64,000 nt of DNA. Origin: Parvularcula sp. BBD 1991-13 (GTDB lineage: Bacteria > Pseudomonadota > Alphaproteobacteria > Caulobacterales > Parvularculaceae). Below the pieces are notes generated by a model. That model was not told the origin of the DNA and made no database searches. It saw only the letters and a program-made list of their open reading frames with translations. The DNA lies in NCBI GenBank assembly GCA_001657385.1, contig LYSZ01000008.1, positions 62,001 through 126,000 on the forward strand, read 5' to 3'. Both the position numbers and the translations under genes were made by a program. Position 1 is the stretch's first letter. The number at the start of each line of letters is the position of its first letter. Below, piece by piece: positions 1 through 64,000 of the stretch.

Positions 1-39
1 GGGCGCATTCCCAGGGAATTCAACGGCCTGCCCCCGAGG

Positions 40-1821
40 TTACAGCACGCAGCGGCGCCCGCCGGGGAGCATCGCCACGAAGCGCGCGGCGGCGGCGTCG
101 CCGAGCCGGGCGAAGCCCGCATGGGTCGCCGTTTCGTCGAGCCCCGGCGCCGGAGCCGTGCGGAAACGCTCGCCGGCGCGGACGAGCCCGGCGACCCGTC
201 CGTCCCCGTCAACGATAGCGATCCACAGGGGCGCCGCGCCCTCGATCCGCGCCGCCGCGCGGTAGGCGCCGTCGCCGAGGGAGGCAAGCGCGCCCTGCCC
301 GGAGACGCGCGCGCAGCGGGGACCGCCGGCGTCGCCGACCGGCGCGCCCAGCCATCGCCCCCAGTCGCGGCGAAAGAACGACGCCTCGCGCGCGCGGTAA
401 TGGTCCATGAGGTCGAGGAGGCGCCCGCCGGCGAAGTCCGGATAGAGCGCATACTGCGCATCGTCGATCTCCAGCGCGGCGGCGAGCCCGCCCAGGGCGA
501 TCTGCCGGTTGTGTTCGGCCGCCACCAGCCAGCCGCGCGGCGAGACCAGGGCGGCGGCGATCAGGTAAAACGCGGCGACGCCGAACACCGCACGGCGCGT
601 CCACTGCGGCAGCAAGCTGCGAAAGATCGCCGCCAGCATGACCGTCGCCGCGGCGAAGATCACGCCGAACGGCAGATAGCGGCTGACGAAAGCCTGCTCG
701 GCGCCGAATTCCGCCCGGGACGTCGTGATCGCAAGCGCGCAGACGAGCGACCACAACAGTGCGAGCGTGAAAAAACTCGCCGCCTGGCGCTCTTCCCGCG
801 TCAGCCCCGCCAGGGATCGCGCAGGCGTCCGCGATCGCGCATGCGTCCGCAGGCCGAACCACGCCAGCGGAACCGACAGGGCGAGGCCCAGGGCGCCGAC
901 GAGCGGAGCGACGATCTCGTCCCCGGCCAGCGCATAATGAAACAGACCGCTGACGAGATTGACCCCATAATGGACATAGTCGAACAGGCCCGCCCCCGGC
1001 GACGGCGCGCCGGCGTCCGTCGCGCCGGCCGCAGAGGCCCATCCCCAGGCGGCGAGCGCCGCCAGCGACGCGCCCGACAGGAACAGCCGCGCCGGCCAGT
1101 CCCAGCCGCGAAGGAAAGCGAACGCCGCCAGCACCGGCGCCGCGGCGAGACCGGCGCTGAACGACCACACCGCCGCCCAGAGCGCCGCCGCCATCCCCGC
1201 CAGCATCGCCCAGCCGCGCCGCCCCCGCACGGCAATCGCGCCGGCGTCGTGAGACGCGCCCGAAGACGAACGGCGGCGCGCGTCGTAGGCCGCCGCGAGC
1301 CAGAAGGCGAGCGTGACGAACAAAAGGGAAAGGCAGGTATGGGTCTGCTTCGTGCGGATGATATTGTTCCAGTGGGCGGACCAGAGCATTACCAGCGCCA
1401 TCGCGCCGGCGGCGACATGGGCGACGCGCGGATTGCCGGCGAACGCAAGCGCGGCGTGCCGGGCGAACCCCGCCGCCAGCACCGCGAAACAGACGACATG
1501 CACCAGGATCAGAAACAGGCCCGTCGAGGCCAGGACCTTGTGATCGAACGCCTGCAACAGCACCGGCAGGAACGCGCGGTGCTCATTGTCCTGATAGGTG
1601 ACGAGGGGCGCCAGGCCGTCTTCCGCCAGCGACCAGCGGGTGAAGAACCACTCAAGGTCGACCATGTCGGTAAACGGGGCGGGCTGAAAATAGCGCAGCC
1701 ACGTATAAAGATTAATCGCCGTCAGAACGCCCAGCGCCGACCAGATCACGGCGGGTCTGGACAGCGCCTCGCCGCAGCGCGCGGCGACAGGGATCGATGC
1801 GCGCCCCGGCCGGTTTTTCAT
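40..1821 (-). CDS. Polytopic inner-membrane protein of unknown function
   Basis: A protein of about 593 residues. I see roughly ten hydrophobic segments between residues 20 and 440, then a soluble C-terminal part of about 150 residues. There is no recognisable catalytic motif. The multispan body with a soluble tail resembles membrane glycosyltransferase or O-antigen-type membrane proteins, but I cannot assign it. I chose the ATG at 1821, which follows a G-rich stretch (GGGGGACG); a TTG four codons upstream is the alternative. It starts 20 bases after the GFA-family gene and probably shares its transcript. Only the existence of a membrane protein is secure. Confidence 0.75.
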   Translation of the reverse strand: MKNRPGRASIPVAARCGEALSRPAVIWSALGVLTAINLYTWLRYFQPAPFTDMVDLEWFFTRWSLAEDGLAPLVTYQDNEHRAFLPVLLQAFDHKVLASTGLFLILVHVVCFAVLAAGFARHAALAFAGNPRVAHVAAGAMALVMLWSAHWNNIIRTKQTHTCLSLLFVTLAFWLAAAYDARRRSSSGASHDAGAIAVRGRRGWAMLAGMAAALWAAVWSFSAGLAAAPVLAAFAFLRGWDWPARLFLSGASLAALAAWGWASAAGATDAGAPSPGAGLFDYVHYGVNLVSGLFHYALAGDEIVAPLVGALGLALSVPLAWFGLRTHARSRTPARSLAGLTREERQAASFFTLALLWSLVCALAITTSRAEFGAEQAFVSRYLPFGVIFAAATVMLAAIFRSLLPQWTRRAVFGVAAFYLIAAALVSPRGWLVAAEHNRQIALGGLAAALEIDDAQYALYPDFAGGRLLDLMDHYRAREASFFRRDWGRWLGAPVGDAGGPRCARVSGQGALASLGDGAYRAAARIEGAAPLWIAIVDGDGRVAGLVRAGERFRTAPAPGLDETATHAGFARLGDAAAARFVAMLPGGRRCVL

Positions 1822-1841
1822 CGTCCCCCGCAATTCCCCGA

Positions 1842-2336
1842 TCAGTCCCGCGCCGGGGGCTCAGTCGGGGACTGATCCGAAGACTGAACGGGATGCTGCG
1901 TCGGGTCCGGCCCGGCGGCGACCATGTCCATGATCTGCGCGCCGGTCAGGGTCCGGGTTTCCTCCGCGAAGGAATAAAAATCGGGTTTTTCGTCAATGAA
2001 GACCTGATGATCGAAACGCATGCCGGACAGATCGTCCAGGGCGAAGGCCGACACCACGTCCATGGAGCCGTCCCGCATGCGCCAGAACAGCGGCGTTCCG
2101 CAGCGCGCGCAGAACCGGCGCTCGCCCCAGGCCGACGATTGGTATGACGCGAGATGGGTTTCGTCCTCCACCTCGACAGAAGTATCGCAATCGACCGTGA
2201 AAAACGGCCCCGCCGTACCGCGCCGGCACATGGAGCAGTGACAGGCGCCGAGGCTGTGATTTTTCAGGGAAGCCCTGAATCTAACCGCGCCGCAAAGGCA
2301 CTGTCCCGTTCGCTGCGTCCCGGCGGAACCCGTCAT
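1842..2336 (-). CDS. GFA-family (Mss4-like fold) zinc protein
   Basis: A 164-residue protein with the zinc-binding pattern of the GFA family (glutathione-dependent formaldehyde-activating enzyme/centromere protein V). The visible motifs are CLCGAV near residue 14, CHCSMCRR near residue 33 and FCARCGTPLF near residue 76. Most family members have no proven reaction, and the original formaldehyde-glutathione activity is disputed. A real glutathione-dependent formaldehyde pathway (adhC-fghA) lies 53 kb away in this window, but nothing links the two. The ATG at 2336 follows AAGGGG at good spacing. It lies downstream of nuoC, where nuoD would be expected. Confidence 0.85.
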   Translation of the reverse strand: MTGSAGTQRTGQCLCGAVRFRASLKNHSLGACHCSMCRRGTAGPFFTVDCDTSVEVEDETHLASYQSSAWGERRFCARCGTPLFWRMRDGSMDVVSAFALDDLSGMRFDHQVFIDEKPDFYSFAEETRTLTGAQIMDMVAAGPDPTQHPVQSSDQSPTEPPARD

Positions 2337-2359
2337 GGCGACACCCCTTTTCGCAAAAA

Positions 2360-2400
2360 CCGGTTATTCGACGACCGGTTATTCAACGACCGGGGCGTTA
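2360..2400. repeat. 15-bp direct tandem repeat between nuoC and the GFA gene
   Basis: Two 15-base copies, CCGGTTATTCGACGA at 2360-2374 and CCGGTTATTCAACGA at 2375-2389, differ by one base. A partial third copy runs to 2400 and over the nuoC stop codon. It belongs to the set of unrelated 15-bp repeats found across the window. Confidence 0.9.
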
Positions 2401-2994
2401 CGACTTTTCATCCCCGGGCAGAACGTACTTAGCGCCTTCCCAGGGAGAGAGATAGTCGAAGTTCCGATACTCCTGAACCAACTTGACAGGTTCGTAGACG
2501 ACGCGCTTTTGCTGGTCGTCATAGCGGACCTCCACATGGCCGGTGAGCGGGAAGTCCTTGCGCAGCGGATAGCCGTCGAAATTGTAATCCGTCAGGATGC
2601 GGCGCAAGTCCGGATGACCGGAAAAGACGATCCCGTACATGTCGAAGGTCTCGCGCTCGAACCAGTCGGCGCAGGGGTGAACGCTGGTGATGGTCGGCAC
2701 GGTCTCGTCCTCGCCGACCTGGACCTTGACCCGGATGCGCGTGTTATTGTGCATCGAGAGCAGGTGGTAGACGACGTCGAAGCGTTTCGAGCGCTGCGGA
2801 TAATCGACGCCGCACAGGTCGATCAGCACCAGGAAGCGCGTCAGCGCGTCGTCGCGCAGGAACAGCATGACCTGCGCGATGCGGTCCGCGCGGGCGTCCA
2901 CGGTCAGCTCGCCATGCTCGACCCGCCAGCCATGGATGTCGTTCTCGATCGACGCGGCGATGTGCTCGCCCAGTTCCTTCAGTTCCTCGGTCAT
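2398..2994 (-). CDS. nuoC: NADH-quinone oxidoreductase subunit C
   Basis: A 198-residue subunit of the peripheral arm of respiratory complex I. It carries the 30-kDa-subunit signature: [10 protein letters not shown] near residue 115, followed by a [10 protein letters not shown] stretch. The ATG at 2994 has TAGGAG just upstream, overlapping the nuoB stop codon, so the two genes are tightly coupled. It is a free-standing NuoC, not a NuoCD fusion, and no nuoD follows it; the next gene is a GFA-family protein. Confidence 0.97.
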
Positions 2995-3000
2995 GGTCTC

Positions 3001-3579
3001 CTACCGGACAATCGAGCCTTCGCGGCGGATTTTCTTCTGCAATTGCAGGATGCCGTAGACCAGCGCCTCCGCCGTCGGCGGGCAGCCCGGCACATAGATG
3101 TCCACCGGCACGACCCGGTCGCAGCCGCGCACCACCGCGTAGGAATAGTGGTAATAACCGCCGCCATTGGCGCACGACCCCATGGAGATGACGTAACGCG
3201 GGTTTGGCATCTGGTCGTAAACCTTGCGCAGGGCCGGCGCCATCTTGTTGGTCAGGGTTCCCGCGACGATCATCACGTCGGACTGGCGCGGGCTCGCGCG
3301 CGGCGCGGTGCCGAAGCGCTCAAGATCGTAGCGCGGCATCGACGCCTGCATCATCTCCACGGCGCAGCAGGCGAGCCCGAAGGTCATCCACATCAGCGAG
3401 CCCGTGCGCGCCCAGTTGATGAGCGCATCCGCCGGCGCGGTGAAAAATCCCCGGTCGGAAAGCTGGTCCGAAAGATCGGTGAAGAACGGGTCCTTGGCCG
3501 ACGGGTTGTAGCCCGGCGCGCCGGCCCTTGCGGCGGAGCCATAGGGAAGCGGGGACAAGTCCTTGTTTTCTATCGCCAT
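3001..3579 (-). CDS. nuoB: NADH-quinone oxidoreductase subunit B
   Basis: The 192-residue complex I subunit that carries iron-sulfur cluster N2, the last electron donor to quinone. The cluster cysteines are in [24 protein letters not shown] and [12 protein letters not shown] chose the ATG at 3579 (MAIENKD) over one seven codons upstream because AAAGGAG sits seven bases before it. The start overlaps the end of nuoA by ten bases, so translation is coupled. nuoC follows after six bases. Confidence 0.97.
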
Positions 3580-3965
3580 TCGAGGGCTCCTTTCTTCCAC
3601 TCATAGAGGAAGCCGACGGTGAAGACGAGGAGGAAGACGAACATCGACCAGAAGGCGAAGATCTGGAAATCGCGGGTCTGCCCCAGCTCCGGATTGAACA
3701 GCGTCACCGCCCAGGGAAACAGGAAGGCGACGTCGAGATCGACGATGATGAACAGGATCGCGACGATGTAAAACTGAACGTCGAACTTCATGCGCGCGTC
3801 CTCGAAGGCGTTGAAGCCGCACTCATAGGTCGACACTTTTTCCGGGTCGGGATCGGCGGGGGCAAGAACCGCCGGCGCGACCAGGAAGCCGACGCCGAGG
3901 GCGAGCGCGATCCCGAAAAAGACGAGGATCGGAAGATAATCCAGCAAGAAATCGGGCGTCGCCAC
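3570..3965 (-). CDS. nuoA: NADH-quinone oxidoreductase subunit A
   Basis: A 131-residue membrane subunit of complex I with three hydrophobic helices. The conserved matrix-side loop motif ([20 protein letters not shown]) sits near residues 47-66, and the second and third helices follow. The open frame extends far upstream, but the likely start is the GTG at 3965 ([10 protein letters not shown]), which has AGGAG seven bases before it; a longer start at an ATG 27 bases upstream lacks a ribosome site. It is the first gene of a nuoA-nuoB-nuoC run and is preceded by a long leader with strong hairpins. Confidence 0.95.
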
Positions 3966-4026
3966 GATGCTACTCCTGTCAGGGCCGGCCATGTGATGCA
4001 GCGGCCCGAAACGCTTGGGCCTTAGA

Positions 4027-4072
4027 CCTGTCCGGACAGGCCCGGCCGGCTTTGCGCGCCATGCCGGCGCGC
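4027..4072 (-). promoter_or_regulatory. Two strong hairpins in the nuoA 5' leader
   Basis: A perfect 14-base palindrome, CCTGTCCGGACAGG, lies at 4027-4040. A second inverted repeat follows, with GCGCGCC at 4054-4060 pairing with GGCGCGC at 4066-4072 across a five-base loop. Both sit between the predicted promoter and the nuoA start. They could be a regulator site or RNA structure. No U-run follows either one, so they do not look like terminators. Confidence 0.5.
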
Positions 4073-4089
4073 CTTTGAAATCGGATCGG

Positions 4090-4118
4090 ACCCTAGAAAG
4101 GTGCACCTGCAAAAGCAA
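4090..4118 (-). promoter_or_regulatory. Predicted promoter of nuoABC
   Basis: On the minus strand TTGCTT (4113-4118) and TAGGGT (4090-4095) are separated by 17 bases, an acceptable housekeeping promoter. It would start a leader of about 120 bases ahead of nuoA. It lies after the cytochrome c gene ends, so nuo could be transcribed separately from the leu genes upstream. Confidence 0.4.
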
Positions 4119-4188
4119 TGCGATTCGTGTCGCAGGCGGCTGAAAACCGCACCCCGCCTGGCGAGCGGGAGCGAGGCGGCGCCGCGGC

Positions 4189-4773
4189 TTATCGCCCGCC
4201 CTCTCCGCCCTCGCCGGGATTTTCCCCGCCGACCGATTCCTGGCCGGAGCGCAGGAAGTCGTCCCAGTCCTCGACCTCCCAGAACCGCTCGTCGAGGAAG
4301 CCGTCGCGGATGCTCTGCGGCACCTGCGCCAGCTCCAGCTTTCTCTGCTCTTCCCGGTCGGCGGCGAAGGCGGCGAGGTCGGCGATTTCGTCCGCGGTGA
4401 GGTAGATCGTATAGCCAAGCTCGATCGACTGAAGCTCGATCATCGCCGGGGCGCCGCGCCACATGCGTGCGGCGAAATCAAGCGGATCGATGGGCGGCGC
4501 GCCGATCTGCGCATCCATCGCGGGCGCGGCCTCGCCGCCGACGCCGTTGACCGAGTGGCACAGGACGCAGCCCTTTTCCACGAACAGCGCCCGCCCGGTC
4601 TCGGAGTTCACGTCGCGGTCGATGATCTGCAACCCGTGGGCTTCCCCCGCGACCCGCTCGCGGTCGCCCTGCCCCTCGTCAACGGACACCTGGCCGCAGG
4701 CGGGCAGCGCCAGGCTCGAAGCGCAGACAAACGCCATGACGCGGGCAAACTGAAAGCGCGCAAGTGAGGGCAT
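4189..4773 (-). CDS. Exported mono-heme c-type cytochrome
   Basis: A 194-residue protein with an N-terminal export signal ending LALPAC, which resembles a lipobox, so it may be a lipoprotein. One heme-binding site CVLCH lies near residue 75, followed by a typical class I cytochrome c region whose likely distal Met ligand is in the [11 protein letters not shown] segment. The C-terminal 40 residues are acidic and Gly-rich. I chose the ATG at 4773, behind GAGGAG at eight bases. It lies between leuB and nuoA on the same strand. An electron-transfer role is inferred from the heme motif only; the redox partner is unknown. Confidence 0.85.
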
Positions 4774-4911
4774 CGCGGATTCTCCTCGTGAGTTGGGACG
4801 GGCATGCTTGGGTAAAGGTATACTGCGCGCCGCCCGTCCCCTGCAAGGAAGCGCGGCGCACCCGTCCTTGCGCCCTTCCTGCCCCCCCATCCCGCACCCG
4901 TCCCGCGCCCG

Positions 4912-5955
4912 TCAGCCTTCGAGGCGCGCGCAGATGTCGTCGGCGAAGCTGCGGGTGTCGTCCGGTCCGCCTATGTCGGCGGTGCCGCGGCCAGCCGCCA
5001 GCGCCGCGGAGACCGCGCGCTCGATCTTGCGGGCCGCCGCGTCATTGCCGAAGCTGTGGCGGACCATCATCGCCGCGCTCATCACGGCGCCGACGGGGTT
5101 GGCCTTGCCCTGTCCGGCGATGTCCGGCGCGGAGCCGTGGATCGGCTCGTACAGCCCCGCCTTGCCCGCCCCCAGCGAGGCCGACGGCGCGAGGCCGATG
5201 GAGCCGGAGAGCACCGACGCCTCGTCGCTCAGGATGTCGCCGAACATGTTCTCGGTCAGGATCACGTCATAGGCCGCCGGCGCCTGGATCAGTTTCATCG
5301 CCATGGCGTCGACCAGCATGTGCTCCAGCGCGACGTCGCCAAATTCCTTCTCGTGCAGCGCGGTCACCGCGGCGCGCCACAGACGGCTCGTCGCCATCAC
5401 ATTCGCCTTGTCCACCGACGTCACCTTGCCCTTGCGCTCGCGCGCCGCCTCGAAGGCGATGCGGGCCACGCGCTCGACCTCCTCGCGGGTATAGACGCAA
5501 AGATCGCTTGCGCGCTCGGTTCCTTCCTCGCGGTCGCCGAAGTAAACGCCGCCCGTCAGCTCACGGACGATGAGCATGTCGACGCCTTTCACCCGCTCCG
5601 GCGTCAGGGGCGCGCGCGCCTCCATGCCCGGCTCGATCCGGATCGGGCGCAGATTGGCGAACACGCCGAGACTCTTGCGCAGGTCGAGCAGGCCCTTTTC
5701 CGGGCGCACCGCGCCGCCGTCCCATTTCGGGCCGCCCACGGCGCCCAGGAACACCGCGTCGGCCGCCGCGCACGCCTGCCGCGTTTCCGCCGGGAAGGGA
5801 TCGCCCGCCGCATCGATCGCCGCGCCGCCGAAGAGGCAGTCCCTGAAGGCGAGCGTCATGCCTTCCGCGTCGGCGAGGGTTTCGAGCACGCGCCGCGCCG
5901 CGCCCGCGACCTCCGGTCCGACGCCGTCGCCGGGAAGAAAAGCAATTATCAGCAT
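4912..5955 (-). CDS. leuB: 3-isopropylmalate dehydrogenase
   Basis: A 347-residue enzyme that oxidises and decarboxylates 3-isopropylmalate to 2-oxoisocaproate with NAD, the third step of leucine synthesis. It begins LPGDGVGPEV, the family's N-terminal signature. It has the substrate-binding RELTGGVYFG near residue 135 and the NMFGDILSDE motif near residue 245 with the metal-binding Asp residues. The ATG at 5955 follows AAGGAA; the open frame upstream of it only translates a 15-bp repeat and is not coding. It is the last gene of the ilv-leu cluster. Confidence 0.97.
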   Translation of the reverse strand: MLIIAFLPGDGVGPEVAGAARRVLETLADAEGMTLAFRDCLFGGAAIDAAGDPFPAETRQACAAADAVFLGAVGGPKWDGGAVRPEKGLLDLRKSLGVFANLRPIRIEPGMEARAPLTPERVKGVDMLIVRELTGGVYFGDREEGTERASDLCVYTREEVERVARIAFEAARERKGKVTSVDKANVMATSRLWRAAVTALHEKEFGDVALEHMLVDAMAMKLIQAPAAYDVILTENMFGDILSDEASVLSGSIGLAPSASLGAGKAGLYEPIHGSAPDIAGQGKANPVGAVMSAAMMVRHSFGNDAAARKIERAVSAALAAGRGTADIGGPDDTRSFADDICARLEG

Positions 5956-5982
5956 AGTGATTGTTCCTTCATGGACTGCACT

Positions 5983-6042
5983 CGCATTGGCGAACCCGGC
6001 ATCGATGAACCCGGCATCGGCGAACTCAGCGTCGGCGAACCC
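5983..6042. repeat. 15-bp direct tandem repeat between leuD and leuB
   Basis: Four consecutive 15-base units run 5983-5997, 5998-6012, 6013-6027 and 6028-6042. The clearest copy is GGCATCGATGAACCC, and the others differ at two to four bases. The array fills most of the spacer between leuD and leuB. Its sequence is unrelated to the other 15-bp arrays in the window. Confidence 0.9.
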
Positions 6043-6064
6043 GCCGCCGCCCGAGGCGCCGGGG

Positions 6065-6658
6065 TCAGCCCCGCGCGTTCTCGAACGCCTTGATCGCGCC
6101 CGCCTGGTTGAGGAGATGGCCCAGCGGATCGACCCCGTCAATAAGGCAGCGCCGCGCGAACGGCTCGACGTCGAACACCGCCTGCCACTCGTCGGGCGAG
6201 CCCTCGCCGAAACGCACCGTCTGGCTGACGAGATCGATGGAGACCTCCGTTCCCGGCGTCTGCAACAGCTTGTTGTGGGTCTTGGTGTCCACCGTGACCG
6301 GCAAAAGCCCGTTCTTTAGCGCATTATTCTTGAAGATGTCGGCGATGTCCGAACTGATCACGGCGCGAAATCCGAAATCGAGAAGCGCCCAGGGGGCGTG
6401 CTCGCGCGAGGAGCCGCAGCCGAAATTGCTTCCCGCAACGAGGATTTCATGGGTTCCCTGCCCGGCGAGCGCGAGCGGGGTGTCGTTGCGCGGACGCCCC
6501 TCGTCGTCATAGCGCCAGTCGTAAAACGCCGCCTCGCCGAGGCCGGAGCGCTGCGTCGTGGTCAGAAACCGCGCCGGGATAATCTGGTCCGTATCGATAT
6601 TCTCCTGAGGCAGAACGATCGTGCGGGAAGTCAGTCTGGTAAGCGGTTTGAAGGTCAT
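6065..6658 (-). CDS. leuD: 3-isopropylmalate dehydratase small subunit
   Basis: The 197-residue small subunit of isopropylmalate isomerase, which with LeuC converts 2- to 3-isopropylmalate. The family motif FGCGSSREHAPWAL lies near residue 78. The N-terminus (TRTIVLPQENIDTDQIIPARF near residue 10) and the length are normal for the family. It follows leuC by three bases, so the two subunits are translationally coupled. Confidence 0.97.
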   Translation of the reverse strand: MTFKPLTRLTSRTIVLPQENIDTDQIIPARFLTTTQRSGLGEAAFYDWRYDDEGRPRNDTPLALAGQGTHEILVAGSNFGCGSSREHAPWALLDFGFRAVISSDIADIFKNNALKNGLLPVTVDTKTHNKLLQTPGTEVSIDLVSQTVRFGEGSPDEWQAVFDVEPFARRCLIDGVDPLGHLLNQAGAIKAFENARG

Positions 6659-6661
6659 GGA

Positions 6662-8080
6662 TCACGCGCTCCCTTCGGCGGCGTCGAGATAGGGCCTTGG
6701 ATCGGCGATGCGCCCCTCGATGGCCGAGGCCGCCGCGGTCGCCGGGCTCGCCAGCACGGTGCGCACGCCCTTGCCCTGCCGGCCGATGAAATTGCGGTTC
6801 GAGGTGGAGACGACAAGCTCGCCCGGCTCGCCCTTGTCGCCGTTCATGGCGATGCACATGGAGCAGCCGGGCTCGCGCCACTCGGCGCCGGCGTCAAGGA
6901 ACACCTTGTCGAGCCCTTCTTCCTCCGCGGCGCGCTTGACCGCCTCGGACCCGGGCGCGACCAGCGCGGTAAGGCCGGATTTGACTTTCCGCCCGCGCAT
7001 CACCGCCGCCGCCTCGCGCAGATCGGCGAGGCGCGAATTGGTGCAGCTGCCGATGAACACCCGGTCGACCGGCATCGCGGAAAACGCCTTTTCCGCCTCG
7101 AACTTCATGTAATCGGCGGCGTGGCGCGCCACCGGCGTTTGCGGCCGCGGCGCCGCGCCGTCCACCGGCGCGGCGGCGTCGGGGGAAACGCCATAGGTGA
7201 TCATGGGGCGGATCGCCGCGGCGTCGACGCGCACCTGCTTGTCGAAAGCGGCGCCCTCTTCCGTCGGCAGGCTCATCCAGTCGTCGACGGCCCGCTCCCA
7301 GGCGTCGCCTTCAGGCGCGAAGTCGCGGCCCCTGACCCAGGCAAGCGTCTTCTCGTCTGGCGCCACCATGCCGAAGCGCGCGCCCGCCTCGATCGACATG
7401 TTGCACAAGGTCATGCGCCCCTCCATCGACAGCGCCTCCACCGCCGGCCCGGCGAACTCCACCGCGTAGCCCTGGCCGCCATCGGCGCCGATCTCGGCGA
7501 TCATGGCGAGCGCCATGTCCTTGGCGCCGACGCCGGGCGCGAGCGCGCCGTCGAACACAACGCGCATGGATTTCGGCTTGCGCTGCAAGACGCACTGGGT
7601 GGCGAGCACATGCCCGACTTCGGTCGTACCGATGCCGAAGGCGAGCGCGCCGAAGGCGCCGTGGGTGGAGGTGTGGCTGTCGCCGCAGACGATGGTCTTG
7701 CCCGGCTGGGTGAGGCCCAGTTCCGGCCCGATCACATGCACGATGCCGCGTCGAGGATCGCCGAGGCCGAGAAGCTCGATGCCGTGGCGTTCGCAGTTTT
7801 CGATCAGCGTCTCCACCTGGCGCCTGGCCTCTGGGGTGGCGTAAGGCAACTCGCCGTTCTCGTCCGGCGGGAGGGTCGGCGTCGAATGGTCGAGGGTGGC
7901 GATGGTGAGATCGGGGCGGCGCACCGGCAAGGAGCGCTCATCCAGCACCGAGAACGCCTGCGGCGAGGTGACTTCATGGATCAGGTGCAGGTCGATATAG
8001 AGCACCGCGGGGCTTTCGCGGGTTTCCTCCACGGCAACATGACGCGCCCACAGCTTGTCGAACAGGGATTGCGGTTTCAT
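6662..8080 (-). CDS. leuC: 3-isopropylmalate dehydratase large subunit
   Basis: The 472-residue large subunit of isopropylmalate isomerase, an aconitase-type 4Fe-4S enzyme. The cluster ligands are in GSCTNSRLADLREAA near residue 347 and the GCSMCIAMN stretch near residue 407. CGDSHTSTHGAFGALAFG near residue 132 is the other signature. Length is standard. It lies 32 bases after leuA and directly before leuD in the leucine part of the cluster. Confidence 0.97.
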   Translation of the reverse strand: MKPQSLFDKLWARHVAVEETRESPAVLYIDLHLIHEVTSPQAFSVLDERSLPVRRPDLTIATLDHSTPTLPPDENGELPYATPEARRQVETLIENCERHGIELLGLGDPRRGIVHVIGPELGLTQPGKTIVCGDSHTSTHGAFGALAFGIGTTEVGHVLATQCVLQRKPKSMRVVFDGALAPGVGAKDMALAMIAEIGADGGQGYAVEFAGPAVEALSMEGRMTLCNMSIEAGARFGMVAPDEKTLAWVRGRDFAPEGDAWERAVDDWMSLPTEEGAAFDKQVRVDAAAIRPMITYGVSPDAAAPVDGAAPRPQTPVARHAADYMKFEAEKAFSAMPVDRVFIGSCTNSRLADLREAAAVMRGRKVKSGLTALVAPGSEAVKRAAEEEGLDKVFLDAGAEWREPGCSMCIAMNGDKGEPGELVVSTSNRNFIGRQGKGVRTVLASPATAAASAIEGRIADPRPYLDAAEGSA

Positions 8081-8112
8081 CTTTCTCGTCTTCTCACGGG
8101 TTTTCGTCGACG

Positions 8113-9714
8113 TCAGGCCGCTCCTTCAAGGGGCGCGCCTTTGCGGTTTTCGGCCGTCGCCGCGGCCTGGTTGACAGCGGCGATAAAGGCGGCGACCGCC
8201 GCGTCGGCGATGTCCACCTCGCGGGCGCGGCCGGAATACTCCTTGCCGTCGACCGCGACCGTCGCCTCGGCGTTGACCAGCGTATCCTCGCCATCGGCGG
8301 TATGGTGCAGATCGAGGGAGACGATCCGTCCGTCCACGCCGGAAATGGCGCAGACGGCGGCGAAGGCCGCGTCGACCGGCCCGCCGCCCTCTGTCTGCAC
8401 GGTCTGGCGCGTGCCGTCGTCGTGTTTCATGGTGATGCGCGCGAAGGGCAGGATTTCCTCCTCCTCCGCGTCCGTGCGCAATTCCAGCCGGCGCAGCCGC
8501 CACGGCCCCGCGCGGCCGTCCTCGCCGCCATGGCCGGTGATCAGCTTGACAACGTCCGCATCCGTCACTTCGCGGCAGGTGTCGGCGAGGCGCTTGAAGT
8601 CGGGAAACACCTCCTCGATGCGCGCCTTGTCCGCGTTGAGCCCGAGCGAGGCCACCCGCGCGGCGAAGGCGTGCTTGCCGGAATGCTTGCCGAGCACGAT
8701 CGAATTGGACGGCATGCCGACCGCTTCGGCGTCCATGATCTCATAGGTGCGCCGGTCGGCGAGCACGCCGTGCTGGTGAATGCCGGCCTCGTGGGCGAAG
8801 GCGTTCTTGCCGACCACGGCCTTGTTGCGCGGGATCGGATGGTGGGTGACGCGGGACAAAGCGAGGCTCGCCGGATAGAGCTTGGCGGTGTCGATCTGGG
8901 TCTCCATGCCGAAATAATCCTTGCGCGTCTTCAGCGCCATCACCGCCTCTTCCAGCGAGCAGTTGCCTGCGCGCTCGCCGATGCCGTTGATCGCGCATTC
9001 GATCTGCCGGGCGCCGCCGCGCACGGCCGCGAGGGAGTTCGCCACCGCCATGCCGAGGTCGTCATGGCAGTGAACGCTGAAGGTCACGTGTTCGGGCGCC
9101 CCGGCCGTCAGGAAACGGAACAGGTCGTAAATCTCCTCCGGCGTCGTATATCCGACCGTGTCCGGAATGTTGATCGTCACGGCGCCGGCCTCGATCGCTG
9201 CCTGCACCGCCTCGGCGAGATACTCGCGCTCGGTGCGGATGGCGTCCTCCGGCGAGAATTCCACGTCCTCGCAGGCGTCGCAGGCGAAGCGGACGGTCGT
9301 CGAAATCCTCTTCAGGATTTCGTCCCTGGTCATTTTCAGCTTGGCCTCGCGATGGGTCGGGCTGGTGCCGATAAAAGTGTGGACACGGCGTTTCCCGGCG
9401 GGCTCGACCGCGCGCGCCGCGGCCTCGATGTCCGGCTCGTTGAGACGCGACAGGGAGCAGATGCGCGGCCCCTCGATTTCCCTCGCGATGGTCTGAACCG
9501 CGGCGAAATCGCCGGGCGAGGCGGCCGCGAAACCGGCCTCGATAATGTCGACGTTGAGCGCCTGCAACGCGCGGGCGACGACCATTTTCGCCTCCACGGC
9601 CATGGAAAAACCGGGCGCCTGTTCGCCGTCGCGCAGGGTGGTGTCGAAGATCCGCACATGCGGCGCGCCGTCTTCGGGCGCCGTTACGGCGGGGTCTGAT
9701 GTTGCGTTGGTCAT
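8113..9714 (-). CDS. leuA: 2-isopropylmalate synthase
   Basis: A 533-residue enzyme that condenses acetyl-CoA with 2-oxoisovalerate, the committed step of leucine synthesis. The HMGL-like catalytic barrel begins with RIFDTTLRDGEQAPGFSM near residue 22 and contains the HCHDDLGMAVANSLAAV motif near residue 214. A C-terminal LeuA regulatory domain (roughly residues 385-515) is present, so leucine feedback inhibition is expected from family knowledge. The 108 bases upstream, after ilvN, hold no separate leader or terminator that I can see. Confidence 0.97.
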   Translation of the reverse strand: MTNATSDPAVTAPEDGAPHVRIFDTTLRDGEQAPGFSMAVEAKMVVARALQALNVDIIEAGFAAASPGDFAAVQTIAREIEGPRICSLSRLNEPDIEAAARAVEPAGKRRVHTFIGTSPTHREAKLKMTRDEILKRISTTVRFACDACEDVEFSPEDAIRTEREYLAEAVQAAIEAGAVTINIPDTVGYTTPEEIYDLFRFLTAGAPEHVTFSVHCHDDLGMAVANSLAAVRGGARQIECAINGIGERAGNCSLEEAVMALKTRKDYFGMETQIDTAKLYPASLALSRVTHHPIPRNKAVVGKNAFAHEAGIHQHGVLADRRTYEIMDAEAVGMPSNSIVLGKHSGKHAFAARVASLGLNADKARIEEVFPDFKRLADTCREVTDADVVKLITGHGGEDGRAGPWRLRRLELRTDAEEEEILPFARITMKHDDGTRQTVQTEGGGPVDAAFAAVCAISGVDGRIVSLDLHHTADGEDTLVNAEATVAVDGKEYSGRAREVDIADAAVAAFIAAVNQAAATAENRKGAPLEGAA

Positions 9715-9822
9715 GATCTTCTGAATTCCTTGAAAAACTGGTGCACTGTTGCCTGACGCGCGAGCGATGACGCCCGCGCGGTGGTAAGTCGCGCGCCCTC
9801 CAGGAACGCAAGGACCATGGAT

Positions 9823-10479
9823 TCATGCATCGGCCTTATCCTCCGGCCCAGTACGGGGCGGCCCAGTACGGGGAGGCCCAGTACGGGGAGGCCCGTCATG
9901 GGGCGGCCCGAGATCGGGCGAGCCGGCGTCCAGCGATGCGATATCGGGCTCGACCCCGCGGCGGATGGACAAAACGCCCGTGCGCGAGGTCTCGACAAGG
10001 CCCAGGGGAGTCATCAGATCGATGAAGGCGTTGATCTTGTCCCGCGCGCCGGTGACTTCGAAAATAAACGACGTGTGCGTGGTGTCGAGCGCGCGGGCGC
10101 GGAAAATCTCCGCCAGCCGCATCGCCTCGACCCGGTGCTCGCCCTTGCCGGCGATTTTCACCAGCGCCAGTTCGCGGGTCAGCGCCCCCTGCTCCTCGCT
10201 GACGTCGATGACCCGGCGCACCGGCACCAGCCGCGTCAGTTGCGCCTTGATCTGGTCGATTTTCGAGGGCGTGCCGCGCGTGACCACCGTGATCCGCGAA
10301 TGGTGTTTTTCGATGTCCACCTCGGCGACCGTCAGGCTCTCGATATTATAGCCGCGCGCGGAGACGAGGCCGACCACGCGCGCCAGCACGCCCGGCTCGT
10401 TATCGACGATGACCGCGAGGATCGCCTCGCGTTCGGCTTCTTCGTCTCTGGTGACGGGGTATACGGAAGGAGCGCTCAT
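9823..10479 (-). CDS. ilvN: Acetolactate synthase small (regulatory) subunit
   Basis: A 218-residue regulatory subunit of acetolactate synthase. The N-terminal ACT domain (residues 18-90, with VDNEPGVLARVVGLVSARGY) senses branched-chain amino acids in this family; the second half is the usual IlvH/IlvN C-terminal domain, ending near residue 175. The last 40 or so residues are extra: they read as Pro/Gly-rich pentapeptides (GPPRT three times, GPPHD once) encoded by a 15-bp tandem repeat, then an acidic tail. This makes the protein longer than the usual 160-185 residues. It starts three bases after ilvB ends. Confidence 0.95.
   Translation of the reverse strand: MSAPSVYPVTRDEEAEREAILAVIVDNEPGVLARVVGLVSARGYNIESLTVAEVDIEKHHSRITVVTRGTPSKIDQIKAQLTRLVPVRRVIDVSEEQGALTRELALVKIAGKGEHRVEAMRLAEIFRARALDTTHTSFIFEVTGARDKINAFIDLMTPLGLVETSRTGVLSIRRGVEPDIASLDAGSPDLGPPHDGPPRTGPPRTGPPRTGPEDKADA
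9847..9921. repeat. 15-bp tandem repeat inside the 3' end of ilvN
   Basis: Five in-frame 15-base units start at 9847, 9862, 9877, 9892 and 9907. The middle two are identical (CCCAGTACGGGGAGG on the plus strand), and the outer copies diverge. Because 15 is a multiple of three, the array is read as pentapeptides in the IlvN C-terminus without breaking the frame. Confidence 0.95.
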
Positions 10480-10481
10480 GA

Positions 10482-12299
10482 TCAGACCAGCTTGCGCCCT
10501 TCTTCGCCGATCTCCTCGCCCGTGACCGCGCCGCCGAGCAACATCTCGTTATGGGCGGCGCCGGAGGGGATCATCGGGAAGACGTTTTCTTCCTGGGTCA
10601 CGCAGCAGTCGAACAGAACCGGCTTGTCGACGGCGATCATTTCGCGGATCGCATCGTCCAGTTCGTCCGGTTTCGCAGCGCGGAACCCCGCCCCGCCATA
10701 AGCCTCGGCGAGTTTGACGAAATCCGGCAGGCTGTCGGAATAGGAATGCGAATAGCGCCGGTCGTGCAACAGCTCCTGCCACTGGCGAACCATGCCGAGA
10801 TACTCGTTGTTCAGGATAAAGATCTTGATTGGCAGGTCGAATTGCACCGCCGCGGAAATCTCCTGCATCGTCATCTGCACCGAGGCGTCGCCGGCGATGT
10901 CGATGACGAGGGCGTCCGGATGCGCCACCTGCACGCCCAGCGCCGCCGGCAGGCCGTAGCCCATGGTGCCGAGCCCGCCGGAGGTCATCCAGCGGTTCGG
11001 CTCCTCGAAATGGAAGTGCTGGGCGGCCCACATCTGGTGCTGGCCGACCTCGGTGGTGATGTAGACGTCCTTGTCTTTCGTAAGCTGATAGAGCCGCTCG
11101 ATCGCGTATTGCGGCTTGATGAACTCGGACGACGCTTCGTAGGCGAAGGAATTCCTCGCCCGCCACTGGTTGATCTGCGCCCACCAGTCGGCGATGCGCT
11201 CCCGGTCCGCGGGGCTGTCGGCGTTGCGTTTGCGCCATTCGGCGAGCAGCGCCTCGGTCGCGACTGCGGCGTCCGCCAGGATCGGCAGATCGACATTGAC
11301 CACCTTGTTGATGGAAGACCGGTCGATGTCGATATGGATCTTGCGCGAGCCCGGCGAGAAAGCGTCGAGCCGGCCGGTCACCCGGTCGTCGAAGCGCGCG
11401 CCGATATTGATCATGAGATCGCAGTCATGCATGGCGCTGTTGGCCTCGAAACTGCCATGCATGCCGAGCATGCCGAGCCATTGCGGATCGGCGGCGGGAA
11501 ACGCGCCGAGACCCATGAGAGTTGAGGTGACGGGAAACCCGGTCTCGCGCGCCAGCGCGCGCAGCGCCGCGCTCGCCGCCGGCCCGGCGTTGACGACCCC
11601 GCCGCCGGTGTAGAAAACCGGGCGGCGCGCATGGCGCATCAGATCCACCGCCTGCTCGATTTCCATGGACTTGACCGCGGGCGTCACGATGCAGTTGCGC
11701 TTGCGCGCGTCGGCGCGGGCGACGTAAGCCGCCTTTTCGAACTGCACGTCCTTGGGGATGTCGATCAGCACCGGTCCGGGCCGGCCGTTGCGGGCCACGT
11801 GAAACGCTTCATGCACGATGGTCGGCAGGCGCGCCGCGGACGGAACGAGATAATTGTGCTTGGTGCAGGAACGGCTGATGCCGATGGTGTCGCATTCCTG
11901 AAAAGCATCGGTGCCGATGAGGCCGCGGGCGACCTGACCCGTGATGCACACAAGCGGAATGGAATCGAGCAGCGCGTCGGTAAGGCCGGTGATCGCGTTC
12001 GTCGCCCCCGGCCCGGAGGTGACGAGCACGACGCCGGCCTTGCCGGTGGAGCGCGCATAGCCTTCCGCCGCGTGGACCGCGCCCTGTTCGTGACGCACGA
12101 GGATATGGCGGATCGTGTCGCGCTCGAACAAGGCGTCGTAGATCGGCAGGACGGCGCCGCCCGGATAGCCGAAAATCACCTCCACCCCCTGCTCCTCCAG
12201 GGCGTCGAGCAGAAGCTCCGCCCCCGCCCGGAGGGCGGCGGCGTCGCGTCCGGAAGGCGGTGCGGCGGTCGTCTCGGTCGTCTCGGTCAGCATCGTCAT
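10482..12299 (-). CDS. ilvB: Acetolactate synthase large (catalytic) subunit
   Basis: A 605-residue thiamine-diphosphate enzyme that makes acetolactate or acetohydroxybutyrate, the first common step to valine, leucine and isoleucine. The N-terminal pyrimidine-binding domain carries FGYPGGAVLPIYDAL near residue 43 and the catalytic Glu in the RHEQGAVHAAEGYA stretch near residue 70. The C-terminal domain has the diphosphate-binding GDASVQMTMQEI followed by the NNEYLGMVRQW region near residue 490. It lies directly between ilvC and its regulatory subunit ilvN. The call could equally be named ilvI or ilvG by convention. Confidence 0.97.
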   Translation of the reverse strand: MTMLTETTETTAAPPSGRDAAALRAGAELLLDALEEQGVEVIFGYPGGAVLPIYDALFERDTIRHILVRHEQGAVHAAEGYARSTGKAGVVLVTSGPGATNAITGLTDALLDSIPLVCITGQVARGLIGTDAFQECDTIGISRSCTKHNYLVPSAARLPTIVHEAFHVARNGRPGPVLIDIPKDVQFEKAAYVARADARKRNCIVTPAVKSMEIEQAVDLMRHARRPVFYTGGGVVNAGPAASAALRALARETGFPVTSTLMGLGAFPAADPQWLGMLGMHGSFEANSAMHDCDLMINIGARFDDRVTGRLDAFSPGSRKIHIDIDRSSINKVVNVDLPILADAAVATEALLAEWRKRNADSPADRERIADWWAQINQWRARNSFAYEASSEFIKPQYAIERLYQLTKDKDVYITTEVGQHQMWAAQHFHFEEPNRWMTSGGLGTMGYGLPAALGVQVAHPDALVIDIAGDASVQMTMQEISAAVQFDLPIKIFILNNEYLGMVRQWQELLHDRRYSHSYSDSLPDFVKLAEAYGGAGFRAAKPDELDDAIREMIAVDKPVLFDCCVTQEENVFPMIPSGAAHNEMLLGGAVTGEEIGEEGRKLV

Positions 12300-12323
12300 G
12301 TCGAGCCTCGATCGGGTTGGCGT

Positions 12324-13334
12324 CTAGTCGTCTTTGGTGTTGGCGCCGGGCTTCAGCCAGGTCATCAGATCACGCAATTCTTTACCGGTCTTTTCAATCG
12401 GGTGATTGAGATCCGCGTCCAGCATCTGCTGATACCGCGCCTTGCCGGCCTGGTTCTCCAGGATCCAGTTATGGGCGAACGTGCCCGACTGGATGTCCTT
12501 CAGCACGTCGCGCATGCGCGCGCGGGTCTCGTCGTTGATGACCCGCGGGCCGGAGGTGAGATCGCCGTAGATCGCCGTTTCGGAGATGAACTCATGCATC
12601 TTGGCGAGGCCGCCTTCGTAAAGAAGGTCGACGATCAGCTTCAGCTCGTGCAGGCATTCGTAATAGGCGATTTCCGGGCGGTAGCCGGCCTCGGTCAGGG
12701 TTTCGAAGCCCGCGAGCACCAGTTCCGTCGCACCGCCGCACAGCACCGCCTGTTCGCCGAACAGGTCGGTTTCGGTTTCCTCGCGGAAGGTCGTCTCCAG
12801 CGCGCCGGCGGTCGTGCCGCCGATCAGGCTGGCGTAGGCGAGCGCCTTTTCCCGCGCCTTGCCGGTGGCGTCCTGGTGCACGGCGAAGAGGCAGGGAACG
12901 CCCCGGCCGCGTTCATATTCGCGGCGCACGAGATCGCCCGGCCCTTTCGGCGCCACCATGATCACGTCCACATGCTCGGGCGCCTTCACCCGGCCGTAGA
13001 GCACAGTAAATCCGTGTGCGAACAAAAGCGCGTCGCCTTCCTGAAGGTTCGGCGCGACGTCCTCGTTGAAGATCGTCTCATGCGTCATGTCCGGGGTCAG
13101 GATCGCGATGAGGCGCGCGGCCGCGGCGGCGTTGGCCGGGCTCGCGACCTCAAGACCGTCCTCGGCCGCCTGGCGCGCGCCCTTCCCGCCCTCGCGCACG
13201 CCGACGATCACGTGGCATCCGGAGTTTTTCAGGTTCAGCGCATGGGCCCGGCCCTGGCTGCCATAGCCGATTACCGCGACCGGTCCCGATTTCACTGCGG
13301 CGGGGTTCGCGTCTTCTTCCTTGTAGACCTTCAT
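12324..13334 (-). CDS. ilvC: Ketol-acid reductoisomerase, class I (short form)
   Basis: A 336-residue enzyme that isomerises and reduces acetolactate. The Rossmann motif [14 protein letters not shown] is near residue 22, and the cofactor loop reads [10 protein letters not shown]. The C-terminal knotted domain contributes catalytic residues in [12 protein letters not shown] near residue 187 and the E-rich [19 protein letters not shown] helix near residue 223. The length marks the short class I type. It sits between ilvD and ilvB with spacers of about 25 bases. Confidence 0.97.
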
Positions 13335-13358
13335 TATCCTTGTCCTCTTACTTTGAAG

Positions 13359-15041
13359 CTATTCCGATTGAATGGTGACGGCGCCGCGGGACGCCGAAGC
13401 GGCGAGCGCGGCGAATTTGTCGAACGCGCCGCCCATGCGTTTGCGCGGTTTCGGCGTGAAGGCGGCGCGGCGCGCGGCCCAGTCGACATCGGCGTTGATC
13501 CGGCGCGCCTCGGCGTTGATGCGGATGATGTCGCCCTCCTCGATCAGCGCGATCGGCCCGCCCGCGGCGGCTTCCGGCGCCACATGGCCGATGACGAAGC
13601 CGTGGGACGCGCCGGAGAAGCGCCCATCCGTGATCATCGCGACCTTGCCGGCGAGCCCCTGGCCCGCCACGGCGGCGGTCGTCGCCAGCATCTCGCGCAT
13701 CCCCGGCCCTCCCTTGGGGCCTTCGTAGCGGATCACGATGACGTCGCCTTCCGCAATCTCGCGGTTGGAAACCGCGGCGAAGGCGTCCTCCTCGCGATCG
13801 AAGACGCGCGCGCGTCCGACAAATTCCCCGTCGGCGTAGCCCGCGGTTTTCAGGACCGAGCCTTCCGGGGCGACGTCGCCGTAAAGAACGCGCAGGCCAC
13901 CGGTCTGCTTCAGCGGATCGGCGGTCGAGCGCACGACCGCCTGTCCCGGCGTTTCCGCCGCCTCGCCCAGCTCTTCGAACAGCGTCCGCCCACTGACCGT
14001 CGGGATGTCGGCGAGCTTGCCGGCTTCCATCAGGCGTTTGCCGAAAAGGCGCACCCCGCCGGCGTCGTAGAGGTCCTTGGCGAGAAACCGTCCGCCGGGC
14101 TTCAAGTCCGTGATCACCGGCGTCGACCGCGACAATTCGTCGAACAGATCGATGGAAAAGGGAACGCCCGCCTCCGCCGCGATGGCCGCGAGGTGCAGGA
14201 CCGCGTTGGTGGACCCGCCGCTCGCCACCACCGCCGTCGCCGCGTTGCGCAAGGACGCCTCGGTGACGAAGCGCCGCGCGTTGACATCGCCAAGGGCGAG
14301 CGTCGCCGCCAGTTCGCCGCAGCGCCGCGCCTCATCGGCCTTTTCGCCGGCGAGGGCGGGCGGATCGCCCGCGCCCATGGGCGCCAGGCCGAGAAAGGCG
14401 AGGAGCATCGCCATCGTGTTCGCCGTGAACTGGCCGCCGCAGGCGCCGGCGCCGGGGCAGGCCTTGCGCTCGATCATGTCCAGCTCTTCGTCGGTCATGT
14501 CGCCGGCCGCATGCGCGCCCACCGCCTCGAACACGTCCTGGATGGAAAGATCGCGCGCCTCGCCGCGGAACTCGCAATGGCCGGGCATGATGGAACCGCC
14601 GTAAAAGATCAGGCCGGGCGCATCCATGCGCGCCAGCGCCATCGCCGCGGCCGGCAGGGTCTTGTCGCACCCGACCAGGATCACCGCGCCGTCGAGGGAA
14701 TGTCCGCGCACCGCCATTTCGATGGAATCGGCGATCACCTCGCGCGAAATCAGCGAGGCGCGCATTCCCTCAGAGCCCATCGTCACGCCGTCGGAAACGA
14801 CGATGGTGTTGAAATCGACCGGGCTCGCCCCGCCGGCGCGCAGGCCCTCGCGCACCGGCTCGGCGAGGTCCGCCAGATGCATGTTGCAGGGCGTGACCGT
14901 CGACCAGGTGTTGACGACGCCGACCATGGGCCGGGCGAAATCCGCGTCGTCATACCCGGCGGCGCGCAGCATCGCCCGGGCCGGCGCCCGGGCCGGGCCT
15001 TTGGTGATGGCGTCTGATCGTTTGATTTTGAGTTCGGTCAT
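13359..15041 (-). CDS. ilvD: Dihydroxy-acid dehydratase
   Basis: A 560-residue iron-sulfur dehydratase that makes the 2-oxo acids that precede valine and isoleucine. Cluster cysteines are visible in [10 protein letters not shown] near residue 44, [12 protein letters not shown] near residue 115 and [20 protein letters not shown] near residue 185. I chose the ATG at 15041 behind TTAGGAA. A longer in-frame extension to 15224 would run through the attenuator terminator and is rejected. It is the first enzyme gene of the cluster and is governed by the leader just upstream. Confidence 0.97.
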
Positions 15042-15068
15042 GTCTTGCTTTCCTAACGACGCAGTCAA

Positions 15069-15099
15069 CAAAAAAGCCCGCTTCCTTTCGGGAGCGGGG
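15069..15099 (-). terminator. Attenuator (Rho-independent terminator) ahead of ilvD
   Basis: On the minus strand CCCGCT (15098-15093) pairs with AGCGGG (15082-15077), extended by a CC/GG pair, and a run of six to seven U follows. The hairpin lies between the leader peptide stop and the ilvD start. Its 5' arm, CCGCTCCC (15097-15090), is also perfectly complementary to GGGAGCGG in the end of the leader reading frame (15154-15147), so an alternative antiterminator is possible. Confidence 0.85.
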
Positions 15100-15126
15100 T
15101 GTTGGAGGTCCGTCGTGCTTAACTCG

Positions 15127-15276
15127 TTAGCGCGCGGGCTCCACAGCCGCTCCCCGGAAGGGGCTAATAAGGAGTACGACCACCAGGAGAAGAACCGCGG
15201 ACAGGAGCGCGCCGTCTCCGCCAACGGCGGCGTGGGCGATATCGCTCAAGACTGTCTTGTCCGTCGTCGGGGACAT
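15127..15276 (-). CDS. ilvL: Leader peptide of the ilv-leu operon (IlvL-like)
   Basis: A 49-residue reading frame ending 85 bases before ilvD. Residues 25-38 read [14 protein letters not shown], with 12 of 14 being Leu, Val or Ile, followed by [12 protein letters not shown], which resembles the SxxPxxGAA tail of enterobacterial ilvL/ilvG leaders. The codons of this run would stall ribosomes when branched-chain aminoacyl-tRNA is short, favouring the antiterminator. The start is uncertain: I used the ATG at 15276, with GGAG 12 bases upstream, but a shorter peptide beginning nearer the hydrophobic run is possible. The remaining bases back to proA (15277-15513) hold no gene that I can support and presumably carry the promoter. 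Confidence 0.8.
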
Positions 15277-15513
15277 GGGCTGTTGGGCTCCGGTCCTGCT
15301 GATTGCCGCCGGGATGGGGCGACGCTTGGATGCTGGTACACCATGGAACCGGTTAAAGAACAAGCAAAAAATGGCGATTTCATCAATTTATTCGCTGGGG
15401 AAACCGAAACGCCCTTCCGGTTTAGCATTTTCAGCCAAATGTTGACGGCGCCCTCCAAAGCGCGCTCCACGGCGCGGGCCGGGCCCGCGCGCGACGCCTG
15501 AGCCGCGCGGCGG

Positions 15514-16788
15514 CTAGGGCCTGATCTGGCCGTCACCCCGCACCACGTTCTTGTACGTCGTCAGTTCCTCCACCCCGACCGGTCCGCGGGCGTGAAGCCG
15601 GCCGGTGGCGATGCCGATTTCCGCGCCGAGGCCGAACTCGCCGCCGTCGGCGAACTGGGTCGAGGCGTTGTGCATGACGATGGCGCTGTCCACCCCGGCG
15701 ATGAAGCGCGCCGCCGCCTCGCGGTTTTCCGTGACGATGCTCTCGGTATGGCCGGAGGAATAGCGCGCGATATGCGCGATCGCCCCGTCGACGCCGTCGA
15801 CCGCGGCGACGGACAGGATCGGGGCGAGATACTCCGTATGAAAATCCTCTTCCGTCGCCGGCGCGACGTCCGGGTCAAGGGCGCGCACCGCCGCGTCGCC
15901 GCGCAACTCGCACCCCGCCGCGCGCAGCGCGCGCGCGACCGGCGGCCACAACGCGGCCAGCGCCGCCCTGTCGATCAGCAGCGTCTCCGCCGCGCCGCAA
16001 ACGCCTGGACGGCGCATCTTGGCGTTGACGGCGACGGCCGTCGCCTTGTCCGTGTCGGCCTGCGCATCGAGATAGACGTGGCAGATGCCGTCGAGGTGAC
16101 TGAGGACGGGGGCGCGCGCTTCGGCCTGGACCCGCGCCACCAGCGACTTGCCGCCGCGCGGAATGACGAGATCGACATTGCCGTCAAGCCCGGCGAGGAT
16201 CGCCCCGACCGCCGCGCGGTCCGGCGTTTCGACGAATTGCGCCGCGTGAGGCGGCAGGCCGCAAGCCCGCATCCCCCGCGCGAAGCCGTCGAACAGCGCC
16301 TTCGACGTCGCCAGGCATTCCGAGCCGCCGCGCAGGATGACGGCGTTGCCCGCCATCACCGCGATGGCCGCGGCGTCCACGGTGACATTGGGCCGGCTTT
16401 CATAGATCACCGCGACGACGCCGATTGGGGTGCGCACGCGCTCGATCTTCAGGCCGTTGGGCCGCGTCCACGCCTTGACGATGCCGCCCACCGGATCGTC
16501 GAGCGCGGCGATGTCGTCGAGCGCGGCGCAGATCCCGTCGATGCGCGCATCGTCCAGCGCCATGCGGTCGATGAAGGCGGGCGGGCGGGCCTCGCGCGCC
16601 GCCGCGGCGAGATCGCCGGCGTTCGCGGTCAGGATATCGTCCTTATGGGCGGCAATCTCCTTCGCCGCGGCGCGCAAGGCGGCCTTCTTGTCGGCCGGCG
16701 CCGCCGCGCCCATGGCGCGCGCGGCCGCCCTCGCGTTTTCGCCGAGGCGCTTCATGTAATCGGCAAGGGGTCCGGTCTCTTCGCTCAT
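15514..16788 (-). CDS. proA: Glutamate-5-semialdehyde dehydrogenase
   Basis: A 424-residue NADPH-dependent aldehyde-dehydrogenase-fold enzyme that reduces glutamyl-5-phosphate, the second step of proline synthesis. Visible family segments are ESRPNVTVDAAAIAVMAGN near residue 107, GGSECLATS, and the active-site Cys in RPGVCGAAETLLID near residue 260. I chose the ATG at 16788 (MSEETGP), which follows a GAGAGA ribosome-site-like stretch. It lies downstream of proB on the same strand; the 126-base spacer shows no gene. Confidence 0.96.
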   Translation of the reverse strand: MSEETGPLADYMKRLGENARAAARAMGAAAPADKKAALRAAAKEIAAHKDDILTANAGDLAAAAREARPPAFIDRMALDDARIDGICAALDDIAALDDPVGGIVKAWTRPNGLKIERVRTPIGVVAVIYESRPNVTVDAAAIAVMAGNAVILRGGSECLATSKALFDGFARGMRACGLPPHAAQFVETPDRAAVGAILAGLDGNVDLVIPRGGKSLVARVQAEARAPVLSHLDGICHVYLDAQADTDKATAVAVNAKMRRPGVCGAAETLLIDRAALAALWPPVARALRAAGCELRGDAAVRALDPDVAPATEEDFHTEYLAPILSVAAVDGVDGAIAHIARYSSGHTESIVTENREAAARFIAGVDSAIVMHNASTQFADGGEFGLGAEIGIATGRLHARGPVGVEELTTYKNVVRGDGQIRP

Positions 16789-16914
16789 TGTCTCTCTCAT
16801 GCTCACACGCCCGTTTGCGCGCGCTCCTTTGCACTCGGCCATTCCGCGCTCGACCATTTCGCAACCGGCGTCCCGCGCATCGCGGCGGCTCGTCGCGCCG
16901 CCGCCCCGCCCCGT

Positions 16915-18069
16915 TCACGACATGCGCAGCACGAGGTCGTTCTTCTCGATCACGGCGGGGCGGCGGCGATAGCCGAGCAACGGCTCGATCTCGTCCGACC
17001 GGCGACCGGCGATCCTGCGGATTTCATCCGCATGATAGGCCGAGAGGCCCTGCGCCAGAACCTCCCCTTTCGCATTTTCCACGGCGACGGCGTCGCCGCG
17101 CGCAAAATCGCCGCGCACGCCGACAACGCCCGCCGGCAGGAGACTTTTCCCGGCGCCCAGCGCCTTCGCCGCGCCGTCGTCGATCACGATGGTCCCGGCC
17201 GGTTTCAGCCGGCCGGCGATCCACTGGCGCCGCGCGCTTTCGCGGGTCTTGGCGGCGCGGAACAGCGTCGCCTTGCCGCCGTCCAGCACCGCCGACAACG
17301 GGTTGTCGCCGTGCCCCGGCGCGATGATCGCGGCGCAGCCGGCGCCGCCGGCGATTTTCGCGGCCGCCAGCTTTGATTCCATCCCGCCCGATCCCACGCC
17401 GGCGCTGAGATTGGGGCCGGCGGCGCTCGCCTCGATATCGGGGGTGATCGCCTCGACCAGCGGCAGGTGCGCGGCGGACGGATCGCGGCGGGGATCGGCC
17501 GTGTACAGACCGTCAACGTCGGAGAGAATCACAAGAAGGTCCGCGCCGACGATCTGCGCCGCATGGGCCGCAAGGCGGTCATTGTCGCCATAGCGGATTT
17601 CCTCGGTCGTCACCGCGTCGTTTTCGTTCACCAACGGCATGGCGCCGAGATCGAGAAGCGCGCGCATCGCGGCGCGGGCGTTGAGATAGCGTCGCCGGTG
17701 TTCCGTATCGTCAAGGGTGAGCAAAATCTGCGCCACGGTGACGCCATGGGCGGCGAAGGCCGCGCCCCAGGCTTCAGCGAGCGCGATTTGTCCCGCCGCG
17801 GAAGCGGCCTGTTTTTCTTCAAGCTTCAGGGGCCCGCGCGCCAGGCCCAGCCGGCCGCGTCCGAGCGCGATGGCGCCGGAGGTGACCACCACCGCCTCGC
17901 GCCACGCCCGGCGCAACTGCGCGATGTCGTCCGCGAGCGAGGAGAGCCAGGACGCGCGCACGGTTCCGTCATCGCCGTCGCCGCACAGGATCGCGGAGCC
18001 GACCTTGACGACAATGCGTCGGGCGGCGCGCAACTGCGCGCCGGCGCTGGCGTGGAACTCACGGGTCAT
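16915..18069 (-). CDS. proB: Glutamate 5-kinase with PUA domain
   Basis: A 384-residue kinase that phosphorylates glutamate, the first and usually proline-inhibited step of proline synthesis. The amino-acid-kinase domain begins RIVVKVGSAIL near residue 18, with SGAIALGRGRLGL near residue 64, the NENDAV substrate motif near residue 147 and GVGSGGMESKLAAAKIA near residue 220. The last 100 residues form a PUA domain. The ATG at 18069 has a weak ribosome site; upstream in-frame extensions look non-coding. It pairs with proA, but no obg gene precedes it as it often does in related bacteria. Confidence 0.95.
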   Translation of the reverse strand: MTREFHASAGAQLRAARRIVVKVGSAILCGDGDDGTVRASWLSSLADDIAQLRRAWREAVVVTSGAIALGRGRLGLARGPLKLEEKQAASAAGQIALAEAWGAAFAAHGVTVAQILLTLDDTEHRRRYLNARAAMRALLDLGAMPLVNENDAVTTEEIRYGDNDRLAAHAAQIVGADLLVILSDVDGLYTADPRRDPSAAHLPLVEAITPDIEASAAGPNLSAGVGSGGMESKLAAAKIAGGAGCAAIIAPGHGDNPLSAVLDGGKATLFRAAKTRESARRQWIAGRLKPAGTIVIDDGAAKALGAGKSLLPAGVVGVRGDFARGDAVAVENAKGEVLAQGLSAYHADEIRRIAGRRSDEIEPLLGYRRRPAVIEKNDLVLRMS

Positions 18070-18235
18070 AAGCGGCAAGTCTAACGGCGCTGTGCAATCG
18101 CGCCAGTACAATCTCGCGCAAGTACGGCGGCGCCATCGGCGGTGTTCTTCGCGGCTTTCTAGGCATGCGCCTGCAAGCGGCGACATTGCCCCCGCCCGGC
18201 GTCCGATTTCGCCGCAAATTCGGCGCCCCAATTTG

Positions 18236-18265
18236 GTCCCCGCAACACCTGTCCCCGCAACATCG
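18236..18265. repeat. 15-bp direct repeat in the proB upstream spacer
   Basis: Two adjacent 15-base copies lie at 18236-18250 (GTCCCCGCAACACCT) and 18251-18265, identical except near the end. They sit in the 296-base gap between the aspartokinase/homoserine dehydrogenase gene and proB. I see no other recognisable element in this gap; it probably contains the proB promoter. Confidence 0.8.
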
Positions 18266-18365
18266 GAGCGGCAATAATACGGCGAACCCGATCGCGCGAA
18301 AAATACGGCGCGGCGTATCGGCGCCCGGAACGCCGGCGTCGAAAACGGCGCGGCGGTCGGACCGG

Positions 18366-20156
18366 TCAGCGCGAACGATTGGCGGCCTGGCGCACGCGGG
18401 CGATATCGCCGAGATCCGCGAACAGGCTTTCCACCGTCGGACGGCGCCCGGCGCCCTTGCCGCGGCAGGAAACGGCGCGCCCGTCGGCGATCGTCGCGCG
18501 CAGGGCGTTGCTCTCTCCCGGCGTCGCGGCGAGAAACGGATCGTCGTCGACGCGCTCGAAACGCACCGCGGCGCTCAGCGCGCCGTCGCGCCGTTCGATC
18601 CGCGCAAGCTGTTTCCAGACGCCGCCCTCTTCGAGCAGGCGCGCCGCGCGCGCCGCCGTCAGCGCCTCCAGTTCGATGGCGGCGAGATCCATGTCGAAAC
18701 CGAACGCCTCATAGGCGAGGATGGCGATCTTGGCGCGCGCGTCCTCGCCGGAAAGATCCGCGGTCGGATCTGGCTCGGCGAAACCCGCGTCCTGGGCCAG
18801 CTTGACGGCATAGTCGAAGGCGGCGCCGTTTTTCATGGTGTCGAGGATGAAATTCACCGTGCCGTTGAGAATGGCGGTCATCTCAACGACGTCGCCAGCC
18901 TTCGCCGCGCGGCGGACGGTCTCCACCATGGGCGCGCCGCCGCCGACCGACGCGGCGTAGGCGAGATGGGCGCCGTTTTCCGCCGCGATGGCGTGCAGTT
19001 CGGCGAGCCCGCCGGCGACGGCCTGCTTGTTGGCGCTGACGATGCTGACGCCCTGCGCCAGGGCGGCGCGGATCAGCGCCGCGCCCGCCGGACCGCCGGG
19101 CAGCGCGTCGATGACGACGTCCGGCCTTTCGCTGAGCAAGGCGTCGATGTCGCTGTGGATCGCCAGCGCGTTAAGCGGGCCCGCGCGCGGCTTGGCGGGA
19201 TCGCGCACCAGAGCGGCGCACAGCGTGTAGTCGTTTTCATCGGCGGCGGTGCGCAGCGCGGCGCCCTCGCCGATGACGCCAAGGCCGGCGACGGCGACCT
19301 TCATCCGGCCGGCGGCGGGGGGCGCGTGAGGTTCGTCTGTATGAAAACCAACCGTGGTGCCGCCGGCGGCGTTCGCCCGCGCGACGTGAATGGCGATGCC
19401 GTGCGCTGCGGCGAAGTCGATGGCCTTGGGCTGCACCAGCTTGCCGGCGACGCCGCGCGCGGTCTCCCAGCTCAGCCGGTCGTAACGGCGCGCCGCCGCG
19501 CCCGCCTGCGCCGGGTCGAGATCGTAAACCCCGTCCACGTCCTTGATGAGGGTCGTCCCCTCCAGTCCCAGCGTATGAGCGAGGAAAACGGCGGTCAGGT
19601 CCGTGCCGCCGCGGCCGAGCAGCACCGGCTCGCCGGTCGGCCCGAGCGCGACGAACCCCGGCACGATAACGACGTCATGGCGATCGATCTCGGCGCGGAG
19701 CGCGGCCGCGTCCGCGCTTTCGGGCCGCGCGTCGTCGACCGGACCGCCGGCGTGAAGCGCGATCTGCCGCGCGCCGGCGATGCGCGCGTCAAGCCCCGCC
19801 CCCTCGCAGGCGATGGCGAGCAGGGCCGCGGAGCGTTCCTCGCCGAGGGCGATCAGGCGCGGCGCGTGGCGGGACGCCCCGTCGGCGCCCAGCCGCGCCG
19901 CCTCCGCATAAAGGGCGTCGGTCTCGCCCGCAAAAGCGGAAACCACGGCGACGACCTTGCCGCCATGACGCGCATGGCGGTAAATCTCGCTGACGGCGAC
20001 AGCGAGATCGTCCGTATGGCGCAGAACGGACGAGCCGAATTTCAGGACGATCAACTCGCCGGCCCCCAACGCGCCCTCGTGCGAAGCCCCGGCGTCGGCG
20101 GCGCCGAACGCGGCCGCCTTCGCCGACGTATATGCGTTTTCTGATTCTAGCCGCAT
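18366..20156 (-). CDS. Bifunctional aspartate kinase/homoserine dehydrogenase without ACT domains
   Basis: A 596-residue fusion. Residues 35-275 are an aspartokinase domain: KFGSSVL near residue 39, GEERSAALLA near residue 103 and GRGGTDLTAVFLAHTLG near residue 180, followed by DVDGVYDLDP. Residues 286-590 are a homoserine dehydrogenase: VAGLGVIGEG near residue 290, NGTVNFILDTM near residue 438 and the catalytic DLSGEDARAKIAILAYEAFG near residue 470. Enterobacterial ThrA and MetL are about 810-820 residues with ACT-type regulatory segments between the two halves; here the kinase runs almost straight into the dehydrogenase. It overlaps metB by ten bases in the metX-metB operon, so it should feed homoserine to methionine synthesis. 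Threonine feedback is not expected; control may instead lie in the SAM riboswitch. Confidence 0.93.
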   Translation of the reverse strand: MRLESENAYTSAKAAAFGAADAGASHEGALGAGELIVLKFGSSVLRHTDDLAVAVSEIYRHARHGGKVVAVVSAFAGETDALYAEAARLGADGASRHAPRLIALGEERSAALLAIACEGAGLDARIAGARQIALHAGGPVDDARPESADAAALRAEIDRHDVVIVPGFVALGPTGEPVLLGRGGTDLTAVFLAHTLGLEGTTLIKDVDGVYDLDPAQAGAAARRYDRLSWETARGVAGKLVQPKAIDFAAAHGIAIHVARANAAGGTTVGFHTDEPHAPPAAGRMKVAVAGLGVIGEGAALRTAADENDYTLCAALVRDPAKPRAGPLNALAIHSDIDALLSERPDVVIDALPGGPAGAALIRAALAQGVSIVSANKQAVAGGLAELHAIAAENGAHLAYAASVGGGAPMVETVRRAAKAGDVVEMTAILNGTVNFILDTMKNGAAFDYAVKLAQDAGFAEPDPTADLSGEDARAKIAILAYEAFGFDMDLAAIELEALTAARAARLLEEGGVWKQLARIERRDGALSAAVRFERVDDDPFLAATPGESNALRATIADGRAVSCRGKGAGRRPTVESLFADLGDIARVRQAANRSR

Positions 20157-21379
20157 GCGCTCGCCGCCTGTTTTTCCAGATAGGCGACCTTAGCAGTATC
20201 GGAGCCGGCAAGGTCAAGAGCGGCGTGAATATCGCGGACAAGATCGTCTGCATGCTCCAGGCCGATGGAAAACCGCACCAGGCGCTCGGAAATGCCGGCG
20301 GTCGCGCGCGCGGCCGGCGTCATGGAAGCGTGGGTCATCGCCGCCGGAACGCAGACAAGGCTTTCGAAGCCGCCGAGGGATTCGGCGATGGTGAAAATTC
20401 GCAGCCTGCGGAGGAGTTCGATGACGTCAACGCTCTCGGCGAACTCAACGCTGAACATGGAGCCGAAGCCGCGCTGCTGTTCGCGGGCGATTTCGTGGCC
20501 GGGATGGCTGGCAAGCCCCGGATAGAACACCCGCGCGACGCGCGCGTCGGCCGCGAGCGCGTCGACCACGGCGCCGGCGGCCGCCTGCTGCGCCTCGATG
20601 CGCGCAAACAGCGTGCGCAGGCCGCGAAGGGTCATGAAGGAGTCGAACGGCGCGCCGGTGACGCCGGTGCAGTTCGCCCACCAGGCCAGCTCCTCGCCGA
20701 GGGCGGCTTCGCGCGCCAGCACCGCGCCGCCGACAACGTCGCTATGGCCGTTGATGAACTTCGTGGTCGAATGAACGACGATGTCGCACCCGAGCGCCAG
20801 CGGGCGTTGCAGCGCCGGCGACAGGAACGTGTTGTCTGCGACCGTAATCGCGCCGCACTCGCGCGCCAGCCGGACGACGTCGCCGATGTCGGTGATGCGC
20901 AGGAGCGGATTGGACGGCGTTTCGATGAGGACGAGTTTCGGCTTTCGGGCGAACGCCGCCGCCAGCGCGGCGGGGTCCGTCTGGTCGACGAACGCGACCT
21001 CGAACTGTCCTTTCTTGGCGCGCGCCGTCAGCAGCCGGTGCGTGCCGCCGTAACAGTCATGCGGGGCGAGGACAAGGTCGCCCGGTCCCGCGAGATTGAA
21101 GGTCAGGTCGAGCGCCGCCATGCCGGAGGCGGTGACGACGCCTCTCGCCGCGCCCTCCAGGGAACACAGCGCCTCTTCGAGCTGACAGCGGGTCGGGTTG
21201 CCCGAGCGCGCATAATCGTATTGCGGCTTCTCCAGGGGATCGCTCCAGGCATAGTTCGCGGACAGATGAAGCGGCGGCGAGACGGCGTTGAAGGCCGGGT
21301 CATGGGCGACGCCCGCCGACGCGGCGAGGGTCTGCGGGCTGAGGCGCGGGCCGGAGGCGTGTTGCAACGTCTTGCTCAT
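20147..21379 (-). CDS. metB: Cystathionine gamma-synthase/O-acylhomoserine sulfhydrylase family enzyme
   Basis: A 410-residue PLP enzyme of the Cys/Met metabolism family. Visible features are YDYARSGNPTRCQLEEALCSLEG near residue 53, SGMAALDLTF, the PLP-binding Lys in HSTTKFINGHSDVVGG near residue 203, and the C-terminal ESLGGFESLVCVPAAMTHASM. It should join an activated homoserine to cysteine (giving cystathionine) or to sulfide (giving homocysteine); sequence alone does not separate the two, so metB versus metZ stays open. The ATG at 21379 overlaps the metX stop by four bases and has AAGGAG nine bases upstream. Confidence 0.93.
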   Translation of the reverse strand: MSKTLQHASGPRLSPQTLAASAGVAHDPAFNAVSPPLHLSANYAWSDPLEKPQYDYARSGNPTRCQLEEALCSLEGAARGVVTASGMAALDLTFNLAGPGDLVLAPHDCYGGTHRLLTARAKKGQFEVAFVDQTDPAALAAAFARKPKLVLIETPSNPLLRITDIGDVVRLARECGAITVADNTFLSPALQRPLALGCDIVVHSTTKFINGHSDVVGGAVLAREAALGEELAWWANCTGVTGAPFDSFMTLRGLRTLFARIEAQQAAAGAVVDALAADARVARVFYPGLASHPGHEIAREQQRGFGSMFSVEFAESVDVIELLRRLRIFTIAESLGGFESLVCVPAAMTHASMTPAARATAGISERLVRFSIGLEHADDLVRDIHAALDLAGSDTAKVAYLEKQAASACG

Positions 21380-22380
21380 TGGTCTTGCTCCTTCAGGAAG
21401 TCTTCGACGATGGGGCCGATGGCGGCTGTTTCTTTCAGAAAAGCGTCGTGGCCGTAGAGGGACTCGATTTCGCAAAACCGCGCCCCCGGCGCCGCGCCGG
21501 CGGCGCGCCGGATGTCGGCGGCCGGCACGAGGCGGTCGCTGCGCACGGCGATGAAGAGGCTTGCGGCGCGGATGCGGGACGGATCGGCGCGGTGGCGGTC
21601 GATCGAAGCGGACAAAGTGAGATAGCGCTCCGCATCCATCGCAAAAGCCTCGCCGCGGGAAACGAGGTACTTGTCCACTTCGAACGGGTCGTCGCGTCCG
21701 GCGCTGGGCGTGTTGTCGAAGCGCTGTTCGAATTCCTCCGGGGTGCGGTAGGTGATCATGGCGAGCTGGCGGGCGAGCGCGACGCCGCCTTGCGCGTCGC
21801 CGTTCGCCCTGGCGAATTCGATGACGCGCCGCTGCACGCCGCGAAAGGCCGTCGCCGCCGGGTGCGTGCGTTCGGCCGCGGAAATGACGCACAGCCGGGC
21901 GAGCCGCTCCGGGAACGCCGCAGCGAAAGCGAGCGCCGCCATGCCGCCATAGGAGGCGCCGACGAAACCGTGCAGCCGCCGGATGTTGAGGACGTCGAGC
22001 GCATGGGCGACGGCCCGCGCCTGGTCGAGAGTCGAAATGGTGCGCGCGGCTTCCTCCGGGTTCGGCAGAAAATCGAAAGCGATGACGCAGAACCGGTCGA
22101 GATCGACGGCGCCGCCTCGACGGACGATCTCGCGCCACCAGCCTTTCGCCCCGTTCGGCCCCGCCGCCTCGTCGGCGACGGCGCGGCCGCTGGAAATGCC
22201 GCCGGAAACGACCACCGCCGGACGGGCCGCATCGCCGTGGATGCGTACGCGCAGTTCAGGTTTGCTTAAGGATTCGCCGCTTTCCAGCGTGAAGGAGGAC
22301 GGCAAGATGATGCCGATATCGGAACAGGTTTGCGCCGCAGGCGGGTCCTGCGCTGGCGTTTTCCGGAAGTAAGCGTTCAT
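21376..22380 (-). CDS. metX: MetX-type homoserine O-acyltransferase (divergent)
   Basis: A 334-residue alpha/beta-hydrolase-fold protein. The nucleophile elbow GASYGGMAAL is near residue 143, the Asp in VRSDRLVPAAD near residue 282 and the His in LYGHDAFLKE near residue 310, completing a Ser-Asp-His triad. The segment LPSSFTLESGESL near residue 29 matches the MetX N-terminus, and GWWREIVRRGGAVDLDRF resembles the region after the first strands. It is shorter and more divergent than typical MetX. It should activate homoserine with acetyl- or succinyl-CoA. It is first in the operon behind the SAM riboswitch. A hairpin 5 bases upstream of its ATG may hide the ribosome site. Confidence 0.88.
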   Translation of the reverse strand: MNAYFRKTPAQDPPAAQTCSDIGIILPSSFTLESGESLSKPELRVRIHGDAARPAVVVSGGISSGRAVADEAAGPNGAKGWWREIVRRGGAVDLDRFCVIAFDFLPNPEEAARTISTLDQARAVAHALDVLNIRRLHGFVGASYGGMAALAFAAAFPERLARLCVISAAERTHPAATAFRGVQRRVIEFARANGDAQGGVALARQLAMITYRTPEEFEQRFDNTPSAGRDDPFEVDKYLVSRGEAFAMDAERYLTLSASIDRHRADPSRIRAASLFIAVRSDRLVPAADIRRAAGAAPGARFCEIESLYGHDAFLKETAAIGPIVEDFLKEQDQ

Positions 22381-22385
22381 GTCTC

Positions 22386-22434
22386 GGTCTCTGCTCCATG
22401 CGTCGTTTCCTCAAACAAGCAATTCGCAGAGACC
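22386..22434 (-). promoter_or_regulatory. Candidate expression-platform hairpin of the met riboswitch
   Basis: GGTCTCTGC (minus strand, 22434-22426) pairs perfectly with GCAGAGACC (22394-22386) around a 31-base loop. The 3' arm lies five bases before the metX ATG, and the only ribosome-site-like GGAG is at its edge. This fits control of translation initiation. No U-run follows, so a transcription terminator is less likely. Confidence 0.55.
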
Positions 22435-22465
22435 TCATCGGACGCGGCTGAAGACAGATGCTCGT

Positions 22466-22593
22466 CCGACCCATCTCTCGAACCGGCGGAACCGATCCGT
22501 AGGAATTGGCACCTTTCCCAAAAGTCGGTCAGACTTTTCGGCGGTTGCCCCAGCGTCGACGGGCCTATCCCTCGGCTGGTCTTGATGAGTTGG
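22466..22593 (-). ncRNA. SAM-I (S-box) riboswitch aptamer upstream of metX
   Basis: Read on the minus strand from 22593, all the hallmark S-box segments occur in order: CTCATCAAGA, GAGGGA, GGCCC, GGGGCAACC, and AAGGTGCCAATTCC. Helices can be drawn: P1 CCAACTCATC (22593-22584) with GATGGGTCGG (22475-22466), nine of ten pairs including G-U; P2 CCAGC with GCTGG; P3 AAAAGTC with GACTTTT around a five-base loop. In this family S-adenosylmethionine binding switches off methionine genes. It precedes metX-metB-AK/HSD by about 85 bases. The match of conserved joints plus pairing makes this one of the firmest RNA calls in the window. Confidence 0.92.
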
Positions 22594-22598
22594 ACAGC

Positions 22599-22627
22599 TG
22601 GATAATCGCCGCGCCGCGAGACGTCAA
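22599..22627 (-). promoter_or_regulatory. Predicted promoter of the met operon
   Basis: On the minus strand TTGACG (22627-22622) is followed after 17 bases by TATCCA (22604-22599). The expected start, about 22592, coincides with the first bases of riboswitch helix P1, which independently supports both calls. The rest of the spacer to the next gene (22628-22809) shows nothing else I can name. Confidence 0.7.
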
Positions 22628-22809
22628 CAGTTTATTTCTTCAGGACGCGGGATTTAGACATTATCGTAACCTTTTTGGCAGATTATCGCGCCACGTGCAG
22701 CGCTTGATCGCGGCCTTCATCTGCGCGATGCAGGCCGCGAACAGGCGCGGCCCGCGCGACAATCGCCACTGGAGTCAAAGCCAGCCTTTCCGGCTTTCAC
22801 CACCGACCT

Positions 22810-23898
22810 ATGCCGCACCACCGCCGCATCCTGCAACTGTCGATCTCCGCCGCCGCGCCGGCAAGCGGGGAGTCCTATCTCACCAGGTCGCTGGAAGAAC
22901 GCGGCTGCACGCTGGAACGGTTCAGCGTCAAACGCTCCGTGAAGGCGCTTTCCATCGCCAGAATCCTCGCCCGCGCCCCGGATTTTTCCGACTACGACGC
23001 GGTCGTGGCGATCGGCTATGTCGGCGCCTTCGCCGCGGCGCTGCGCGCGCGGCTGACCGGCGCCCAAACGCCGATCGTCGTGCTCGGGCTCAACCTTGCG
23101 ACCAGACAGATCCGTACCGGGATTTCCTTTCTCGACCGGGCGATCGACGAGACGTTTCAGCGCGTCGATCTGTCGATCGTCCACTCGCGCAACGAGATCG
23201 ACCTGTTCTGCGAAATGCACGGCTTCGACAAAGGCCGCTTCGCCTTCGCCCACTGGGGCTACGACCTGCCCGCCTATGACAGCCGGCGCTTTGCGGAGCG
23301 CGCGCCCTATGTCTGCATGATCGGGCGCAACAACCGCGATTTCAAAACCTTCTGCGAGGCCGTCGACAAGGCCGGCGTCGACGGCGTCATCATCGCGCCG
23401 GCCTACGCCAACTTCGATTTCGCCGTTCCCGAGCGGGTCGAAATCCACCGCGACATTCCGTTTGCGGATTGCTTGTCCTGCATCGAACACGCGCTCGCCA
23501 ACCTGATTCTCGTCAAGGACGACGATCGCGGCGCCGGGCACATCACCGCCGTCTCCGCCATGCTCCTGGAGGCGCCGCAGATCTACTCCGACGTCTCGGT
23601 GCTCGGCGATTACTTCATCGACGGCGTGACCGGCATCGCCGCGCCGGTGGGCGACGCGGACGCGGTCGCCGCCGCCATCGGACGGGTCGCCGACGCCCCG
23701 GCGCGCACCGCGCGGATGACCGCCGCCGCGAAGGATTACGCCCTGCGCTGGCTCAGCCATGACGCGACGGTCGAGCGCCAGGCGGACCTGATCCTGGCCG
23801 CGATCGAGCGGCGCCCTTTCGAGACGGTCGATCCGGACTGGTCGGCGGCGGTCGCCGAGATGACGCACGCCGCCGCACGCACCGACCCGGCGGGCTGA
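22810..23898 (+). CDS. GT-B-fold glycosyltransferase-like protein
   Basis: A 362-residue soluble protein that looks like a two-domain GT-B glycosyltransferase. The N-terminal half has short Rossmann-like strands (VAIGYVGAFAAALRARL near residue 67). The C-terminal half has YVCMIGRNNRDFKTF near residue 170 and a GT4-like stretch, AVSAMLLEAPQIYSDVSVLG, then GDYFIDGVTGIAAPVGDADAVAAAIG around residues 250-295. The usual Glu-x7-Glu motif of GT4 enzymes is not clear, so donor, acceptor and even activity are unknown. No ribosome site is visible before the ATG at 22810, and the start is uncertain. It stands alone, divergent from metX. Confidence 0.65.
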   Translation: MPHHRRILQLSISAAAPASGESYLTRSLEERGCTLERFSVKRSVKALSIARILARAPDFSDYDAVVAIGYVGAFAAALRARLTGAQTPIVVLGLNLATRQIRTGISFLDRAIDETFQRVDLSIVHSRNEIDLFCEMHGFDKGRFAFAHWGYDLPAYDSRRFAERAPYVCMIGRNNRDFKTFCEAVDKAGVDGVIIAPAYANFDFAVPERVEIHRDIPFADCLSCIEHALANLILVKDDDRGAGHITAVSAMLLEAPQIYSDVSVLGDYFIDGVTGIAAPVGDADAVAAAIGRVADAPARTARMTAAAKDYALRWLSHDATVERQADLILAAIERRPFETVDPDWSAAVAEMTHAAARTDPAG

Positions 23899-23930
23899 GG
23901 CGGTCCGGGCTGAGGCGGTCCGGGCTGATG
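23891..23930. repeat. 15-bp direct tandem repeat over the glycosyltransferase stop codon
   Basis: CGGGCTGAGGCGGTC occurs twice without change at 23891-23905 and 23906-23920, with a partial third copy to 23930. The first copy contains the TGA stop of the glycosyltransferase-like gene. The array fills the short gap before the convergent aminotransferase gene. Confidence 0.92.
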
Positions 23931-23941
23931 GACCGGCGCCC

Positions 23942-25117
23942 TCAGGAAAACACCTTTTTCAGGTTGCGCGCCGCCTGGCGAATGCGCTGCTGGTTTTCAA
24001 CGAAGCCGATGCGCACATGCCCGTCGCCATGTTCGCCGAAACCGAGCCCCGGCGCGACGGCGACGTCGGCCTCCTCCATCAGCATCTTGGCGAAGGCGAC
24101 CGAACCCATGGCGCGGAACCGTTCAGGGATCGGCGCCCAGGCGAACATGGAGGCGTCCGGCGTCGGGATCGCCCATCCGGCCTTGCCGAAATGCTCGATC
24201 AGGACGTCGCGCCGGCCGCGATAGGTGGCGCGGATTTCCTCCACGCAGGCCGCCGGCCCGTCGAGCGCAGCCACCGCGGCCACCTGGATCGGGGTGTAGG
24301 CGCCGTAATCGAGATAGGATTTCACCCGCGCCAGCGCATTGATAAGACGCGCATTGCCGACCGCCATGCCGATGCGCCAGCCGGCCATGGCATAGGTCTT
24401 GGACAGGGAATTCACCTCCACGGCGACGTCTTTCGCCCCCTCCACCTGGAGGATCGACGGCGGCGGGTCGCCGAAATAGATCTCGCTGTAAGCGAGATCG
24501 GACAGGATGATCAGGTCGTGGCGCTTGGCCAGCGCCACCGCCTCGCGATAAAAATCGAGCCCGACCGTCTGCGCCGTCGGATTGGACGGGTAGTTGAGCA
24601 CCGCCGCCCGGGGCTTCACATGCGAAACGCTGATGGCGTCGTGCAGCCCCGCGAGATAGGTCTCGGGATCGTCGGCGGGCACGGGCGCGATCACGCCGCC
24701 GGCGATGATAAAGCCGTAGGCATGAATCGGATAGGCCGGGTTCGGCGAGAGAATGACGTCGCCCGGCGCGGTGATCGCCTGGGCGAGGTTGGCGAAGCCC
24801 TCCTTGGAGCCGAGCGTTGCGACGATTTCCGTTTCCGGCGCCAGCGCCACGCCGAACCGGCGCTCGTAATACCGCGCCATGGCGCGCCGCAGGCCGATGA
24901 TCCCGCGCGACACCGAATAGCGATGCGCTTTTGGATTACGCGCCGTCTCCACCAGCTTGTCGACAATGTGAGACGGCGTCGGCATGTCCGGATTGCCCAT
25001 GCCGAGATCGATGATGTCGCGCCCCTGGCCGCGCAGCGAGGACTTCAGCGCGTTCACCTCCTCGAACACGTAAGGGGGCAACTGCTTGATGCGATAAAAT
25101 TCTTCTTTGGACGTCAT
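23942..25117 (-). CDS. Class I/II aminotransferase, AlaC-like
   Basis: A 391-residue PLP aminotransferase. The PLP Lys lies in EVNSLSKTYAMAGWRIGMAVG near residue 232. Other class I/II landmarks are LGMGNPDMPTP near residue 38, NYPSNPTAQ near residue 172 and the SDLAYSEIYFGD segment near residue 207. The pattern is that of the glutamate-pyruvate aminotransferase AlaC and related LL-diaminopimelate aminotransferases; AlaC-type alanine synthesis is my preferred reading. In many alphaproteobacteria such a gene precedes the homoserine dehydrogenase gene; here it sits near, but not in, the met operon. Confidence 0.85.
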   Translation of the reverse strand: MTSKEEFYRIKQLPPYVFEEVNALKSSLRGQGRDIIDLGMGNPDMPTPSHIVDKLVETARNPKAHRYSVSRGIIGLRRAMARYYERRFGVALAPETEIVATLGSKEGFANLAQAITAPGDVILSPNPAYPIHAYGFIIAGGVIAPVPADDPETYLAGLHDAISVSHVKPRAAVLNYPSNPTAQTVGLDFYREAVALAKRHDLIILSDLAYSEIYFGDPPPSILQVEGAKDVAVEVNSLSKTYAMAGWRIGMAVGNARLINALARVKSYLDYGAYTPIQVAAVAALDGPAACVEEIRATYRGRRDVLIEHFGKAGWAIPTPDASMFAWAPIPERFRAMGSVAFAKMLMEEADVAVAPGLGFGEHGDGHVRIGFVENQQRIRQAARNLKKVFS

Positions 25118-25199
25118 TTCCCGATGACCTGCTGGCGGCGGCGCCGCGAACCGGCGCGCCTTTAATCTAGGATATTGGCGAGGCGTTTAAAAAGCGCAA

Positions 25200-28100
25200 T
25201 CAGGCCGATTTTGCGGCGACGCCCGACGCGGCGGCGAGTTTTTCAGCCCGCGCCAGCAATTCGCGCGGCTCGACGACCCAGAACTTGCCGCGGGCGTTGC
25301 CCCAGTCGTCGAGCAGTCGGCGGGCCTTGGGCGAGCGGGTTTCGCGCCAGTGGCGCTCCACCAGGGCGCGGCATTCCCCGTCGTCGGCGTCGCTCCCGTC
25401 GGGCGCGGTCCGGAAGCGGCGATGGGCGACGTTTTCAGGATTGACCATGTGCTCGAACCCGCCGGTTTCGTCGAACACGTAAGCGCGTCCGCCGGTCATG
25501 CCCGCGCCGAAATTATCGCCGACGGGCCCGAGAATGACGGCGAAGCCGCCGGTCATGTATTCGCAGCCATTGGCCGAGCATCCCTCGATCACCGTGACGG
25601 CGCCGGAGTTGCGCACCGCGAAGCGTCCGCCCGCGCGCCCCGCCGCGAACAGCGCGCCCGAGGTCGCGCCGTAAAGGCAGGTGTTGCCGATAATGGCGTC
25701 GTCGGCGTTCGCCGCGTTCGCCGCCGCCGGGCGCACGACGATGGTCGCCCCGGAAAGCCCCTTGCCCACATAGTCGTTCGCGTCGCCTTCCACCACAAGC
25801 TTCAGGCCGTATGCGGAAAACGCGCCGAGCGACTGGCCGGCCGAACCCGTCAGCCGGATAACAACATGGTCAGCGGTCAGATCGTCGGCGCTGAACCGGC
25901 GCACGATATGCGACGAGGTGCGCGCCCCCACGGCGCGGTCGGTGTTTCTGACCGGATAGGAAAGCTGGACCCGCTCGCGCCGCTCCATGAAGGGTTTCAG
26001 ATCGTCCTCGATGCGCTGGTCGAGGGTGTCGACGACCGCCGCGCGTCCCTTGCGGCTGGAGCGCATCGGCCGTTCGCCGGCGTCCACAAGGGTCAGGATC
26101 GGATTGAGATCGAGATCGTCGAGATGCGGCGCACCGCGCGAGACCTGGTCGAGGAGATCGGCCCGGCCGATCACGTCCTCAAGCGAGGTCGCGCCGAGCG
26201 AGGCGAGGATCTGGCGGGTTTCCTCGGCGATGAAGGTCATCAGCGTCACCACATGGTCCGGCAGGCCGGGGAACCGCGCGCGCAGATCCTCGTCCTGGGT
26301 GCACACGCCCACGGGACAGGTGTTGGAATGGCACTGGCGCACCATCAGACAGCCCATGGCGACCAGCGAAATCGTGCCGACGCCGTATTCCTCCGCCCCC
26401 AGCATGGCCGCGATGACCACGTCGCGGCCGGTGCGGATGCCGCCGTCGGTGCGCAGCGTCACCTGGTCGCGGAGATTGTTCAGGGTCAGGACCTGATGCG
26501 CCTCGGACAGGCCCAGCTCCCACGGCGCCCCGGCGAACTTGATCGACGTCTGCGGGCTTGCGCCGGTGCCGCCGACATTGCCGGAGATCAGAATCGTGTC
26601 GGCCTTGGCCTTGGCGACCCCGGCGGCGATGGCGCCGATGCCCGAGGCGGAGACGAGCTTGACGCACACGCGCGCGTCCGGATTGATCTGTTTAAGATCG
26701 TAGATCAGTTGCGCCAGGTCCTCGATCGAATAGATGTCATGGTGCGGCGGCGGCGAGATCAGCGTGACGCCCGGCGTCGAATGCCGCATGCGCGCGATGA
26801 ATTCCGTCACCTTGAAGCCGGGCAATTGTCCGCCCTCGCCCGGTTTGGCGCCCTGCGCCACCTTGATCTCGATCTCGCGGCACTGGTTCAGATATTCCGC
26901 GGTGACGCCGAAGCGGCCGGAGGCGATCTGCTTGACCGCCGAGTTGGCGTTGTCGCCGTTCGGCAGCGGCGCGTAGCGCTCCGGCACCTCGCCGCCCTCG
27001 CCGGAGACGGATTTCGCGCCGATGCGGTTCATGGCGATGTTGAGCGCGCCATGCGCCTCGGGTGACAGCGCGCCGAGGGACATGCCGGGAGTGACGAAAC
27101 GCCGGCGGATGTCGTTCGCCGTTTCCACCGTGCCCACCGGCGCCGGATCGCCCATGGGGCGCACGCGCAAAAGGTCGCGGATTTGCGCCGGAGGCTGATC
27201 ATGCAGCGCGGCCGCGTAGCGGGCGTAGGCGGCCGCATCGTCGTTGCGCACCGCCTGTTGCAGGTCGTGGACGAGGGCGGCTTCGAGAATATGCCGCTCG
27301 CCCTTGCGGCGGTGGCGGTAAAAGCCGCCCACGGGCAGGGGCGGCGCGGCGCCGGCCCAGGCCCTTGCATGCAGTTCCGCCGTCTTCTTTTCCAGCCCGG
27401 CGAGACCGATGCCCGAAATGCGGCTTCTCATGCCGGGGAAAAACTCCTCGACCAGCGTACGCGACAGGCCCAGCGCCTCGAAATTGCAGCCGCCGCGATA
27501 GGCGGAAATCACCGAAATCCCCATTTTGGAAAGGATCTTCGACAGACCCGCCTCAAGCGCGCGTTTGTAATTGAGCGCACACTGACCGATGCTGAGATCG
27601 CCGTAACGCCCCTTGGCGTGGGCGTCCGCGATGCTGTCGAAGGCCAGATAGGGGTTCACCGCCGTCGCGCCGACGCCGACAAGCACCGCCGCATAGTGGG
27701 AATCGACGCATTCGGCGGCGCGCACGATGATGGAGCAGAAAGTCCGCCGCCCGGCATTGGTCAGATGCGCATGGACGCCGCCCGCCGCCAGGATCATGGG
27801 CGCGGGAATTCGACCCTCGCCCTGATATTCGTCCGTCAGGAGAACATGTCCCGCGCCGTCCCTGACCGCGGCCTCGGCCTCCTCGCGAATGCGGTCGAGC
27901 GCGGCCCTCAGCGCCTCGCCGCTGGCGTCCGCGGCGCCCGCGTCATAGGTGCAGTCGATTTCGGCGACGCGCTCGTCCAGGAAACCGGTCAGGCGCTCGC
28001 ACATGCCGTTGGTGAGGATCGGGCTTTCAAGAACGAACACATCCGTCTGGGTCTTGTCCGTCGCCAGTATGTTGCCGAGGTTTTTAAACCGCGTCTTCAG

Positions 28101-29744
28101 GCTCATCACCCCGTCTTCGCGCAACGGATCGATCGGCGGGTTCGTGACCTGGCTGAAATTCTGCCGGAAGAAATGCGACAGCGGGCGATAGTTTTCCGAC
28201 AGGACGGCGATGGGCGTATCGTCGCCCATGGAGCCGATGGCCTCCTTGCCGGTCTCCGCCATCGGCCGCAGGATGAGGTCGAGCGCCTCAAGATCGTAGG
28301 CCGCCGCAGTCTGGCGGCGGACAAGCGCCTCGCCCTCGTAAAGACGGTCTTCCGGACCCGGCCCGATTCGACCTTCGAGTTCGACAATGTTGCCAAGCCA
28401 GTCCGCGTAAGGATGTTTCGCCGACAGATGGTCGAGGATCTCGTCGGAATCGTAGAATGCCGGTTCTTCCATGTCGACCGCGATCATGCGTCCCGGCCCC
28501 AGCGCGCCCCGGGTCAGGACGGTGCGCTCGCCGAGCGGGCACATGCCGGTCTCTGAGCCGACGGCGAGGATGCCGTCCTCGGTGACGGCGTACCGCATCG
28601 GGCGCAGGCCGTTGCGGTCGAGCCCCGCCACCGCCCAGCGCCCGTCATAGGCGGCGATGGCGGCCGGCCCGTCCCACGGCTCCATCACCGCGTTGCAGTA
28701 TTCGTAAAGGGCGCGCCAGTTGGCGGGGATCACGTTGACCCTTTTGGACCACGCCTCGGGAATGAGCAGGGTCTTCGCCATCGGCGCGGACCGCCCCGCG
28801 CGCACGAGCAGTTCGAAGGTCTGGTCGAGCGCGGCGGAGTCCGACGAGCCGGGCTGGATCACCGGCTTGATATGGTCGCCGTCATCGCCGAAAATCGTCG
28901 AGGCCATGCGGATTTCATGGCTCTTCATCCAGTTGATGTTGCCTTTCAGCGTGTTGATCTCGCCATTATGGGCGAGCATGCGGAAGGGCTGCGCCAGGCG
29001 CCATTCGGGGAAGGTGTTCGTCGAATAACGCTGGTGGAAAATCGCCACCCGCGAGACGAACCGCTCGTTCTGAAGATCCGGGTAGAAATTATCGATTTCC
29101 TCGGCAAGGAACATGCCCTTGTAGACGACGTCGCGCGAGGACAGGGAAGAGACATAGAGTTCGTGCAGCCCGGTCTCCCGCGCGCGCTTCTCGATCCGGC
29201 GGCGGACGACATAAAGTATGCGGTCAAGCTCTTCCTGGGGGCGATCCTTGGGATCGCAGAACAGGACCTGTTCGATGGCGGGGCGCGTTGCATTCGCCTT
29301 CTCGCCGAGGCAGCGCGCCTGCACCGGCACCTGCCGCCAGCCGTAGATATAGAAGCCGCGGCGGAGGATTTCCGATTCGACAATGGCGCGCGCGGCGTCC
29401 TGCGCCGAAAAGTTCGTACGCGGTAGGAATATCATGCCGACGCAAATATCTTCATCGCCCGCGTGATGGCCGGTGCGCTCCACATAGGCGCGAAACAGGT
29501 CCTGCGGCACATCGAGGCGGATGCCCGCGCCGTCGCCCGTCTTTCCGTCGGCGTCCACCGCGCCGCGATGCCACACCGCCTTCAGGGCCGCGATCGCCAT
29601 GTCGACGATTTCGCGCCGCGGCCGCGCGTCCAGCGCCGCCACCAGCCCGACGCCGCAGGCGTCGCGCTCAGAGGACGGATCGTAAGCCCCTGCGCGGGTC
29701 AAAAGATCCCGGCGGCGCCGGTATGTTTCAACATAATCAGTCAT
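25200..29744 (-). CDS. gltB: Glutamate synthase (NADPH) large subunit
   Basis: The 1514-residue alpha subunit of GOGAT, which transfers the glutamine amide to 2-oxoglutarate. A short propeptide precedes Cys30 in ERDACGVGLVA, the expected N-terminal nucleophile of the glutaminase domain after processing. A central and FMN-binding synthase region follows (GEGGEVPERYAPLPNGDNANS near residue 915), then the 3Fe-4S ligands in CHSNTCPVGVC near residue 1135. The C-terminal beta-helix (GXG) domain ends the protein. The order gltD then gltB is reversed relative to the common gltBD. It lies last in the glnK-amtB-gltD-gltB run. Confidence 0.98.
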   Translation of the reverse strand: MTDYVETYRRRRDLLTRAGAYDPSSERDACGVGLVAALDARPRREIVDMAIAALKAVWHRGAVDADGKTGDGAGIRLDVPQDLFRAYVERTGHHAGDEDICVGMIFLPRTNFSAQDAARAIVESEILRRGFYIYGWRQVPVQARCLGEKANATRPAIEQVLFCDPKDRPQEELDRILYVVRRRIEKRARETGLHELYVSSLSSRDVVYKGMFLAEEIDNFYPDLQNERFVSRVAIFHQRYSTNTFPEWRLAQPFRMLAHNGEINTLKGNINWMKSHEIRMASTIFGDDGDHIKPVIQPGSSDSAALDQTFELLVRAGRSAPMAKTLLIPEAWSKRVNVIPANWRALYEYCNAVMEPWDGPAAIAAYDGRWAVAGLDRNGLRPMRYAVTEDGILAVGSETGMCPLGERTVLTRGALGPGRMIAVDMEEPAFYDSDEILDHLSAKHPYADWLGNIVELEGRIGPGPEDRLYEGEALVRRQTAAAYDLEALDLILRPMAETGKEAIGSMGDDTPIAVLSENYRPLSHFFRQNFSQVTNPPIDPLREDGVMSLKTRFKNLGNILATDKTQTDVFVLESPILTNGMCERLTGFLDERVAEIDCTYDAGAADASGEALRAALDRIREEAEAAVRDGAGHVLLTDEYQGEGRIPAPMILAAGGVHAHLTNAGRRTFCSIIVRAAECVDSHYAAVLVGVGATAVNPYLAFDSIADAHAKGRYGDLSIGQCALNYKRALEAGLSKILSKMGISVISAYRGGCNFEALGLSRTLVEEFFPGMRSRISGIGLAGLEKKTAELHARAWAGAAPPLPVGGFYRHRRKGERHILEAALVHDLQQAVRNDDAAAYARYAAALHDQPPAQIRDLLRVRPMGDPAPVGTVETANDIRRRFVTPGMSLGALSPEAHGALNIAMNRIGAKSVSGEGGEVPERYAPLPNGDNANSAVKQIASGRFGVTAEYLNQCREIEIKVAQGAKPGEGGQLPGFKVTEFIARMRHSTPGVTLISPPPHHDIYSIEDLAQLIYDLKQINPDARVCVKLVSASGIGAIAAGVAKAKADTILISGNVGGTGASPQTSIKFAGAPWELGLSEAHQVLTLNNLRDQVTLRTDGGIRTGRDVVIAAMLGAEEYGVGTISLVAMGCLMVRQCHSNTCPVGVCTQDEDLRARFPGLPDHVVTLMTFIAEETRQILASLGATSLEDVIGRADLLDQVSRGAPHLDDLDLNPILTLVDAGERPMRSSRKGRAAVVDTLDQRIEDDLKPFMERRERVQLSYPVRNTDRAVGARTSSHIVRRFSADDLTADHVVIRLTGSAGQSLGAFSAYGLKLVVEGDANDYVGKGLSGATIVVRPAAANAANADDAIIGNTCLYGATSGALFAAGRAGGRFAVRNSGAVTVIEGCSANGCEYMTGGFAVILGPVGDNFGAGMTGGRAYVFDETGGFEHMVNPENVAHRRFRTAPDGSDADDGECRALVERHWRETRSPKARRLLDDWGNARGKFWVVEPRELLARAEKLAAASGVAAKSA

Positions 29745-29796
29745 GGCGTTTTTCTGTTCCGGGTTCTCGGCGCGGCCGTTCCGGCGCCGGGGCGGC

Positions 29797-31227
29797 CTAT
29801 TCCGCCGCGATCGGGCGCGCCGCCGTTTCCGACAGGGCCTTGATCATGGCGGCCGCGGCCTCGCGGCCATCGCGGATCGCCCATACCACAAGCGAGGCGC
29901 CGCGAACAATGTCGCCGGCGGCGTAGACCCCGGGCGCGGACGTCTCCAGCGTGAGCGGATCGACCCGGATCGTGCCGCGGGCGGTGACGGCGAGTTCGGG
30001 CGCGTCGAACAGCGCCGGCGCGTCCTCCGGCTCGAACCCGAGCGCCTTGATCACAAGGTCAGCGTCAAGATCGAATTCGGAATCCGGGATTTCCACCGGC
30101 GCGCGGCGCCCGGACGCATCCGCCGCGCCAAGCTCCATCCGCGCCGCGCGCAGGCCCGTCACCCGCTGCGCGTCGCCGAGCACCGCCTTGGGCGCGGCCA
30201 GCCATTCGAACCGCACGCCCTCCTGTTCGGCGTTGGCGACCTCGCGCGCCGATCCCGGCATGTTGCGCCGGTCCCGGCGGTAAAGACAGGATACGGACAA
30301 AGCGCCCTGCCGCACCGAGGTGCGCACGCAATCCATGGCCGTGTCGCCGCCGCCGATGACGACGACCTTCTTGCCGTCGGCGTTGAGCGCGCCGGAATCG
30401 AACGCCGCCACGGCGTCGCCCAGTCCCTTGCGGTTGGACGCGGTCAGGAAGTCCAGCGCCGGCACGACGCCCGCATTGCCCGCCCCCGGACAGATCAGGT
30501 CGCGCGGCTTGTAGACGCCCGTCGCGATCAGCACCGCGTCATGGTCGCTGCGCAGATCGGAAAGACTGGCGTCGCGGCCGACCTCGAAATTGAGGCGGAA
30601 CCGGACGCCGCTCGCTTCAAGATGCTTCGTGCGACGTTCCACCACGCGCTTTTCGAGCTTGAAATTGGGGATGCCGTAAATCATCAACCCGCCGACACGG
30701 TCGTAGCGGTCGTACACCGTCGCCTGGATGCCGGCGCGGCGAAGCTCCTCGGCGGCGGCGAGGCCGGCCGGCCCCGCGCCGATGATCCCGACCGACTGCG
30801 GGCGCTCGACCGCGGGGCGAACCGGCTTCACCCAGCCGTTGTCCCACGCGGTTTCCGTGATGTATTGCTCCACTGCGCCGATCGTCACCGTTCCGTGTCC
30901 GGATTGCTCGATCACGCAGGAGCCTTCGCACAGCCGGTCCTGGGGACAGATTCGTCCGCACACCTCGGGCATGTTATTGGTGGCGGAAGACACCGCATAG
31001 GCTTCTTCCATGCGCCCCTCGGCGACAAGCTTGAGCCAGTCGGGGATATTGTTGCCGAGCGGACAATGATCCTGGCAGAACGGCACGCCGCACTGGCTGC
31101 AGCGGGACGCCTGCGCCGCAGCGTTATCCGCAGCGAAACGCTGATAGATCTCGTCGAAATCCCGACGGCGCTCGCCGGGATTTCTGATCTGCGGGGTCTC
31201 TCGATCGAGAGACGTGAATTTCAGCAT
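29797..31227 (-). CDS. gltD: Glutamate synthase (NADPH) small subunit
   Basis: A 476-residue beta subunit that passes electrons from NADPH via FAD and 4Fe-4S clusters to GltB. The N-terminal cysteines are in RCSQCGVPFCQDHCPLGN near residue 42 and the CGRICPQDRLCEGSCV stretch near residue 90. The FAD site is GIIGAGPAGLAAAEELRR near residue 148 and the NADPH site VVIGGGDTAMDCVR near residue 290. It is followed by gltB after 52 bases and preceded by amtB after 30 bases. Confidence 0.97.
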   Translation of the reverse strand: MLKFTSLDRETPQIRNPGERRRDFDEIYQRFAADNAAAQASRCSQCGVPFCQDHCPLGNNIPDWLKLVAEGRMEEAYAVSSATNNMPEVCGRICPQDRLCEGSCVIEQSGHGTVTIGAVEQYITETAWDNGWVKPVRPAVERPQSVGIIGAGPAGLAAAEELRRAGIQATVYDRYDRVGGLMIYGIPNFKLEKRVVERRTKHLEASGVRFRLNFEVGRDASLSDLRSDHDAVLIATGVYKPRDLICPGAGNAGVVPALDFLTASNRKGLGDAVAAFDSGALNADGKKVVVIGGGDTAMDCVRTSVRQGALSVSCLYRRDRRNMPGSAREVANAEQEGVRFEWLAAPKAVLGDAQRVTGLRAARMELGAADASGRRAPVEIPDSEFDLDADLVIKALGFEPEDAPALFDAPELAVTARGTIRVDPLTLETSAPGVYAAGDIVRGASLVVWAIRDGREAAAAMIKALSETAARPIAAE

Positions 31228-31257
31228 CCGTTCTGAAATGGGTCGTCTCCTGCATGC

Positions 31258-32589
31258 CTAGTTGGAAGCAAACTCCGGGTAGGCTTCAAGACCGAGTTCC
31301 GCCTTGTCCAGCCCCGCGCGCTCATCCTCTTTGCTAGCACGAATACCAAGAGTGTACCTCAATGCAAGCCAGCAGATTAGGCTAATGCTAAACACGAATA
31401 TGCCAATGACGACGACGCCCAGCAATTGCACGGCGTAGCTCGCATCGCTGTTGGACAAAGGCACGATCAGCGTGCCCCAGACGCCGCAGAAAAGATGCGC
31501 CGGGATGGCGCCGACGACGTCGTCAAGCTTCACCCTGTCGAGCAGCGGAATGGTAAATGTGACGATGGCCCCGCCGACGGCGCCGATGGCGATCGCCTGC
31601 CACACCGCGGGGGTCAGCGGCTCCGCCGTGATCGACACCAGCCCGCCGATAGCGCCGTTGAGAACGATGGTCAGATCGACTTTCCTGTAAAGCGTCTGGG
31701 TCAGCGCCAGGGCGGCGATGACGCCGCCGCACGCCGCCATGTTGGTGTTGACGAAGATCTTCGCCACCGAGATGGAATCGTCGATGCTGCCGAGCGCAAG
31801 CTGCGAGCCGCCGTTGAAGCCGAACCAGCCGAGCCAGAGGATGAACGTTCCCAGCGTCGCCAGCGGCAGCGACGAGCCGGGAATCGGCACGACCCTGCCG
31901 TCGACATATTTGCCGACCCGCGGCCCGAGGACGAAAGCGCCGGCCAGCGCCGCCCAGCCGCCGGTCGAGTGAACCAGCGTCGAACCGGCGAAATCGGAAA
32001 AGCCGAGCCCGTCGAGCCAGCCCTCGCCCCACTCCCACGACGCCTGGATCGGATAGATGAAGCCGGTCAGCAGCGCGACGAAAATCAGGAACGGGAACAG
32101 CTTGATCCGCTCGGCGAGGGCGCCGGAGACGATCGAGGCGGCCGTCGCCACGAACACCATCTGGAAAAACCAGTCGGCATGGGCCGAATAGCCGAGGCCG
32201 ACCGGATCGCTGTCGTCGGCGCCCCACGCGCCGAAAGACCCCAGCAGGGCGTTATCGGGATCGCCGTAGATGAGATTGTAGCCGACGAGGTAGACCATCA
32301 CCCCCGCGACCGAGAACAACGCAATGTTCTTGAGACAGATCGTCGCGGCGTTTTTGGAGCGCACCAAGCCCGCTTCGAGCATGCAGAAGCCGGCGGCCAT
32401 GAACATCACCACCATGCCGGAGACGAGAAACAGAAGCGTGTTGAAAACAAAGACAGACGCTTCCGATGCGGCCAACGCATCGGAAGCGCCGGCGTCCTGG
32501 GCCTGGGCGGCGGACATCGTCACGGTCCCGAGCGCCGCCATGGCGAGCAGCGCTTTTTTACAGAGTGTCATTGCAGTTACAGATCCCAT
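31258..32589 (-). CDS. amtB: Ammonium transporter (Amt/MEP family)
   Basis: A 443-residue membrane protein with an N-terminal signal (AAQAQ at about residue 31) and about eleven helices. Family segments include GFCMLEAGLVRSKNAATIC near residue 67, DFAGSTLVHSTGGWAALAGA near residue 202 and the pore His-containing HLFCGVWGTLIVPL stretch near residue 366. It conducts ammonium/ammonia into the cell and is normally blocked by the PII protein, whose gene lies seven bases upstream. The length and signal match proteobacterial AmtB. Confidence 0.97.
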   Translation of the reverse strand: MGSVTAMTLCKKALLAMAALGTVTMSAAQAQDAGASDALAASEASVFVFNTLLFLVSGMVVMFMAAGFCMLEAGLVRSKNAATICLKNIALFSVAGVMVYLVGYNLIYGDPDNALLGSFGAWGADDSDPVGLGYSAHADWFFQMVFVATAASIVSGALAERIKLFPFLIFVALLTGFIYPIQASWEWGEGWLDGLGFSDFAGSTLVHSTGGWAALAGAFVLGPRVGKYVDGRVVPIPGSSLPLATLGTFILWLGWFGFNGGSQLALGSIDDSISVAKIFVNTNMAACGGVIAALALTQTLYRKVDLTIVLNGAIGGLVSITAEPLTPAVWQAIAIGAVGGAIVTFTIPLLDRVKLDDVVGAIPAHLFCGVWGTLIVPLSNSDASYAVQLLGVVVIGIFVFSISLICWLALRYTLGIRASKEDERAGLDKAELGLEAYPEFASN

Positions 32590-32596
32590 CCGCCGC

Positions 32597-32935
32597 TTAC
32601 AGTGCGTCCGCGCCGGTTTCCCCCGTGCGAACGCGCATCGCCTCCTCCAGGTCGAAGACGAACACCTTCCCGTCGCCGATGCGGTCGGTCTTGGCGCTGT
32701 TCCGGATCGTGTCGACGACGGAGGCCGCCTGCGATTCGTCGATCGCGATTTCCAGTTTGACCTTCGGCACGAAGTCCACCTTGTACTCCGCCCCCCGATA
32801 GACCTCGCTATGGCCTTTCTGCCGGCCGAACCCCTTCACCTCGCTCACCGTCATGCCTTCGACGCCGATCGAGGTCAGCGCCTGCCTGACGCCGTCGAGC
32901 TTGTGAGGTTTTATGACAGCAACAATGTATTTCAT
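32597..32935 (-). CDS. glnK: PII signal-transduction protein
   Basis: A 112-residue PII protein that reports 2-oxoglutarate, ATP/ADP and glutamine status. The T-loop Tyr that is uridylylated in proteobacteria is present in HSEVYRGAEYKVDFVPK (Tyr51), and the C-terminal signature GDGKVFVFDLEEAMRVRTGE is intact. Direct linkage to amtB marks it as the GlnK paralogue that gates the channel. I chose the ATG at 32935 (MKYIVAVIKPHK); upstream in-frame extensions are not PII-like. Confidence 0.97.
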   Translation of the reverse strand: MKYIVAVIKPHKLDGVRQALTSIGVEGMTVSEVKGFGRQKGHSEVYRGAEYKVDFVPKVKLEIAIDESQAASVVDTIRNSAKTDRIGDGKVFVFDLEEAMRVRTGETGADAL

Positions 32936-33273
32936 CTGTACCAACACCTTTTCCGCACCGCGGCGGCGCCGCAAGACCCGCATGACGGTATTACGACAGA
33001 CTGTGCAGCGCAACAAAAAAGTACCCTCACCGCCGACCAAGCTCGAATCTGAGGCGTTTGACGCCATCAAAATTTCAAAAATTAGAATTTAATGTCACGA
33101 ATTTAGCAAAACAAGCCCTTTTTGCCAAATACGGCCATAGGCATTTGTGCGCCGCACAATCATCAGCCGGAATACATTCAGTAGGGGGACAGTTACGCCG
33201 CGCGGCGACCGAGGGGGGCGGGGGGGGCGGGCCAAGGCCCGGACCGGGGCGCGGGCGCCGCGGCCCGCGCGGT
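32936..33273 (-). promoter_or_regulatory. Upstream region of the glnK-amtB-gltDB block
   Basis: A 338-base gap between the porin and glnK. It contains an AT-rich stretch at 33067-33110, unusual for this genome, and a perfect inverted repeat TTGTGC-N3-GCACAA at 33145-33159, which could be a regulator site. I looked for a sigma-54 (-24/-12) promoter on the minus strand and found none with proper GG-N10-GC spacing. The end near the porin is a G-run (33213-33231). The control of this operon remains unassigned. Confidence 0.4.
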
Positions 33274-34812
33274 TCAGAAACTGTATTTCGTGGAGAACAG
33301 GAAGCGGTTCATGTCCCCGTCCCGGCCGTCCTCAAGACGGCGGTTCGCGAAGATGTATTCGAACCCGGCGTCCAGTTTCGGCACGATCGTGTAAATAATA
33401 TTGGCGTGCACGGAGTAGACCTGGTCCGTCACGGCGCCGCCGACAAGGCTCATCGGGTTGTCGGCGCGGAAATAACCGCCGGTCAGATTGGAGCGCCATT
33501 TCTCCGACCAGAAATGACGGTAGGATGCAAAGCCGGAAAACGTGTCGATCGTATCGAGCTCGCCGGACAGCTTGACCGCGGCGTCGTTTACGATGTTCAC
33601 GCCGATATAGCGGCCGATGCCCGCGCCGTAGGTCGCCATGAACCGGAAATCGTCGCGCGCGCCGACATTGAGCTTGCCGGAAAGGCTCACCCCGTAGCCG
33701 AACACCGTGTCCGACACCGCGCCGGGGACGATCTCGTCTTCGACATGCAGCACCCGCATCAGGGCCGCGGCGGTGAGGTGGCCCCAGTCGGATTTCCTGT
33801 TATAGCGCAAGACCAGGTCGGGCGCGATGTCGTCACCGGCAAGGAGGCGTTCCCCGGCCGCACCGGTGATCTCCGTTTCCGGTTGCTCCAGGGCGATCTG
33901 GAACGGTCCGCGCGTATACCGGATCATCGGCTGGCGGATGAACACCGTGCCTTCGGTCGGCCCGATGAAGTCGAGATTGTCCGGCAGCGCGCCGACGTCC
34001 TGAAACGTCGACCAGGCCTGGCCGAGCAGCCAGTTGTTGACGGTCACGTAGGCCTGCCGCATGCGCGGCGTGAAGCTGTTGGAGACCCGCTCGTTCCCGT
34101 CGCTCGTGACCTGGAAGTCGAATTCCAGCCGTCCGCCGATGTCGAGCCCGCCGCGCTCGGTCGCCACGTCAAAAATGAACCGCGTCTCGCGCGGGTTGAA
34201 ATCGAAATCCGGCCCGTCGCCCTCGCCGCCGACCGGCACCAGCGCGGGAATGTAGAAGTCCCGCCCGATGCTGCTGGAAGGCAGTTCGCCCCCGGAGAAA
34301 TCCGTGACGGAGGCGTCAAGCTTCAAATAGCCGCTGAAATCGACATTGACGTCGCCTACGGTGAACCCGTCCCGGGGCCCGGCCGGCGTTTCCTTTTGCG
34401 CGCTGACGCCGCCGGGCGTGTCGAGTTCGACCAGGATCACGTCCGGGCCGGATCGCGTATCGGCGCGGCCGGGCCGGACGACCTTGGCGCCGCTCGATTC
34501 GCTCAGGATGGCGGCGGCTTCCTTGACGCTCACCGTCTCGACCGAGGTCAGGCTCGCGCCGTCGTCGAGCCGTTGCAGGATCAGGTCGAGTTTGTTTTCC
34601 AGCGCGGAAACGCGGTCCTCAAGGCTTTCCGCCCCGGCCTGGGCGTTGGCGGCGCCGGCGAGCGCGCTGGCGCCGAGCAGCGCGGCGGCGAATACGCGCG
34701 CCCTTACCCGCACCCGGCTCGGGGACCGGCTGAGGGGCCGGTTCAGGGTATGGGCGCCGTCCCGGCCGGCGCCGTTTTCAGGTCTGAAACATCCGCTGTC
34801 TTGACTGTCCAT
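33274..34812 (-). CDS. DcaP-like outer-membrane porin
   Basis: A 512-residue precursor. An export signal core (FAAALLGASALAGAANAQA) sits near residues 41-59 after a long N-terminal stretch, followed by a short coiled-coil (LEDRVSALENKLDLILQRL). The body is a beta-barrel with strands such as FSGYLKLDASVTDF near residue 158 and the family segment NNWLLGQAWSTFQDVGALPD near residue 263, and it ends with Phe, as outer-membrane barrels do. This matches the DcaP-type trimeric porins, which take up dicarboxylates or other small anions. SD-like AAGGGAG precedes the ATG. It is divergent from acs, so a link to carboxylate use is plausible but inferred. Confidence 0.85.
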   Translation of the reverse strand: MDSQDSGCFRPENGAGRDGAHTLNRPLSRSPSRVRVRARVFAAALLGASALAGAANAQAGAESLEDRVSALENKLDLILQRLDDGASLTSVETVSVKEAAAILSESSGAKVVRPGRADTRSGPDVILVELDTPGGVSAQKETPAGPRDGFTVGDVNVDFSGYLKLDASVTDFSGGELPSSSIGRDFYIPALVPVGGEGDGPDFDFNPRETRFIFDVATERGGLDIGGRLEFDFQVTSDGNERVSNSFTPRMRQAYVTVNNWLLGQAWSTFQDVGALPDNLDFIGPTEGTVFIRQPMIRYTRGPFQIALEQPETEITGAAGERLLAGDDIAPDLVLRYNRKSDWGHLTAAALMRVLHVEDEIVPGAVSDTVFGYGVSLSGKLNVGARDDFRFMATYGAGIGRYIGVNIVNDAAVKLSGELDTIDTFSGFASYRHFWSEKWRSNLTGGYFRADNPMSLVGGAVTDQVYSVHANIIYTIVPKLDAGFEYIFANRRLEDGRDGDMNRFLFSTKYSF

Positions 34813-35052
34813 CGGGCTCTCCCTTCCCTAATCGCGATTGCCGATCATTTTTGACGAACTATGCGGGCGACCATGGCCGGCGCGCTATTGGCCAAAGGTC
34901 TATGCGACGAAGGTCGAATGGTAAGCGAAACGGCCTTGCGCGATGCTTCTCGGCGCATGAACAGCGCCGCCCGCGGGGCGATCCCGTTCGCGGCGAAGGA
35001 TCTGAAAACCGGCCTTACGCCCCGGCCCGACAACCCCCACGAGGAGGGAGCC

Positions 35053-37074
35053 ATGCCAGACGCATCCGGCATCAACGACGACATGAAAGCGGCGGACCGC
35101 GCAACGGCGTCCGCTTCCGGCGAGCCGCATCCCGGCGCGACCGGCGCGGACCGTTTCCCCGCGCCGGCGGCCTTCGCCGCCGAGGCGCGTTACGACCGCG
35201 AGCGGTATGAGCGCGACTATCAGCGTTCGACGGCCGATCCGGAGGGTTTCTGGGGCGAGATCGGCCGGCGCCTCGACTGGATAAAACCGTACACAGACGT
35301 AAAAGACGTATCCTTCGACGCGAAGGATCTGCATATTCGATGGTACGCGGACGGCGTCCTGAACGCCTGCGCCAACTGCGTCGACCGCCACCTGCCGGAA
35401 AAAGCGGACGACGTCGCCCTGATCTGGGAGGGCGACGATCCGGAGCAGTCGAAAACCGTCACCTACGCCGCGCTTTACGCCGAAGTCTGCCGCATGGCGA
35501 ACGTTCTCAAGGCCCACGGCGTCAAACGCGGCGACCGGGTGGTGATCTACATGCCGATGATCCTGGAAGCGGCCTACGCCATGCTTGCCTGCGCGCGCAT
35601 CGGCGCGGTGCATTCCATCGTCTTCGGCGGCTTCTCGCCGGATGCGCTGGCGAGCCGCATCGAGGACTGCGGCGCGTCGGCGGTGATCACCGCGGACGCC
35701 GGCTTTCGCGGCGGCAAGGCCGTGCCGCTGAAGGCCAATGTGGACAAGGCGCTGGAAGCGGTCGACGTGCCGTTCGTCCTTGTGGTCAACCGCGCCGGCG
35801 GCGCCGTGAACTGGACCGGCGGGCGCGACGTCTGGTGGCACAAGGCCCGCGACGAGGTTTCCGGCGATTGCCCGCCGGAGCCGATGAACGCCGAAGACCC
35901 GCTGTTCATTCTGTACACCTCCGGATCGACGGGAAAACCCAAGGGCGTTCTTCACACCACCGGCGGCTATCTCGTCTATGCGGCGTTCACCCATGAAGCG
36001 GTGTTCGATTACAAGCCCGGAGACGTTTATTGGTGCACGGCGGATGTGGGGTGGATCACCGGGCACTCCTATATCGTCTACGGCCCCCTCGCCAATGGCG
36101 CGACGAGCCTGATCTTCGAGGGCGTGCCCACCTGGCCCGACGCATCGCGGTTCTGGCGGGTCTGCGAAAAGCATAAAGTGAACATTTTCTACACCGCGCC
36201 GACGGCGCTCCGCTCGCTGATGCGCGAGGGCGACGACTATGTGCGGTCTGCGGACCTGTCCTCGCTGCGGCTGCTCGGGTCCGTGGGCGAACCGATCAAC
36301 CCGGAAGCCTGGCGCTGGTATCACCGCGTCGTCGGCCAGGGCCGCTGCCCCATCGTCGACACGTGGTGGCAGACGGAAACCGGCGGCATGCTGATCTCTC
36401 CCCTGCCCGGCGCGACCGATCTCAAGCCGGGCTCGGCGACGAAACCGCTGTTCGGCGTGCAGCCGGCCCTGGTCGACAATGACGGCGCAGTGCTGGAAGG
36501 CCCGGCGGAGGGCAATCTCGTCATCACCGATTCCTGGCCCGGACAGATGCGCACGGTTTACGGCGATCACCAGCGCTTCATCGACACCTATTTCACGACC
36601 TATCCGGGAACCTATTTCACCGGGGACGGCGCGAAACGCGACGAAGACGGCTATTACTGGATCACCGGCCGCGTCGACGACGTGCTCAACGTCTCCGGGC
36701 ACCGCATGGGCACCGCCGAGATCGAGAGCGCCCTTGTCGCTCACGCCGCCGTCGCCGAAGCCGCCGTGGTCGGCTTTCCCCACGACGTCAAGGGCCAGGG
36801 GATCTACGCCTATGTCTCGCTGATGGAAGGGACCGCGATGGATGCGAATCTGGAGGCGGACCTTGTCAAATGGGTGCGCGCCGAAATCGGCCCGATCGCC
36901 AAGCCGGACCATATTCACATCGCTCCGGGCCTGCCGAAAACCCGCTCCGGCAAGATCATGCGCCGCATTCTGCGCAAGATCGCGGAGAACGACTATGGCA
37001 GTCTCGGCGACACCTCGACCTTGGCCGATCCGTCGGTCGTCGGCGCATTGATCGACGAGCGCAAAAACAGATAG
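35053..37074 (+). CDS. acs: Acetyl-CoA synthetase (AMP-forming)
   Basis: A 673-residue enzyme that activates acetate to acetyl-CoA through an acetyl-AMP intermediate. Adenylate-forming motifs are [15 protein letters not shown] near residue 290 and [16 protein letters not shown] near residue 437. The C-terminal [15 protein letters not shown] near residue 632 carries the catalytic Lys that is controlled by acetylation in this family. I chose the ATG at 35053, five bases after GAGGAGG; an upstream in-frame extension to 34861 has no similarity to Acs. It is followed by a response-regulator gene. Confidence 0.97.
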
Positions 37075-37144
37075 ACTGAAGGTGCGTTCGAAACGAAAAA
37101 AAGAGCACAAAGACAAAAAAGAAAACAAATGAGAGAGGAAGCGC

Positions 37145-37792
37145 GTGGGCGCAAAACCCATCGTCATCGCGGACGATCATCCCCTGTTCAGGGCCGCGCT
37201 GAAGCAGGCGATCGCCGCGGCCGCGCCTGACCGGGACATCGTCGAGACGGCAAGTCTCACCGAGGCGCGCGCCGCCATTGACGCGCGCGCGCCGGGGCTT
37301 GTGTGCCTCGATCTGCATATGGAAGACAGCGACGGCTTCGCGGGATTGTTGGGGCTGCGCCATGATTTTCCCGCCCTGCCGGTGGCCGTCGTCTCCGGCA
37401 GCGAGGGCGGCGACGTCATCCAGCGGGCGATGAAATTCGGCGCCTCGGCTTTCATTCCCAAGTCGCTGACGATCGAGGAGATTCGCGGTGCGATCGCCGA
37501 GGTGCTGGACGGCGGCGTGTGGGCGCCCGAAACAGGCCGGAGCGACGGCGGGGACGGCGCCCTCGCGGAAAAGCTCGCAGGCTTGACGCCGACCCAGCTC
37601 AAAGTGCTGATCAGCGTGCACAAGGGGCTGTTAAACAAGCAGATCGCCTATGAAATGTCGATCAGCGAAGCGACGGTGAAGGCGCACCTGACCGCGATCT
37701 TCCGTAAACTGAACGTACAGACTCGAACGCAGGCGGTGATCGCCGCCGGCGCCCTGATCGCCGATCCCGATGTGGTGCGTGATGACGGTTGA
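37145..37792 (+). CDS. NarL/FixJ-type response regulator
   Basis: A 215-residue two-domain regulator. The receiver domain (residues 1-120) has the acidic pair in VIADDHPLF, the phospho-acceptor Asp in VCLDLHMED near residue 57, Ser near residue 85 and Lys in IPKSL near residue 106. The C-terminal LuxR helix-turn-helix (residues 148-205, LTPTQLKVLISVHKGLLNKQ and following) binds DNA. The start is GTG at 37145 behind GAGGAAG. In several proteobacteria a regulator of this kind next to acs controls acetate activation, so acs is a likely target. No histidine kinase is nearby. Confidence 0.92.
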   Translation: MGAKPIVIADDHPLFRAALKQAIAAAAPDRDIVETASLTEARAAIDARAPGLVCLDLHMEDSDGFAGLLGLRHDFPALPVAVVSGSEGGDVIQRAMKFGASAFIPKSLTIEEIRGAIAEVLDGGVWAPETGRSDGGDGALAEKLAGLTPTQLKVLISVHKGLLNKQIAYEMSISEATVKAHLTAIFRKLNVQTRTQAVIAAGALIADPDVVRDDG

Positions 37793-37808
37793 GGCGCGAA
37801 CGCGCGCC
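37793..37808 (+). terminator. Hairpin directly after the response-regulator gene
   Basis: GGCGCG (37793-37798) pairs with CGCGCC (37803-37808) across four bases, beginning right after the stop codon. It has only TTAT after it, so it may be a weak terminator or an mRNA-stabilising hairpin for the acs transcript. Confidence 0.45.
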
Positions 37809-37828
37809 TTATCGCTGGTTAACAACCT

Positions 37829-37999
37829 TTAGATGAACCAGCAGAAATAGATTCCGTCGGGAAAGAAAATGCACTCGCAAAATTCAGGGTAGCATTCCGG
37901 CGCGTTTTCTTCCGCAACCGCGTTAGTTGATAAAGTCACCGCGCCAAGAGCGACAAGGCCGACGACAGTGCTTCTCGTCAGAGTCATGATGGTCTTCAT
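37829..37999 (-). CDS. Small secreted Cys- and aromatic-rich peptide
   Basis: A 56-residue precursor. Residues 1-29 are a clear Sec signal peptide (MKTIMTLTRS, then a Val/Leu/Ala core, ending TNAVA). Cleavage after Ala29 would release a 27-residue peptide with four Cys (mature positions 7, 12, 14 and 24), eight aromatic residues, six acidic residues and no Lys or Arg, ending CWFI. The ATG at 37999 has GGAG six bases upstream, which is better than the open frame's first Met. I recognise no family. It is 150 bases downstream of the acyl-CoA ligase gene and converges on the response regulator. Two disulfides or metal binding are possible; function is unknown. Confidence 0.6.
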   Translation of the reverse strand: MKTIMTLTRSTVVGLVALGAVTLSTNAVAEENAPECYPEFCECIFFPDGIYFCWFI

Positions 38000-38149
38000 C
38001 TCAGTCTCCGCGTTAAACAGCCCCACGATGAAGGCGCTGAGAAACCCTATGGGAGACGCTGCCGACGCGCCACGAATATCGAGAACACGATTTTTCGTCG
38101 GAGGGGCCGCCGGGAATGACGCCGGCCCCCTCAACAGGCAAGGCCGGGC

Positions 38150-39766
38150 TTATTCCGCCAGCTTGTAGTCCTTGAACATCTTGCGCAGTTCGGTTTTCAG
38201 GACCTTGCCGGTGGCGCCGATGGGCATGTGATCGATAAACTCGACCGCGTCGGGGATCGCGATCTTGTCGAGCTTGCCTTTCAGAAACGCTTTGATCCCC
38301 TCGCCCGTGACCTCCTGACCGGGCCGCTTGACGACGACGAGCAGCGGACGCTCCTGCCATTTCGGATGCTCGACGCCGATAACGCCGGCCTGCAACACGC
38401 CGTTATGCATGAGCGCGGCGTTTTCGATCTCGATGGAGGAAACCCATTCGCCGCCCGTCTTGATGACGTCCTTTGAACGGTCCGTAATCTGAAGGAAACC
38501 GCCCTCGTCGATAATGGCGACGTCGCCCGTATCGAACCAGCCGTCGGCGGTCAGAGTCGATTTTTCGGCCTTGTAGTATTCTCCGATGATCCAGGGGCCG
38601 CGAACCTGCAAATGACCTTCATGCTCGCCGTCATGGGGCAGAATCTTGCCTTGCGCGTCGACAAGGCGCATGTCCACGAACGGCAGGGCGCGACCGGCCT
38701 TCAACTGATACGGCATGCGGTCGTCGAGCGGCAGCTCCTCGATATGCGGCGGCAGCACGTTGACGGTGCCCACAGGCGAGAGTTCCGTCATGCCCCAGCC
38801 CTGTTGCATCTCGACGCCGCGCTTGGCGAAGCCGCGGATCAGCGCTTCGGGCAGCGCCGACCCGCCGCAAAGGCCGCGTTTCAGATGCGGAAGCTCCTTG
38901 CCCGTCTCTTCAAGATACTGCAACAGCCCGAGCCAGACCGTCGGCACGCCGGCGGAGTAGGTCACTTTCTCCGAATGCAGCATTTCGTAAAGCCCCTCCC
39001 CGTCGAGGCGGGGACCGGGGAAGACCTGCTTCACGCCAATCATGAGACACGAATACGGGGTGTTCCATGCGTTGACGTGGAACATGGGCACCACGGGCAG
39101 CATCGTGTCGCCTTCGCGCATGCTCATCGCCGTCGGCAACACCGTCGCAAAGGACTGCAGGACCAGCGCGCGGTGGCTGTATAGAACGCCCTTGGGATCG
39201 CCCGTCGTGCCGGAAGTGTAGCACAGGGCGACGGCGGTGTTCTCGTCGAATTCAGGCCAGTCGAACGCCTCAGGCGCGCCGGCGATCAAATCCTCGTAAT
39301 TGTCGGCGCCGTCGCCGGCCTCGCCCGCGTGCTCGGCGTCCGTCAGAACGTAATAGCCTTTCACGGATTTCAGGTTCGGGCGCATCATCGCCACCAGGGG
39401 CGCGAAGGTCGTGTCGTAGAACAGATAGTCGTCTTCGGCGTGGTTGATGACGAAGCTGGCGTTCTCGATGCCGAGACGGGGATTGATCGTATGCAGAACG
39501 GCGCCGATCCCGCCCACGGCGTAGTAAAGCTCGAACTGACGATAGGTGTTCCAGCCGATGACGCCGATGCGGTCGCCCTGCTTGACGCCCATCGCCGTCA
39601 GCGCATTGGCGAGCTTCCGGATTCGCCGGGCGGCGTCGCCGATGGCGTAGCGGTGGATCGGCCCTTCGACCGTGCGCGTCACGATTTCGGTGTTGCGGTA
39701 ATTGCGGACAGCGTGCTTGAGGATTTCGGTCGTCAGCAACGGCCGGTCCATCATCAGTCCCTGCAT
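38150..39766 (-). CDS. Fatty acyl-CoA ligase (AMP-binding, AlkK/FadD-like)
   Basis: A 538-residue adenylate-forming enzyme. Motifs are LCYTSGTTGDPKGVLYSHRA near residue 187, GWGMTE near residue 323 and DRSKDVIKTGGEWVSSIEIE near residue 432. The C-terminal IGATGKVLKTELRKMF near residue 517 holds the catalytic Lys. The overall pattern matches medium- or long-chain fatty acid-CoA ligases of the AlkK type rather than acetyl-CoA synthetases. The ATG at 39766 follows AGGGAG nine bases upstream. It appears monocistronic or cotranscribed with the small peptide gene. Chain-length preference cannot be read from sequence. Confidence 0.9.
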   Translation of the reverse strand: MQGLMMDRPLLTTEILKHAVRNYRNTEIVTRTVEGPIHRYAIGDAARRIRKLANALTAMGVKQGDRIGVIGWNTYRQFELYYAVGGIGAVLHTINPRLGIENASFVINHAEDDYLFYDTTFAPLVAMMRPNLKSVKGYYVLTDAEHAGEAGDGADNYEDLIAGAPEAFDWPEFDENTAVALCYTSGTTGDPKGVLYSHRALVLQSFATVLPTAMSMREGDTMLPVVPMFHVNAWNTPYSCLMIGVKQVFPGPRLDGEGLYEMLHSEKVTYSAGVPTVWLGLLQYLEETGKELPHLKRGLCGGSALPEALIRGFAKRGVEMQQGWGMTELSPVGTVNVLPPHIEELPLDDRMPYQLKAGRALPFVDMRLVDAQGKILPHDGEHEGHLQVRGPWIIGEYYKAEKSTLTADGWFDTGDVAIIDEGGFLQITDRSKDVIKTGGEWVSSIEIENAALMHNGVLQAGVIGVEHPKWQERPLLVVVKRPGQEVTGEGIKAFLKGKLDKIAIPDAVEFIDHMPIGATGKVLKTELRKMFKDYKLAE

Positions 39767-39890
39767 CGGCGTAGTCTCCCTGGGGTCAGTCGGGTTAAAC
39801 CTGTTTGGTTGGTCGTCCCTCCGTCAATACTGCCAGCGGGCCGCTTCGCAAAGCCTGTTTGGATCGGTTTTTCCAATCGGAACTGCTTTT

Positions 39891-41132
39891 TTATGAGGAT
39901 TTCTCCTTTTGAGACGCCAGCGCGCTGCGGAATATCTCGCCTGCGCGCGGCTCGCCCGGGAAATCCTCGTCCACCCACGCCGCTTCCGCCGCGCGCAGGA
40001 CCGCCGACACCGCAGGGCCGGGCGCAAGCCCCGCCTCCACCGCATGGCGCCCGCCATAGGGGAAAACCGGCGCCGTCCAATCGTTCAGCACCCCCAGCAA
40101 CCGGGCGCGCTCGGCGGCGTCGAGGCGCAGGCGCGCATGGGCGCATTCGACCGCGTCGGCAAAGCCGTCGACGCCGAGGGCGTAAATCAGCTTGCGGACG
40201 GCATGGCCGGAAAGGCCGGGGGCGATCCGCGCGGCGCCCTCGACGGCGCGGCGGCGCACGGCTTTTTCCGCGTTGGACAGGCGCAGCGCCTTGCCGATCC
40301 CCTCCCCGCCATCGCCATAGAGCGCCGCCAGCGCCAGCGGCGCCGGCGCGGCGGGGGCGGCTTGCTTGAGCCGCGCCAGAGCGTCAAGTTCGGCCGGCGC
40401 GGGCCAGATGCGCTCAAGAACGCCGGCCGCCGCCATCGCGCACGCCGCGAAGCCCGCGCGCGGCAGGGCGAGGATCGCCGTCATCTCAGCGCCGACCCGC
40501 TCCGCGGAGAGCCGCGCCAGGCCGTCCTTCAGGGCGGCGCAGGCCGCCAGGCCCTCCGCGTCGTAAGTCTGCGAAAAGCGCGCGCCGAAACGAAAGAACC
40601 GCAGGATGCGCAGATAATCTTCCCCGATGCGCGCAGCCGGGTCTCCGATGAACCGCACCCGCCGCGCCTCGGCGTCGGCGACGCCTCCGACCGGGTCGTA
40701 GAGCCGGCCGTCCGGGGTCAGATAGATCGCGTTCAGACGAAAGTCCCGCCGGCCCGCATCCACCGCCCAGTCGCGGGTGAACGCCACGGTGGCGCGCCGA
40801 CCGTCCGTCGAGACGTCGGCCCGCAGGGTGGTGACTTCGACGCCGCGATGATCGGCGATGGCGGTCACGGTGCCGTGGGCGAGACCGGTCGGCGCCGCCT
40901 TCAGTCCCGCCCGGTCGAGGGCCGCGAGGACGGCCTCCGGCTCAAGCGTGGTGGCGATGTCCACGTCTTTCGGCGTCTCGCCGATCAGGCTGTCGCGCAC
41001 GCAGCCGCCGACAAACCGGACAGAGCCCGCCTCCGCCGCTTCCAGAGCGGCGACGATGGTCGTGAGATGCGGCGCGTCGAGCCAGTCGAACCGCGCCCGC
41101 CGGGCGGGACCGAGCGCGACCAGACCGGTCAC
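39891..41132 (-). CDS. cca: CCA-adding tRNA nucleotidyltransferase/poly(A) polymerase family
   Basis: A 413-residue class II nucleotidyltransferase. The head domain has FVGGCVRDSLIGETPKDVDIATT near residue 40, with the G-G-x-V-R-D motif and the metal-binding Asp-x-Asp, and the RRDFRLNAIYLTPDGRLYDP stretch near residue 128 is the second signature. The C-terminal half is helical RNA-binding sequence. In alphaproteobacteria this gene typically adds or repairs the 3'-CCA of tRNAs. The start overlaps the end of the nudix gene by four bases (ATGA). Confidence 0.92.
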   Translation of the reverse strand: MTGLVALGPARRARFDWLDAPHLTTIVAALEAAEAGSVRFVGGCVRDSLIGETPKDVDIATTLEPEAVLAALDRAGLKAAPTGLAHGTVTAIADHRGVEVTTLRADVSTDGRRATVAFTRDWAVDAGRRDFRLNAIYLTPDGRLYDPVGGVADAEARRVRFIGDPAARIGEDYLRILRFFRFGARFSQTYDAEGLAACAALKDGLARLSAERVGAEMTAILALPRAGFAACAMAAAGVLERIWPAPAELDALARLKQAAPAAPAPLALAALYGDGGEGIGKALRLSNAEKAVRRRAVEGAARIAPGLSGHAVRKLIYALGVDGFADAVECAHARLRLDAAERARLLGVLNDWTAPVFPYGGRHAVEAGLAPGPAVSAVLRAAEAAWVDEDFPGEPRAGEIFRSALASQKEKSS

Positions 41133-41830
41133 GGCGCGCGCTCGGGCGCGCCTCGCGGCTTTCGCAAGGCGCCGTCGTCCTGCAACGCTTCGGCGAGGCT
41201 GCGCAGGATGCCGGCGGTCAGCCCCCAGATGTGAAATCGTCCGTAGGGGGCGGCGAACATGTTATACTTGACGCCCTTGTGCTCGCGTTCCTCCGTGATG
41301 TGATTATCAAGGTCGGTCACGAAGTCGAGCGGCGCCTCGAAGATCTCCGCCACCTCGCGCGGACAGGGGGAGAACGCAACGCCGGGATCGACGAGGCCGA
41401 CCACCGGGGTCACCGAAAAGCCAAGCCCCCCCTGGTGCACGCCAAGTTCGCCGATGACGTCGACGGCGTCGGGGGGGATGTTCACTTCCTCATGCGCCTC
41501 GCGCAGGGCCGTCGCCACGCGGTCCCGGTCTTCCGGCGACGCCTTGCCGCCGGGAAAACTCACCTGCCCCGCATGGGAGGGCATGTCGGAGGAACGCACG
41601 GTCAAAAGCACGCTCGGCCGCTCGGGGCGGTTGATGATCGGCACAAGGACCGCCGCGTCCTTGCGAATATCGCTCCAGCGGCTTTCGAACAGCTTGTCGC
41701 CCACAAGATGCGGATTGATTTCCCGGAACATGTCGCGCACGCGCTGCGACGACACGCTCGCCAGGTTGCGCTCGATCCGCGCGCGCAGAGCCGCGCCCGG
41801 CGTCGTCAGGTTTTCCGCAGGCGCGGTCAT
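41129..41830 (-). CDS. CoA pyrophosphatase (Nudix, NudL/CoAse type)
   Basis: A 233-residue Nudix hydrolase. It has the CoAse-specific segment LLTVRSSDMPSHAGQVSFPG near residue 85, and the Nudix box follows directly, with Gly-x5-Glu and the REAHEEVNI end near residue 118. These enzymes cleave CoA and its derivatives to 4'-phosphopantetheine and 3',5'-ADP. I chose the ATG at 41830 behind GAAAGAG. It sits between DUF1285 and cca with four-base overlap to the latter, an arrangement common in alphaproteobacteria. Confidence 0.92.
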   Translation of the reverse strand: MTAPAENLTTPGAALRARIERNLASVSSQRVRDMFREINPHLVGDKLFESRWSDIRKDAAVLVPIINRPERPSVLLTVRSSDMPSHAGQVSFPGGKASPEDRDRVATALREAHEEVNIPPDAVDVIGELGVHQGGLGFSVTPVVGLVDPGVAFSPCPREVAEIFEAPLDFVTDLDNHITEEREHKGVKYNMFAAPYGRFHIWGLTAGILRSLAEALQDDGALRKPRGAPERAP

Positions 41831-41912
41831 CGCGATGCTCTTTCGTTGTCTTGCACAGTACATCTCGCCCGGTATGCCTCACCCGATTTGCCTTGCAGCG
41901 GCGCCGGAAGCG

Positions 41913-42503
41913 TCACTCGACAAGATCGGCCGCCGGACCGAACGGAAAAAAAACGCCGTCGGACCAGACGCCGAACTGATCTTCGCCGTCTATGTGATGG
42001 GTTTCGCCGAGAGCGACAAGGTCGTAATAGACCGCCCTGGCGATGCGGGCCTCGAGCCCGCCCCGGACGTGGATGTAAGGCGCGCCGCCGCCGTTTTCAG
42101 GCCCGGTTTCCCGCGCCGCGCGGAACGCCAGCGCGTGCTCCGGCCCCGCCGCGACCTCGTCGCCGACATTGGTGGCGAAGACAAGGCGACGGTCGCGGGC
42201 GTCGCCGCCGTCCGCCTCGACGCGCATCAGAACCGCGACGAACGGGGCGTCCTCCACTTTCAGTCCGAGCTTTTCAACCGGCGTCACGAGGAAATAGCGA
42301 TCCCCCTCGCGTTTCAGGACGGTGGAGAAGAGCCGCACCAGGCGCGCCCGCCCGATCGGCCCGCCTTCGTAAACCCATGTGCCGTCCCGCTTGATGACAA
42401 GGTCAAGCTCGCCGCAATAGGCCGGGTTCCACAGATGCACCGGGGGAAGGCTTTTGCCCGCCTCGCCCTCCAGCGCCGCCGCGTATCGCATCAGATCCTG
42501 CAT
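41913..42503 (-). CDS. DUF1285 family protein
   Basis: A 196-residue soluble protein matching the DUF1285 family. Recognisable parts are PPVHLWNPAYCGELDLVIKR near residue 20, WVYEGGPIGRARLVRLFSTV near residue 43 and DGEDQFGVWSDGVFFPFG near the C-terminus. Its function is unknown. The call rests on these segments and on the typical neighbourhood DUF1285-Nudix-cca on one strand. It lies 93 bases downstream of sppA. Confidence 0.88.
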   Translation of the reverse strand: MQDLMRYAAALEGEAGKSLPPVHLWNPAYCGELDLVIKRDGTWVYEGGPIGRARLVRLFSTVLKREGDRYFLVTPVEKLGLKVEDAPFVAVLMRVEADGGDARDRRLVFATNVGDEVAAGPEHALAFRAARETGPENGGGAPYIHVRGGLEARIARAVYYDLVALGETHHIDGEDQFGVWSDGVFFPFGPAADLVE

Positions 42504-42596
42504 CGGCCGAGCGGCGCCGACGGATCGGCGCCGCCTCCTCCTGTCGCGTTTCCGGCCGCCGCATTGTCGCGGCCGGCGCCCGAAAGGCGGCGCGGT

Positions 42597-44492
42597 CTAT
42601 TCGCAGGCGATGCAGCGCGCATAGGCCGCGTTCGGGTCGTTGAACTGCTCGAAGAACTCGATCTGGCGGCGAGCCTCGGACGCGAGCCGTCCGATGACGG
42701 ACGCGCCGCGCGCCGCGCCGGCGTCGCGGCCGGCCATGGCGACGACCCTGGTCGACAGGGAGCCGAGGAACCGGTCGAACGGGGTTTTTTCGTCGTCCAT
42801 GGTGACGAGATCGTATCTCTCCAGTTGCGCCAGCGCCGCGGCCGAGGCAACCGCGTCGTCGAAATCGCCAAGCTTGTCCACCAGGCGCAGATCCTGCGCG
42901 CGCTCGCCGATCCAGACGCGGCCCTGGCCGACCGAGTCCACATAGGTCTTGTCGACGCCGCGGCCTTCGCTGACGACGCTGAGGAAACGGTCGTAACCAT
43001 TTTCAACCGCCTGCTGAATAATGTCGGAGGCAGACGCCGGCAGCGGCCCGACGCCGGTCGCCAGCAGGGGAGACAGCGCCGTGGTGCCGACGCCGTCGGT
43101 GTAGACGCCGATTTCCGCAGCGGAATTCTCGAAGGTGTTGAAATAGCCGAAGATGCCGATGGAGCCGGTGATGGTGGTCGGCGCCGCCCAGATTTCGTCG
43201 GCGGCGGCGGAAATCCAGTACCCGCCCGATGCGGCCAGGGAGCCCATGGAGACGACCACCGGCTTGCCGTCGGCCTTCACCGCAAGAAGCTCGTCGCGGA
43301 TGACGTCCGAGGCGAAGGCGGAGCCGCCGGGGCTGTCGACCCGCAGGACGATCGCCTTGACGTTGTCGTCCTGGCGCGCCTTGCGCAGCTTGGCCGCGAT
43401 GGTGTCGCCGCCGGCCGCCTGCCCCATCGGGGCGTCGCCGTCGACAATGGGACCCGCCGCGGTGACCACCGCAATGTTCGGAGCGTCGCCGTCGGTCTCG
43501 CCGTTAACCGCGGTCAGATAGCGCTTGAAGCCCACCGACTTGTAGGAATCGCCGTTGCGCGCCCTGCCGAAGGCGTCGATCAGCAACTGGCGCTGTTCGG
43601 CGCGGGATTTCAGTCCGTCCACCAGGCCGGATTTCAGCGCCGCGCGGCCGAGATCGCCGTCCACCGCCTTGAGGATTTCGCCGAGATTATTCGTGTAAAG
43701 ATCGATACTGCCGGGCGCGAGACCGCGCGCCGTCTCGACGCGGGTGACGTATTCGCGCCACAGGACGCTGAGATAGGCCGCATTCGCCTCCTTCACCTCG
43801 GGCGACATGTCGTCTCGCGTGAAGGGCTCGACCGCCGACTTGAAGGTGCCGACACGGAACACGTGGCTGGTGATCTTCAGCTTTTCGAGCAGCGTTTTGA
43901 CATAGGCGTTGTACCGGCCGTAGCCGAGAATGACGACGCTGCCGTAATCGTTCATGACGATGGTGTCGGCGTGCGCGGCGAGGAGATATTGCGGTTGGGT
44001 GTATTGATCGCCGATGGCGACGATCTTCTTGCCGCTCTGCTTGAAGGCGACCAGTTCATCGGCGATGTAATGGAGCTTGCTGGCGCTGCTCGACGGAACC
44101 TGGAGCGCGCCGATATCCAGAACGAGGCCCTTGATGCGCTTGTCCTTGGCCGCTTCGCGGATCACCCGCACCACGTCGTGAACCTCGATCTGCATCGGGT
44201 CGTCGACGCCGTAGGCTTCCTCGATCAGCACCTGGAACGGGTCGACATCCTCCGCCTGCTCGACGAGGACGCCGTTCAAATCGAGGGTCAGCGCCGCGCC
44301 GTCCGGAATGGTCACGGAAACTTGATCGTTGTTTCCGGCGACGCCATTGGTCACGCTAACGACGACGCCCACCACCAGGAGCAGGACGACCAGGCCGATC
44401 AGCCCCTGCAACAGCAGAAGCATGCCAATCATTAACTTGCCGAAACCCTTGATGAAGCCCCAGATGGAAAAACGCGATGCGGTGTCAGACAC
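42597..44492 (-). CDS. sppA: Signal peptide peptidase SppA, long (67-kDa) type
   Basis: A 631-residue membrane-anchored serine protease that degrades cleaved signal peptides in the envelope. One N-terminal membrane helix lies at residues 20-47. Two tandem S49 domains follow: the catalytic Lys is in FRVGTFKSAVEPFTRDDMS near residue 212 and the nucleophile Ser in SMGSLAASGGYWIS near residue 413. The length fits the long, E. coli-like form. The start is a GTG at 44492 with AAGGGG seven bases upstream. It is divergent from moxR; the 264-base spacer between them contains a hairpin GCGCCC-N7-GGGCGC at 44691-44709. Confidence 0.93.
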   Translation of the reverse strand: MSDTASRFSIWGFIKGFGKLMIGMLLLLQGLIGLVVLLLVVGVVVSVTNGVAGNNDQVSVTIPDGAALTLDLNGVLVEQAEDVDPFQVLIEEAYGVDDPMQIEVHDVVRVIREAAKDKRIKGLVLDIGALQVPSSSASKLHYIADELVAFKQSGKKIVAIGDQYTQPQYLLAAHADTIVMNDYGSVVILGYGRYNAYVKTLLEKLKITSHVFRVGTFKSAVEPFTRDDMSPEVKEANAAYLSVLWREYVTRVETARGLAPGSIDLYTNNLGEILKAVDGDLGRAALKSGLVDGLKSRAEQRQLLIDAFGRARNGDSYKSVGFKRYLTAVNGETDGDAPNIAVVTAAGPIVDGDAPMGQAAGGDTIAAKLRKARQDDNVKAIVLRVDSPGGSAFASDVIRDELLAVKADGKPVVVSMGSLAASGGYWISAAADEIWAAPTTITGSIGIFGYFNTFENSAAEIGVYTDGVGTTALSPLLATGVGPLPASASDIIQQAVENGYDRFLSVVSEGRGVDKTYVDSVGQGRVWIGERAQDLRLVDKLGDFDDAVASAAALAQLERYDLVTMDDEKTPFDRFLGSLSTRVVAMAGRDAGAARGASVIGRLASEARRQIEFFEQFNDPNAAYARCIACE

Positions 44493-44756
44493 GAACAGCC
44501 CCTTTTTTGAAGCGTCGAAGCGCTTTCAATACTTCGAACGGCGCCTTCTTCAGGCGCTGTTGCGACCCCTCCATGCGCCGATCGTGTCGGTTAATCACAA
44601 ACCAAGCGCATGAAGACATCGTAAAGACAATGGGTGTCCGGCGGCAAGAGGCAAGGGTTTTGCGACGACCGGACACAATTTCTTGACCAAGCGCCCTTTA
44701 ACCGGGCGCGAGCCGTGCTATTTGCAACAACAACGGAAAAAGAAGCATTTACGTCT

Positions 44757-45809
44757 ATGACAGAGCCCGCACAGACCGCATCCGCGGAACCGGCCGGGGA
44801 CGCCGGCGCAACCGGGAGCGCAGCCGCAATTGACGACGACGATCCGGTCAAGGCGTTCGAGGCGCTGTCGGCGAAATTCGCCGCGGCCCGCGCCGCGCTG
44901 GGCGAGGTCGTCTTCGGCCAGTCGGGGGTCATCGACCTGACCCTGGCGACCCTCGCCGCGGGAGGCCACGGCCTCCTCGTGGGCGCGCCGGGGCTGGCGA
45001 AGACCCTGCTCGTCACCTCCGTCGCGGACCTTCTGGGCCTGTCGGCGAAGCGGGTGCAGTTCACCCCGGACCTGATGCCTGGCGACGTCATCGGATCGGA
45101 AGTGCTGGAGGAGAGCGCCGAGGGCAAACGCGCCTTCCGCTTCATACCCGGGCCGGTGTTCTGCCAGCTTCTGATGGCGGACGAGATCAACCGCGCCTCG
45201 CCGCGCACCCAGTCGGCGCTCCTTCAGGCGATGCAGGAGCGCCACGTAACCGTCGCGGGCGAGCGCCACGACCTGCCGCAGCCGTTTCACGTCCTCGCCA
45301 CCCAGAACCCCATCGAACAGGAGGGCACCTACCCTCTGCCGGAGGCGCAGCTCGACCGGTTCCTGTTGCAGATCGACGTCGGCTATCCCGACCTCGACGC
45401 GGAGCGGCGCATGCTCGCCGCCACCACCGGGGTCGAGATCGCCGGCTCGGAAGCGGTCATGACCGGCGCCGACCTCATCGCGGCGCAGGCCATGGTCCGG
45501 CGGATGCCCATCGGCGAGGACATCATCGAGATGATCCTCAAGCTCGTCCGCGGCGCGCGGCCCGACGAGGGGGCCGCCGAGCGCGTGCGCGCCATGGTCG
45601 CCTGGGGCCCCGGCCCGCGGGCGAGCCAGGCCTTTTCCCTCGCCGCCCGCGCCCTGGCGCTGATCGACGGACGCTGCGCGCCGTCCCCGGACGACGTCAG
45701 GCGCCTCGCCAAGCCGATCCTGCGTCACCGCATGGCGCTGAACTTCGCCGCCCGCTCCGAAGGGGTGACGACGGATCATTTTGTCGACGAACTCCTGAAC
45801 GGGCTTTAG
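44757..45809 (+). CDS. MoxR-family AAA+ ATPase
   Basis: A 350-residue AAA+ chaperone-like ATPase. Walker A is GAPGLAKTLLVTS near residue 78, Walker B LMADEINRASPRTQSALLQA near residue 139, and sensor-type residues follow at ATQNPIEQEGTYPLPEAQLD. MoxR proteins act with DUF58 and VWA proteins to mature or activate protein complexes, often of the envelope. I chose the ATG at 44757; earlier in-frame codons lack any ribosome site. The stop codon abuts the ATG of the DUF58 gene with no spacer, so the two are coupled. Confidence 0.93.
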   Translation: MTEPAQTASAEPAGDAGATGSAAAIDDDDPVKAFEALSAKFAAARAALGEVVFGQSGVIDLTLATLAAGGHGLLVGAPGLAKTLLVTSVADLLGLSAKRVQFTPDLMPGDVIGSEVLEESAEGKRAFRFIPGPVFCQLLMADEINRASPRTQSALLQAMQERHVTVAGERHDLPQPFHVLATQNPIEQEGTYPLPEAQLDRFLLQIDVGYPDLDAERRMLAATTGVEIAGSEAVMTGADLIAAQAMVRRMPIGEDIIEMILKLVRGARPDEGAAERVRAMVAWGPGPRASQAFSLAARALALIDGRCAPSPDDVRRLAKPILRHRMALNFAARSEGVTTDHFVDELLNGL

Positions 45810-46775
45810 ATGACGCCGGCGCAAGAGGCCAACACCAGCCGAACCCTCGCCGTTCGTCATGATGCGGAAGAAGCGTCGGCGCTGTTTCCCGCGCTTCTGA
45901 TCAAGGCCGAACGCATCGCCCAGACCGTCGCCGCCGGCCTTCACGGCCGGCGCCGCGCGGGACCCGGCGAGACCTTCTGGCAGCACCGGCCCTACGCCTT
46001 CGGCGATCCGGTGTCCGCCATCGACTGGCGTCAGTCCGCCCGCGCCGCCGACCGGCTCTATATCCGCCAGAACGAATGGGAAGCCGCCGCCGCGGTCTAT
46101 CTCTGGCGCGACCCGTCGCGCTCGCTCGACTACGCGTCCTCGCAGGATCTTCCCGCCAAGGGCCGCCGCGCCGACATCCTGGCGACGGCGCTCGCCATCC
46201 TGCTCTCGCGGGCGGGGGAACGGGTCGGCCTGCTCGGCGCAGGACGGCGCCCCTATCAGGGCCGCACCGCGCCGGCGCGCATCCTCGAGGCGCTGATCGC
46301 GCAGCGCCCCAGCGCCGATGCGCCCAGGGATGCTCACAGAGATGCTCACGGAGATGCTCACGGGGCGGACCTTTCCGCCCCGCCGGTGGCGCAGGTGGCG
46401 CGCGGCGCGCGGATTGTCTTTTTCAGCGATTTCTTCACCGATCCGGCGCGCATCGAGGCGGCCGCCCTCGCCTACGCCAACGAAGGGGCGACGGGCGCGC
46501 TGGTGCAGATCTGCGATCCCGCCGAAGAAGCCTTCCCGTTCGAGGGGCGCGTCGAATTCAGGGACATGGAAAGCGCCGACCGGCTGGTCTTCGGCGAGAC
46601 CGGCTCGCTGCGCCGCGCCTACCGGGAAAAATTCAACGCCCACCGGGCCTCGCTGGAGGCGCTGGCGCGCAAGACGGGCTGGACGTTCCTCGCCCATCAC
46701 ACCGACCGGCCGGCGCAGACCGCGCTCCTGTCGCTCTTCACGGCGCTGGGGGATGCGCGCCTGTGGACCGCGTAG
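45810..46775 (+). CDS. DUF58 (VWA-like) protein of the moxR cluster
   Basis: A 321-residue protein with the DUF58 signature GEGD-like region (PGETFWQHRPYAFGDPVSAI near residue 52, DWRQSARAADRLYIRQNEWE next). A metal-site-like DPSRS follows near residue 100, resembling the DxSxS of VWA domains. Near residue 175 an in-frame 12-bp repeat encodes DAHR/DAHG/DAHG, an insertion that is probably loop sequence. The gene follows moxR with zero spacing and precedes the BatA/DUF4159 gene by 15 bases. It is expected to be a partner of the MoxR ATPase; the client is unknown. Confidence 0.9.
   Translation: MTPAQEANTSRTLAVRHDAEEASALFPALLIKAERIAQTVAAGLHGRRRAGPGETFWQHRPYAFGDPVSAIDWRQSARAADRLYIRQNEWEAAAAVYLWRDPSRSLDYASSQDLPAKGRRADILATALAILLSRAGERVGLLGAGRRPYQGRTAPARILEALIAQRPSADAPRDAHRDAHGDAHGADLSAPPVAQVARGARIVFFSDFFTDPARIEAAALAYANEGATGALVQICDPAEEAFPFEGRVEFRDMESADRLVFGETGSLRRAYREKFNAHRASLEALARKTGWTFLAHHTDRPAQTALLSLFTALGDARLWTA
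46329..46364 (+). repeat. 12-bp in-frame repeat in the DUF58 gene
   Basis: GATGCTCACAGA at 46329-46340 is repeated as GATGCTCACGGA (46341-46352) and GATGCTCACGGG (46353-46364). It encodes Asp-Ala-His-Arg/Gly units. It is a coding expansion like the one in ilvN, but with a 12-base unit. Confidence 0.9.
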
Positions 46776-46790
46776 GGAGGACGACCGTCA

Positions 46791-49619
46791 GTGCTCAACG
46801 CGCTTTCCTTCACCGCCCCGTTGACGCTCATTGCGCTCGCCGCGCTGCCGCTGATCTGGCTGCTCCTGCGCGCCACGCCGCCGGCGCCGAGCCCGGTGAC
46901 GTTTCCCGCCTTCATGCTGCTGCGCGATCTCAGGAACGAGAAGGAAACGCCGCACCGCACGCCCTGGCCGCTGCTCCTGTTACGGATTATTCTCGCAGGG
47001 CTGATCATCCTGGGGCTGGCCGGGCCCGTCCTTAACGCGCCGCCGCCGGCGCCCGGCGCCGGACCGCTGGTTCTCGTCGTCGACGACAGCTGGACCGCGG
47101 CGCAGGGCTGGACCGCGCGCCGCGACGCGATGGCCGCGGCGGCGGCGGACGCGGCGCGCAACGACCGGCCGTTTTTCATCATGACGACGGCGCCGGACGC
47201 CGCGCCCGCGATCGTCGAACCGCTTGCCGGCGAGGCGGCGCGCGACCGCGCGGCGACGCTGACGCCCAAGCCCTTCGCCGCGGACCGCGCCGCCGCGGCC
47301 GAGCGGCTCGCCGCGCTCGATCCGTATCTCGACGGCGAGGCGCGGGCGGAAATCCGCTGGCTGACGGATAATGTCGCCAGCGACGAGGGGGCCGGAGCGG
47401 ATGCGGACTTCGCCGCCGCCCTCGCCGAGCGGGGCGATCTGACGATCGTCGCGGACGCCGGCGCCCCTCGCGTGATGCTGCGGTTTTTGCGGCAAACGCC
47501 GGACGGGCTCGCCTTTTCCGTGACGCGTCTCGCCGCGCAATCCCCGTGGGAGGGCGGGATTGTCGCCGCCGCCCGGGACGGACGCGAACTCGTGCGCGCC
47601 GGGGCGGCGATGGCGCAGGGGGTTCGGGAGACGCAGGTCACGCTGGCGCTGCCCCTCGCCCTGCGCAACGACATCGCCAATGTCCGCATCGAGAATACCC
47701 CCTCGGCCGGAACCCTGTGGCTCGCGGACGCGCGCGAGCGGCGGGCGCTGGTCGGGCTCGTCGCCAACGCCGATCAGGGCCGCAGCAGCCTGCTGGCCGG
47801 CGATCACTATGTCCGCCAGGCGCTTGATCCCTATGCGGCGTTTCTGGAGGATACGCTGGACGGCGTTGTCGCCTCGGACGCATCGGTCATCGTGCTCAAC
47901 GACGTCGGGCGCCTGCGCGCGCGCGACGCCGAGGCGCTCGCCGCATGGGTCGAGCGCGGCGGCGTCCTTATCCGCTTCGCCGGCCCCGCCCTTGCGGAGG
48001 CGGCGCAGGACGGGACGCCTCCGCTCCTGCCGACGCCGCTGCGCGGCGGCGGACGCGCCTTCGGCGGCGCCCTCACATGGGAGACGCCGCAAAAACTCGA
48101 CGCCTTCGCCGAGGCGAGCCCGTTCGCCGGGCTGACACCGCCTGAGGACGTCCTGATCCGCCGGCAGGTGCTGGCCCAGCCGGGAGGCGCGACGACCGAA
48201 CGCACCTGGGCGCGGCTTGAAGACGGCACGCCGCTTGTCACCGGCGTCCGGCGGGGAGCGGGCGTGATCGCGCTTTTTCACGTCACCGCAACGCCGGAAT
48301 GGTCCGACCTGCCCCTTTCCGGGCTCTTTGTGGAAATGCTCCGGTGGCTGACCTTTCTGTCGACCCTCGGCCCGCAAGGCGCGCCCGAAGACGGCGGCGC
48401 GCAGGACGGCGCGCAGGACCGCGCACCGGGAGAAGCCGAGGCGCGGTACGCGCCCCTGCGCCTGACGGACGGGTTCGGGCGCCTCGCCCGGCCCGACGAC
48501 GCCGCGCGCGCCCTGACGCTGGCCGAACTTGCCGGCCCGGCGCGCGCGGACCGCCGCCCCGGGCTTTACGGCCCGCCGGAAGCCCCGTTCGCCCTCAACA
48601 CGGTGTCGGGGGAGACCCGGTTCGCCCCGCTCGCCGCGCCCGGCCATGCCACCGCGCCCTACGCCGCGCGCCCGCCGCGGACGCTGAGCCCGCCGCTTTT
48701 CGCCGTCGCCCTGGCGCTTCTCGTCATTGACGGGATCGCCACCATGATGCTGACCGGCCGCCTTCCCGCCATCCGGCCCGGCCGGCGGCGGCGCGCGGCC
48801 GCGCCGGCCGCTTTTGTCATCGCCGCGACCCTCGCCGCCGCGACCGGCGTTCCCGGCCCCGCGCGCGCGCAGCCCCTCGACCCGGACCTGCCGGCCCACG
48901 CCGTCGAGGCGGCGCTCGCCACACGGCTTGCCTATGTCGAGACCGGCGACCCGGAGATGGACCGGCTGTCGGCGCAGGCGCTGGCCGCGCTCAGCCGCGA
49001 ACTGGCGCGCCGCACGGCGGTCGAGCCCGCGCCGCCGGAAGAGGTCGATCTGGAAACGGACGATCTGTCGATCTACCCTTTTCTCTACTGGCCGATCGTG
49101 CCGGGGGCGGAGCCGCCCTCCGACGCGGGGCTCGCCAATATCGAGAATTTCATGCGCTTCGGCGGGCTGATCCTGTTCGACACTCGCGACGCGGAGCGCT
49201 ATCTGGGGGCCGGTTCGACTCCGGAATCGCGCGCCTTTCGCAACATCATCGCGCAGATCGACATCCCGCCCCTCGCCCCCGTCGGCGCGGGTCACGTATT
49301 GTCGCGCTCGTTCTACCTCATGGACGACCTTGTCGGGCGGGCCGGGGAGACCGACGTCTGGGTGCAGGCGGCCGAAGACGGCGCCAATGACGGCGTGACC
49401 CCGGTGATCATCGGCGGGCGCGACTGGGCCGGCGCCTGGGCGACGGACGCTTTCGGGCGCCCCTTGCGGCCGATGGGCCGGTCCCGCAGCGCCAGCGGCG
49501 AGCGCGCCCGCGAGCTTGCCTATCGCGCCGGCGTCAACATGGTCATGGTGGCGCTCACCGGGAACTACAAATCCGACCAGGTGCACACGCCGATCCTTCT
49601 GGAGCGGCTCGGCCAATGA
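46791..49619 (+). CDS. BatA N-terminal/DUF4159 membrane protein
   Basis: A 942-residue protein. Residues 1-80 are the aerotolerance-regulator (BatA) N-terminal part with two helices around a short loop. A degenerate VWA-like region follows (VLVVDDSWTAAQ near residue 95, lacking a full DxSxS), then a long periplasmic or cytoplasmic region. A membrane segment lies near residue 635, then a signal-like segment, and a C-terminal DUF4159 domain (from about 715, with SIYPFLYWPIVPG and GGLILFDTRDAERYLG) runs to the end. Two tandem 12-bp units at 48396-48419 add QDGAQDRA-like sequence. The start is GTG at 46791 with AGGGAGG upstream. Such proteins regularly accompany moxR and DUF58; their role is unknown. 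Confidence 0.88.
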   Translation: MLNALSFTAPLTLIALAALPLIWLLLRATPPAPSPVTFPAFMLLRDLRNEKETPHRTPWPLLLLRIILAGLIILGLAGPVLNAPPPAPGAGPLVLVVDDSWTAAQGWTARRDAMAAAAADAARNDRPFFIMTTAPDAAPAIVEPLAGEAARDRAATLTPKPFAADRAAAAERLAALDPYLDGEARAEIRWLTDNVASDEGAGADADFAAALAERGDLTIVADAGAPRVMLRFLRQTPDGLAFSVTRLAAQSPWEGGIVAAARDGRELVRAGAAMAQGVRETQVTLALPLALRNDIANVRIENTPSAGTLWLADARERRALVGLVANADQGRSSLLAGDHYVRQALDPYAAFLEDTLDGVVASDASVIVLNDVGRLRARDAEALAAWVERGGVLIRFAGPALAEAAQDGTPPLLPTPLRGGGRAFGGALTWETPQKLDAFAEASPFAGLTPPEDVLIRRQVLAQPGGATTERTWARLEDGTPLVTGVRRGAGVIALFHVTATPEWSDLPLSGLFVEMLRWLTFLSTLGPQGAPEDGGAQDGAQDRAPGEAEARYAPLRLTDGFGRLARPDDAARALTLAELAGPARADRRPGLYGPPEAPFALNTVSGETRFAPLAAPGHATAPYAARPPRTLSPPLFAVALALLVIDGIATMMLTGRLPAIRPGRRRRAAAPAAFVIAATLAAATGVPGPARAQPLDPDLPAHAVEAALATRLAYVETGDPEMDRLSAQALAALSRELARRTAVEPAPPEEVDLETDDLSIYPFLYWPIVPGAEPPSDAGLANIENFMRFGGLILFDTRDAERYLGAGSTPESRAFRNIIAQIDIPPLAPVGAGHVLSRSFYLMDDLVGRAGETDVWVQAAEDGANDGVTPVIIGGRDWAGAWATDAFGRPLRPMGRSRSASGERARELAYRAGVNMVMVALTGNYKSDQVHTPILLERLGQ

Positions 49620-49644
49620 CGAAAGCCGTATCGGGATTATCAGC

Positions 49645-51738
49645 GTGACGATTGTTTTCGATCCCTACCTCCCCGACTGGAGCCTTGTTCTCGCCGTCGC
49701 GGCGGGCGCGGTCTTCGCCGCCCTGTCCCTGTGGCGGAACTGGAAAAGCGGCGTATTCCGCAGCCTCGCGGTCGCCGCGCTGATCGGCCTTCTGTTGAAC
49801 CCGCAATGGCGCCAGGCGGAGCGCGCGCCTCTCGACGACATCGCCCTGGTGCTCGTGGACCGCAGCGCCAGCCAGTCGCTCGACGGTCGCGCAGCGGTCG
49901 CCGGCGCGGCGGCCGACGCCCTCGCCGACGCGCTTTCCGGCATGGACGGCGTCGAGACGCGGGTGAGCGATTTCGGCGGCGAGGAAGAAACGCGCACCAT
50001 CGAGGCGCTGCAACGCGCCCTCGCCGACACGCCGCGGGCGCGCCTCGGCGGGGTCTTCATCGTCACCGACGGCCAGACAACGGATGTGGCGGCGGACGCA
50101 GCGGCGGCCGGGCGCCTCGGCGATATCGGCGCGCCGGTCCACATGATGCTGACCGGCCGCGAGGACGAAACCGACCGCAAGATCACCCTGATCGAGGCGC
50201 CGCGATACGGCATCGTGCGCCAGTCGGCGGAGGTTTCCTTCCGCGTCGACGATCTGGGGCCGGATGAAAAACCGCTCGACGAAGAAGGGTCGGTCATGGT
50301 GACGCTGCGGCTCGACGGCGAGGAAGTGATCCGCCAGGCCGTGCCCGTCGGCGCGGAGGCGCGGTTTTCCGCGCCGCTGAACCGGCCCGGGCGCATGGTC
50401 ATCGAGCTTGAGGCCGACGCCCGCCCCGGCGAGCTGACGACGCGCAACAACATCGCCGTGCTCCCCATCACGGCGATCCGCGACCGCTTGCGCGTGCTTT
50501 TGATTTCCGGCGAGCCGCATCCGGGCGAGCGGGTCTGGCGCAACCTTCTGAAGTCCGACCCGGCGGTTGACCTCGTCCACTTCACGATCCTGCGGCCCAT
50601 CGAGAAAAACGACGGCACGCCGATTTCGGAGTTGGCGCTGATTCCGTTTCCGCAGGACGAGTTGTTCATCGACAAGCTGAGCGAGTTCGATCTCCTGATC
50701 TTCGACCGCTACACCTATCGCGGCGTTCTCTCCCCGTTTCATTTCGACAACATCGCCCGCTTCGTCGACGAGGGCGGCGCGGTCCTGATTGCGGCGGGAC
50801 CGGAATATAACGGCGCGCTCAGCCTCGCGGCGCGGCGCAACCTCTCCTTCATCCTGCCGGCGACCCCGCGCGGGCGGGCGATCGAGGAAACCTTCCGCCC
50901 CGCTGTGACCGATCTCGGCGCGCGTCACCCTGTGACCGCCAACCTGCCGGAACAGGATTACTGGGGCCGCTGGCTGCGCGTCATGCCCGTCATGCAGTTG
51001 AGCGGGCAGACCCTGATGGCCGGCCCGGACGAGGCGCCGCTGCTGATCCTGGACCGGGTCGGCGCGGGGCGCGTCGGCCTGTTCCTGTCCGATCATGTGT
51101 GGCTGTGGGCGCGCGGCTTCGACGGCGGCGGTCCGCATGCGGACCTGTTGCGGCGCACCGCGCACTGGCTGATGAAAGAGCCCGAGTTGGAGGAGGAGGC
51201 CCTGTCCCTCGCCGCGGACGGCGACGCCCTGGTGATCCGGCGCCGGTCGATGGCGGACGATCCCGGCCCGGTGACGCTGCAACGCCCGACCGGCGAAACC
51301 GAAGAGATCGCGGTGTCGCCCGCCGGTCCGGGCCGGTTCGCCGCCCGGATCGACAACGCCGAACGCGGTCTTTACCGGGCAAGCGCGGGCGATCTCTTCG
51401 CCATCGGCGCCGTCGGCCTCGCCGCGCCGCCCGAATTCGAAAACGTCATCGCGACACGCGCGCTCCTCTCCCCCCTCGCCGAGGCGACCGGCGGCGGCGT
51501 TTTCCCGGTGCGCCGCGGCGCCGGCGCCGCCGTTCCGGACCTCCGCCGGGTGCGCGGGGACGCCGCCGCCGGGCCGGGCTGGGCCGGCCTTCTCCAGCGC
51601 CGCGCCGCCCGCGTCGAAAATGTCAGGGACAGGCCCGCCGCGCCGCCTTACGCCTGGCTCGGCCTGATCGCGCTGGCCCTCGCCGCGGCGTGGCGGATCG
51701 AAAGCGGGCGGGCTGACAGCAGCGGCGGGGCGCGCTGA
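49645..51738 (+). CDS. Membrane-anchored VWA-type protein of the moxR cluster
   Basis: A protein of about 697 residues. Two hydrophobic helices lie near residues 14-30 and 38-52, a VWA-like domain carries an intact metal site, VDRSASQS near residue 72, and TDGQTTD near residue 142, and one C-terminal helix follows near residue 675. The middle part has a glutamine-amidotransferase-like or DUF1355-like fold region (LLISGEPHPGERVWRNLL near residue 288, FVDEGGAVLIAAGPEYN near residue 372). I chose the GTG at 49645 because the open frame before it overlaps the preceding gene out of frame; its ribosome site is weak. It probably forms an envelope complex with the other moxR-cluster products. Confidence 0.82.
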   Translation: MTIVFDPYLPDWSLVLAVAAGAVFAALSLWRNWKSGVFRSLAVAALIGLLLNPQWRQAERAPLDDIALVLVDRSASQSLDGRAAVAGAAADALADALSGMDGVETRVSDFGGEEETRTIEALQRALADTPRARLGGVFIVTDGQTTDVAADAAAAGRLGDIGAPVHMMLTGREDETDRKITLIEAPRYGIVRQSAEVSFRVDDLGPDEKPLDEEGSVMVTLRLDGEEVIRQAVPVGAEARFSAPLNRPGRMVIELEADARPGELTTRNNIAVLPITAIRDRLRVLLISGEPHPGERVWRNLLKSDPAVDLVHFTILRPIEKNDGTPISELALIPFPQDELFIDKLSEFDLLIFDRYTYRGVLSPFHFDNIARFVDEGGAVLIAAGPEYNGALSLAARRNLSFILPATPRGRAIEETFRPAVTDLGARHPVTANLPEQDYWGRWLRVMPVMQLSGQTLMAGPDEAPLLILDRVGAGRVGLFLSDHVWLWARGFDGGGPHADLLRRTAHWLMKEPELEEEALSLAADGDALVIRRRSMADDPGPVTLQRPTGETEEIAVSPAGPGRFAARIDNAERGLYRASAGDLFAIGAVGLAAPPEFENVIATRALLSPLAEATGGGVFPVRRGAGAAVPDLRRVRGDAAAGPGWAGLLQRRAARVENVRDRPAAPPYAWLGLIALALAAAWRIESGRADSSGGAR

Positions 51739-51824
51739 TCCCGCAAATTTAATGAATTGTTTAACCGGGCCGCAAAGCGCGGGCGCCTACAATCGTGCGT
51801 CGTACTGAGTTGGAGCGCACCACC

Positions 51825-52481
51825 GTGGCATTCGCCGTCAACAAGCAAAACGGAACAAGGAAAAGCCCGCTCGCCGGCTGGCTCGGCCGCAAGGGCCAGG
51901 GCGGAGAGACCGAAATCCCCGAACTCGACGTCGCGGCGGGCCTGAACCGCGCCCTGAACAACGCACGGCGCCCCGCCCCGGACGCCGCCGCCGGCCACGC
52001 CGAACAGTCCAATCCCGTGCGCGACGCCCTCACCGCCATCGAAGCGGCGCTGTACGCGATCGACCGGGTCCGCGACATTCTCGAACAGGCCTGCGAGGTC
52101 GCCGTCTCCGCGCGCGAGGTCGAGGACGCGGGCGGGCGCGCCCTGCTCGCCGAGAGCTACGACGAATTGCGCCTGTCCATCGATGAGGCGCTGGAGAAAA
52201 TCGATCCGCGCGCCGGCGTGCTGATCGGCAAGAACAACCGTCATCTCGACGTCGCCCTCGGCGGCAAGGCGCGCTATTCCGTCTCGCCCGTTCGCCTCGA
52301 CATCAGCGACAAGGGCCTCGACCTGGCGCCCCCGCGCGACGCCTTCGCCGAAATCGAGGAGATCGACGCGGCGCTGGCCCAGCTCGACAAGGCGCTGTCG
52401 CGCGCCGACCGCGCCGCGGCGAGTTATTGCCGCGACGCGCAATACCTGATCGCCCGCATGCGGAGCGAAGAAGACGGCTGA
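51825..52481 (+). CDS. Hypothetical alpha-helical protein
   Basis: A protein of about 218 residues that I do not recognise. The N-terminal 60 residues are basic and Pro/Ala-rich; residues 65-115 and 165-215 are predicted amphipathic helices with heptad-like Leu/Ile/Ala spacing. The C-terminal helix IDAALAQLDKALSRADRAAA faintly resembles flagellin-type coiled ends, but this is not enough for a call. I chose the GTG at 51825, nine bases after TTGGAG; a GTG ten codons upstream is possible. It follows the moxR cluster by 86 bases on the same strand. Confidence 0.6.
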   Translation: MAFAVNKQNGTRKSPLAGWLGRKGQGGETEIPELDVAAGLNRALNNARRPAPDAAAGHAEQSNPVRDALTAIEAALYAIDRVRDILEQACEVAVSAREVEDAGGRALLAESYDELRLSIDEALEKIDPRAGVLIGKNNRHLDVALGGKARYSVSPVRLDISDKGLDLAPPRDAFAEIEEIDAALAQLDKALSRADRAAASYCRDAQYLIARMRSEEDG

Positions 52482-52571
52482 GCGCCGCTCCATAGCGTGT
52501 TGCGGCAACAGCGGACCGCCGGTTTTGCGGTTTGCGGGCACGGGCCGCTTGAGAATCCAGCGCCAGTTGTG

Positions 52572-52590
52572 AATCGCGTTGAGCGCGATT
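52572..52590. terminator. Hairpin between convergent genes
   Basis: AATCGCG (52572-52578) and CGCGATT (52584-52590) form a perfect seven-pair stem around five bases, between the hypothetical gene and queD, which face each other. There is no U-run on either strand, so it may be only a weak bidirectional terminator. Confidence 0.4.
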
Positions 52591-52594
52591 GGCT

Positions 52595-52978
52595 CTAATC
52601 GAGATCGTAGACGCAGGCCTCGCCGATGGACGGACGCGAGACGCGCACGGTCTTCAGACCGGGAAAGCGGCCTTTCAGCTTTTGCGCCGCCCACTGACAG
52701 ATGTTTTCAAGGGTGGGACGCTCAAGGCCCTCAACCTCGTTCAGGAGGCGATGATCGAGCGCCTCGCGGATCTCGTCCAGCGCGTCGGCCACGTCGCCGA
52801 AATCCTCGACCCAGCCGGTGTCGGCGCCGGGCGCGCCCTCGATCTCGACCGCCATGGTGAAGGAGTGGCCGTGCAGGCGCGCATAGGGGCGCGTCTCCGC
52901 CGCGGGCCGCGTTCCGTCCCGCTCGACCTCGTCCAGATAATGCGCGGCGTCGAACTGGATCGACTTGACGATGCGCAT
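52595..52978 (-). CDS. queD: 6-carboxy-tetrahydropterin synthase family protein, catalytic Cys absent
   Basis: A 127-residue T-fold enzyme. Zinc-binding His are in FDAAHYL near residue 10 and RLHGHSFTMAVEI near residue 34, followed by TGWVEDFGDV and LDHRLLNEVEGLERPT near residue 78. In E. coli QueD the residue six before the second His of HGH is the catalytic Cys (Lys-Cys-Gly-Arg-Leu-His); here the equivalent reads Pro-Tyr-Ala-Arg-Leu-His, with Tyr in place of Cys. The only two Cys are near residues 100 and 121. The gene follows queC-queE, so a role in preQ0 synthesis is the natural reading, though the reaction may use another nucleophile. Confidence 0.88.
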   Translation of the reverse strand: MRIVKSIQFDAAHYLDEVERDGTRPAAETRPYARLHGHSFTMAVEIEGAPGADTGWVEDFGDVADALDEIREALDHRLLNEVEGLERPTLENICQWAAQKLKGRFPGLKTVRVSRPSIGEACVYDLD

Positions 52979-53005
52979 GGCGCACGCTCCTTGTTGCCCC
53001 GGCGC

Positions 53006-53644
53006 TTATGGGATGCCCAGCGCCTTGTGGGTCTGGACGCTCAGGCGCCATTGCGGGTTGGCCTTGCAATACTCTATCGCAGCGGCGGTATTGGCCGCGC
53101 GAGAGGGACCGTCCATAGGCTGCAAAAAGAAAAAGTCAAACGCCAGCGACGCAAACCGCGCCGGCCGGGCCTTTTCCTGTGGGTAAACGAGCTTCAGCTC
53201 GTTCCCGCGGACCTGAACCAGGGGCGCGTCGGCCTTCGGGCTGACGCAGACCCAGTCGATCCCGGCGGGCGCGGCGAGGGTTCCGTTGGTCTCGACCCCG
53301 ATCTCGAAACCGGCGTCGTGGAGCGCGTCGATCAGCGCCTCGTCAAGCTGCAACAGCGGCTCCCCGCCGGTGCACACCACATAGGGAACGCCGCCGGCCG
53401 CCGGCCCCGGCCACAATGACGCGACCCGGCGGGCGAGATCGCCGGCGCGCGCGAACCTGCCGCCCCCGGGACCGTCGACGCCGACAAAATCCGTGTCGCA
53501 AAAATCGCAGACCGCCCCCGCCCGGTCGCGTTCCAGTCCCGACCAGAGGTTGCACCCCGCGAAGCGCAGGAACACCGCCGGGCGGCCGGCCTGCGCGCCC
53601 TCGCCCTGCAACGTGTAATAAAGTTCCTTTACGGCGTATGTCAT
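53006..53644 (-). CDS. queE: 7-carboxy-7-deazaguanine synthase
   Basis: A 212-residue radical-SAM enzyme that contracts the 6-carboxypterin ring to 7-carboxy-7-deazaguanine on the way to queuosine. The N-terminus [20 protein letters not shown] near residue 10 is typical. The cluster Cys are spaced C-x14-C-x2-C (AGCNLWSG to [10 protein letters not shown]), the variant described for Burkholderia QueE, not the common C-x3-C-x2-C. The glycine-rich [10 protein letters not shown] lies near residue 90. I chose the ATG at 53644, which overlaps the queC stop by four bases. Confidence 0.93.
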
Positions 53645-54372
53645 GTCGTCCGGGCGCCGCGATATTCGGCCCATCCGCGCGCGCGCAGCACGCAGGCCGG
53701 ACACTCGCCGCAGCCATAACCCCAGTCATGGCGCCGATCGCGCACCCCGCGGTAACAGGTGTGGCTGTGTTCGTTGACAAGCTCGACAAGGGCCGCGCCC
53801 TTGCCCGCGGCCTCGCCGAGACGTTCGGCGAGGCGCCAGCTTTCCGCCTTGCTGATATGCATCAGCGGGGTTTCGAGCGCGACGTCGCTGTCGGTGCCGA
53901 GGCGCAGGGCCTCGGCCTGCGCGTTCAGCGCCGCCTCGCGGCAATCGGGGTAGCCGGAGTAATCCGCCTCGCACATGCCCGCGACGAGAACGCCGATATG
54001 GCGGCGATAGGCGAGCCCGCCGGCCAGGGTCAGGAACAGGAGATTGCGGCCGGGCACGAAGGTCGACGGCAGGCCGTTCTCCTCCATGACGATTTCGGTT
54101 TCGTGGGTCATCGCCGTCTCGCCGAGATCGCGAAGCCCGCTCGCCCTGACCACCCGGTCCTCGCCCAGCTTTTGCGCCCATGCGGGAAACGCTGCGGCGA
54201 GCGCCGCGCGCATGGCGAGGCGCGCGCCCAGTTCGACGCTGTGGCGCTGGCCGTAATCGAAGCCGACGGTTTCCACGGCGTCGTAGCGCGACAGCGCCCA
54301 GGCGAGGGCGATGGAGGAATCCTGCCCGCCGGAGAACAGGACAAGCGCTTTTCGGTGGTCGAGGGTACGCAT
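53641..54372 (-). CDS. queC: 7-cyano-7-deazaguanine synthase
   Basis: A 243-residue ATP-dependent enzyme that converts 7-carboxy-7-deazaguanine to preQ0. The PP-loop is [20 protein letters not shown] near residue 9, [14 protein letters not shown] lies near residue 113, and the zinc-binding end is [16 protein letters not shown] near residue 222. I chose the ATG at 54372; the reading frame upstream overlaps fghA out of frame. It heads the queC-queE-queD group, with a start seven bases after the fghA stop. No queuosine transport or tgt gene is in the window. Confidence 0.95.
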
Positions 54373-54379
54373 ACGCGGC

Positions 54380-55234
54380 CTACCTATCGCGCAGGCGCTC
54401 GTGATGCCAGCGCAAATGGTCCTCGATGAAGGTGGCGATGAAATAATAGGAATGATCATACCCCGCCTGCATGCGCAGGGTGAGGGCCTGTCCCGCCTTT
54501 TCCGCAGCGGCGGCGAACAGCGCCGGGCGCAGCTGCGTCTCCAGGAATCCATCGGCGTCGCCCTGGTCGATCAGGATATGCGCATCGCTCGGCCGTTCCG
54601 CGACCAGCCGCGTCGCGTCGTACCGCGCCCAGGCGGTCTCGTCGGCGCCGAGATAGGCGGAGAACGCCTTCCTGCCCCACGGAACCTCGCATGGCGCGGC
54701 GATGGGCGCGAACGCCGTACAGGTCTTGAACCGGTCCGGGCGCTTCAGGTGCAGGGTGAGCGCCCCGTGCCCGCCCATGGAGTGACCGAAAACGCCCATG
54801 CGGCCGGGATCGACAGGAAACCGCTCGGCGATGAGCGCGGGAAGCTCGTCCGCGACATAGGCGGCCATGTTGTAATGCCGGTCCCAGGGCGCTTCGGTCG
54901 CGTCAAGATAAAACCCCGCCCCGAGGCCGAGATCGTAGGCGCCTTGCGCATCGTCCGGCGCGCCCTCGCCTCGCGGGCTGGTGTCGGGCGCAACGATGAC
55001 GAGGCCCAGCTCGGCGGCGGCGCGCTGGGCGCCCGCCTTGGCGATGAAATTTTCCTCCGTACAGGTCAGGCCAGACAGCCAGAAGAGCGCCGGCAGCGGC
55101 CCATCGCCGTGCGCGCCCGCCGGCGGCGTATAGACCGCGAACCGCATCGCGCAGGCGCACGCCTCGCTTTGATGGGCGTAGACGGCCTGTTCGCCGCCGA
55201 AGGATTTCGCGCTGCTGATCCGTTGCAAATCCAT
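54380..55234 (-). CDS. fghA: S-formylglutathione hydrolase
   Basis: A 284-residue esterase-D-type alpha/beta hydrolase that releases formate from S-formylglutathione. The nucleophile elbow is [15 protein letters not shown] near residue 150, the Asp is in [10 protein letters not shown] near residue 226 and the His in [14 protein letters not shown] near residue 258. [20 protein letters not shown] near residue 52 is a family signature. The ATG at 55234 overlaps the last base of the adhC stop (TGATG), so the two enzymes of the pathway are coupled. Confidence 0.95.
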
Positions 55235-56346
55235 CAGTACACCACCACGCTTCTGATGCTCTCGCCTTTGTGCATCAGGTCGAATGCGTCGTTGATCCGC
55301 TCCAGCGGCATCGTATGGGTGATCAGCGGGTCGATGGCGATCCTGTCGTCCATGTACCAGTCGACGATTTTCGGCGTGTCGGTGCGCCCGCGCGCGCCGC
55401 CGAACGCGGTGCCTTTCCAGACCCGCCCGGTGACGAGCTGGAACGGACGGGTGGAGATTTCCCGGCCGGCTTCCGCGACGCCGATAATGATCGACTGGCC
55501 CCAGCCGCGATGGCAGCATTCCAGCGCCTGACGCATGACGTCGGTGTTGCCGGTGCAGTCGAAGGAATAATCAGCGCCGCCCCCCGTTAGCTCGATCACC
55601 CGGTCCACCACATCGCCGGCGCCGGTCTCGCCTGCATCGACGAAGTCGGTCATGCCGAACCGTTCGGCCATCGCGCGGCGGGCGGGATTGATGTCGACGC
55701 CGACGATCCTGTCCGCACCGACAAGGCGCGCGCCCTGGACGACATTGAGGCCGATGCCGCCAAGCCCGAACACCGCCACGCTGGCGCCAGGCTCCACGCC
55801 GGCGGTCCACACCACCGCGCCGACGCCTGTGGTCACGCCGCAGCCCACGTAACAGACCTTGTCGAACGGCGCGTCCTTGCGGATTTTCGCCACCGCGATT
55901 TCCGGCAGGACGGTGAAGTTCGAAAAGGTCGAACAGCCCATGTAATGATGGAGCGTCTCGCCCTTGCGCGAAAACCGGCTGGTCCCGTCGGGCATCAGCC
56001 CCTTGCCCTGCGTCGCCCGGATCGACGTGCACAGGTTCGACTTCCGCGACAGGCAGGTTTTGCAGGACCGGCATTCCGGCGTGTACAGCGGAATGACGTG
56101 GTCGCCCGGGACGACCCCGGTCACGCCCGGGCCGACCTCGCGCACGACGCCCGCCCCCTCATGGCCGAGGATCGACGGGAACACGCCCTCCGAATCCTTG
56201 CCCGAGAGCGTGTAGGCGTCGGTGTGGCAGACGCCGGTCGCCATGATTTCCACCAGAACCTCGCCGGCTTTGGGGCCGTCGAGGTCGACCTCCTCGATCA
56301 CAAGCGGCTCGTTCGGAGCGACGGCGACGGCGGCGCGCGTTTTCAT
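55234..56346 (-). CDS. adhC: S-(hydroxymethyl)glutathione dehydrogenase (class III alcohol dehydrogenase)
   Basis: A 370-residue zinc alcohol dehydrogenase that oxidises the formaldehyde-glutathione adduct with NAD. The catalytic-zinc Cys and His are in [14 protein letters not shown] near residue 36 and GHEGAGVV near residue 63. The structural-zinc cysteines are in [15 protein letters not shown] near residue 93, and the NAD-binding motif is [14 protein letters not shown] near residue 190. Class III-specific features and length are normal. With fghA it gives the standard formaldehyde detoxification route. No dedicated regulator such as FrmR is nearby. Confidence 0.96.
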
Positions 56347-56563
56347 GGAGCATTCCCTTTATTCGTGAGCGGACAGCGCGGACCATCTAACCCGCGCCCC
56401 GGCATTGAAGCAAACGCGGCCGGAAAAGCCGACGCAACAAGGCGGACGGACCGCCCGCCCCGGCCGGCGCATATCGGGCCCGCCGGCGCCGGCGCCGTCA
56501 GGGCCGGTATCGTTAATCATTTTTTACCACGTTCGTTGCAATTGTCCCCTGAAGGACTTGGTC

Positions 56564-57916
56564 ATGATGGTGCGTTGGGAGATTGCGGTTGTCGCGCTCG
56601 CCTTCGCCGGCGGGAACGCCGGCGCGGCGCGCGCGCAATCCCTGTATGAGGCGCCGGCGCAAGAGCTGGCCGAAGACGCGGCGGCGGCGTCCGGCGAAAC
56701 CGTGCGCGAGGCGATCGCGGCGGCGCTCGCCTTCGCGCCGGAGCTTGACGTCGCCCGGTCCGAGCGCCGGACCGCCGACGCCGAACGGTTCCGCGCCCTC
56801 GGCGGGTTCCTGCCCGATATCGAAGCCTCCGTCGCCTATACCGACGACGATCTGCGCAGCGACAGCCTGCCCACCCTCACGGACCGCAACGGAACCACCC
56901 TCGGCCTTTCGGTCTCGCAGCCGGTGTTCCAGGGGCTGAGCGCCGTCAACCGCTATCGCGCCGCCCGCGCGCGGCGGGACCAGGCGGGGCACGGGTTCCT
57001 CGGCGCGCGCGAGGCGATCGCCCTGGAGGCGGCGCGGGCGCATGCCGGCGTCGTCCTGGCGAGGGACATCGTGAAGCACCGCATGGAAAACCTCTCGCTT
57101 GTCGGCAGGCAGTTTGAGGCCGCCGAACGGCGCATGAAGGCCGGCGCCCAGAGCCGCACCGGGGTCGAGCAGGCGCGCATGCGCCAGGGCCAGGCGCGAG
57201 TGGACCTTGGCCAGGCGCGCGCCTTCCTCGCCGATCGCGAGGCGGCTTATGAGCGCGTCACCGGCCGCCCGGCGCCCGCGGCCCTGGCGCCGGACCCGGC
57301 GGCGCGCGCCGACGATCTTGAGGACCTTCAGGCCGCGCTCGACGCGGCCCGCGCCGACAACCCCGCCCTCAACGCCGCGCGCGCCGGCGCGCGGGCGGCG
57401 CGCCTTGACAGGAACGCCGCTTACGGAGATTTCGCGCCGCAACTTTCCATCGAGGGAAACTATTTCCGGCGCTATGGCGAAACCGGTCTCGCCGGCGAAG
57501 ACGACGAGGAATACCAGGTTGTCGCGCGCCTTCGCGCGCCGATCTTCGCGCAGGGACGCAACGTCGCCAACCTGCGGGCCCGCGCGGCCGGGGCGGCGCA
57601 GGAAAACGCGCGCGCGACCGCGGCGCAACTCGCGGTCCGCGAAACCGTCGCCCGCAGTTGGCGCCAGATCGGCGAGGCCGAGGCGCAGCGGCTCGCCGCG
57701 GCCATGGCGATCGAGGCCGCCGCGCTGTCCGTGCGCGGTCTGCAAATCGAGTATGAAGCGGGCGGCCGCACGCTGATCGACGTGCTCGACGGCCAACGCG
57801 ACCTGGTGATCGCCAAGATCAGCCTGTCCCAGGCGGAACACGATTACCGCATCGCCGTGTACGAACTGGCCGCCGCCGCCGGCCGCCTCGCGGGCGCCCC
57901 CCCGCAAGAACCTTAA
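56564..57916 (+). CDS. TolC-family outer-membrane efflux protein
   Basis: A 450-residue precursor with a signal peptide ending GAARAQS near residue 26. Two repeated outer-membrane-efflux domains follow, each starting with a helix then a strand-rich segment (GGFLPDIEASVAYTDD near residue 78, YGDFAPQLSIEGNYFRRYGE near residue 288). Long Ala/Arg-rich helices form the expected periplasmic tunnel. I chose the ATG at 56564 behind GAAGGA. No membrane-fusion or inner-membrane pump gene is adjacent, so it is an orphan channel here and may serve several exporters. Confidence 0.92.
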   Translation: MMVRWEIAVVALAFAGGNAGAARAQSLYEAPAQELAEDAAAASGETVREAIAAALAFAPELDVARSERRTADAERFRALGGFLPDIEASVAYTDDDLRSDSLPTLTDRNGTTLGLSVSQPVFQGLSAVNRYRAARARRDQAGHGFLGAREAIALEAARAHAGVVLARDIVKHRMENLSLVGRQFEAAERRMKAGAQSRTGVEQARMRQGQARVDLGQARAFLADREAAYERVTGRPAPAALAPDPAARADDLEDLQAALDAARADNPALNAARAGARAARLDRNAAYGDFAPQLSIEGNYFRRYGETGLAGEDDEEYQVVARLRAPIFAQGRNVANLRARAAGAAQENARATAAQLAVRETVARSWRQIGEAEAQRLAAAMAIEAAALSVRGLQIEYEAGGRTLIDVLDGQRDLVIAKISLSQAEHDYRIAVYELAAAAGRLAGAPPQEP

Positions 57917-58087
57917 GCCGGCCCCTTTCCCGCCTTACGGTCTGTCTTGCCGCCTTTTCGACCGCCTCGGGCCGCTCTCCATTGTGCGCTCTGCCCTGTT
58001 CGCCCTTCCATGTTTGCGCGCCTGACGGCGGCGGCGCAAAAGGCGCCCGGCGAGCGGTCGATTTTCCGCAGGATTGCGTCAAGCGCT

Positions 58088-58206
58088 TGTGGATAAATTG
58101 GGGAACTTTTCGGAAAATCCTTTTCCCACAGGGGTTTTCCACAAAACTGTCTAAAAATTTTGAGGCGTCCGCGTCTTCCAATTCTGCTTCGAACCCTTTG
58201 TCCACA
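58088..58206. promoter_or_regulatory. Cluster of DnaA-box-like sites
   Basis: A perfect DnaA box in reverse orientation, TGTGGATAA, lies at 58088-58096. TTTTCCACA (58135-58143) and TTGTCCACA (58198-58206) each differ from TTATCCACA at one base, and TTTCCCACA (58122-58130) at two. An AT-rich stretch of about 170 bases follows. This resembles an origin-like or DnaA-regulated region, but none of the genes usually beside alphaproteobacterial oriC (hemE, parAB, dnaA, gidAB) is in the window. Confidence 0.5.
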
Positions 58207-58598
58207 TTACCGACGCTTAACTGGACGGCGCGCGATCCCGCACGCTTAAATTGTGTTAATCACTGATATTACTGTAAAAAATATCGGAATTGTCACTTTC
58301 ATACAACTAATTGACGAAGAGTGCGGCAATCGCTCTTGTGCTTAATACAGAGGTTAATGTATATTGATGCATAGTTTTTAATTGCACGTCACATAGCGCC
58401 AGAATCTTATACGGGTCGTTCACCGATGGAAATTTTCGCCAAAACACCGCGCGCTGACCGGCGACGAAACATCGCGGACGCGAAAGCGTCCCTGAACCTC
58501 CCGCCCGTCCGGGCGGCCAAGGGCGCCGCCGGGCGGCGCCGCCCGCAAGGATAAGGATACGGCCCCATCAGAACGTGGGAGGTTAAAGGCGAAGGCCT

Positions 58599-58793
58599 AT
58601 GACAGACGCCGGCATTCAATCGCTTAAAACAACCGTCCTGAATACGTCGCGCCTGGCGTGCAGCCCCGACGACGGCGCGCTGATCAAGGCGCTGGCCCCC
58701 AGCGGCGACGCAAGCCCCATCGCCTGCACGCGAAGCAGCACGATTTCGCTGCGCGCGCTCCGCCTGACCGGCGCAGCGCCGGCCCCGCCGTAA
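58599..58793 (+). CDS. Possible small protein upstream of gntR
   Basis: A 64-codon open frame preceded by AAGGCGAAGGCCT. The product would be neutral to basic, Ser/Thr/Ala/Leu-rich, with two Cys (residues 21 and 43) and no signal peptide or membrane helix; I recognise nothing. The absence of a strong ribosome site and the GC-rich context make it uncertain. It lies in the spacer controlled, if at all, by the downstream GntR regulator. Confidence 0.3.
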   Translation: MTDAGIQSLKTTVLNTSRLACSPDDGALIKALAPSGDASPIACTRSSTISLRALRLTGAAPAPP

Positions 58794-58885
58794 CGTCGCG
58801 CCGCCATTGCACGAGCGCCGTATCGCGTCTTTCAAGAACACATCTTTACCGCCGAAACAGTTACGGCCCCTTGGGCGAGGATTTC

Positions 58886-58900
58886 ATTGTATAACACAAT
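58886..58900. promoter_or_regulatory. GntR-type operator-like palindrome
   Basis: ATTGT-N5-ACAAT is a perfect inverted repeat 69 bases before the gntR start. It resembles the TNGTNNNACNA core bound by FadR/GntR proteins, so auto-regulation by the adjacent gene is the simplest reading. Confidence 0.5.
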
Positions 58901-58968
58901 ATTCAATGTGATTTTCTCTCCAATTTCAAATGACAGCAAATAAAGCAAGCGTAAAGGTTTGAAGATCA

Positions 58969-59634
58969 ATGCCACTCAGCGACAGAAACACCGCCGCCGC
59001 CTACAGGATCCTCGAAAAGCGCATCGCCGGATACGAGTACCGGCCCGGCGCGAGGCTGTCCCCCGACCATCTCACCAACGAGATCTGCATCGGCCTGACG
59101 CCGACGCGGACCGCGTTGCAATGGCTGCATCGAGACGGATTGATCGATCACAGGCCGGGACAGGGATTCTTTGTCAAAACGCCGTCCGCATCGGAGATCG
59201 TCAACCTCTATCGCGGCAACATCATTCAACTGGAAGGGTCCATCGCCCTTACCGACGGCGCGGCGAAAGGCGACGACGAAGCCGCCGCGGCGACGGCCGA
59301 ACCCTGGACCAATCTCGACGATCAGGGCGCGAGCGACGACCTCATCACCTTGACGGAGAACGTTTTCAACAGCATCGCCGCCCTGTCGGGCAGCGACGTC
59401 GTCATCCGCGCGGTCGAGGCCCTGAACAGCCGGCTTTACTTCATCCGCCTGGTCGAATGCGACGTCCTTCAGGACGTGGGCGGAGAACTCTACGCGCTCC
59501 ACCATCAGCTATATGCAAGGGACTATGCCCGCCTTCGCGGCGCGTTGATCGCGTATCACGCGCGGCGGCTGGAGAACGCCATGTCGCTCGCGGACGCGGC
59601 CTGCGCCAGAGCGTTGCGGCGCGAAGCGGCGTAA
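58969..59634 (+). CDS. GntR-family transcriptional regulator
   Basis: A 221-residue regulator. Residues 10-70 form the winged helix of the GntR family (ILEKRIAGYEYRPGARLSPD, then TPTRTALQWLHRDGLIDHRP and GQGFFVKTPSASEI). The C-terminal part (about 125-215) is all-helical and FCD-like (LTENVFNSIAALSGSDVVIR, HHQLYARDYARLRGALIAYH), expected to bind a small acidic ligand. A stretch near residues 85-115 is Ala/Asp/Glu-rich and low in complexity. The ATG at 58969 follows a weak AAAGG. The ligand and targets are unknown; a palindrome just upstream suggests self-control. Confidence 0.88.
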   Translation: MPLSDRNTAAAYRILEKRIAGYEYRPGARLSPDHLTNEICIGLTPTRTALQWLHRDGLIDHRPGQGFFVKTPSASEIVNLYRGNIIQLEGSIALTDGAAKGDDEAAAATAEPWTNLDDQGASDDLITLTENVFNSIAALSGSDVVIRAVEALNSRLYFIRLVECDVLQDVGGELYALHHQLYARDYARLRGALIAYHARRLENAMSLADAACARALRREAA

Positions 59635-59804
59635 CCCGGGCGCGCCGCCCTGAAGTCGCGCAGGCCCGTCCCCCTCTCCCCTCTCCCTCCCCCGCGCGCC
59701 CCGCGCCGTCGCCATAGACGGCGCGGGGCGCGTCCTTCCCACAGGAACGAAGCACAGGACGTAATGCAGGAGCGAGAGAGCGGCCTTCCGCGCAGATGTC
59801 CGGG

Positions 59805-59861
59805 TTGGGCGCAACGACTTGGGCGCAACGACTTGGGCGCAACAGCTGGGCGCAAGGAGTA
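59805..59861. repeat. 14-bp tandem repeat between gntR and the LuxR-type regulator
   Basis: TTGGGCGCAACGAC is repeated at 59805 and 59819, then as TTGGGCGCAACAGC at 59833, with a shortened fourth copy near 59847. The unit here is 14 bases, not 15, and the array lies between two convergent genes. Confidence 0.85.
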
Positions 59862-59917
59862 GGCGTGACGGGTGAGCGCAACGGGCGCGAACGTCGCGCC
59901 CGCTGCGGAGAAGCGGC

Positions 59918-62680
59918 TTACTGCTGCGAGACGCGCGCCGTACGGTCGTTGACGATCTTGAGACGGACGGTTTCCGCGACCAGCCGGGCGCTGCTGTTGA
60001 CGCCGAACAGGTCGAACATCTTCTTCAGGTGATACTGGACGTTGTGGATCGTCGTGTTGGCGTTGTTGGCGATTTCCTGACGATCCTGCCCCATGGCCAG
60101 CAGTTCCAAAATGCGTTTTTGCTGGGCCGACAATTCAGGCCGGACGATATGCTGCGTCGACGGCACATAGGCGAATGAAGAGATCAGCCAGCCGAGCACG
60201 ATGCTGTTGAACTCGTCGGCTTTTTTCGACCGCTGAAAACGCCGGGCCGTTTCGTCAAGCAGTTGCTGCGCGAGCAGGCCTTCCTCAAGGAAGAAGGACT
60301 TCAGCCCCCGCGCCTCTCCTTCCTCGATCAGCGCGCGCATCAACGCCGACGCCTCCTGCAGTTGCTCCTCGACAAAGAGCGCCAGGGCGCGCAACGCCTT
60401 GGATTTCAGCACCAGGCGGTCGTAGCCGGAGGCGGCGAGAGGCGGATCGACCCGGTCCAGGGCGTCCAGGGCGCGCCGGGGATTGCCAAGCGCGATCTCA
60501 AGCCGCGCAAGGGCGAACAGACGACAGATGTTTTCGCGCCAGCCGAATTCGGTCAGCCGGATGTCGACGGCGTCCAGCGTCCACTTGCACTCGTCCCTCA
60601 GGCTCCGGGCGAGGTCGCGCTCGCCCGCGATCGCGGCAAGGTGGATGCGCTCGGCGATCAGGTAGGATTTCAGACGGCCGAAACCGTTCATCTCGGCGAT
60701 CTCAAAACCGTGGCCCAGAAGGTTCGAAACCGCGGAGAAACCCTGCTTGGCGAATTGCAGGCGCGCATCCACATGGAACGCGCTTTCCAGCAACTCCACC
60801 CAGTAGTCCCGCCCGGAGGCGATCGCCATGCGCGCGGAAGAGGCGATGATGCGCACCTCGTCGCTGGCGCCGGCTTCGTAAAGAGCCTCGGCGCGGGCGA
60901 CGTTGATCGCCGCGGACAGGGTGTAGTCGCCCGACAGGAAGCGGTTGCACCGCAGTCGGGCCCTCTGGATATGCTCGTTCGCCGCGCCCATGTTGGCCTT
61001 CAGCATACAAATCTGCGCCGCATGAAGAGTGTTGTGGATGACGCCGTACTGGGAATTGGCTTCCTCGAATTTCTCGACCGCGGTTTCGAACCGCACGAGC
61101 GCTTCCCCCACGTCGCCGAAACGATAACGAAGCAGACCCATCGCATTGTTGAGCACGCCGATATAGAGCGGATGCGCAATACCGCTCGCCTGCAAATGCT
61201 GCTCAAGTTTCTGCAGGATGTCGGCGGCGCCGTCGCTTTCGTCCTTGTAGATGCAATGGGTCGCCTTGATCAGCCAGTAATCGGCCTCGGCGAAGCTTCG
61301 CCCCTTGCCCTTGAGAATTGCGGAATTGTCCTCGTCGAGGACGCGGCGCGTGCGCGCCAGCAGCGCCGCAGCCTCCTCGTGGTCGCCCTCCTTCATGCGA
61401 TAGAAGGCATATGCGGGCAGGAGGCGCACGGACATCTGCGGGTCGATCTGCTCGACGCGGCGCATGATGCGGAAGAACGCCTCGCCGTCCGCCGTCAGCC
61501 ACAGGAGACCGAATTCCTCCTGGTCAAGAATATCGATGATCGACTTCTCGTCGCAGGTTTCAACGGCGTGCTCCAGGGCGAGGAGGTAATGCCCGCGCTT
61601 GAAGAAATAATCGGCCGCCGAACGGTGGAGCGCTTCGACGTCCTTCGAGGACATTTTTGCATAAAGCCGGCTGCGCAGGTAATCGACCAGCAGGGGGTGG
61701 TGGCTATAGCGCGTGCGCTCGGAGTCGGGAAAGCAGATGAAGGAATTCATCGTTTCGAGCCGCCGAAGCATCTGCGCGCTGTCGCGGCGCTCAAGCAGGG
61801 CGTCGGCGATTTCGGCGTTGAAGTCGCGCAGTATGGAGATTTTCTCCAGGAACCGGCGCACGTCCTCCGGCAGGCCGGCGATCACCTCTTCGGAGATGTA
61901 CGCCGCCACCTCCGGCAGGTCGCCCGCGAATTTGGCGACCCCGCCGCCGATGCGGCCGCTGTCCCGCAGCCACATCCGGGCGAGACACAGGGCCGCGGGC
62001 CAGCCCCGCGTTTTCTCGAACAGGATTTCGATGTCCGACCGCGACAGATCGAGGCCGTCGAACAGCCGGTGAACGTCCTCGACGCCGAATGACAAATCGA
62101 CCGACCCGATATCCGCCACCTCGCCGTCGAGACGCATCTTGGCGACGCCGCATGCGGGCTCGTCGCGAACGGCGATGACAGTCGCCGCATTATGCGGCGT
62201 CTGTTGCAGAAACATCTTCAGCAGGCGGTCCGTCTCGGCGTTGGCGGCGTTCTGGTATTCGTCGATGACGAACACGGCGCCGGCCGGCTGGCGGCGCATC
62301 AGCCCGATGAGATCGGCAAGCGAATCGTCGGGGGAGCGCGATTGACGGTCGGGCAGCGAAATGCCGGCGAGGTTTATGTCGCCGGCGGCGTTAATGTAAG
62401 AGGTAATCAGTTTGGAAACGAACTGCACCGGATCGGCGTCGCTGGCGCTGAGGCCGACCCAGACGCGGAGGCGCGCGCCGAGATGTTCCGCGTCGATGAA
62501 CTGGCGCAGCAATGTGGTTTTTCCATACCCTGCGGGCGCCTTGATCACGACAAGGCGCTTCTCGGCGCTAAGCGCGTCGCTGATTCGGGACACCAGCGTT
62601 TCGCGCGGTATGGCGGCGTTGTCTTCGCGTGACGGCTCTTCCACTGAATATGCCTGCGACAAAACCCGCATTATGGTCAT
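59918..62680 (-). CDS. MalT-type LuxR regulator with STAND ATPase domain
   Basis: A 920-residue regulator of the large ATP-binding LuxR (LAL/MalT) type. Walker A is VVIKAPAGYGKTTLLRQF near residue 44 and a Walker B-like VFVIDEYQNAANAETD near residue 138. The region from about 340 to 800 is helical repeats (TPR-like) for inducer binding, and the C-terminal LuxR helix-turn-helix is ELSAQQKRILELLAMGQDRQ near residue 848, then EIANNANTTIHNVQYHLKK. The ATG at 62680 follows AGGAAG. In this family inducer and ATP drive oligomerisation and activation; the inducer is unknown. It stands alone, convergent with gntR. Confidence 0.93.
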   Translation of the reverse strand: MTIMRVLSQAYSVEEPSREDNAAIPRETLVSRISDALSAEKRLVVIKAPAGYGKTTLLRQFIDAEHLGARLRVWVGLSASDADPVQFVSKLITSYINAAGDINLAGISLPDRQSRSPDDSLADLIGLMRRQPAGAVFVIDEYQNAANAETDRLLKMFLQQTPHNAATVIAVRDEPACGVAKMRLDGEVADIGSVDLSFGVEDVHRLFDGLDLSRSDIEILFEKTRGWPAALCLARMWLRDSGRIGGGVAKFAGDLPEVAAYISEEVIAGLPEDVRRFLEKISILRDFNAEIADALLERRDSAQMLRRLETMNSFICFPDSERTRYSHHPLLVDYLRSRLYAKMSSKDVEALHRSAADYFFKRGHYLLALEHAVETCDEKSIIDILDQEEFGLLWLTADGEAFFRIMRRVEQIDPQMSVRLLPAYAFYRMKEGDHEEAAALLARTRRVLDEDNSAILKGKGRSFAEADYWLIKATHCIYKDESDGAADILQKLEQHLQASGIAHPLYIGVLNNAMGLLRYRFGDVGEALVRFETAVEKFEEANSQYGVIHNTLHAAQICMLKANMGAANEHIQRARLRCNRFLSGDYTLSAAINVARAEALYEAGASDEVRIIASSARMAIASGRDYWVELLESAFHVDARLQFAKQGFSAVSNLLGHGFEIAEMNGFGRLKSYLIAERIHLAAIAGERDLARSLRDECKWTLDAVDIRLTEFGWRENICRLFALARLEIALGNPRRALDALDRVDPPLAASGYDRLVLKSKALRALALFVEEQLQEASALMRALIEEGEARGLKSFFLEEGLLAQQLLDETARRFQRSKKADEFNSIVLGWLISSFAYVPSTQHIVRPELSAQQKRILELLAMGQDRQEIANNANTTIHNVQYHLKKMFDLFGVNSSARLVAETVRLKIVNDRTARVSQQ

Positions 62681-63736
62681 TTCTTCCTGTTACTCATCGG
62701 TTTACTCACCGGCGCCCGTTACGCGCAGCCCAGCGTTAATAACGGCGGCGCCGGAACGAATGTCACGTTTTTACAGACTACCATGTTTTCTGATTTTTTC
62801 CATAGGACGGCGGTTGACGAAATCCGACGCCCGGTCTCGCGGGGAGGCTTCGCCGACGGCTATATTGAGACGAAAATCCGGCGCCAAAGCGCTAAAACGC
62901 CGCCGCCGTTTTCGCGTTAAGGACAGGCGCAAATAGGTTAACCGATGTCGAACAATATCCCCGTCGCCACCGACCCTGCGGGCTTTAACCGGGGCCGGCG
63001 TTTGCATCGCAGCCAGGCCGGAGACCAGGGCCGCCGGAAAAGAATGACGCAACGGCGCGCGCGTTCGCTGCGCCCGCGCGCCGCCCCCCTATCAAGTCCC
63101 GGACAAGGTCGCGCCCAGACAGAACCAAGTTGGACAGAACCAAGTTGGACAGGACCAAGCGGAACAGGACCAAGCGGAACAGGATCAAGTAAGGGCGGAG
63201 CAACGCCAGGGATGGGGCCGCGCCCGAACTCCATATATTTCATAGGCGTGCTGAAAGTTTTGGAACGACGCACTCACCCCTGAAAAGGGGAGCCGAAACC
63301 ATCCGTATGCTTATGCTTCGCAGATCTCCGTGACGCCAAGACAGGCGCCGGCGCGCGCATCGCTGGCGAGGTCGCGCCGCGACCGCGGTCGTCATTCATT
63401 TCGCGACGCCGCGCGGGAGCGCGCCTCGAACGCCCCCTCAGCGCCCGTACAGAGCCAGCCGGCGTATCGTAACCAGAATCCTTTTTAGTCGTAGAAATAC
63501 GGGCGGTCTCAAGGATTTGACAGCGACGCGGCGAGCGAACGGGGCGCCGCCGCCCCTGCGCTTAGCGGCGCAATTGCCCCGGACCACGGGCGCGCACGCC
63601 GCTCGCTGCGGCGGGAATACGCTCACAACATACTGTTATGTAATAACTTTCAATCGGAATCAGGCGCCCGCGGCGGAGTTTCGCGCCGTGTGCGAAAAGG
63701 CAAGCTTTAAATCGCATGATTTTTGAAAAGTAGTAT
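62681..63736. other. Long spacer without a convincing gene
   Basis: About 1.05 kb upstream of the LuxR-type regulator. It probably contains that gene's promoter. A 15-bp tandem array lies at 63119-63193, and a small CCCCT-N3-AAGGGG hairpin near 63277-63292. A plus-strand open frame 62945-63283 merely translates the repeat. I see no other recognisable element here. Confidence 0.6.
63119..63193. repeat. 15-bp direct tandem repeat, five units
   Basis: Units start at 63119, 63134, 63149, 63164 and 63179. The first two are ACAGAACCAAGTTGG, the next two ACAGGACCAAGCGGA, and the last ACAGGATCAAGTAAG. The pairwise pattern of identity suggests two rounds of duplication. It lies in a long non-coding spacer. 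Confidence 0.95.
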
Positions 63737-63764
63737 TTGACTATGCAAACCATAGCCATATAGT
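63737..63764 (+). promoter_or_regulatory. Predicted promoter of a small RNA
   Basis: TTGACT (63737-63742) and TATAGT (63759-63764) are 16 bases apart on the plus strand, close to a housekeeping promoter in a locally AT-rich stretch. Transcription would start near 63771, giving a transcript of about 120 bases to the terminator below. Confidence 0.65.
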
Positions 63765-63770
63765 TACTCC

Positions 63771-63893
63771 TAGAAGTTGATATTTCAGCGCCGACGCCCC
63801 CTCCCAAGGGCCGCCGCCCTCAAGGCGCTGTATGACTCCCTTCGCCCCATGACCACTCCCCCCCCAGGTCATGGCGGCGAAGGGAGCCTTTTA
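63771..63893 (+). ncRNA. Candidate small RNA with a CCUCC loop
   Basis: A transcript of about 120 bases bounded by a good promoter and a strong terminator, with no reading frame. The outer helix CAGCGCC (63786-63792) pairs with GGCGCTG (63824-63830). Inside it, GCCC (63796-63799) and GGGC (63808-63811) close a loop reading CCUCCCAA, which contains the exact complement of the Shine-Dalgarno GGAGG. The terminator loop is a run of eight C flanked by ACU and A. C-rich, anti-Shine-Dalgarno loops are typical of several alphaproteobacterial trans-acting sRNAs (the alpha-r14 and CcsR-like groups), but I cannot match it to one. The length, promoter and structure are seen; the function is inferred. Confidence 0.6.
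63836..63892 (+). terminator. Strong Rho-independent terminator with a C8 loop
   Basis: CTCCCTTCGCC (63836-63846) pairs with GGCGAAGGGAG (63876-63886), one further C-G pair sits next to a single bulged C, and CATGACC (63848-63854) pairs with GGTCATG (63867-63873). That is 19 pairs around a 12-base loop, followed by CCTTTTA. It works on the plus strand only. The last 107 bases of the window after it show nothing I can name. Confidence 0.85.
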
Positions 63894-64000
63894 GACCGAA
63901 CAAGACAATTAGACTGATCAAGACGATATTTTCAAAGGTCCGGATTTTATAACGGCCCGATTTATACAGGTATGGAATGAAGCAACAGAACGCCGCCCCG

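What the first reader, a model, noticed from the sequence alone, without database searches (positions are those of the whole stretch)
22380..22627. SAM-I (S-box) riboswitch and promoter controlling metX-metB-AK/HSD in a putative alphaproteobacterium
Seen: every conserved S-box segment in order on the minus strand, pairing helices P1, P2 and P3, a promoter whose predicted start falls on the first base of P1, and a perfect 9-bp hairpin five bases before the metX ATG. Known: alphaproteobacteria mostly use the SAM-II class for methionine genes; S-box RNAs are typical of Firmicutes and occur in a few proteobacteria. Inference: SAM shuts off the whole methionine branch, possibly by translation rather than termination, and the operon with its RNA may have been acquired as a unit.
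Basis: partly seen in the sequence, partly recalled or inferred. Interest (0 to 1): 0.72.

Follow-up and report, generated by a model that had tools for sequence, protein, structure and literature searches.

The report
SAM riboswitch controlling methionine genes
A bacterium related to Marinicaulis carries a well-known RNA sensor for S-adenosylmethionine in front of its methionine genes; the sensor itself is ordinary, but it appears to sit in front of the cell's only homoserine dehydrogenase gene, so it may also control threonine supply.

Summary
Rfam's SAM-I model (RF00162) matches window 22591-22468 (minus strand) over its full length at 74.8 bits (cut-off 44.4). A TTGAC -35 element precedes 79 of 79 leaders collected in the order, and the 9-bp hairpin before metX is present. 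It is the genome's only SAM-I hit. It is no isolated import: SAM-I occurs in 74 of 299 genomes of the order, followed by metX in 75 of 79 leaders. A metX-metB-hom operon under translational SAM-I control is published for Xanthomonas (PMC7270179). So: a new member of a known kind.
Additions: (1) a conserved candidate toggle. GGUCUCU...GAAUU can pair with the aptamer's 3' part (ON), or GGUCUCU with the Shine-Dalgarno region (OFF); one leader carries a compensatory change, otherwise covariation is thin. (2) The operon holds the genome's only detected homoserine dehydrogenase, without a detected ACT domain, so SAM may also gate threonine. (3) In related genomes SAM-II stands before the same kind of metX. 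No ligand binding or regulation was tested.

The parts
22622..22627 (-). -35 element TTGACG
   Evidence: TTGAC within 45 nt upstream of the aptamer in 79 of 79 leaders of the order
22599..22604 (-). putative weak -10 element TATCCA, 17-nt spacer
   Evidence: position read; not found by the generic scan
22468..22591 (-). SAM-I (S-box) aptamer, P1-P4
   Evidence: RF00162, 74.8 bits, full length
22503..22507 (-). AAUUC of the aptamer (J3/4-P4 side): 5' strand of candidate anti-aptamer helix H1
   Evidence: pairs with 22425-22421 in 5 of 5 positions; compensatory change in L014
22473..22478 (-). AGAGAU at the 3' side of P1: 5' strand of candidate anti-P1 helix H2
   Evidence: pairs with 22433-22428 in 6 of 6 positions
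22437..22470 (-). P5 hairpin, GTCGGACG (22470-22463) with CGTCCGAT (22444-22437)
   Evidence: two pairs with changes on both sides in 27 leaders
22426..22434 (-). anti-Shine-Dalgarno GGUCUCUGC, the toggle element
   Evidence: GGTCTC invariant in the 27 aligned leaders
22421..22425 (-). GAAUU, 3' strand of candidate anti-aptamer helix H1
22386..22394 (-). Shine-Dalgarno side of the 9-bp hairpin, GCAGAGACC
21376..22380 (-). metX, homoserine O-succinyltransferase MetX
   Evidence: NF006449 (PRK08775) 340.7 bits, cut-off 296
20147..21379 (-). metB, cystathionine gamma-synthase
   Evidence: TIGR02080 534.3 bits, cut-off 504.55 (queried as 20147-21385 with two extra upstream codons); start
18366..20156 (-). 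aspartokinase-homoserine dehydrogenase fusion, 596 aa, no ACT domain found
   Evidence: Pfam AA_kinase, NAD_binding_3, Homoserine_dh; only PF00742 hit in the genome

Best explanation
This is a SAM-I riboswitch with a translational expression platform, driving metX-metB-AK/HSD in a bacterium of the same GTDB genus as Marinicaulis flavus (Parvularculaceae). Transcription starts at P1 (inferred). During transcription the 3' part of the aptamer can form P1/P4 with bound SAM, or pair with GGUCUCU...GAAUU. Without SAM the second pairing holds GGUCUCU away from the Shine-Dalgarno region and metX is translated (inferred). With SAM, P1 holds, GGUCUCUGC pairs with GCAGAGACC and the ribosome is blocked (inferred). 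Overlapping starts at metX/metB and metB/AK-HSD would pass the block downstream by translational coupling (inferred). Shown by sequence or calculation: the aptamer match, the two mutually exclusive pairings, their conservation, the gene layout, the single homoserine dehydrogenase hit. Not shown: SAM binding and any change in expression.
For: RF00162 at 74.8 bits; metX follows in 75 of 79 leaders of the order. No terminator-like site. In the 27 aligned family leaders GGTCTC is invariant. The 8-nt anti-SD pairs 8 of 8 with the pre-start region in 10 of 27 leaders against 3.4% of shuffled tails (mean 7.1 against 6.3 pairs). H2 pairs 6 of 6 in 24 of 27 and H1 5 of 5 in 22 of 27. L014 changes the aptamer U to G and the platform A to C, keeping that H1 pair. 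Own aptamer-platform complementarity against swapped partners: reached by 1 of 2000 permutations in f5, 9 of 2000 in f1, 0 of 2000 over the three families together; f3 has no power (2000 of 2000) (not corrected for relatedness). In the transcript cut before the SD the two enforced folds lie within 2 kcal/mol of each other in 26 of 27 leaders (window -69.3 ON, -67.3 P1). A published precedent with the same gene order, the Xanthomonas met operon, is SAM-repressed mainly at translation (PMC7270179).
Against: At equilibrium the complete window leader favours the OFF fold by about 11 kcal/mol even without SAM (-93.3 against -82.3 with H2 forced, -78.7 with H1 and H2 forced), so the switch would have to be kinetic or need another factor. 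In the cut transcript the ON fold is the overall minimum in 8 of 27 leaders, P1 in one (L026, by 4.4 kcal/mol over ON), and in 18 neither enforced fold is (the window's minimum is -70.0). H1 and H2 are nearly invariant, so covariation is thin: on the MAFFT alignment neither has a pair with changes on both sides, and the structure's two such pairs, both in P5, are reached by 85 of 500 shuffles (the covariation score by 0 of 500). The SD side varies mostly by G-U-compatible single changes, and 6 of 27 leaders (L004, L008, L011, L024, L163, L171) pair only 5-6 of 8 there. Rho-dependent termination is not excluded.
Confidence: 0.85

Rival explanations
1. The SAM-I aptamer acts mainly on transcription, through Rho-dependent termination exposed when SAM is bound, and the hairpin before metX is secondary.
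For: The published Xanthomonas riboswitch lowers its transcriptional fusion by about 24% with SAM, and the authors do not exclude Rho (PMC7270179).
Against: The SD-sequestering pairing is more frequent than chance in relatives; the same paper reports about 98% repression of the translational fusion. Rho itself was not tested here.
Confidence: 0.1
2. As in Xanthomonas, uncharged initiator tRNA also binds the anti-SD region and opens the switch, which would explain why the calculated OFF fold dominates without SAM. This could hold together with the best explanation.
For: Same gene order and no terminator; the same oddity (SD sequestered without SAM) led to the tRNA finding there (PMC7270179).
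Against: The platform sequence differs: leaders of the unnamed family f197 have an ATGGC element and a CGCCATG start, the window has GGUCUCU instead (by inspection). No tRNA test was made.
Confidence: 0.1
3. The element is a decayed or non-functional SAM-I relic.
For: Its score (74.8) is the lowest of the same-genus hits (75.6 to 89.4 in the others).
Against: Full-length match well above cut-off; promoter, platform and following gene conserved.
Confidence: 0.03

Closest known systems
SAM-I_Xcc of Xanthomonas campestris pv. campestris (PMC7270179; operon described in PMC6230763)
   Same: SAM-I aptamer in front of a homoserine O-succinyltransferase-metB-hom operon; no intrinsic terminator; Shine-Dalgarno sequestration.
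   Different: Different platform sequence, judged by inspection of unnamed f197 leaders that carry the published anti-AUG letters (that f197 is the Xanthomonas family is an assumption). The four SAM-I metX genomes tested outside the class have two homoserine dehydrogenase hits each, the window genome one. tRNA binding not tested here.
SAM-I riboswitches of Firmicutes (B. subtilis yitJ type; details recalled)
   Same: Aptamer class and a platform that competes with P1.
   Different: Those characterised use intrinsic terminators (stated in PMC7270179); none was found here.
SAM-II (SAM_alpha, RF00521)
   Same: Same ligand (recalled), and in relatives the same position in front of metX.
   Different: Another Rfam family; no RF00521 hit in the window genome (where the control genomes were silent too; but the same family rang in 95 of 298 genomes of the order, again not in the window's).

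Membership tests
SAM-I riboswitch (RF00162) | covariance-model score over the gathering cut-off, full length | tested here: met
   74.8 against 44.4 bits, model 1-108 of 108
SAM-I riboswitch (RF00162) | located upstream of a methionine/SAM gene | tested here: met
   metX ATG is the 88th base after the aptamer end
SAM-I riboswitch (RF00162) | expression platform whose alternative pairing excludes P1 | tested here: inconclusive
   AGAGAU/GUCUCU competes with P1 by sequence, but the calculated full-length minimum keeps P1
SAM-I riboswitch (RF00162) | binds SAM and discriminates against SAH | not testable with these tools
   needs in-line probing
SAM-I_Xcc type | stands before a metX(A)-metB-hom gene set | tested here: met
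   co-transcription itself not tested
SAM-I_Xcc type | no intrinsic terminator, SD in a hairpin | tested here: met
   by sequence and calculation
SAM-I_Xcc type | anti-AUG element AUGGC | tested here: not met
   AUGGC not seen between aptamer and metX ATG; present in f197 leaders
SAM-I_Xcc type | binding of uncharged initiator tRNA | not testable with these tools
   biochemical property
SAM-II (RF00521) | covariance-model match in the genome | tested here: not met
   0 of 1, and again no hit

The most novel reading that the evidence does not exclude
In this genus a SAM riboswitch controls the cell's only homoserine dehydrogenase, an enzyme without an ACT domain, so SAM rather than threonine would set the supply of homoserine for methionine, threonine and isoleucine together.
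Probability: 0.35. Interest if true: 0.6.

Novelty: new member of a known kind. Interest (0 to 1): 0.4.

Why it matters
The riboswitch is ordinary, but its surroundings ask a clean question: how does a cell make threonine when SAM is high if its single homoserine dehydrogenase is under SAM control and lacks an ACT domain? The set of relatives is also useful for studying how one riboswitch class comes to stand in the place of another in front of the same kind of gene.

Tried and rejected
An upstream reading frame starting at ATG 22399 (with GAGGA before it) inside the hairpin loop: not seen at that place in the other 26 aligned leaders (by inspection), so treated as chance.

A motif search for aptamers missed most SAM-I copies in Brevundimonas and Asticcacaulis; the Rfam search replaced it for 65 loci, so the 'apt ' entries are not evidence of absence.

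Horizontal transfer of the unit from gammaproteobacteria: the two trees are unrooted quick searches and disagree on whether the order's MetX stands apart from the presumed gammaproteobacterial rows; direction cannot be told. A single origin of SAM-II in front of metX is not rejected (p-AU 0.0616), although starred branches ask for two changes. The first tree used 81 of 145 distinct MetX rows (thinned to below 80% identity); the second left out L139 (long branch) and 14 more of these and added 8, giving 74.

Rows dropped before counts: platform counts use 27 of 30 Parvularculaceae leaders with metX (L030 and L031, whose platform differs, and L190 left out). The permutation used these 27, 19 of 20 f3 leaders (L176 out) and 20 of 24 f5 leaders (L126, L127, L175, L184 out, start unclear). 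Metx starts were picked by me from the in-frame candidates; L163's is uncertain. Of the phylum hits, only 26 new loci plus 4 chosen later were fetched.

Literature (open-licence PMC set only): Parvularcula with riboswitch, 0 papers; S-box, riboswitch and Brevundimonas, 1, by its title unrelated; SAM-I, riboswitch and Caulobacterales, 4, of which passages of two were read (PMC4239095, PMC3766115) and two seen as listing only; SAM-I riboswitch, Alphaproteobacteria, methionine and metX, 1, listing only; homoserine dehydrogenase with riboswitch terms, 11, listing only apart from PMC4239095. In what was seen, this operon with SAM-I in the order was not described; that is no proof of novelty.

Full report
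Observation. The Rfam SAM-I model matches window 22591-22468 on the minus strand over its full length, 74.8 bits against a cut-off of 44.4. It is the only SAM-I hit in the 4.24-Mb, 36-contig genome; RF00521 (SAM-II) gives none. The leader carries a TTGACG -35 element; TTGAC occurs within 45 nt upstream of the aptamer in 79 of 79 leaders collected from the order, against 4.3% of shuffles. The hairpin before metX is a perfect 9-bp stem.

Genes. metX passes NCBIfam PRK08775 (homoserine O-succinyltransferase MetX, 340.7 bits, cut-off 296) and metB passes TIGR02080 (534.3, cut-off 504.55). The third gene is a 596-aa fusion of an amino-acid-kinase domain and homoserine dehydrogenase without a detected ACT domain. 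metX and metB overlap by 4 nt, metB and AK/HSD by 10 nt. metB has a good Shine-Dalgarno of its own (AAGGAG), so control of the downstream genes through metX is an inference; co-transcription was not tested.

Organism. The nearest MetX relatives found are Parvularculaceae. The same-genus genome G022 holds a 497,166-base contig, the length of Marinicaulis flavus NZ_PJCH01000017.1, and their MetX rows are identical, so the window most likely belongs to the GTDB genus of that species.

Distribution (own genome included in each count). SAM-I was found in 38 of 100 relatives, 8 of 385 genomes of the class (7 over the cut-off), 74 of 299 of the order and 83 of 398 of the phylum draw, many of them of one family with another context. 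The six class hits outside the order have no metX, metB or AK/HSD match in the fetched stretch (0 of 6). In the 79 leaders of the order (all hits) metX follows in 75. Of the other four, L002 lies at a contig end, L173 and L183 stand before metB, and the gene after L176 was not identified. Outside the class, 8 of 8 leaders of families f197 and f218 examined have metX, but four of them were chosen because they had it.

Named metX loci. One search kept the best 80 of 431 metX-encoding stretches, itself a capped list. Fifteen near loci were SAM-I-positive by motif. Of the other 65, 55 have RF00162 over its cut-off and 5 have RF00521 over its cut-off. Of the last 5, four have RF00521 below its cut-off (28.3-35.3 bits) and one (L098) RF00162 at 25 bits, E 0.22, with a long insert.

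Switch anatomy. 27 of 30 family leaders with metX were aligned. They share GATGAGTC-GGACGA...TCGTCCGAT..GGTCTCT..GAATT...AGAGRC...ATG with variations. GGTCTC is invariant. It can pair with AGAGAU at the 3' side of P1 (6 of 6 in 24 of 27) or, as an 8-mer, with the pre-start region (8 of 8 in 10 of 27, 7 in 11, 5-6 in 6; 8 of 8 in 3.4% of shuffled tails). GAAUU can pair with AAUUC in the aptamer (5 of 5 in 22 of 27); L014 keeps one of these pairs through a double change (aptamer AAGUC, platform GACU). On the MAFFT alignment 94.8% of cells of H1, H2 and P5 form standard pairs; slides give 29-52%; shuffles give 94.0%. Two pairs, both in P5, have changes on both sides, which 85 of 500 shuffles reach; the covariation score 0.040 is reached by none of 500. 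Since related sequences can exceed shuffles without structure, this is supportive only.

Energies. In the transcript cut before the SD the ON and P1 folds lie within 2 kcal/mol in 26 of 27 leaders; ON is the overall minimum in 8, P1 in 1, neither in 18. Once the SD is present, OFF is better than ON in 20 of 27 leaders, in the window by about 11 kcal/mol; in L004, L008, L011, L013, L024, L163 and L171 ON is better, but there the enforced OFF pairing may be misplaced. A kinetic switch, or an extra factor as reported for Xanthomonas, would be needed. These are calculations without ligand, pseudoknots or kinetics.

Homoserine dehydrogenase. PF00742 occurs once in the window genome (estimated 97.95% complete), in this operon. 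One search tested 39 chosen genomes; 36 have a hit (none in G017, G032, G063). Among the 14 SAM-I genomes of the genus tested, 13 have exactly one hit (G015 has two); in 13 of 14 a hit lies about 2.7-3.5 kb downstream of the riboswitch on the same strand, and in G007 the only hit is on another contig. G003 is a single-contig genome with its only hit in the operon. In genus g6 of the family 4 of 4 tested SAM-I genomes have one hit, 1.5-3 kb downstream. In G061, G085 and G097 (f3) the single hit is also downstream on the same strand. Elsewhere it differs: in G604, G083 and G598 the gene lies divergently, in G071 and G582 on another contig, in G063 none was found. The four genomes outside the class have two hits each, one of them downstream of the riboswitch in three (G867, G754, G947; not G1025).

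ACT domain. Besides the window's, 0 of 5 dehydrogenases tested of this lineage have one (L032, L211, L213, L037, and L205 of G020, which has lost SAM-I), while 3 of 3 from relatives without SAM-I (G033, G040, G028) do. This is a small, chosen sample. Threonine synthase (TIGR00260) is present in 4 of 4 genomes tested. The window genome also has a complete lysC-type aspartokinase elsewhere. G020 (100% complete by estimate, 30 contigs), without SAM-I, has no MetX of this type and, beside the dehydrogenase, only a 39-residue metB remnant; dehydrogenase and proB are kept. That fits a need for threonine. An intact metB elsewhere in G020 was not looked for.

Two riboswitch classes. SAM-II stands before metX in other Parvularculaceae and in Hyphomonadaceae-type loci; in G017, which is of the same genus, the match is below Rfam's cut-off (30.5 against 36 bits). 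Its MetX, however, groups with those of other SAM-II Parvularculaceae and not inside the genus's SAM-I group, so a swap of the whole unit is as likely as a swap of the RNA alone. SAM-I in 74 of 299 and SAM-II in 95 of 298 genomes of the order (62 over the cut-off) overlap only in G018, a 76% complete genome; genomes are related, so the hypergeometric value overstates the strength. That no species was found with both classes, and that SAM-I has examples in alphaproteobacteria, was reported in 2007 (PMC2258182, passages seen).

Literature seen. PMC7270179: abstract, introduction, results and part of the discussion (parts 1-4 of 7). PMC6230763: outline and one results section. PMC4239095, PMC3766115 and PMC2258182: passages. 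Leyn et al. (PMC4239095) report scanning three SAM/SAH riboswitch families, not SAM-I, so its silence on SAM-I is not evidence of absence.

Verdict. A sound SAM-I riboswitch with, most likely, a translational platform: a new member of a known kind. The interesting part is what it controls.

Noticed in passing
window 18366-20156; G000:C20:80411-80932: The only homoserine dehydrogenase domain found in the genome lies in the SAM-I operon and has no detected ACT domain.
   Followed up: partly
over cut-off: L056, L084, L089, L090, L095, L206, L210, L232, L233; below: L051, L074, L092, L105, L227, L229, L231, L234: SAM-II stands in front of metX where other relatives have SAM-I.
   Followed up: partly
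L074:3622-3954, L084:3637-3969, L056:676-1008, L089:3630-3956, L095:3648-3980: A reading frame of 108-110 aa of unknown family lies between SAM-II and metX in these five loci; no Pfam family over its cut-off for the two scanned, L084 and L089.
   Followed up: partly
L130-L155 except L132, L139, L150, L152: In unnamed families of the phylum (f189, f208) RF00162 stands before a threonine-synthase-like gene in 21 of these 22 loci (L142 ends too soon to tell), with terminator-like sequence after the aptamer in the leaders read.
   Followed up: partly
L030/L173 (G039) and L031/L183 (G047): metX and metB are apart in these two genomes and a second SAM-I copy stands before metB.
   Followed up: partly
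L205:5400-6515 (G020): A same-genus genome without SAM-I has no MetX of this type and only a metB remnant beside the kept homoserine dehydrogenase and proB.
   Followed up: partly
L098:2100-2308; L186-L189: SAM-I copies with extra sequence between GGCCC and GGGGCAACC; in L098 the insert drops the Rfam score to 25 bits.
   Followed up: no
window 22399-22397: An ATG with a good Shine-Dalgarno (GAGGA) inside the hairpin loop, out of frame with metX and not seen in the other aligned leaders.
   Followed up: yes
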